NCBI GenBank assembly: GCA_937139465.1
Contig: CAKZQE010000285.1
Location: forward strand, 1 to 32,709
DNA from: an uncultured Gammaproteobacteria bacterium
Lineage (GTDB): Bacteria > Pseudomonadota > Gammaproteobacteria > Pseudomonadales > Litorivicinaceae
Direction of reading: 5' to 3'
DNA: 32,709 nt
Positions 1 through 32,709 of this stretch are shown here, piece by piece. The position numbers were made by a program, and so were the translations under genes. A model generated the notes under the pieces. It was not told where the DNA came from. It saw nothing but the letters and a program-made list of their open reading frames with translations, and did not search any database. How positions within the stretch are numbered: the stretch's first letter is position 1; every line of letters begins with the position of its first letter.

Positions 1-181
1 GCGCCAGCTCATTGAGAGCTGATTCGTCGAAGACGGCGCGCGGTTGCCAAGGCGAGCGGTCCACTTCGTGCACACCGATCATAACTAACCCGTCACTGGG
101 CTGGGTTAACGAGGCTTCAGCAGTTTTGCCCAGTGTGTCGAGGAGGATATTGCGGCCAAGCGCACCTTTGCGTGTTTTCAT
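1..181 (-). CDS. parB: ParB chromosome-partitioning protein, N-terminal fragment
   Basis: Only the first 60 codons are inside the window; the gene runs off the left edge. The translation starts MKTRKGALGRNILLDTLG, the basic LGR N-terminal segment of chromosomal ParB, which in the family contacts ParA and stimulates its ATPase. It then reaches the start of the ParB/Spo0J CTPase domain, with a version of the I-x-P-x-PWQPR-x-FDE-x-x-L-x-EL signature (residues about 47-60). ParB loads at parS sites and slides as a CTP clamp. The ATG overlaps the parA stop codon by four bases (ATGA, 178-181), so it is probably translationally coupled to parA. Three parS-like sites further right in this window are its probable targets. 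The identity is firm even though the gene is partial. Confidence 0.92.
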   Translation of the reverse strand, partial: MKTRKGALGRNILLDTLGKTAEASLTQPSDGLVMIGVHEVDRSPWQPRAVFDESALNELA

Positions 182-939
182 ACCGTCACCTTACGAAAAT
201 ATTCGCCCGCTAACGCCAAATACGAAATGGCACCGCGGCTTTTACGGTCATATTGGATGGCGGGCAATCCATGACTCGGGGCCTCGGCCAAGCGCACGTT
301 GCGCGGTATCACCGTGGTGAACATCTTGGTATCAAAATAGGTTCGAATTTGACGGCTCACTTCGCTGGTCAGCGACGAGCGCGGGTCATACATCGTGCGT
401 AACACACCATCAATAGCCAATGATGGATTGAAGGTTTCCCGTACGTCATCGATGGTTTCCAACAAATCCGCAAGCCCTTCAAGGGCGAAGAATTCACACT
501 GAACCGGAATCACCACGCCATGGGAGGCCACCAAAGCGTTGATGGTCATCATGTTTAGCGACGGCGGACAGTCAATCACGATCAGCTCGTAAGGGTGATC
601 AACCAAGGCGTGTTTAAGCTGGTATTGACGTTCGTTTTCCGTCAGCAACTGAATTTCGGCGGCAGTGGTGTCGCCATTACCCGGGACCAGTTCGTACCCA
701 CAGCCCTCGGGGCTGATAGCGCAACTTGATAGCGGTACATGGCCAATGATTAGGTCATGCAGCCCGTAGGCAACGTCGTTTTTGGCAATCCCAGAACCGG
801 TGGTGGCATTACCCTGTGGATCCAGATCGATCAGCAGCGTGCGCCGGCCAGTGGCAGCGAAGGCCGAGGCCAGATTCACTGCCGTCGTGGTTTTACCCAC
901 ACCGCCTTTTTGGTTTGTGACAGAGATAATTCTGGGCAC
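178..939 (-). CDS. parA: ParA chromosome-partitioning ATPase
   Basis: A 253-residue ParA/Soj ATPase that, with ParB and parS, separates newly copied origins by ATP-dependent binding to the nucleoid. The deviant Walker A motif KGGVGKTT is at residues 11-18, followed by the family-typical TAVNLA; the Walker B region reads VIDCPPS. The length is typical of short chromosomal ParA without an N-terminal DNA-binding domain. It starts at GTG (939-937), eight bases after the rsmG stop. An AGGA ribosome-binding site overlaps that stop codon, which supports this start. It is the third gene of mnmG-rsmG-parA-parB, the usual gammaproteobacterial arrangement. Confidence 0.96.
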   Translation of the reverse strand: MPRIISVTNQKGGVGKTTTAVNLASAFAATGRRTLLIDLDPQGNATTGSGIAKNDVAYGLHDLIIGHVPLSSCAISPEGCGYELVPGNGDTTAAEIQLLTENERQYQLKHALVDHPYELIVIDCPPSLNMMTINALVASHGVVIPVQCEFFALEGLADLLETIDDVRETFNPSLAIDGVLRTMYDPRSSLTSEVSRQIRTYFDTKMFTTVIPRNVRLAEAPSHGLPAIQYDRKSRGAISYLALAGEYFRKVTV

Positions 940-947
940 ACCGCGTC

Positions 948-1562
948 CTAAAACTGCACTTCAATCAAATGACGTTGCGCCTCGACACCGGGCACATCCA
1001 ATGCGCTCGAGTCTACCTGAGCGCTGGGGAACAGCGCACGAGTTTGTTCGATCTCGCTCGTGGGATATTGCCCCTTCAAAGCGAGTACTTTGGCGCCCGG
1101 AGCAAGCAAGGGCTGAACCCATTGGCACAGGTCTTGAAGGGGCGCAAAGGCACGAGCAGTCACTTGTTTGAACAAGTGCTCTGTTTGGTATGACTCAACC
1201 CGCGCGGTCACGACGGACAGGTTTTCAAGTGCCAACTCCCCCTTCATTTGAATCGCGAAGCGGGTTCGTTTTTGTGCCGCATCAAGCACCGTGATGTCAT
1301 GGAAAGGCCGCGCGATTGCCAGTGGTACGCCTGGAAAACCAGCCCCAGAACCGACGTCCAACAGCGGCTCGTCGGTTAAAAACTCCGCCAGGCTGAGTGA
1401 ATCGAGAAGGTGGTGCGTGACCATCTGCGAGCGATTGGTGATACGCGTCAAATTGTAAACGCGGCTCCACTTCTCGACCCCGTCCAAAAACCGTTCCAGT
1501 TGTTGGACCTGCGCGTGGTCCAGCTCAATGCCTAGGTGCTGTGCGCCAGTGACGATGTCCAT
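948..1562 (-). CDS. rsmG: 16S rRNA (guanine527-N7)-methyltransferase
   Basis: A 204-residue RsmG (formerly GidB), an S-adenosylmethionine-dependent enzyme that methylates N7 of G527 in 16S rRNA; loss of it in other bacteria gives low-level streptomycin resistance. The SAM-binding glycine loop reads LLDVGSGAGFPGVPLAI (residues about 67-83), followed by the VLDA acidic strand. The N-terminal helices carry the NLT-x-I motif typical of the family. The ATG overlaps the mnmG stop by one base (TAATG), indicating coupled translation. The length agrees with the usual 200-215 residues. Confidence 0.96.
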   Translation of the reverse strand: MDIVTGAQHLGIELDHAQVQQLERFLDGVEKWSRVYNLTRITNRSQMVTHHLLDSLSLAEFLTDEPLLDVGSGAGFPGVPLAIARPFHDITVLDAAQKRTRFAIQMKGELALENLSVVTARVESYQTEHLFKQVTARAFAPLQDLCQWVQPLLAPGAKVLALKGQYPTSEIEQTRALFPSAQVDSSALDVPGVEAQRHLIEVQF

Positions 1563-3448
1563 TAGCTCGCCTGATCTACGTGGTAACCGGATTTTTTCAA
1601 GCGCACGAGCAGCAAACTGACCGCCGCGGGGGTCACACCGGGAATACGCGAAGCCTGCGCCAGAGTTTCTGGTCGAGCATCCGTTAGTTTTTGGGACACT
1701 TCGTTGCTCAATCCTTTGATACTGCTGTAATCCATATCATCCGGCAGCCGAACCGCTTCGTTGCGTTTCAACTTTTCAATCTCAGCGGTTTGACGCTCGA
1801 TGTAGCCGGCGTATTTGATTTCTATTTCTGATTGTAGAGCAATGTCCGGTTCTACAGGCTTGCCGTCAGGTATCCCGGCAATGAGGTTGCGATCTACTTC
1901 GGGTCGGCGCAACAGATCCGCCAAACTGGCTTCGCGCACCAAGGGTGTTTTGAGCTGTGGATTTAGCCATTGCGCTTGGGCCGAATCGGACTGGACCCAG
2001 GTTTGTTCCAAGCGACGTTTTTCAGCTGATAGGGCGTCCATCTTGGTATTGAATCGGCTCCAGCGTGCTTCACCTACCAATCCAAGGGCGTGCGCTTGGG
2101 GTGTCAGTCGTTGATCGGCGTTGTCTTCGCGAAGCAATAAACGGTGTTCAGCCCGGGACGTGAACATGCGATACGGCTCGGCGGTACCAAGGGTTACTAG
2201 ATCATCCACCAATACGCCGATGTAGGCTTCATCCCGACCCAAGGTCCAGCCGTCGCGACCAAAGGCCTCAAGCGCAGCATTGGTACCGGCGAGCAAACCC
2301 TGTGCGGCTGCTTCTTCGTATCCAGTGGTCCCGTTAATTTGACCCGCGCAGTAAAGACCGGCCAAGTGTTTCGAAGCCAAACGGTGGTCAAGATCCCTGG
2401 GATCGAGGTAATCGTACTCGATCGCATAACCGGGTCGGGTGATGTGGGCGTTTTCAAACCCTTCGATTGAATGGATAAATTCGAGCTGTGTGTCAAAGGG
2501 CAGGCTGGTAGAGATCCCGTTGGGGTAGAGCTCGTGGGTCGTTAGCCCTTCAGGCTCGACGAAAATCTGGTGGGAGTCTTTGTCAGCAAAGCGCGTCACT
2601 TTATCTTCGATCGATGGGCAGTAACGCGGGCCCACGCCGTCGATCACGCCGGAAAACATGGGTGACCGATCTAAGTTTGCGCGGATGATGTCATGGGTTT
2701 TGGCATTCGTTTTGGTGATGTAACAGGGGACCTGCCTTGGGTGATCCGATGGCGAACCCATAAACGACATGACCGGTGTTGGGCTGTCACCGTGTTGTAC
2801 ATCCATCTTTGAGAAGTCGACGCTACGGGAATCGATTCGAGCGGGTGTACCGGTCTTTAAGCGGCCGACTCGAAAACCACGTTCACGAATGGCACGGGCC
2901 AAACTGTTCGCTGGCATGTCACCTGCACGCCCCCCTTGCAAGTGATTTAGACCAATGTGAATGACGCCGGCCAAAAATGTACCCGTGGTCAACACAACGG
3001 TTTTTGCCCGTAATTCGAGACCCATGGCGACGCGGATTCCGCACACGCGATCGTTCTCAACAATAAGCTCGTCAACGGGTTGCTGAAACAAGCGTAGGTT
3101 TGGTTGGTTCTCCAGCACGGATCTAACTGCGTTTCGATAAAGCACACGGTCTGCTTGCGCGCGGGTGGCACGTACAGCGGGCCCTTTGCGTGAGTTTAAA
3201 ACACGAAATTGGATACCCGCTAAATCAGCGGCTTTAGCCATCACTCCATCGCAAGCGTCGACCTCGCGTACTAAATGGCTTTTGCCAATACCGCCGATGG
3301 CGGGATTGCAGGACATCTGGCCCAAGGTTTCCATGCTGTGGGTGACTAGCAAGGTGTCCGCGCCCATTCGGGCAGCGGCGAGTGCTGCATCGGTGCCGGC
3401 ATGGCCACCACCAACTACGATGACGTCATACAGATGCTGTGGATTCAT
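1562..3448 (-). CDS. mnmG: tRNA uridine-5-carboxymethylaminomethyl modification enzyme MnmG
   Basis: A 628-residue FAD protein (formerly GidA) that works with MnmE to install the carboxymethylaminomethyl group on U34 of certain tRNAs, using methylene-tetrahydrofolate and glycine or ammonium. The N-terminal FAD dinucleotide fold has GGGHAG at residues 13-18, followed by ALAAARMGA. The family signatures NPAIGGIGK (residues about 48-56) and, further on, the [16 protein letters not shown] segment are present. The length is typical (E. coli 629). It is the first gene of the leftward operon with rsmG, parA and parB, and its partner mnmE is also in this window. Its 5' region is the oriC-like intergenic segment, so its transcription may influence origin activity, as known for gidA in E. 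coli. Confidence 0.97.
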
Positions 3449-3868
3449 GTCGTCTCTCTCATGGGCTGTGCTGAGGGGCGACAGTTTAGCTCAAATCGGG
3501 CAGGGCCCGTGTAATGGTTAAAAAATGATTTGGATATATATAAAGAGATATTATTTTTACTACTAGGGACCACGTGAAAACTGAGCAAGTCAGATAAGTT
3601 AAACACTATCAGATAGTTACGAGGTTTTTTTGTGTGGTTAACCGGGCCTTAAAGGGCCTTCCTGGGCACTGGATAAGCAGTGGATCATTGTGGACAACTT
3701 TGTTCCGGGTTTTGTCCACAGGGTTGTGCTCGGTACTATACCGGGACCATACCGATGTTCTGTGGAAACCTGATTTGGGTGTGGATAAAAATGTGGGAAA
3801 AGTTTTTGCTTTTCACGGAAACATAGCTATGGCGTGGGATGAAGGGCATAGGAGTACGTGTGGATAAT
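3449..3868. other. oriC-like intergenic region between mnmG and the DUF2805 gene
   Basis: A 420-base stretch without a convincing gene. Next to mnmG it is strongly AT-rich (about 3518-3566), like a DNA-unwinding element. It is followed by DnaA boxes: perfect TGTGGATAA at 3780-3788 and 3859-3867, and single-mismatch versions at 3633-3641 (TGTGGTTAA), 3689-3697 (TGTGGACAA) and 3712-3720 (TTGTCCACA, opposite orientation). Position next to mnmG and the order AT-rich then boxes match E. coli-type oriC. A weak plus-strand promoter (TTGTCC at 3712, 16 bases, TACTAT at 3734) overlaps one box. I could not assign a clear mnmG promoter in the AT-rich part. Whether this or the rpmH-dnaA region is the working origin cannot be decided from sequence alone. 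Confidence 0.6.
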
Positions 3869-4120
3869 ATGACAGAGTTCGCAGACTCAGACCTTTCGCG
3901 GATTATTGAAATGGCCTGGGAAGACAGGACACCCTTTGAGGCCATAGAGCAGCTATACGGGCTAAAGGAGCCGGGTGTTAGGCGGCTGATGCGCCGTTAT
4001 CTGAAGGCATCGTCATTTCGACTATGGCGCAGTCGCGTATCTGGACGCGTAACGAAACACAGAGCCCTACGTCCGCAAGGCGTGGATCGTGGCTATTGCC
4101 CCACCCAGTACAAACGTTAG
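3869..4120 (+). CDS. DUF2805 / TIGR03643 family small protein
   Basis: An 83-residue protein of unknown function. The first half, MTEF-x-x-SDLSRIIEMAWEDRTPFEAI, and the later LMRRYLKASSFRLWR with a basic VSGRVTKH tail match the conserved small-protein family DUF2805 (TIGR03643) as I recall it; the family looks like a helix-turn-helix-type or nucleic-acid-binding fold, but that is inference. I chose the ATG at 3869 because the family begins there. GTG at 3860 has a better-spaced GGAG (3851-3854), and an in-frame ATG at 3839 would add ten residues, so the start is uncertain. It is read toward mnmE, with convergent stops eight bases apart. A perfect DnaA box ends one base before the chosen start codon. 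Confidence 0.75.
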   Translation: MTEFADSDLSRIIEMAWEDRTPFEAIEQLYGLKEPGVRRLMRRYLKASSFRLWRSRVSGRVTKHRALRPQGVDRGYCPTQYKR

Positions 4121-4128
4121 CTGTCGGC

Positions 4129-5451
4129 TTATTTGCCGATACAGAACGAAGAAAAAATCTCGCCTAGCAGATCATCAGCGGTCATTTTGCCGGTGATTTC
4201 GCCAAGGCAGTCGTGGGCCCACTTTAGGTCTTCAGCGAGTAGCTCACCGGCCATCGCGCCGTCCAATTGCGCTCGCCCCGCTGTCAACGCATGGGCACAA
4301 CGATCCAAGGCATCGACGTGGCGTGCACGGGCCAAGAACCCCGATTCATGCGGCGTGATGCCGGCCAGTGTTTTGATTCGTTCGATGAGCTGATCAAGCC
4401 CTGCCCCGGTGGCAGCGCTGATAGAGAGGGTATGGTCGGAGTTGTGGGCTACACCGACGAGGTCTGATTTGTTCCACAGGATCAAGTCCGGTGTCACGGA
4501 TGGCGGTAGCAAGTCCCGCAGGTCGTTTTCTAGGGAACCCTTGTCGACGGCCGCATCAGCCAAGTACAAGACGATGTCAGCCGTCTCAAGTGCCTTGAGT
4601 GCGCGTCGTACCCCTTCGGCTTCGATAGGATCGTCGGTGTGACGCAAACCGGCCGTGTCGATAATTTCCGCCGGTAAACCGTCCAGGTTGATGTGTTCGG
4701 TCAACACATCCCGTGTCGTGCCGGCTATGGGCGTGACAATAGCGCTGTCGCGGCCACTGAGTGCATTCAGCAATGACGACTTGCCAGCATTAGGTTTGCC
4801 GATCAAGAGAATACGGATGCCATCGTTAAAGCGTTGACCGGCCCGGGCTTGGGCACGTAAAGCCGCCAGCTCAGTCTCTATGTCAGCGAATAGTGCCGCG
4901 ACTTTACCGTCCGCCAAAAAATCGATTTCCTCCTCGGGGAAATCGATCGCCGCTTCAACGTAAATACGCAGGTGAACGATAGCGTCGTAGAGGTGCTGCA
5001 CCTGACGGGAAAACTCGCCCTCAAGGGAGCGGATCGCACGTTTGGCGGCTTCGGCACTGGACGCAGATATTAGATCGGCAACGGCTTCTGCCTGCGCCAG
5101 ATCTAGTTTGTCGTTTAAAAACGCACGCTCACTGAATTCGCCGGGCCGGGCCAAGCGCGCGCCGAGCTGGACGAAGCGCTCGAGTGCCTGATTTAACACC
5201 ACCGGTCCGCCGTGCCCTTGAAATTCCAGGGTGTCGTCGCCGGTGTAGCTGTTTGGACCAGGAAAGTAGATGAGTAAGCCGCTATCGATGGTGTCCCCAT
5301 CAATCGTCTTTAAATTGACCAGCACAGGGTGTCGTGGTTTGAGCGGCCAACCTAAGGCGCTGATGATGTCGGTTACGCCCGGGCCAGCCACTTTGACCAC
5401 GCCGACCGCACCCAGACCTGGGGCGGTGGCAATGGCGGTGATGGTCTCCAT
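4129..5451 (-). CDS. mnmE: tRNA modification GTPase MnmE
   Basis: A 440-residue MnmE (formerly TrmE), a potassium-stimulated, G-domain-dimerising GTPase that works with MnmG on tRNA U34. It has the N-terminal folate-binding domain (residues about 1-115) and the helical domain split around the G domain. G-motifs are G1 GKPNAGKS at 218-225, G3 DTAGLR at 265-270 and G4 NKSD at 327-330. The essential C-terminal CIGK (CxGK motif) is intact at 437-440. Its ATG overlaps the yidC stop by one base, making it the last gene of the rpmH-rnpA-yidD-yidC-mnmE operon. The length is slightly below the usual 450-455. Confidence 0.97.
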   Translation of the reverse strand: METITAIATAPGLGAVGVVKVAGPGVTDIISALGWPLKPRHPVLVNLKTIDGDTIDSGLLIYFPGPNSYTGDDTLEFQGHGGPVVLNQALERFVQLGARLARPGEFSERAFLNDKLDLAQAEAVADLISASSAEAAKRAIRSLEGEFSRQVQHLYDAIVHLRIYVEAAIDFPEEEIDFLADGKVAALFADIETELAALRAQARAGQRFNDGIRILLIGKPNAGKSSLLNALSGRDSAIVTPIAGTTRDVLTEHINLDGLPAEIIDTAGLRHTDDPIEAEGVRRALKALETADIVLYLADAAVDKGSLENDLRDLLPPSVTPDLILWNKSDLVGVAHNSDHTLSISAATGAGLDQLIERIKTLAGITPHESGFLARARHVDALDRCAHALTAGRAQLDGAMAGELLAEDLKWAHDCLGEITGKMTADDLLGEIFSSFCIGK

Positions 5452-7136
5452 CAGCTGGCGTTGTCGCCTGCCTCAATGCGTTTGGTAATCACGTATTGCT
5501 GGGCAATCGACAGAACGTTGTTGGATACCCAATACAGAACCAAACCGGCGGGGAACCACAGGAAGAAGAACGTAAATGCAATGGGCATGATCTTCATGAT
5601 TTTGGCCTGCATCGGGTCCGGCGGTGTTGGGTTGAGCATTTGCTGAACGAACATGCTGGCACCCATTAGCAGCGGCAAGACGAAGTAGGGGTCTTTGACT
5701 GACAGGTCAACAATCCACAAAAAGAACGGGGCTTGCCGTAGCTCGACCGATTCCAGCAACACCCAGTAAAGGGCCAGGAACACTGGCATCTGAACCAGGA
5801 TTGGCAGGCAGCCACCCAAGGGATTGATCTTCTCTTTTTTGTAGAGATCCATCATTTCTTTGGACAGGCGCGTTTTGTCATCGCCGTAAAGTTCGCGCAG
5901 GCGCGTCATTTCAGGCGTGAATTTACGCATGCGAGCCATGGAACCATAGGCAGCTGCGGACAGCTTGTAAAAGGCCAGTTTCACTAACAGCGTGACGCCA
6001 ATAATGGCCAATCCCCAGTTGCCAAGGAAACCGTGCAGGAATTCCAGCAGCATGAAAATGGGCTGCGAAATAAACCATAACCAGCCGTAGTCGACGGTCA
6101 GATGCAGGCCGTCTGATAATTGTTCCAGCGCGTTCTGATCCTTGGGACCGGTGTAGAGTTGCGCACTAAAGGTAGCCGTAGCGCCCGGTGCAATGCTGGT
6201 TTTGTTGCCGACGATGCTGCCGACGGTTTGGCCGTTGGCCAGTGAACGGAACTGGTAGTCAGCGGCCAGATCGTCCTGGGGCACCCAGGCGGAGACAAAG
6301 TAGTGCTGGACTAAGGCCAGGTATGCGCCTGGGGTTTTGGTGGCGCTGAGTTCGGTGTTGATTTTGGCAACATCGGCTGATTCTTCAAGGTCGCTTAAAC
6401 TGACTTTGTAATAGCGTTCTTCGGTGGTGCGCAGTGCGTAACCGAGAAAGGCCTGAACGCCCATGGACGTTTGCGTGCTGGGGTCGCTGGAGCGGTCACG
6501 TTTTAGCTGGTGAAACGGTGACATGACGAGCGTGTCACTGGTTTTGTTGGTGACCTGGTGCTCGATCCCAGCGATGTGAGAGCCGCGTGTTAAAACAATG
6601 GTTTTTGTGACTTTGACCCGGTCGTTTTCAAACACCAGTGGGACACGCAAGGTGTCGCCATCAACCAGTTCAGTCGGCCCAGCCACTTGGTAAAGCGGAC
6701 GCCCATCTTGGTTGTCCAAGCCGTCAGGTCCGACCAGCCCTGACATGGCGGTGTAAACACGCGTTTGATCGTCAAGCAGCACAAAAGGTAGGTCAGGGCG
6801 CTCAAGAATCTGGGGGTAGTTGAGCAATTCTGAACGAATAATATCGCCACCACGCAAGTCAACCGTCAAGCGCAGGGTGTCGGTCGCTAGGGTGACGCGT
6901 TCACCGGTGGGCTGGACCACATTGACGGTGCCAGGCAGGGCGGTGGAATCATTGGTGGCGGCTGCCGCTGTCGGGGCACTGGGCAGTGTGTTGAGGTCAG
7001 CGCTGCCGGCAGAGGCCGGTGCTTGGGTGGCCGCAACAACGGGGGCCGGTTGGCCGTAATCTTCGTTCCACTGCAGAATCAGCAGGTAACTGACAACGGC
7101 TAAGGCGCCGCCCAATAACATTCGTTGAATATCCAT
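5451..7136 (-). CDS. yidC: Membrane protein insertase YidC
   Basis: A 561-residue Oxa1/YidC/Alb3 insertase, which places membrane proteins in the inner membrane alone or with SecYEG. The order is an N-terminal membrane anchor (residues about 5-22), a low-complexity Ala/Pro/Thr linker, a large periplasmic P1 domain (about 75-345) and a five-helix core. The core includes the coiled cytoplasmic segment with KEKINPLGGCLP (434-445) and the QMPVFLALYW helix. The residue corresponding to E. coli Arg366 in the first core helix appears to be Lys386 (TLLVKLAF), a conservative change. It is separated from yidD by three bases. The length is usual for Gram-negative YidC. Confidence 0.97.
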   Translation of the reverse strand: MDIQRMLLGGALAVVSYLLILQWNEDYGQPAPVVAATQAPASAGSADLNTLPSAPTAAAATNDSTALPGTVNVVQPTGERVTLATDTLRLTVDLRGGDIIRSELLNYPQILERPDLPFVLLDDQTRVYTAMSGLVGPDGLDNQDGRPLYQVAGPTELVDGDTLRVPLVFENDRVKVTKTIVLTRGSHIAGIEHQVTNKTSDTLVMSPFHQLKRDRSSDPSTQTSMGVQAFLGYALRTTEERYYKVSLSDLEESADVAKINTELSATKTPGAYLALVQHYFVSAWVPQDDLAADYQFRSLANGQTVGSIVGNKTSIAPGATATFSAQLYTGPKDQNALEQLSDGLHLTVDYGWLWFISQPIFMLLEFLHGFLGNWGLAIIGVTLLVKLAFYKLSAAAYGSMARMRKFTPEMTRLRELYGDDKTRLSKEMMDLYKKEKINPLGGCLPILVQMPVFLALYWVLLESVELRQAPFFLWIVDLSVKDPYFVLPLLMGASMFVQQMLNPTPPDPMQAKIMKIMPIAFTFFFLWFPAGLVLYWVSNNVLSIAQQYVITKRIEAGDNAS

Positions 7137-7139
7137 TTT

Positions 7140-7373
7140 CTACTCGTTTGGTGGTGCGTCTTTGCTCGGGACTGGGTCGAATCCGCCGGGACACCCGGGG
7201 TGGCATCGCAGAATTCGCGCTACAGACAAGCGAATGCCGTGCAGTATGCCGTGTATTTGTATGGCTTCAAGGGCGTATTGGCTGCAAGTGGGTAGATAGC
7301 GGCAACGCGGACCGATGAGTGGCGAGATCGCCAGTTGATAGCCGCGAATCATTAACAGCACGAATGCCTTCAC
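7140..7373 (-). CDS. yidD: Membrane protein insertion efficiency factor YidD
   Basis: A 77-residue YidD (DUF37/haemolytic family), a small inner-membrane-associated protein thought to help YidC-dependent insertion. Family landmarks are visible: GYQLAISP, then [14 protein letters not shown] with the conserved cysteines, and [14 protein letters not shown] near the C-terminus. The start is GTG (7373-7371), which overlaps the rnpA stop by four bases (GTGA), so translation is likely coupled. Its place between rnpA and yidC is the standard one. Confidence 0.95.
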
Positions 7374-7726
7374 GCCGGCGTGCGGTTGGCCTTCTTGACC
7401 AATCGGCTGAGCAGGGTGTCCAGGCGCCGGCTGATGTCGGTGCTGTGCAGATCGCTGGGCATGCGTTTAACGAGCGCCACGATGTCGTAGTGCTGATCGG
7501 TTGGTAGCTTGGCCACGCAGGCACGGGCAACCCGTCTGAACCGGTTACGGTCCACGGCTCGCTTGAGTTGTCGTTTGGGCGTAATCAACCCAATACGGTG
7601 GGTAGATTCGTTGTTTCGTTTCAACAACAAAAACAGGTCACCCGCATGCTGTTTAGAATCAGCAGACGAGAAGACCTGTTCGAATTGGCTGTTGCCGCAC
7701 AGAGGTGCGAGGCGGCGTTGGCTCAA
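7370..7726 (-). CDS. rnpA: Ribonuclease P protein component
   Basis: A 118-residue protein subunit of RNase P, which assists the catalytic RNA in trimming tRNA 5' leaders. The RNR signature is present as [14 protein letters not shown] (residues 55-68), together with an N-terminal F-x-x-VF segment (FEQVF) typical of the family. The start appears to be TTG (7726-7724), directly after the rpmH TAA with no spacer; no alternative in-frame start fits the family better. With no clear ribosome-binding site, translation probably depends on ribosomes finishing rpmH. The rpmH-rnpA pair is nearly universal in bacteria. Confidence 0.94.
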
Positions 7727-7861
7727 TTAAGCGCTTAGAACCTTGCGGCCTTTAGCGCGACGGCGCTTAAGTACCAGACGGCCATTCTTTGTCGCCATGC
7801 GAGCGCGGAAACCGTGGGTGCGCTTGCGCTTCAATACGCTGGGTTGGAATGTACGTTTCAC
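7727..7861 (-). CDS. rpmH: 50S ribosomal protein L34
   Basis: A 44-residue L34, a small basic protein of the large ribosomal subunit. The translation is full length: (M)[21 protein letters not shown] and a basic tail ending [12 protein letters not shown], all diagnostic. The start is GTG (7861-7859), with a good ribosome-binding site GAGGA seven bases upstream. It is the first gene of the leftward rpmH-rnpA-yidD-yidC-mnmE operon and lies just left of the dnaA-side origin-like region. Confidence 0.97.
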
Positions 7862-7906
7862 TATCAAATCCTCAGTACTGCGCAGGTCGCGCAAAAGTGG
7901 ACGCGG

Positions 7907-7935
7907 ATATTACGGCTGAGCGTGGCTGATTGCAA
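7907..7935 (-). promoter_or_regulatory. Probable sigma-70 promoter of the rpmH operon
   Basis: On the minus strand, TTGCAA (7935-7930) and TAATAT (7912-7907) are separated by exactly 17 bases, an optimal sigma-70 spacing. The -10 box matches five of six consensus bases and the -35 box four of six. Transcription would begin around 7900, about 40 bases before the rpmH start codon. This is a sequence match only. Confidence 0.55.
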
Positions 7936-8119
7936 GGGTTGGCGTTGATATCCCTATGGTTGGCTGGAAAACCCGAGTTATCCACAGTCATCGGGGTGGG
8001 TTGCGGGGCGCGAATGGCCTCATATGGGACTAGTTAACCTCAACTTATCCACAGGAATTGCTTAATGGATAATATTTTTTCCAACTAAAACAGTACGTTA
8101 CCCTTTTGTTCCGGGTGGT

Positions 8120-8149
8120 TTGCGAAAAGGCTTCCGTCCTGTGTATAAC
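8120..8149 (+). promoter_or_regulatory. Candidate dnaA promoter overlapped by a DnaA box
   Basis: TTGCGA (8120-8125) and TATAAC (8144-8149) are spaced by 18 bases, a plausible sigma-70 promoter about 90 bases upstream of the dnaA ATG. The DnaA box at 8140-8148 covers most of the -10 element, so bound DnaA would be expected to block it. That fits DnaA autoregulation known in other bacteria. The promoter boxes are imperfect and this is an inference. Confidence 0.4.
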
Positions 8150-8241
8150 TTTGGCAGACTCCATCGCCTGAATTTTGCGAACTGCTCCGGTCGACCGTAT
8201 TTGCGGCGGCGACCGCCCCCACTCAACAAAAGGAAGCTGCC

Positions 8242-9582
8242 ATGTGGAATGACTGTCTGGCGTCATTAGAACAGGAAATGCCAGCGGATCAATTCAACAC
8301 CTGGATTCGTCCGTTGCAGACGCAGACGGACGGTGGCTTGCTAAAAATCTTGGCGCCTAACCGATTTGTTAAGGATTGGGTGCGCGACCGTTACCTCAGC
8401 CGTATAGAAGAGTTGATTGGCCATGCCAACCCGCAGACTCGTGTTCAAATCGATGTCGGCAGTGCGCCCAAAGCGGCGGCCCCAACTCCGGCGGTGCCGG
8501 CACCGGCAACGGCACCTGTAACGGCGCCACGCCAAGCGGTGGTCGAGGGCTCAATTAAGCACACACCGCGGCTGAACCGTTTGTTTACATTCGACAACTT
8601 TGTTGAGGGTAAATCGAACCAGCTTGCCCGCGCGGCCGCCCAGCGCGTGGCGGAAAATCCGGGGGGTGAATACAACCCGTTGTTTCTTTACGGCGATACC
8701 GGCTTGGGTAAAACCCACCTGATGCACGCCGTCGGTAACGAAATCATGGCCAAGAACCCCGAGGCCAAAGTGATCTACGTGCACTCTGAGCGGTTCGTGG
8801 CGGACATGGTCAAGGCGCTTCAGTTGAACGCGATTAACGACTTTAAACGTGTCTATCGAAACGTGGATGCCCTTCTGATTGATGACATACAGTTTTTCGC
8901 TGGCAAGGACAAAAGTCAGGAAGAGTTCTTTCATACCTTTAATACGCTGCTTGAAGGTAACCAACAAATCATCCTGACGTCCGACCGTTACCCAAAAGAA
9001 ATCGACAAGATGGAAGACAGACTGAAAAGTCGATTCGGCTGGGGACTGACGGTTCGGCTTGAGCCGCCGGAGCTTGAAACTCGGGTCGCTATTTTGATCA
9101 ACAAAGCCATTAGCTCAGGTATTGATTTGCAGCGTGAGTGTGCGTTTTTTATCGCCCAGAAGGTGCGTGGCAACGTGCGTGATCTCGAAGGTTCGTTGAA
9201 ACGAGTGATTGCGAACTCGAAGTTCCTGAATCAGCCGATTACGGTGCCGTTTATCAGCGAAACCTTGAAAGACATGATCGCGGTGCACGACCGGCAGGTC
9301 AGTTTGGACAACATCCAAAAGGTTGTGGCGGACTACTACAAAATGAAGCTGAGCGATTTGCTCTCCAAGCGCCGCAACCGTTCAATTGCACGCCCCAGGC
9401 AGGTGGCGATGTCGTTGGCCAAAGAGCTAACCAGCCATAGCTTGCCCGAGATCGGCGAGGCCTTTGGTGGGCGCGACCACACGACAGTGCTGCACGCCTG
9501 CCGTAAGATTAAAGAATTGCTGGTCACGGACGCCGTGATCAAAGCAGACTACGACAACCTGTATAAATCGCTAGCCGGATAG
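8242..9582 (+). CDS. dnaA: Chromosomal replication initiator DnaA
   Basis: A 446-residue DnaA, the AAA+ protein that binds DnaA boxes and melts the origin. Domain I (residues about 1-70, start [10 protein letters not shown]) mediates oligomerisation and helicase contact. Domain II is a short Ala/Pro/Thr-rich linker (about 75-105). The AAA+ domain has Walker A GDTGLGKT at 151-158 and Walker B LLIDD at 211-215. Domain IV carries the DNA-binding signature, including [13 protein letters not shown] at 411-423. The ATG is preceded by AAGGA at good spacing. It is the first gene of dnaA-dnaN-recF-gyrB and lies directly right of the DnaA-box cluster. Confidence 0.98.
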
Positions 9583-9588
9583 GACTCG

Positions 9589-10695
9589 ATGGACTTTACA
9601 ATTTCGCGCGAACACTTCCTTGAAAAAGCCACCACGGCCGCAGCCGTCGTCGAGCGTAAACACACCTTACCGATTTTGGCGAATGTGCTGTTGGTCGTCG
9701 ATGCGGAGGGCAGTGTCCTGACCGGTACCGACTTGGACACCGAGATCAGCATTGAGCTTGAGGTGGATCAGGTCCGTGAGGGCGGCGAGATCACCCTGCC
9801 AGGCCGTAAGCTGGTCGATATTTTGAAGGCGTTGCCGGCCGATGCATTGATCGAATGCCGTATGGATGGCGCGCATATTTTAATGCGCAGCGGTCGTAGC
9901 CGATTTAAGTTGGCGACCTTGCCAGCTAACGATTTTCCCCGTGTCGAGATGCAAGGTGACACGACAGCGGTGGCGGTACCAGCGGTGCCCCTGTCCCAGG
10001 CCGTGTCGAAGGTGCAGTTCGCCATGGCGCAGCAGGACGTTCGTTACTACCTCAACGGCATGCACCTTGCCGTGGGTAACAGCGTGTTGCGTTGTGTTGC
10101 CACTGACGGTCACCGATTGGCCCTCAGCGACGTGGCCATTGAAGATGAGCAGGCACAGGCATCGCTGATTTTGCCCCGTAAGGCGGTATTGGAGTTGGCG
10201 AAACTGCTGGGGAACAGTGGAGATAAGCCGGTGTCGCTGCGTTTTAGCGCGTCGCACCTGCAGGTCGAAATTAGCGGCCTGACCTTTACGAGCGTCTTGA
10301 TCGAAGGGCGATTCCCGGATTACGAGCGGGTGATGCCTAAGGGTCGTCAAAACGCGCTGGTCGTCGACCGGCGGTTGTTCAAAGAGGTGCTGGGGCGGGC
10401 GGCTATTTTGTCAAACGAGCAGTTCCGAGGCGTTCGTTTGGGCCTGGAAGGCAATGCCTTAACCGTGGCTACCAATAATACCGAACAGGAAGAGGCCGAA
10501 GAAACTATCGAAGCCGAATTTGATGGTCCGGACAGCTACGAGATCGGTTTTAACGTTGGCTACTTGCAGGACGTTTTGAACGTCATTGAAGCCGAGCAGG
10601 TCGAGTTCCAGTTAGGAGACCCCAATGGCAGCGCCTTGTTGATGGGCAAGGGCGACGGGCTGTCGCAGTACGTGGTTATGCCAATGCGCCTGTAA
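9589..10695 (+). CDS. dnaN: DNA polymerase III beta sliding clamp
   Basis: A 368-residue beta clamp, whose dimer encircles DNA and tethers polymerase III and other partners. Three successive clamp repeats are recognisable: the N-terminal MDFTISREHFLEKA and KHTLPILANVL, the central RYYLNGMHL and ATDGHRLA, and the end of the third repeat, QYVVMPMRL. The length is typical (E. coli 366). An AGGA ribosome-binding site overlaps the dnaA stop codon (9580-9582), with only six bases between the genes, so it is co-transcribed with dnaA. Confidence 0.98.
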   Translation: MDFTISREHFLEKATTAAAVVERKHTLPILANVLLVVDAEGSVLTGTDLDTEISIELEVDQVREGGEITLPGRKLVDILKALPADALIECRMDGAHILMRSGRSRFKLATLPANDFPRVEMQGDTTAVAVPAVPLSQAVSKVQFAMAQQDVRYYLNGMHLAVGNSVLRCVATDGHRLALSDVAIEDEQAQASLILPRKAVLELAKLLGNSGDKPVSLRFSASHLQVEISGLTFTSVLIEGRFPDYERVMPKGRQNALVVDRRLFKEVLGRAAILSNEQFRGVRLGLEGNALTVATNNTEQEEAEETIEAEFDGPDSYEIGFNVGYLQDVLNVIEAEQVEFQLGDPNGSALLMGKGDGLSQYVVMPMRL

Positions 10696-10699
10696 GCGC

Positions 10700-11791
10700 T
10701 TGTTTCTTTCCCACCTGCACGTAGAGCGCCTGCGGGCGCTTGCGTTGGTCGATATTGATTTGTCGCCCAACATTAATGTGTTTGTCGGCCCGAACGGGGC
10801 CGGTAAAACCTCCCTCTTGGAGGCCGTCGGCTTCCTCGCGTCGGGCCGCAGTTTTTTGGGGCCGCGTCCGCATACCTTGATTCAATCCACAGCCGCGTCG
10901 GTGTTGGTGGCGGGCAGGCTGCAACGTGACGACGTCGCAATTCAAATGGGCATTCAACGTGAGGCCTCGGGTCGCGTAGAAGCACGTATTAACGGGGTGC
11001 CTCAGGACGCCCTGTCCGCCATGGCTCGCGAACTGCCCTACTTAGTCGTAGGTGCCGAAGGTTTGGGTTGGGTGGCGGGTACGCCGTCGCGGCGCCGCGC
11101 CCTGTTGGATTGGGGCGTGTTTCATGTGTTGGCACAGCCGACAATGGTCTACTCGCGATACCGAAAAGCCCTGGATCAGCGTAACAAAGCGCTAAAAAAT
11201 GGTAGACTGTCCGATGCGGAAATTTCGCTTTGGGACGGCGTCCTAGCGGAGGCGGGTGAAGCGATTCATGAGTTGCGAGCACAGTATTTTTCACTGTTAA
11301 AGCAGGCTTTTTATAACGTATTAAGTCGTGTTGACGGGATGCCGGCGATCGAAGTGGGATACCGCCCTGGCTACAGCGACCACAAAGGTGGATTGGGCGA
11401 CGCGTTAGTTCGAGGGTTGGCGCGGGATCGGATTCTGGGAAGCACCCAGTCCGGGCCCCACCGCGGTGACCTTCAGTTAACTGCACGTGGCGCAGCGCTC
11501 ACCGATGCCTTGTCACGGGGGCAGCAGAAAGTGGTTGTGTCGGCGCTAGTGTTGGCACAGCAGGAATTATTGTCACGTCATCGAGAGCGCCGCGTGGTGC
11601 TGTTGGTGGATGATTTGGCGGCTGAGCTGGATGATGAGCGGCAGCGCTCGTTGTTTGGATTGATGACGCAGACTGGCGCTCAGGTGTTGTTGAGCGCTGT
11701 AGAGGCGCAGCGGGTAAGCCCGCTAATAGAAAACGCTGGCGATGTGCGTATGTTTCACGTGAAACAGGGCGCCATTGCACGAGGCGACTAA
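10700..11791 (+). CDS. recF: DNA replication/repair protein RecF
   Basis: A 363-residue SMC-like ATPase that helps load RecA at gaps through RecFOR. Walker A GPNGAGKTS is at residues 30-38, the ABC-type signature LSRGQQK at 271-277, and Walker B VVLLVDDLAAELD at about 299-311. The start is TTG (10700), four bases after the dnaN stop; no in-frame ATG is close and the N-terminus aligns with RecF (LFLSHLHVERLRAL). The 3' end holds a perfect parS palindrome (11751-11766), read here as residues MFHVKQ (351-356). It sits between dnaN and gyrB as usual. Confidence 0.96.
   Translation: MFLSHLHVERLRALALVDIDLSPNINVFVGPNGAGKTSLLEAVGFLASGRSFLGPRPHTLIQSTAASVLVAGRLQRDDVAIQMGIQREASGRVEARINGVPQDALSAMARELPYLVVGAEGLGWVAGTPSRRRALLDWGVFHVLAQPTMVYSRYRKALDQRNKALKNGRLSDAEISLWDGVLAEAGEAIHELRAQYFSLLKQAFYNVLSRVDGMPAIEVGYRPGYSDHKGGLGDALVRGLARDRILGSTQSGPHRGDLQLTARGAALTDALSRGQQKVVVSALVLAQQELLSRHRERRVVLLVDDLAAELDDERQRSLFGLMTQTGAQVLLSAVEAQRVSPLIENAGDVRMFHVKQGAIARGD
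11751..11766. promoter_or_regulatory. parS site 1 (perfect 16-bp palindrome)
   Basis: TGTTTCACGTGAAACA is a perfect palindrome and matches the bacterial parS consensus bound by ParB. It lies in the last codons of recF, and parB starts at the left end of this window. Confidence 0.88.
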
Positions 11792-14215
<2,424 letters not shown>

Positions 14216-14220
14216 TTGTC

Positions 14221-14760
14221 CTACAGGGCTAGGCTGTCAACCCAGTGTTTGAGCGAGTCAAACACTGGGTTTTTTATTGCGTGGGATTCCAAGGTTTTTG
14301 CGCCTTTCCCGGTGCGCACTAGGATGGCGGGTAGTCCAAAGGCCGCTGCCGCTAACAGGTCTTTTTGGGTATCACCCACCATGCATGTTTCATGTGAAAC
14401 AAAAGGGCGACCGTAGAGGGTTTGCAGTTGTGCCAGAAGGCCCGGTTCGGGCTTTCGACAGGGACACTTTGCATCGGGTAGGTGAAAACAGTGGGCAATG
14501 GCATCGACCTCATGACCCTGTTCCCGGACCAAGTGCCTTAGTTTCTGGTGCATGGCGTCTAGGTCGGCAGTCGAGAACAACCCCCGGGCCAGACCACTCT
14601 GGTTCGTGGCAATGCCGACCCAGATGCCGGCAGCTTTGAGCCGGGCGATTGCCTCGATGGCGCCGGCTTCTGGGATCCATTCGTCAGCTGACTTCACGTA
14701 GTCATCCCGATCGCGATTGATCACACCATCACGATCGAGGATCACCACGCGTAGGGCCAT
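14221..14760 (-). CDS. gmhB: D-glycero-beta-D-manno-heptose-1,7-bisphosphate 7-phosphatase
   Basis: A 179-residue HAD-family phosphatase that removes the 7-phosphate from heptose bisphosphate on the route to ADP-heptose for the lipopolysaccharide core. HAD motif I is LDRDGVIN (8-15), motif II TNQSG (52-56), and the later motifs are K103 and GDTQKD (129-134). The zinc-loop residues typical of GmhB are present (C91, H93, C99, C101). The gene is convergent with gyrB (five bases between stops), and its last codons contain the gyrB terminator hairpin. It also contains a parS-like site (14386-14401). It follows glyS by two bases, and the gmhB-glyS-glyQ neighbourhood is conserved in Pseudomonas-type genomes. 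Confidence 0.93.
   Translation of the reverse strand: MALRVVILDRDGVINRDRDDYVKSADEWIPEAGAIEAIARLKAAGIWVGIATNQSGLARGLFSTADLDAMHQKLRHLVREQGHEVDAIAHCFHLPDAKCPCRKPEPGLLAQLQTLYGRPFVSHETCMVGDTQKDLLAAAAFGLPAILVRTGKGAKTLESHAIKNPVFDSLKHWVDSLAL
14239..14277 (+). terminator. Rho-independent terminator of gyrB, inside gmhB
   Basis: A perfect 13-bp stem (14239-14251 pairs with 14259-14271) encloses a seven-base loop (14252-14258) and is followed by a T-rich tract (about 14270-14277). This is a textbook intrinsic terminator for plus-strand transcription, starting 23 bases after the gyrB stop. It lies wholly within the coding 3' end of gmhB. In the gmhB direction the stem is not followed by a T tract. Confidence 0.88.
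14386..14401. promoter_or_regulatory. parS-like site 2 (one mismatch)
   Basis: TGTTTCATGTGAAACA differs from the palindrome at 11751 by one base near the centre (CATG instead of CACG). It lies in the gmhB coding region and is read there as VSHETC. Central changes may weaken ParB binding. Confidence 0.65.
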
Positions 14761-14762
14761 GA

Positions 14763-16832
14763 CTAAGCGGTCACCTGCGATAGGTCAGCGACCTGCGCGA
14801 ACACCGCTTGCAAGGAGGCCAACGTCGCCAATCGATTGGCTTTAACCGCAGGATCGTCGTCATTCACCATCACTGAATCGAAATAGTTATCGATGGGCTT
14901 GCGCAGGGCAGCCAAGGCCACCAACGCTCCGGTGAAGTCGTTGGCGCTGAGGGCGTTGGCCACGGCTGCGCTGGCCGTCTGCGTTGCGGCGTCGAGTTCG
15001 GTTTCAGCCGCGTGCTGGAATAAAGTCTGTTCGACCGCTCCAGGTGTGTCGTCGGACTTACTCAGAATGTTAGCAATCCGCTTACTACCAGCGGCCACCT
15101 GGGCCAGATCGTCGCCGCCCAGGCTGGCGCTGAGTGCATTTACCCGCGCACTGATGGTGACGGGGCACAGTGTCCCGTGGGCGCTCATGACCGCTTCGAA
15201 GACCTCAGGCTTGGCGCCCTCGCTGGTCAACTTAACCTTCAAACGATCCCGGAAAAACTGGACGACCTCGGCCACCGCGTCGCCATTGGTGGCGTGGTCA
15301 CCTTGGCCATCGAAGGCCGCCTGAATCCAGCCTTCCAGGTCAATCGGTTGGTTGCGGTCGTCGATGATGCGTAGGATGCCCAGCGCCGCACGGCGCAGTG
15401 CGAAGGGGTCCTTGCTTCCGGTCGGGGGCTGACCTACGGCGAACAAGCCGACGAGTGTGTCTAGCTTGTCGGCCAGTGCAATCACCTGACCTGTGGGTGT
15501 GCGCGGTGTTTGGTCGGCGGCCCCGGCAGGCTTATACACCTCATGCAGGGCCTCAGCGATATCGCCAGCCAATCCCTCGCGACGTGCATAGTAGGTGCCC
15601 ATTAGCCCTTGCAGATCAGTAAACTCAAGAACCATTTCACTGAGCAGGTCACACTTCGCCAGTTGTGAAGCACGTTCGGCCGTCTCAGGTTTCACGTGAA
15701 ACACGGGGGCGATTGTGGCTGCCAACGTGCCGGCACGACGTGTTTTGTCCCCCAGCGTACCCAGGGCCTCATGAAACACAATCTTATCAAGCTGTGCGGC
15801 GCGGCTGGCCAGCGGGGTTTTAAGGTCGGTGTCCCAGAAAAACTTGGCGTCACTGAGGCGGGCGCGTAGGACCGTCTCGTTGCCCTCGATCACCAGCGCG
15901 GGATCTTTGCTTTCTAGGTTTGCCATGGTGACAAAGCGGTGCGTCAGGGCACCCTCAGCGTCAACCACGTGAAAATACTTTTGGTGCTCTTTCATAGAGC
16001 TGACCAAGGCTTCACTGGGAACGTCCAGGAAATCAGGATCGAATTCACCCATTAGCGGCACGGGCCATTCGACCAAGGCGCAGACCTCATCGACCAAATC
16101 ACTGTCCGTGACCACCCGGTATTGTCCGTCGACCGAGAGGGATTCCGCCAAGGCCTTGACCTTATCGCGGCGCTCAGCAAATGAGGCCAGCACGCGGTTG
16201 GTACGCAGGGTGTCGAAGTACTCGCTTGCGGTCTTCAATTCAATCCAGTCGGGGCTGTGAACCCGGTGACCGCGGGTTTTTGAGCCGCTTTGCCGATCAA
16301 AGAGGGTCGCAGGCAAGACCGCATCCCCTAGCATCATTACGAGCCATAGTACGGGGCGGGTAAATTCCTGCCGTGTACTGCCCCAGCGCATGCGCTTAGG
16401 CAAGGGCAGCCCATCAACGGCTGCCGCGCATAGGGCCGGCATAACGTCAGCGGCCATCGCTCCCTCGCGGGTTCCACGGTATTCAAGCCACACGCCTTTG
16501 GGTGTCTCGATTTCGGTGAGCTCAGCAGGCTGAATCCCGTTTTTCTTGCAGAAGCCCTCGAGGGCCCGAGTTGGCTGCCCATTATCATCAAGGCCGACAG
16601 CCTTCGAGGGGCCGCGAAGGGTTAGCGTTTGATCGGGCTGTTTAAGCTGCAGGTCCCGAACCAACACGCCGAGCCGGCGCGGCGCGGCGATGCCTTCGAT
16701 GCCAGCGAAACCCAGCCCGGTTTGTTTTAGGGCTTTCTCAATGGCACTGACCAGGTCAGTGCCCGCCTTTTTTAGGGCGCTGGTGGGTAGCTCTTCACAG
16801 CCGAGTTCGAAAAGGAAGTCTTGAGTGCTCAT
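14763..16832 (-). CDS. glyS: Glycyl-tRNA synthetase beta subunit
   Basis: A 689-residue beta chain of the alpha2-beta2 glycyl-tRNA synthetase; it carries tRNA recognition, while the alpha chain holds the class II active site. The start [15 protein letters not shown] and the internal [13 protein letters not shown] segment are characteristic, and the length equals the family norm. The ATG overlaps the glyQ stop by four bases (16829-16832), so the two subunits are probably produced by coupled translation. A parS-like 16-mer (15688-15703) lies within the gene, read as VFHVKP. Confidence 0.97.
15688..15703. promoter_or_regulatory. parS-like site 3 (one mismatch)
   Basis: GGTTTCACGTGAAACA differs from the perfect palindrome at 11751 only in the first, outermost base; the 14-base core is intact. 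It lies within glyS, about 3.9 kb from site 1. Confidence 0.8.
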
Positions 16833-17752
16833 GCGCGGGCCTCCTTGGCCAGCAATTCGTCACGAATGGAAGGGTCTGCCAAGGGGAAGCCGGCGGCCTT
16901 GCGCGAGTCGTAGTAGCAGTGGGCGACGGCACGGGCCAGGCTACGCACGCGTAGGATGTAGCGTTGACGCTCAGTCACGCTGATCGCATGACGTGCATCT
17001 AACAAGTTGAAGGTGTGGGATGCTTTCAGCACCATTTCGTAGGCCGGCAACGGCAGGTTGGCCTCGACCAGCTTCTGGCAATCGGTTTCGTACCCATCAA
17101 AGTTCAGAAACAAGCGTTCAACATCGGCGTGCTCAAAGTTGTAGGCGCTCATTTCTTTTTCGTTTTGCAGGAACACGTCGCCGTAGGTGACGCCGTCAGT
17201 CCACACCAGGTCGTACATGCTGTTTACGCCTTGCAGGTACATCGCAATGCGCTCGAGGCCATAGGTAATTTCGCCCGTGACCGGGTAGCACTCGAGCCCG
17301 CCGGCCTGTTGGAAGTAGGTAAACTGAGTCACTTCCATGCCGTTCAGCCAGACTTCCCAGCCCAGTCCCCACGCGCCGAGCGTTGGGCTTTCCCAGTTGT
17401 CCTCGACTAACCGAATGTCGTGCACCTCAGGATCGATACCCAGGTTGCGCAGGCTATCCATGTACAGCTCAACAATGTTGTCCGGTGAGGGTTTCATCAC
17501 TACCTGGAACTGATAGTAGTGCTGACCGCGGTTGGGGTTGTCACCGTATCGGCCGTCGGTGGGGCGGCGCGACGGTTGCACGTAGGCACTGTTCCACCGT
17601 TCGGGGCCAATAGAGCGCAGGAAGGTGGCTGGGTGGAAGGTGCCGGCACCGACCTCCATGTCCAGCGGCTGTATGACGACACAGCCTTGCTCGGACCAAA
17701 AGGTCTGTAGGGACTGGATCATTTGTTGGAACGTGAGGGCATTCGGTTTCAT
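16829..17752 (-). CDS. glyQ: Glycyl-tRNA synthetase alpha subunit
   Basis: A 307-residue alpha chain with the class II aminoacyl-tRNA synthetase catalytic core, which activates glycine and charges tRNA-Gly together with GlyS. Strong family markers are [51 protein letters not shown] and [10 protein letters not shown]; the length is usual. It is the first gene of glyQ-glyS-gmhB and is divergent from the acyltransferase gene, with only 68 bases between them. Confidence 0.98.
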
Positions 17753-17781
17753 GAGATTTCAGCTTTGATGAAGGCGGCGGT

Positions 17782-17810
17782 AGTATATCGAGTGACCTGA
17801 GACTTGTCTT
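17782..17810 (-). promoter_or_regulatory. Probable promoter of glyQ-glyS-gmhB
   Basis: On the minus strand AAGACA (17810-17805) and TATACT (17787-17782) are spaced by 17 bases, in the short divergent gap upstream of glyQ. The -10 box matches five of six and the -35 box four of six consensus bases. Confidence 0.5.
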
Positions 17811-17820
17811 TTCTCGCTAT

Positions 17821-18702
17821 GTGAGCCGAACTCCGTTGAAATCATTTTTTGCCGTATGGGTGCTGCGCCTGCTGGCCAATCTGCCGCCCGATTGGGCTGA
17901 TCGCATGGGTCGAACGCTGGGCCGTCATTTAGACGGTGGTCAGAGTCGCGCGGCGCGCACGACGCGAACCAACATTGCCATGGCGTATCCGGATTTGGAT
18001 GCTACTCAGCAGGCGAGGTTGGTGCGTGCCAGTCTGAAGGACATGGGCGAAAAAGCAGCCCGAATGGCGCGCGTCTGGGTGCGACGTGAAAGCAACCCGG
18101 ATAAGATCCAAGACCCTGATAACTATCATATTTTTTCCGACGCATTGGCCGCGGGCGAGGGCGTGATCCTGCTGGTGCCCCATCTGGGCAACTGGGAGCT
18201 GCTGGGCCAATGGGTGTCTGAGCACGGCCCGCTCAATGCAATGTACCGCCCAGCGAAGCTCGATGGCATCGACGCGCTGGTATTGGCGGGTCGACAGTCC
18301 CAGGGCTATCAGGTCCACCCGACCAACATGCAGGGGGTGGCGGGCCTATTGAAGGCGTTACGACGCGGTGAAATGGTGGCCGTGTTGCCCGACCAGGAGC
18401 CGGACGCCGCAGGCGGCGCCTGGGCGACGTTTTTTGGCCAGCAAGCCCTTACTATGACCTTGGCCCAAAAAATCGCACAGAAGCGCCCTCAGGCGCGCGT
18501 TATTTTGGCCAGTGCGGTGAAAAAATCCCGCCGCTGCTATCAGGTCGAGCTTCGAGCGGTTGATCCGGCCTTCTCCGCCGACGGCGGACTTCAACACATG
18601 AACGATGCAATCGAGTCGCTGGTGCGCGAATACCCGGATCAATACCAATGGGAATACAAACGCTTTGCAACACAGCCCGATGGGCGGCATCCCTACCGTT
18701 AG
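17821..18702 (+). CDS. LpxL/LpxM-family lipid A acyltransferase
   Basis: A 293-residue lysophospholipid/lipid A late acyltransferase of the HtrB/MsbB family, expected to add a secondary acyl chain to lipid A at the inner membrane. The catalytic HX4E motif is HLGNWE (H121 to E126), preceded by LLVP. The RTNIAMAYPDL segment corresponds to the conserved N-(L/I)-x-x-x-(F/Y)-P-(E/D) region. A second block, VAVLPDQEP, follows near residue 190. The start taken is GTG at 17821; no ribosome-binding site is evident, so the true start may differ. Its stop overlaps the convergent trkH stop. A similar gene sits between glyQ and trkA in Pseudomonas. Which acyl position it uses cannot be told from sequence. 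Confidence 0.87.
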   Translation: MSRTPLKSFFAVWVLRLLANLPPDWADRMGRTLGRHLDGGQSRAARTTRTNIAMAYPDLDATQQARLVRASLKDMGEKAARMARVWVRRESNPDKIQDPDNYHIFSDALAAGEGVILLVPHLGNWELLGQWVSEHGPLNAMYRPAKLDGIDALVLAGRQSQGYQVHPTNMQGVAGLLKALRRGEMVAVLPDQEPDAAGGAWATFFGQQALTMTLAQKIAQKRPQARVILASAVKKSRRCYQVELRAVDPAFSADGGLQHMNDAIESLVREYPDQYQWEYKRFATQPDGRHPYR

Positions 18703-20195
18703 GCGCGCCAGAATTCGGGCGTCAGCACCACCAACAAGGTGAACAGTTCAAGCCGTCCGAGCAACATCGCCAGGCACAGAATCCACTTTTCGAATCCGCC
18801 CAGCGTTCCGTAGGTCAGCGCAACCTCCCCAAGGCCTGGGCCGAGGTTATTGATGCAGGCGCCGACAGCGGAATAGGCCGTAATCGGGTCGGTGCCCGCG
18901 GCCATCATCAATAGCATCAGCAGCGCAAACAGGAAGATGTAGGCGGCCAAAAATCCCCAGATACTGCCCACCACCGTCTCGGGAACGGACTTGCCCCCAA
19001 GCTTTACGGCGATAACCGCGTTTGGATGAATGAGCTGGCGAATTTCACGGGCCCCCTGCTTAAACAGCAGAATCATTCGGATCTGCTTAATGCCGCCACC
19101 CGTTGAGCCGGCGCATGCGCCAGCAAAGGCACTCATCAGCAACAAAAAGGGTAGGAAGGTCGGCCAGGTCGAGTAATCCGCCGTGGCAAAGCCTGTGGTG
19201 GTCGCTACCGAGACCGTCTCAAAAACCCCTTTGCGCAGCGCCTCGGCGGGCTCATAGGTGCCTTTGCCAATCAGCGTGCCGACCACGACGACGCACAACA
19301 CCGCCAGAAAGATGAGGTAACCCCGTGACTCGCTGTCACGCACATAGTGCATAAAGGTTGGCATGACACGGGTACGGCGGTGGCCTGGAGCGAGGGCGTT
19401 TTTGAGGCTTTTATACGAGGTAAAGTGCAGGGCGAAGTTAATGCCCGCGAGAATCATAAACACGATGGCCACCATCTCGATGGCGGCGCTGTCGAAATGA
19501 CCAAGGCTCGCGTCTTTGGTCGAGAATCCACCGATGGCGATGGTCGAAAACGCGTGCGCAATGGCGTCAAACGCGTTCATGCCGGCCCAGTAATAGGCCA
19601 GGCCACAGGCTAGTGTCAGGCCTGAATACAGCGAAGCCAGCACCACGGCCGTGGTGACAATGCGCGGGGCCAGTTTGGCGTCTTTCATCGGACCAGGCGT
19701 TTCGGCGCGGTACATCTGCATGCCGCCGACGCCCAAAAACGGCAGTACGGCCATGGCCAGTACGATGATGCCGATGCCACCCATCCACTGCAGTAATTGA
19801 CGATAAAACAGCAGCGATCGCGGCAGGTCATCCAGCCCGGAAATAACCGTCGCGCCGGTGGTGGTCAAGCCTGAAAGTGATTCGAACACCGCATCGGTGG
19901 CGCTCAGGTTAACCGAGTCGTCAAGCCACAGAGGCACCGCCCCGGCCAGCCCCAACACGGTCCAAAATAAGACGGTAATCAAGAAGCCATCGCGGTTGCG
20001 CAGCTCCGAGCGGGCGCCGCGGCAGGCGAACCAAAGGCCGGCCCCGATCGCGAACATAATGGCGGCGGACGCAGCGAAATCGAGCAAGGTCGATTCCGCG
20101 TAGATCAGCGCCACAATCATCGGTGGCACGGTCGCGATCAGTGAAAAGGCGGCGATGAGCAGGCCGAGGATTTTGCCGATAATCAGGTAACGCAT
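18699..20195 (-). CDS. trkH: Trk potassium uptake system membrane protein TrkH
   Basis: A 498-residue channel-like transporter that imports K+ under control of TrkA. It is very hydrophobic, with four membrane-pore-membrane repeats. Their filter segments are visible: TTTGAT at 111-116, IGGFS at 221-225, TTTGF at 332-336 and NNLGPGLG at 449-456. The GSTGGGIKQIRM segment (363-374) is also family-specific. The length is close to E. coli TrkH (483). It follows trkA by two bases. Its stop codon is shared on opposite strands with that of the acyltransferase gene (18699-18702). Confidence 0.97.
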   Translation of the reverse strand: MRYLIIGKILGLLIAAFSLIATVPPMIVALIYAESTLLDFAASAAIMFAIGAGLWFACRGARSELRNRDGFLITVLFWTVLGLAGAVPLWLDDSVNLSATDAVFESLSGLTTTGATVISGLDDLPRSLLFYRQLLQWMGGIGIIVLAMAVLPFLGVGGMQMYRAETPGPMKDAKLAPRIVTTAVVLASLYSGLTLACGLAYYWAGMNAFDAIAHAFSTIAIGGFSTKDASLGHFDSAAIEMVAIVFMILAGINFALHFTSYKSLKNALAPGHRRTRVMPTFMHYVRDSESRGYLIFLAVLCVVVVGTLIGKGTYEPAEALRKGVFETVSVATTTGFATADYSTWPTFLPFLLLMSAFAGACAGSTGGGIKQIRMILLFKQGAREIRQLIHPNAVIAVKLGGKSVPETVVGSIWGFLAAYIFLFALLMLLMMAAGTDPITAYSAVGACINNLGPGLGEVALTYGTLGGFEKWILCLAMLLGRLELFTLLVVLTPEFWRA

Positions 20196-20197
20196 GG

Positions 20198-21622
20198 CTA
20201 CAGTAGGAAGTCCGTGGAGGGCTGGAACATGCGTTCAATGTCGTTGAGCTTGCGCTGGCTTTTTTCCGCGAGGAACACAATGACGTGATCGTTGGGCTCG
20301 ATAACGATGTAGTTATGGCCCATTAGCACTTGCTCGCCCCGAACGACGGCACCAATGGTGGCCCCGTCGGGCAGGTTAATGTTGTCGATGGTCTTGCCAA
20401 TCACCTTTGAACTTTTGGCGTCACCAACGGCGACCAGCTCCAGCGCTTCGGCCGCTCCGCGGCGTAGACTAAAGGCCTGCAGGATTTCCCCGCGACGCAC
20501 GTGGCGCAAGATGCTGCCAATGGTGGCCTGTTCAGGTGACACCGCGATATCAATCAGGCCGCCCTGAACCAGGTCCACGTAGGCAGCATTGTTAATGAGC
20601 GTCATGACTTTGCGCGCGCCCATTTTCTTAGCCAGCATCGAGGCCATGATGTTGGCTTCGTCAGAGTTCGTCACGGCGCAGAATACGTCGGTGTCTTGGA
20701 TGCCGCATTCCTCAAGCAACTTGGGGCTTGAAGCATCGCCGGTGTTGACCACGGTCTTGTTCAAGCGCTCGCTCAGTTCGCGATTCTTGTTGGCATCGCG
20801 CTCGATCAGTTGAACCCGGTATTTGCCTTCCAGGCGTGACGCCAGACGCGATCCGATGTTGCCGCCCCCGGCGATCAGGATGCGACGGTAAGGCTTATCG
20901 GTTTCCATTAGCTCGGCGGTGACGGCGCTGATGTCTTTGCGGTTGGCGATGAAAAAGACTTCATCATCGTGCTCGATGATGGTGTTGCCCTCGGGAATAA
21001 TGGGCCGGTCGCGGCGGTAAATGGCCGCAACGCGTGTATCAACGTCGGGCAGGTGGTCGGTCAGGTCAACCAAACGATGCCCCACCAAGGGCCCACCCGA
21101 GACCGCTTTTACGCACACCATTTGCGCGCGTCCGCCGGCGAAATCGCTGACCTGCAAGGTGCCGGGCTGACCCAACAATTTGACAATGTAGTCGGTGACT
21201 TCCGCTTCTGGGCTGATGCGCTCCTGAACCCACAGTCGGCCCAGTTTTGCGTGGGACGTGTCGGTCCAGGCTTCGTCCGGTTGGAAAACACGGGCCTCGA
21301 TGTCCGAGGTTAGGTATTCCGAGTTGCGCACGCGGGCGATCAGGCTGGGGGTGCGAAACAGGGCGCGCGCTAATTGGCAGGCAACCAGGTTCACTTCGTC
21401 GGAATTGGTGACCGCAATCACCAGTTCAGCGTCATCTACGCCGGCCGCTTCTAAGGTCGAGGGGCTGGATGCGTGGCCGACCACCGTGCGTACGTCCAGG
21501 TCCGGTAGGGATTTGAAGCGCAGGCGACTTTTATCAACCAAGGTGATGTCGTGCTGTTCAAAGGCCAGCCGATCGGCCAGGGTCGCGCCAACTTGTCCGG
21601 CGCCGAGGATCACGATTTTCAT
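20198..21622 (-). CDS. trkA: Trk potassium uptake regulator TrkA
   Basis: A 474-residue cytoplasmic RCK protein that forms a ring under TrkH and gates it in response to NAD(H)/ATP. Two tandem RCK_N/RCK_C units are visible. The first nucleotide loop is GAGQVG at 7-12, the second GGGNIG at 252-257, each followed by a strand ending in an acidic residue (VD, ERD). The length agrees with the family (E. coli 458). Its ATG overlaps the rsmB stop by four bases, and trkH follows two bases after its own stop, giving a coupled rsmB-trkA-trkH run. Confidence 0.97.
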   Translation of the reverse strand: MKIVILGAGQVGATLADRLAFEQHDITLVDKSRLRFKSLPDLDVRTVVGHASSPSTLEAAGVDDAELVIAVTNSDEVNLVACQLARALFRTPSLIARVRNSEYLTSDIEARVFQPDEAWTDTSHAKLGRLWVQERISPEAEVTDYIVKLLGQPGTLQVSDFAGGRAQMVCVKAVSGGPLVGHRLVDLTDHLPDVDTRVAAIYRRDRPIIPEGNTIIEHDDEVFFIANRKDISAVTAELMETDKPYRRILIAGGGNIGSRLASRLEGKYRVQLIERDANKNRELSERLNKTVVNTGDASSPKLLEECGIQDTDVFCAVTNSDEANIMASMLAKKMGARKVMTLINNAAYVDLVQGGLIDIAVSPEQATIGSILRHVRRGEILQAFSLRRGAAEALELVAVGDAKSSKVIGKTIDNINLPDGATIGAVVRGEQVLMGHNYIVIEPNDHVIVFLAEKSQRKLNDIERMFQPSTDFLL

Positions 21623-22932
21623 GGGCGTTGCTCTGAAATTTCGGGCGATTTAAGCAAAACCGCGTAGTAGAAGCCATCGACATCGGCCGGCCCAGGCAGA
21701 ATTTGCGTGCCGTGTGGCTGTGGGAGGCCGCCGGGAATATCGCAGTCCCCCGGGGTAGCATCGGGCGTCTGGGCGATGAAGGCTGCGACGACGGCGTCGT
21801 TTTCAATCGGCAGCACGCTACAGGTCACGTAGACAAGTCGGCCCCCGGGGGCCAGGTTGCCCCAAAGGTTTTGCAGGATGCGCAGCGACAGCGCGGCATT
21901 GGCGGCGATGTCCTCCGGCTCCCGGGCCAGGCGAATATCCGGATGGCGCCGGATAACGCCGGTGCCCGAGCACGGCGCATCGACCAAGATGCGGTCAAAG
22001 GTGCCGTCAAGCGGCGCCGAGGCGTCGCGGCACTCGACACGGGCAGTGAAGCCAAGGCGCTCGAGGTTCTCGTGAACGCGCCCCAGGCGTGACTCGGCGC
22101 TGTCGATGGCCAGGCAGTCAATGTCTGCGGTTTCCAACAGGTGGCCGGTTTTTCCCCCCGGCGCCGCGCAGGCGTCGAGCACACGGTCACCGTCACGCAC
22201 TTGCATCAATCCAGCGGCCCACTGCGCCGAGGTGTCTTGAACGCTGGCGGCTCCGTTCATGAAGCCGGGCAACCGGCCAACACTGGTCGGCTCGGCCAAC
22301 ACGACCGCGTCGGGTCCTGCGCCGGCTGTGGCCTTCAGGTTGGCCGCGTCGAGCTTGCCGAGGTACTCATCACGGGTGCCCTGGCGGCGATTAACCCGCA
22401 GCACCATGGCAGCGCGTTGATTGTTGGCGGCGAACACCTGCTCGGCTCGCTCCGGCCATGCGTCACGAATGGCATCGATCAGCCATCTAGGGTGGTTGTA
22501 CTTGGCGACGTCGTCGGGCTTGTGCATGCTCCAGCGCGCGGTTTCACGCAGGTAATTTCGTAAGACGCCGTTGATCAGGCCGCGCGCCCACGGGCGTTTG
22601 AGGCGCTTGGATAGGGCAACGGTCTCGGTCACCACGGCATACTGGGCTTGGCGGCTGTGTGCGAGCTGGGCCAAGCCAGTCAGCAACAGGGTGCGCACGA
22701 TTTGATCTTTTTCACGCAGCGGCTTGGGCATCAAGCCCACCAAGATCGCGTCTAGGTGGAACCAGTGGCGGGCGGTGATGGACGCGATCATCCGGGCCAG
22801 CGATCGCTCGGCCGGGGCCAAGGATTCCGGCGCCATTTTGGCCAGGTTCGCGTCCAGCGATCCTTGGCCTCGAATCACCGCATCGAGGGCATTCAGTGCC
22901 AGCCACCGTGCTGGTTGGTTGTTGTTACTCAT
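21619..22932 (-). CDS. rsmB: 16S rRNA (cytosine967-C5)-methyltransferase
   Basis: A 437-residue RsmB (Sun/Fmu) that methylates C967 of 16S rRNA. An N-terminal NusB-like RNA-binding domain (residues about 5-140) is followed by the Rossmann methyltransferase domain. SAM motif I is LDACAAPGGKT (252-262). Motif IV DAPCSGTG (318-325) and motif VI TCS (370-372) provide the two conserved cysteines (C321 and C371) of the m5C mechanism. It overlaps the fmt stop by eight bases (22925-22932). The def-fmt-rsmB order is widely conserved. Confidence 0.97.
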   Translation of the reverse strand: MSNNNQPARWLALNALDAVIRGQGSLDANLAKMAPESLAPAERSLARMIASITARHWFHLDAILVGLMPKPLREKDQIVRTLLLTGLAQLAHSRQAQYAVVTETVALSKRLKRPWARGLINGVLRNYLRETARWSMHKPDDVAKYNHPRWLIDAIRDAWPERAEQVFAANNQRAAMVLRVNRRQGTRDEYLGKLDAANLKATAGAGPDAVVLAEPTSVGRLPGFMNGAASVQDTSAQWAAGLMQVRDGDRVLDACAAPGGKTGHLLETADIDCLAIDSAESRLGRVHENLERLGFTARVECRDASAPLDGTFDRILVDAPCSGTGVIRRHPDIRLAREPEDIAANAALSLRILQNLWGNLAPGGRLVYVTCSVLPIENDAVVAAFIAQTPDATPGDCDIPGGLPQPHGTQILPGPADVDGFYYAVLLKSPEISEQRP

Positions 22933-23845
22933 GGGGCTGTAAAAACTCGCCAGCCGTTAACCGCTGGGCGTTCAGCACGTCTACGATGGATTGCGCGGTC
23001 GATCCGGCAAACTGCCATTGGGTCACGCGGATGGCGCCATCACTGCAACCGACAGTGCCGTCCGGGCCGAGCTGCCCTGGCGCGAGGCCGGTGGTTGCGG
23101 CCAGTTCAGCGCGCAGCAGCTTGACGCGACCCAAGGAACCGTCGATCCAGGCACCGGGCCATGGGTTGAAGGCGTGAATGTTGCGAACGACCTGATCACG
23201 GGGCTGGGTGAAGTCGACGCGGGCCTCGGCTTTGGTGATTTTTGCGGCGTACTCGACGCCATCGCTGCGCTGGCTAACGCCAGGTGCCCCCGCTTGCAGG
23301 TCGGCCCAATGGGCTTTCAGCAGTGGCCAACCCATGGCGGCCAGTCGATCGTGCAGGTCCGCGGTGGTGTCGGTGGGGCTGATGGGTGTGCGCATCTCGC
23401 CAATTACAGGCCCCGTGTCCAGGCCAAGTTCCATCCGCATCAAATCGACGCCGGTTTCCGCGTCCCCAGATTGAATCGCCCGCTGAATCGGCGCCGCGCC
23501 GCGCCACCTGGGCAGCAGCGAGGCATGCAGGTTGACGCAACCGAGTCTAAAGCCGTCGATGATCGGCGCCGGTAGCAGCAGCCCGTAAGCGGCCACAATG
23601 AGCAAATCGGCGCCCGAGTCCAGCAGGCAGTGCCGGTCGCCTTCGTCTTTGAAGTTCACCGGCTGGTGGACAGGTAGTTGGTGTTCCAGCGCGAGTCGCT
23701 TAACCGGGCTGGGCGTTAGTTTGCGCCCGCGACCTGCGGGTCGGTCGGGCTGTGTCCAAACCCCAACGACGTCGACGTTATGTTCGATTAACCCAGCTAG
23801 CGCAGGCACGGCGAAATCCGGCGTACCGGCGTATGCAACGCGCAT
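22925..23845 (-). CDS. fmt: Methionyl-tRNA formyltransferase
   Basis: A 306-residue Fmt that formylates initiator Met-tRNA using 10-formyl-tetrahydrofolate. The N-terminal formyltransferase domain has GTPDFAVP (7-14), the catalytic N-L-H pattern NLHASLLPRWRGAAPI (105-120) and the catalytic Asp in GLDTGP (141-146). The C-terminal OB-like tRNA-binding domain follows (about 205-306). The ATG overlaps the def stop by one base (TAATG). The length is normal. Confidence 0.97.
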   Translation of the reverse strand: MRVAYAGTPDFAVPALAGLIEHNVDVVGVWTQPDRPAGRGRKLTPSPVKRLALEHQLPVHQPVNFKDEGDRHCLLDSGADLLIVAAYGLLLPAPIIDGFRLGCVNLHASLLPRWRGAAPIQRAIQSGDAETGVDLMRMELGLDTGPVIGEMRTPISPTDTTADLHDRLAAMGWPLLKAHWADLQAGAPGVSQRSDGVEYAAKITKAEARVDFTQPRDQVVRNIHAFNPWPGAWIDGSLGRVKLLRAELAATTGLAPGQLGPDGTVGCSDGAIRVTQWQFAGSTAQSIVDVLNAQRLTAGEFLQPHE

Positions 23846-24357
23846 TATGCGCGCTGTTCCAGTCGATGCTGTTTTTCCAGCTTGCGGCGGATTCGGTCAC
23901 GCTTGAGGTTTGACAGGTAGTCGACAAACAGTTTGCCGGCGAGATGGTCGCATTCGTGCTGGATGCACACCGCCAACAACCCCTCGGCCTTCATCTCAAA
24001 GGCTTGGCCGTCACGGTCCAGCGCCTTGATGTGAACTTCGGCCGGTCGCGTCACGTCTTCGTAGTAACCGGGCACTGAAAGGCACCCTTCTTTGTAGGAT
24101 TCAAGCTCATCGGTGAGCGGGGTTAGCTCGGGATTGATGAACACCAGGGGCTGATCGCGTTCGTCACTGACGTCGATCACAACTACGCGCACATGGCGAT
24201 CGACCTGCGACGCGGCCAGACCGATGCCCTCGGCGGCGTACATGGTTTCGGTCATGTCATCCACCAGAGTCTGAATGCCCGCGTCCACCTGTTGGACGGG
24301 TTTAGCCACCGTACGCAATCGTTTATCAGGGAACTCAAGAATATTCAGTAGCGCCAT
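23845..24357 (-). CDS. def: Peptide deformylase
   Basis: A 170-residue metal-dependent deformylase that removes the N-formyl group from nascent proteins. All three active-site motifs are intact: GIGLAASQ (44-51), EGCLS (90-94, metal-binding Cys) and HECDH (134-138, metal-binding His residues and catalytic Glu). I chose ATG at 24357 because [15 protein letters not shown] aligns with known deformylase starts; the frame stays open upstream to a TTG at 24375, six codons further. A GAGG lies about ten bases before the ATG. It is the first gene of def-fmt-rsmB-trkA-trkH and divergent from the LysM gene. Confidence 0.97.
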
Positions 24358-24447
24358 CAGTACTATGCCTCGCAAAAGGAACTTTCAAAATCTTCGACTA
24401 ATCTTAACACGTAGTCCGCCGTTTTAAGGCGCAACAAGGATTGTCAC

Positions 24448-25461
24448 ATGAGTTTTAAAGGCTGGGCCCTGGCTGGTTTATTGGCCCTTGGTGGTTGGGC
24501 GGTGGCGGATACGCCCGTGCGTTCGGACCACCCTGAAACCTATCGCGTGATCAAAGGCGACACGTTGTGGGACATTTCTGCGCGCTTTTTGAACTCGCCC
24601 TGGCTGTGGCCCGAAATCTGGCAGGCCAACCCGGACATTGCTAACCCACACCTAATTTACCCAGGTGATTTGGTGCGATTGGTCTACGTCAATGGGGTGC
24701 CGCGGCTGGTGGTGGATCGCAATCAAATTATTAAGCTGTCGCCCACTGCACGCCCGCAGCCCCTGGCTGGTGCGATACCGACCTTGCCGCTTAGCGTGAT
24801 CGGGCCGTACCTAAGCGGCAATCAAATGGTGGCGGCAGGGGAGTTGGACGCGTCGCCTTATGTTTTGGCCCAGCGCGACGGCAAGATCTTGTCGACGGAT
24901 AACGATGTGGCCTACGCCCGTGGCGAGGCCGTGTATGGCCTGGAGCACTACGGACTTTATCGCAAAGGGCGAACCTTTATTGATGAGGCGACCGGCGACG
25001 TGCTGGGGATCGAAGCCATCGCCGTTGGTCGTGCCAGCGTCGTTAATCGCGATGCCGGATTGACCCGTGTGCGGCTGCATGACTCGGTACGCGAGGTGCG
25101 GGCCGCGGATCGTTTGCTGCCACTGCCGCCGGCCTTGAGCAGCGATTTTGTGCCGTCGGCACCGCCGCCGGGCATGACGGGTTCGATTTTATCCGTTGTC
25201 GACGGTGTCCAGCAGGTCGGTCAGTATGACGTGGTCATCGTCGACCGCGGCCGCCGCGACGGCATGGTCGCTGGCAATGTGTTGTCGATCCAGCGTGAGG
25301 GCGCGCAGGTGCTGGATCCCGTCAGCGGTGAAACGGTCCAGCTTCCCAACGAGCGCAGTGGATTAATGATGGTATTTCGTGTGTTCGACCGGCTTAGCTA
25401 CGCCCTGGTCGTGCAGGCGGACCGTGCCATGCGGGTGGGTGATCCCCTGTCATCCCCCTAG
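24448..25461 (+). CDS. Secreted LysM-domain protein
   Basis: A 337-residue protein of undetermined role. A signal peptide (residues 1-20, ending AVA) predicts export to the periplasm. One LysM peptidoglycan-binding motif follows (about 32-79: YRVIKGDTLWDIS, then NPHLIYPGDLVRL). The remainder is a low-homology beta-rich region with no catalytic motif that I recognise. AAGGA precedes the ATG. LysM proteins in this position, divergent from def and upstream of dprA, are a conserved feature of Pseudomonas-type genomes (as I recall, PA0020). A role at the cell wall is inferred from the LysM domain only. Confidence 0.85.
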   Translation: MSFKGWALAGLLALGGWAVADTPVRSDHPETYRVIKGDTLWDISARFLNSPWLWPEIWQANPDIANPHLIYPGDLVRLVYVNGVPRLVVDRNQIIKLSPTARPQPLAGAIPTLPLSVIGPYLSGNQMVAAGELDASPYVLAQRDGKILSTDNDVAYARGEAVYGLEHYGLYRKGRTFIDEATGDVLGIEAIAVGRASVVNRDAGLTRVRLHDSVREVRAADRLLPLPPALSSDFVPSAPPPGMTGSILSVVDGVQQVGQYDVVIVDRGRRDGMVAGNVLSIQREGAQVLDPVSGETVQLPNERSGLMMVFRVFDRLSYALVVQADRAMRVGDPLSSP

Positions 25462-25477
25462 TTTGATGGTGCGTTAC

Positions 25478-25496
25478 GTCAGCCGAGGCTGACTTT
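25478..25496 (+). terminator. Weak hairpin between the LysM gene and dprA
   Basis: GTCAGC (25478-25483) and GCTGAC (25488-25493) form a six-base stem with a CGAG loop, followed by only three T residues. It may act as an attenuator or weak terminator 17 bases after the LysM gene stop; the short T tract makes it doubtful. Confidence 0.3.
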
Positions 25497-25564
25497 GAGG
25501 TCGGCGGATGCCTACATCGGTGTCCCCGGCCTTTTTTCTGTCTGCGGCATGGCGACACTGGGGC

Positions 25565-26569
25565 ATGAATCTTCAGCACTGGTGGCAAATCAATCGGGTG
25601 CGTGGGCTCAACGCCCATGTCCTTTATCAACTGACTCAATGCAGCTCGGACCCTCGGGACTGGGTGGAGGGGGCCGGTGGGCGGCTGCCGGGCCTGAGTC
25701 GCGCGGGGCTGATGGCGGCGTTGCGTGCCGACTCGTTGGAGCCGGACAACCCTGCCGGGGACCAGCTAATTCGCTGCATTGATCCGCACTACCCGGCGGC
25801 GCTGTGGGCCTTGCCGGATCCGCCGAAACAACTGTGGGTGCGTGGCAATGCGTCGCTACTCAATCAACCAATGAGTGCGATTGTGGGTTCGCGGGATGCC
25901 AGTGTGGACGGTCGTGCGTTGGCGTTTGCCGCGGCCAAAGCCGCTCGCCAGCAGGGTCACGTTGTCATCAGTGGCGGTGCCCGGGGGATTGACGCGGCGG
26001 CCCATGCCGGGGCGCTTGATGCCACGGTAGCCGTGATGGGCGGCGGGCTTGAACGCCAACACCCGCGTGAGTGTTGGCCGCTGTTTGCGCAGATAGTGAA
26101 GCAGGGCGCTTTGATCAGTGAAGTGCCTGCGAGTACTCCGCCCAAGGCTGGCCTATTTCCGCGGCGCAATCGGATCATTGCCGCGCTGTGCGAGCGGCTG
26201 CTCGTGGTGCAGGGCGGTGTTTCCAGCGGCTCATTGATTACTGCGCGAATGGCGCTGTCGATGGACCGGGAGATTTGGGCCGTACCTGGCAGCCCGCTGT
26301 TGCATCAAGCGGCCGGGCCCAATGGGCTGATCCGTGATGGTGCTCAGGTCTGGCTGGCCGACTCGTGCTGGGGTCACTTGGAACTAACCCATCACCAGCC
26401 AGAGTGCGAGCTCGGTCATGCGCTGGGCGAAAAGGCCCATAGCGTTCCCGAGCTTGCGCAGGCCTTGGGCTGGACTCAACCCCGTGTGCTGGCGCGCTTG
26501 ACGACGCTCAAGCTGCAGGGGCGGGTGAGCACCTGTGCTGGGCGTTACCGTTGGAAATATTCCGATTGA
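25565..26569 (+). CDS. dprA: DNA-processing protein DprA
   Basis: About 334 residues from the ATG at 25565. DprA (Smf) binds incoming single-stranded DNA during natural transformation and loads RecA; in non-competent species its role is less clear. The Rossmann-like core is complete: GSR (108-110), SGGARGID (136-143), FPRRNRIIA (198-206), SGSLITA (221-227) and PGS (241-243). A C-terminal winged-helix segment with the pattern LGWTQPRVLARLTTLKLQG follows. The frame is open upstream to an ATG at 25508 (353 residues). I prefer 25565 because the N-terminal NLQHWWQINRVRGLN fits the W-x-x-L-x-x-VPGLG start of the family. No strong ribosome-binding site marks either start. Confidence 0.93.
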   Translation: MNLQHWWQINRVRGLNAHVLYQLTQCSSDPRDWVEGAGGRLPGLSRAGLMAALRADSLEPDNPAGDQLIRCIDPHYPAALWALPDPPKQLWVRGNASLLNQPMSAIVGSRDASVDGRALAFAAAKAARQQGHVVISGGARGIDAAAHAGALDATVAVMGGGLERQHPRECWPLFAQIVKQGALISEVPASTPPKAGLFPRRNRIIAALCERLLVVQGGVSSGSLITARMALSMDREIWAVPGSPLLHQAAGPNGLIRDGAQVWLADSCWGHLELTHHQPECELGHALGEKAHSVPELAQALGWTQPRVLARLTTLKLQGRVSTCAGRYRWKYSD

Positions 26570-26588
26570 ACGCCGTATGATTCCCGCC

Positions 26589-28875
<2,287 letters not shown>

Positions 28876-28927
28876 ACGCCTAAACTGTTGGCCTTTTGCG
28901 CTTATGCTCAGTAAGCCAAGGACAGAT

Positions 28928-30064
28928 ATGACCAAGCGAATCGGCGTGGTTGGCGGTGGCCAACTTGCTCGCATGCTCCAGCCGGAAGTAACCGCGCTGG
29001 GCGCAACCCTCACCGTGCTTGACCCCGATGCCCACGCACCGGCCTGCGCTAACGCCGATGCGAATGTGCTTGGGGGTTACCACGACGAAAAAGCTATTTT
29101 TGAACTCGCCTCACGGGTCGATGTGATCACGGTCGAACTGGAGGACGTGGGTGTCGAGGCCTTGGCCCGGGTCCGCGATGCCGGCACGCCGGTCTATCCT
29201 GCTCCCGAACTGATTGCCCTGATCCGTGACAAGCTGACCCAGAAGCAAGCTTATGAGCGCCTTGGGATTCCGACGGCACCCTTCGTGGAGGTCGCGCCGG
29301 ATGATCCGCAAGCCTTCGATAATTTCGGCTACCCCTTGGTTCAGAAAACCCGCACGGGCGGCTATGACGGCCGCGGTGTGGTGGTGATGGACTCCTCTGC
29401 AGACTACGCCAACCGTTTGGATGCTCCATCTTTTGTGGAAGCGAAAGTCGATGCCCGGATGGAGCTGGCGGTCATGGTTGCCCGCGGCCCAAACGGTGAA
29501 TGTGCCGTCTTTGAGCCGGTAGAAATGGTGGTGGACCCCGACCTGAACTTGCTTGATCTGCTGCTGACGCCTGCGCGGATTAGCGATGAGCTGCGTGACA
29601 GCGCCAAGGCGTTGGCCGAGCGAGTCATCACTGAACTTGAGGGCGTGGGCTTATTCGGGGTGGAGCTATTTGTCACCCACAAGGATGCGCTACTGGTTAA
29701 CGAAATTGCCCCGCGCGCCCACAACTCGGGTCATCACAGCATCGAGGCCTGCCAGACCAGCCAGTTCGGCCAACAGGCGCGATTACTGCTTGGGCTGCCC
29801 CTGGGCACCACCGACCAGCCCAAGCCGGCGGCGCTGGTTAACCTAATTGGCGCACCCGGCTTCCAGGGCGAGACCGTCGCCGAAGGGTTGGCCGACGCCC
29901 TCGCGATTCCCGGCGTGACGGTGCATCTTTACGGCAAAACTGAATGCCGTCCGGGTCGAAAAATGGGCCATTTCAGCGTCGTCGCTGAGACCGTAACTGA
30001 GGTCCTTGCGAATGCCCGAGCGGCCAAGCGAGCCCTGAGCATCAAAGGAAAACAGGCACTATGA
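28928..30064 (+). CDS. purK: 5-(carboxyamino)imidazole ribonucleotide synthase
   Basis: A 378-residue ATP-grasp enzyme that makes N5-CAIR from AIR, bicarbonate and ATP in purine synthesis. The N-terminus [17 protein letters not shown] is diagnostic. The ATP-grasp region includes [11 protein letters not shown] and, near residue 255-270, [18 protein letters not shown], containing metal and substrate contacts. I chose ATG at 28928, with AAGGA five bases upstream; an ATG eight codons earlier (28904) lacks support. It overlaps purE by four bases. A 52-base gap separates it from aroE, with no promoter I can identify confidently. Confidence 0.97.
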
Positions 30065-30564
30065 AGCAAGTAGGAATCATCATGGGCAGCGACAGTGACC
30101 TGCCGGTCATGCGAGCTGCCGCTGAAGTGTTGACGGATTTTGGCGTCGAGTTTGAGCTGACGATCGTCTCGGCCCACCGCACGCCGGACCGTATGGTCAA
30201 TTACGCGCGTTCGGCTGCCGAGCGCGGCCTAAAGGCAATCATCGCCGGTGCTGGTGGCGCGGCGCATTTGCCGGGCATGGTCGCGGCGATGACCACGGTG
30301 CCAGTGATTGGTGTGCCGGTGAATATCACCGCCATGCAGGGCCAGGACAGCCTGATGAGCATCGTTCAGATGCCCAAGGGCATTCCGGTGGCGACGGTGG
30401 CCATTGATAACTCCGCCAATGCGGCATTGCTGGCCTTGCGTATCATCGGCGCGTTCGATTCGGTCGTGCAAACGAAGCTGGCGCATCACTTGGCTGACAT
30501 GGAAGCGCAGGTAATTCAAAAAGCAGCCCGGGTGGCTGAGGAATTTGGCGCCGTCTCCCTGTGA
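30061..30564 (+). CDS. purE: N5-carboxyaminoimidazole ribonucleotide mutase
   Basis: A 167-residue class I PurE, which rearranges N5-CAIR to CAIR, the step after PurK. The active-site signature GSDSD is at 9-13, followed by SAHRTPDRM (37-45) with the conserved His, and [12 protein letters not shown]. The length is usual. The ATG overlaps the purK stop (ATGA), so the consecutive enzymes are translated together. In many genomes the order is purE-purK; here purK comes first. Confidence 0.97.
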
Positions 30565-30596
30565 TCCGCTGCCGTCCCTAAAAGGTAACCTGTGAC

Positions 30597-31439
30597 ATGC
30601 TGTCCCCCGAACTGAACGAGCGCTTGCTGGCGCTGCTGGATCGAATCGAACCCATCCTGCCGCCGCGTTTTGACCCCATCGATTTTGATCAGATCAAGGC
30701 TGTCCGCTATCAGGCCGCGGGGGCCGGCGGCGGTCTGGTTCCGATCGATGCGGCGCTGGATCAACGATTCAGCGATTTGCTAGCGATGGAGCGGCAGCAA
30801 CAGCACTTCCGAGCCAATGCTGAACTGTTTCTGAAGGGCTGGCCAAGCAACCATGTGCTGCTTTGGGGCGCCCGGGGCACCGGTAAAAGCTCACTGGTGC
30901 GGGCGATGCTGACGGACTACCACGGCCGCGGCCTGCGGCTGATCGAGTTTGCTAAGGCCGACCTGAACCGTTTGCCGCAGGTGCTCTCCACCTTGGCGGA
31001 TTTGCCCTATCACTTTGTGGTGTTCTGCGATGACCTCTCGTTTGAATCCGGCGACACCGGGTATCAAGCTCTGAAAACGGTGCTTGAGGGGTCCATGGCG
31101 GGTGTCCCACAGAATTTGATGGTGGTGGCCACGTCAAACCGTAAGCACCTGGTGCCGGAGCCTGCCGCGGACAACTTGGCGTCCGCTGGAAACGTGGTGG
31201 ACGGCGGCGAAGTGCATTTGGCCGACAGCATCAACGAGCGCATTGCGCTGGCGGACCGGTTTGGCCTCAGCCTGAGCTTCTATCAGTATTCGCAGCCGGA
31301 CTACCTAGCGATTTGCCGCCACGCCTATGCGACGCTTGCTCAGCAGGTGAACGAAGCCTTGCCGGAGTTTGACGAGCAAATGGCCATCGAAGCCAGCCGT
31401 TTTGCGATTGACCGAGGCGGCCGCGGTGGTCGCGTCGCC
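30597..31439 (+). CDS. DUF815 family AAA-type ATPase, C-terminus lost at the junction
   Basis: 281 credible residues of an uncharacterised P-loop ATPase of the DUF815 family. Walker A is GARGTGKSS at 91-99 and Walker B VVFCDDLSFE at 141-150; the sensor-like segment VVATSNRKHLVPE (176-188) and the LSFYQYSQPDYL region match the family. Native proteins continue a few residues past the GR-x-GRVA segment, typically with a Trp-Gln-Phe stretch. Here the frame instead runs into low-complexity sequence ending at a chance stop (31616). The gene is therefore truncated at its very end where bacterial sequence stops (between about 31416 and 31439). It is 32 bases after purE and may be co-transcribed. Function is unknown; it has been called an ATPase on motif grounds only. 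Confidence 0.85.
31416..31439. other. Probable chimeric junction, bacterial to algal DNA
   Basis: About 24 bases here encode expected residues of both neighbours. Read plus, they end the DUF815 protein as RGGRGGRVA; read minus, they continue the TauE/SafE-like protein as GDATTAAA. Each protein family fit stops on the far side of this stretch. That pattern suits an assembly overlap of short shared GC-rich sequence. Confidence 0.75.
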
Positions 31440-32207
31440 CTCGCCGCCGTAGAGCGCGAAAGCTTGCGCGGCGGCGGCGGCGAGCGCGACGGCGATCACC
31501 ACCGAGACGCTCGTCCCCGCGGCGACCGGCAGAGGCATACTTCGTTTCCGTCGCCGCCGCGTGAGCTGGGGCACGACGCTCTCTCCGATCCCCACGGAGA
31601 GCAAACCGGTGAGTAAACCGCCGAGAGCGGTGGCGACGACGGCGACGGGGTCAAAGAGCGGCGCGTCGTATTCGTACCGAGTCCCGTCAAAGGCGGTCAA
31701 AGTCATCGTGTACGTGCTCGACGAATGAGCGTCTTCGTCTGAGGTACTGTCATCCGCGGCGTCGTTTCCGGTCTCGACGCCCATCAAAACGTAAACGCCC
31801 AGAAAAAACGTGAGCGCGCCGTACGCGGCTCGTAACGCGTCGGGGTCCGCCGACGCGACGGCGAGTCCTCCGGCGCATCCGAAGGGCAAACCCACGGCGA
31901 TGAACTGTTTGGAGACCCGCCAGTCCACTAAACCGCGTTTGGTGTACCCCAGGAGCCCGGACGAGAACCCGAAGCACTCGGTGATGAGCGCGACGTTGAA
32001 CGCCTCCGCCGGCGTCGCGAGCGGGAACTCGGGGCCGAGCGCTTGGAAGCCGATGAGGAAGATGGGGGAGAAGAGCGCGGCGCCTCCTATGCCGGTGAGC
32101 ATCGCGGTCGTCGCGACGCACACGGACACGGGGAACATGAACGCGTACTTGGTCCAGTACTCGGTGTGCAAAGCGGCGGTCTGCGCGAGCTCGACGGCGG
32201 ACGAGAG
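31416..32207 (-). CDS. TauE/SafE-like membrane transporter fragment, green-algal type
   Basis: An open frame on the minus strand encodes an integral membrane protein of the sulfite exporter TauE/SafE family. Conserved-looking parts are MLTGIGGAALFSPIFLIGF, AFNVALITECFGFSSGLLGY, a segment GGLLTGLLSVGIGESVVPQL and a following hydrophobic helix. The proteins most like it, from memory, are in prasinophyte picoalgae (Micromonas, Ostreococcus, Bathycoccus). The C-terminal half-repeat is cut off at about 31416. The N-terminal boundary is unclear: upstream of about 32207 the frame stays open to 32525 but is Arg/Ala/Gly low complexity and unlikely to be this protein. High CpG and GC and the opposite orientation set it apart from the bacterial genes. 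Confidence 0.7.
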
Positions 32208-32450
32208 GCACCGCGCGCGGGACGTCCCGAAAGAACGCCCGAGAAGAGGTCCACGCCGGAGACGGCACCCGCCAACGAGATTTCCTACTCCGGGACGGGC
32301 GGTCGAGGCTGACGGGCGCGCGCGGGCGCCCGCCGTCGCTGCACCTCTGCCCCGCCTGATCTCCCCGCGCCTCTGGGCGGGCCTGCGCCGCCCCCGCCTC
32401 GCCACCTGCCAGGCCTCCGCGCGCCGCCCTCCTCGCGGCACCGCCGGGGC
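32208..32450. other. GC-rich low-complexity spacer in the algal segment
   Basis: A run of very GC-rich, CpG-dense sequence (most extreme about 32290-32450). Several frames stay open through it but give only Arg/Ala/Pro/Gly-rich translations. I see no domain, RNA or repeat. It may be intergenic or intronic algal DNA, or hold a further assembly join. Confidence 0.4.
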
Positions 32451-32709
32451 GGCTCGGTCAGCTCGACGCCGTACAGGCAGAACATGCACTGCGAAAGCGC
32501 CTTGTCGAAGCGCTCGAGAAGACACTCCACAGCCTCCAGGCGCGTCGGCGGCGGAACCGGTTCGGACGCGATCGTCGCTTCAAAGGGACCGCGCTCCTCG
32601 GCGTTTTCGTTTTCGTCGGGAAAAGAATTCTTTTCCCGCTCCGCCCACGCCTCGCACATCGCCACTTGCGCGCGCTTGTTCTTGGCGTACTGCCTCGTGC
32701 CGTCGAACG
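32451..32709 (-). CDS. Eukaryote-like protein fragment at the right edge, unidentified
   Basis: A minus-strand frame is open from the window edge to about 32451. It encodes an acidic, charged segment (REKNSFPDENENAEERG) and a helical, cysteine-containing stretch (LEAVECLLERFDKALSQC, then MFCLYGVEL). It does not look bacterial in composition. The LYG-containing stretch faintly recalls plant Hir3/CABIN1 histone-chaperone subunits, but that resemblance is weak and from memory. Downstream the frame decays into low-complexity sequence, so an intron boundary or gene end is probably near 32450. Function is not assigned. Confidence 0.35.

Follow-up and report, generated by a model that had tools for sequence, protein, structure and literature searches.

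The window analysed here is the entire contig C285 (32,709 bases) of a Litoricola-like draft genome, which comprises 318 contigs with a total of 2.26 Mb and is 97.85% complete. It is almost certainly an assembly (or library) chimera, bacterial up to about position 31441 and followed by unrelated CpG-rich DNA that is most likely picoalgal. A DUF815 gene is broken at the junction, contig C36 begins with its tail and the conserved neighbouring genes, and the composition of the DNA beyond the break is foreign. As the lost tail of DUF815 opens a different contig of the assembly, the final 1.3 kb of the window can be regarded as foreign DNA that was joined by mistake. The join is an ordinary assembly artefact and not a biological feature, in keeping with the preliminary description, which had advised against crediting anything to the right of about 31440 to the bacterium.

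Metagenome-assembled genomes are known to suffer, though relatively rarely, from the misassembly of fragments that derive from several sources (PMC8201837). As in the chimeric contigs described by GUNC (PMC8201837), fragments of mixed source share one contig here, two genes are cut at one point and the composition shifts; what sets the present case apart is the probably eukaryotic origin of the foreign part and the fact that the sequence that truly follows, C36, can be named. Genes broken on both sides of the junction, a continuation elsewhere in the assembly and a compositional discontinuity at the junction, all of which characterize a chimeric contig, were found together. The value of the observation is for curation only: positions 31442-32709 should be trimmed and C285 set beside C36. 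Trimming keeps TauE and the open frames of this segment from being credited to the bacterium or taken for gene transfer between alga and bacterium. The features discussed below are collected in Table 1.

Table 1. Coordinates of genes and segments on contig C285
Feature	Position	Strand	Basis and remarks
purK	28904..30064	+	Pfam ATP-grasp and PurK_C; bacterial; gene order as in two congeners
purE	30061..30564	+	Pfam AIRC; bacterial
DUF815 AAA+ ATPase gene	30597..31441	+	Pfam DUF815 and orthologue alignment; cut by the join, about 15 last residues missing
Junction zone	31425..31442		Reads as DUF815 on the plus strand, plausibly as TauE on the minus strand
TauE/SafE-type membrane protein gene	31443..32135	-	Pfam TauE; foreign composition and codon use; C-terminal fifth to quarter missing
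Foreign segment	31442..32709		Tetranucleotide distance, CpG observed/expected, C36 as real neighbour; for trimming
Open frame off contig end	32285..32707	-	No family match

The bacterial part and the broken DUF815 gene

The left part of the window (1-31441) carries a gammaproteobacterial gene set of the oriC type (mnmG, yidC, dnaA and gyrB), then glyS, trkH and rsmB, and later purK-purE. Along this part the GC content climbs from about 0.55 to 0.62, with no sharp step. The last bacterial gene encodes a DUF815 protein whose Pfam match (PF05673) is well above the curated cut-off (258 bits compared with 23.8). The match covers protein residues 32-282 and reaches position 239 of the 249 positions of the profile, which places its end at window position 31442. 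In the Litoricola-like congeners DUF815 also lies beside purE and purK; the gene order is identical up to the join, and the proteins are 59-62% identical. Judged by DUF815, the genome of a metagenome-assembled ‘uncultured Litoricola sp.’ (61% identical) is the nearest named one found.

The preliminary description had proposed a comparison with related DUF815 genes, and the alignment reveals a tail that the window lacks. All 11 family orthologues continue from the motif RGGRGGR[IV]A into [REH]QF[VA]xD, usually with W as the next residue, and stop 16-25 residues past the motif. In the window, RGGRGGRVA extends to about 31441 and is followed by LAAVERESLRGGGG, the conserved xQFVxDW tail being absent. 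The genome contains the motif and the protein only once each, and there is thus no second intact copy.

The missing tail on contig C36

In two congeners (G001 and G002), the genes that come after purK-purE-DUF815 are a convergent gamma-carbonic anhydrase gene and an oligopeptidase gene, in this order, and in both genomes the DUF815 and anhydrase genes overlap at their ends. In the draft genome itself, the anhydrase gene is located on the minus strand of C36 (38-562; 82% identical to that of a congener, E 1e-101) with the oligopeptidase gene next to it. Immediately ahead, bases 3-29 of C36 read in frame on the plus strand as WLMARHAR-stop, which matches the DUF815 tail ([D]W..R), and this stop overlaps the anhydrase stop as the gene ends do in the congeners. 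The last 15 or so residues by which the window protein falls short of its congeners lie on C36. From the number of contigs, the chance of an anhydrase 3' terminus being located no more than 40 bases from a contig edge is about 1%, a figure that takes account of neither the orientation nor the in-frame tail.

With the DUF815 tail and the conserved neighbour genes at the start of C36, the chromosome continues from C285:~31441 to C36:1, not into 31442-32709. The sequence strongly supports C36 as the true right neighbour of position ~31441, with about 16 bases missing between the two and 31442-32709 mis-joined. The contigs have no overlap, the join is not closed base by base, and the dinucleotide GC ahead of the W codon in C36 disagrees with the Asp codon that the family has at that site. 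Nevertheless, since C36 begins inside DUF815, the two contigs can be placed side by side in the draft genome.

A right-hand DUF815 remainder on C36 would also be expected if foreign DNA had really been inserted, for example by horizontal transfer, into the DUF815 gene of the strain, C36 then being the far flank of the insertion. Against such an event, which we consider very improbable, C36 starts within DUF815 with no trace of an insert ahead of the tail, the ends of the two contigs lie no more than about 20 bases from a common point, and the segment consists of two partial, unrelated open frames with no mobility gene. Equally improbable is the integration of algal DNA into the DUF815 gene of a subpopulation of the marine bacterium, with the assembly having caught the integrated form.

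The opposite-strand TauE/SafE gene and the junction zone

On the other side of the junction, a TauE/SafE-type gene is read from the opposite strand. It shares with the TauE/SafE family (PF01925) a match of 82.2 bits, above the curated cut-off of 32.6, but the domain is incomplete: only profile positions 2-189 of 237 are covered and the match ends at 31443. In a cyanobacterial relative the protein continues further (FFQAGGDSLSTVFSLVIFTVPGVLIGAQLG...); at this place the window presents the reverse complement of DUF815. Since the DUF815 and TauE matches end at adjacent positions and the relative continues, both genes are interrupted at a single position, as the preliminary description had noticed. 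It was also right that DUF815 has lost its last residues; for TauE, the loss of a whole C-terminal half was an overestimate, as the missing part amounts to roughly the last fifth to quarter. Compared with the location given for the join (31416-31439), the bacterial reading reaches slightly further to the right, to about 31441.

The GC-rich stretch at about 31425-31441 had been proposed to code plausibly for both proteins in opposite directions. This view stands, since the TauE reading of the zone gives GEGDATT where the cyanobacterial relative has GGDSLST. As the stretch fits both readings, a short microhomology, not exceeding about 17 bases, is possible from the sequence. An Rfam search around the junction gave no match.

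The course of events would then be as follows. Bases 1 to ~31441 represent the chromosome of a Litoricola-like gammaproteobacterium. Where the RGGRGGRVA codons of DUF815 form a GC-rich stretch, the assembly would have left the bacterial path and taken in 1.27 kb of unrelated CpG-rich DNA, most likely that of a picoeukaryotic green alga from the same water sample. The real bacterial continuation is C36 of the same assembly, past the gap of about 16 bases. We infer both the short GC-rich microhomology as the cause of the join and the alga as the source of the added DNA.

Composition and source of the right-hand segment

The rise in GC content and CpG density to the right of the junction, reported earlier, is borne out by GC contents of 0.679 on the right and 0.583 on the left and by CpG observed/expected ratios of 1.45 and 1.13, respectively, background windows reaching at most 1.27. 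A comparison of tetranucleotide profiles on the two sides, which had been suggested as a check, separates them clearly. The right segment lies at a distance of 0.62 from the left part, a value attained by none of 302 left windows of equal size (maximum 0.39); for pieces of C36 the mean distance is 0.30. In the TauE frame, CTC accounts for 16 of 27 leucine codons, as compared with 11% of those in host genes (p ~2e-9). CpG that spans two adjacent codons occurs 0.31 times per codon, host genes having no more than 0.21. With a mean codon log-odds of 0.115, however, TauE is inside the host range, so that overall codon use alone is not sufficient to reveal the foreign nature of the gene.

The host possesses seven other TauE-family genes, and a rearrangement that brought the host's own DNA from elsewhere to this position might be imagined. 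However, none of the seven resembles the TauE gene of the segment, and the segment departs from the host range in composition as well as in its use of leucine codons, which reduces this explanation to a negligible one. With the segment TauE as query, the own genome yielded only the query itself, 398 genomes of the phylum gave no match at E 1e-10, and no relatives were found in viral contigs, genome contigs or phages. Compared with the prokaryotic TauE/SafE proteins that were found, the window protein is distant and truncated, the best relatives being encoded by a cyanobacterial plasmid (41% identity over 98 aa) and by haloarchaea.

Nuclear DNA of Micromonas-like prasinophytes has a GC content of about 64% with an excess of CpG. 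Given that the contig is chimeric, our analysis suggests that the foreign DNA probably comes from a Micromonas-like green picoalga, which its GC content, CpG excess and plastid-type relative would suit. A picoalgal origin is likewise consistent with the composition, the codon use and the finding of no close prokaryotic relatives. The 1.27 kb could also stem from some other organism of high GC content (another alga or protist, or an unsampled prokaryote), a less likely but serious alternative to which the cyanobacterial and haloarchaeal relatives of TauE lend some weight, as does a stretch of 80% GC with a lower CpG bias that differs from its flanks. On the other hand, a green picoalga would fit the GC content of 0.63-0.66 and the CpG observed/expected ratios of 1.54 and 1.59 in the two coding parts, the codons ending in C, the acidic loop of TauE and the cyanobacterial affinity of its nearest prokaryotic relative. 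A chlorophyll a/b-binding protein gene, which would have pointed to further algal contamination, was looked for in the genome but not found, and a literature search on prasinophyte TauE returned nothing usable.

The stretch of 80% GC occupies 210 bases (32251-32460), and its CpG observed/expected ratio of 1.10 is unlike the values on either side. An exact 21-base probe from it found no match. It may be intronic or spacer sequence or mark a further join within the foreign segment; a Micromonas introner element would be one candidate. Relatives of the open frame that runs off the contig end were searched for and none was found. Between 32460 and 32707 this frame reads, on the minus strand, FDGTRQYAKNKRAQ...QCMFCLYGVELTEPP. 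It is perhaps part of an algal exon, and may resemble part of a CABIN1/Hir3-like protein.
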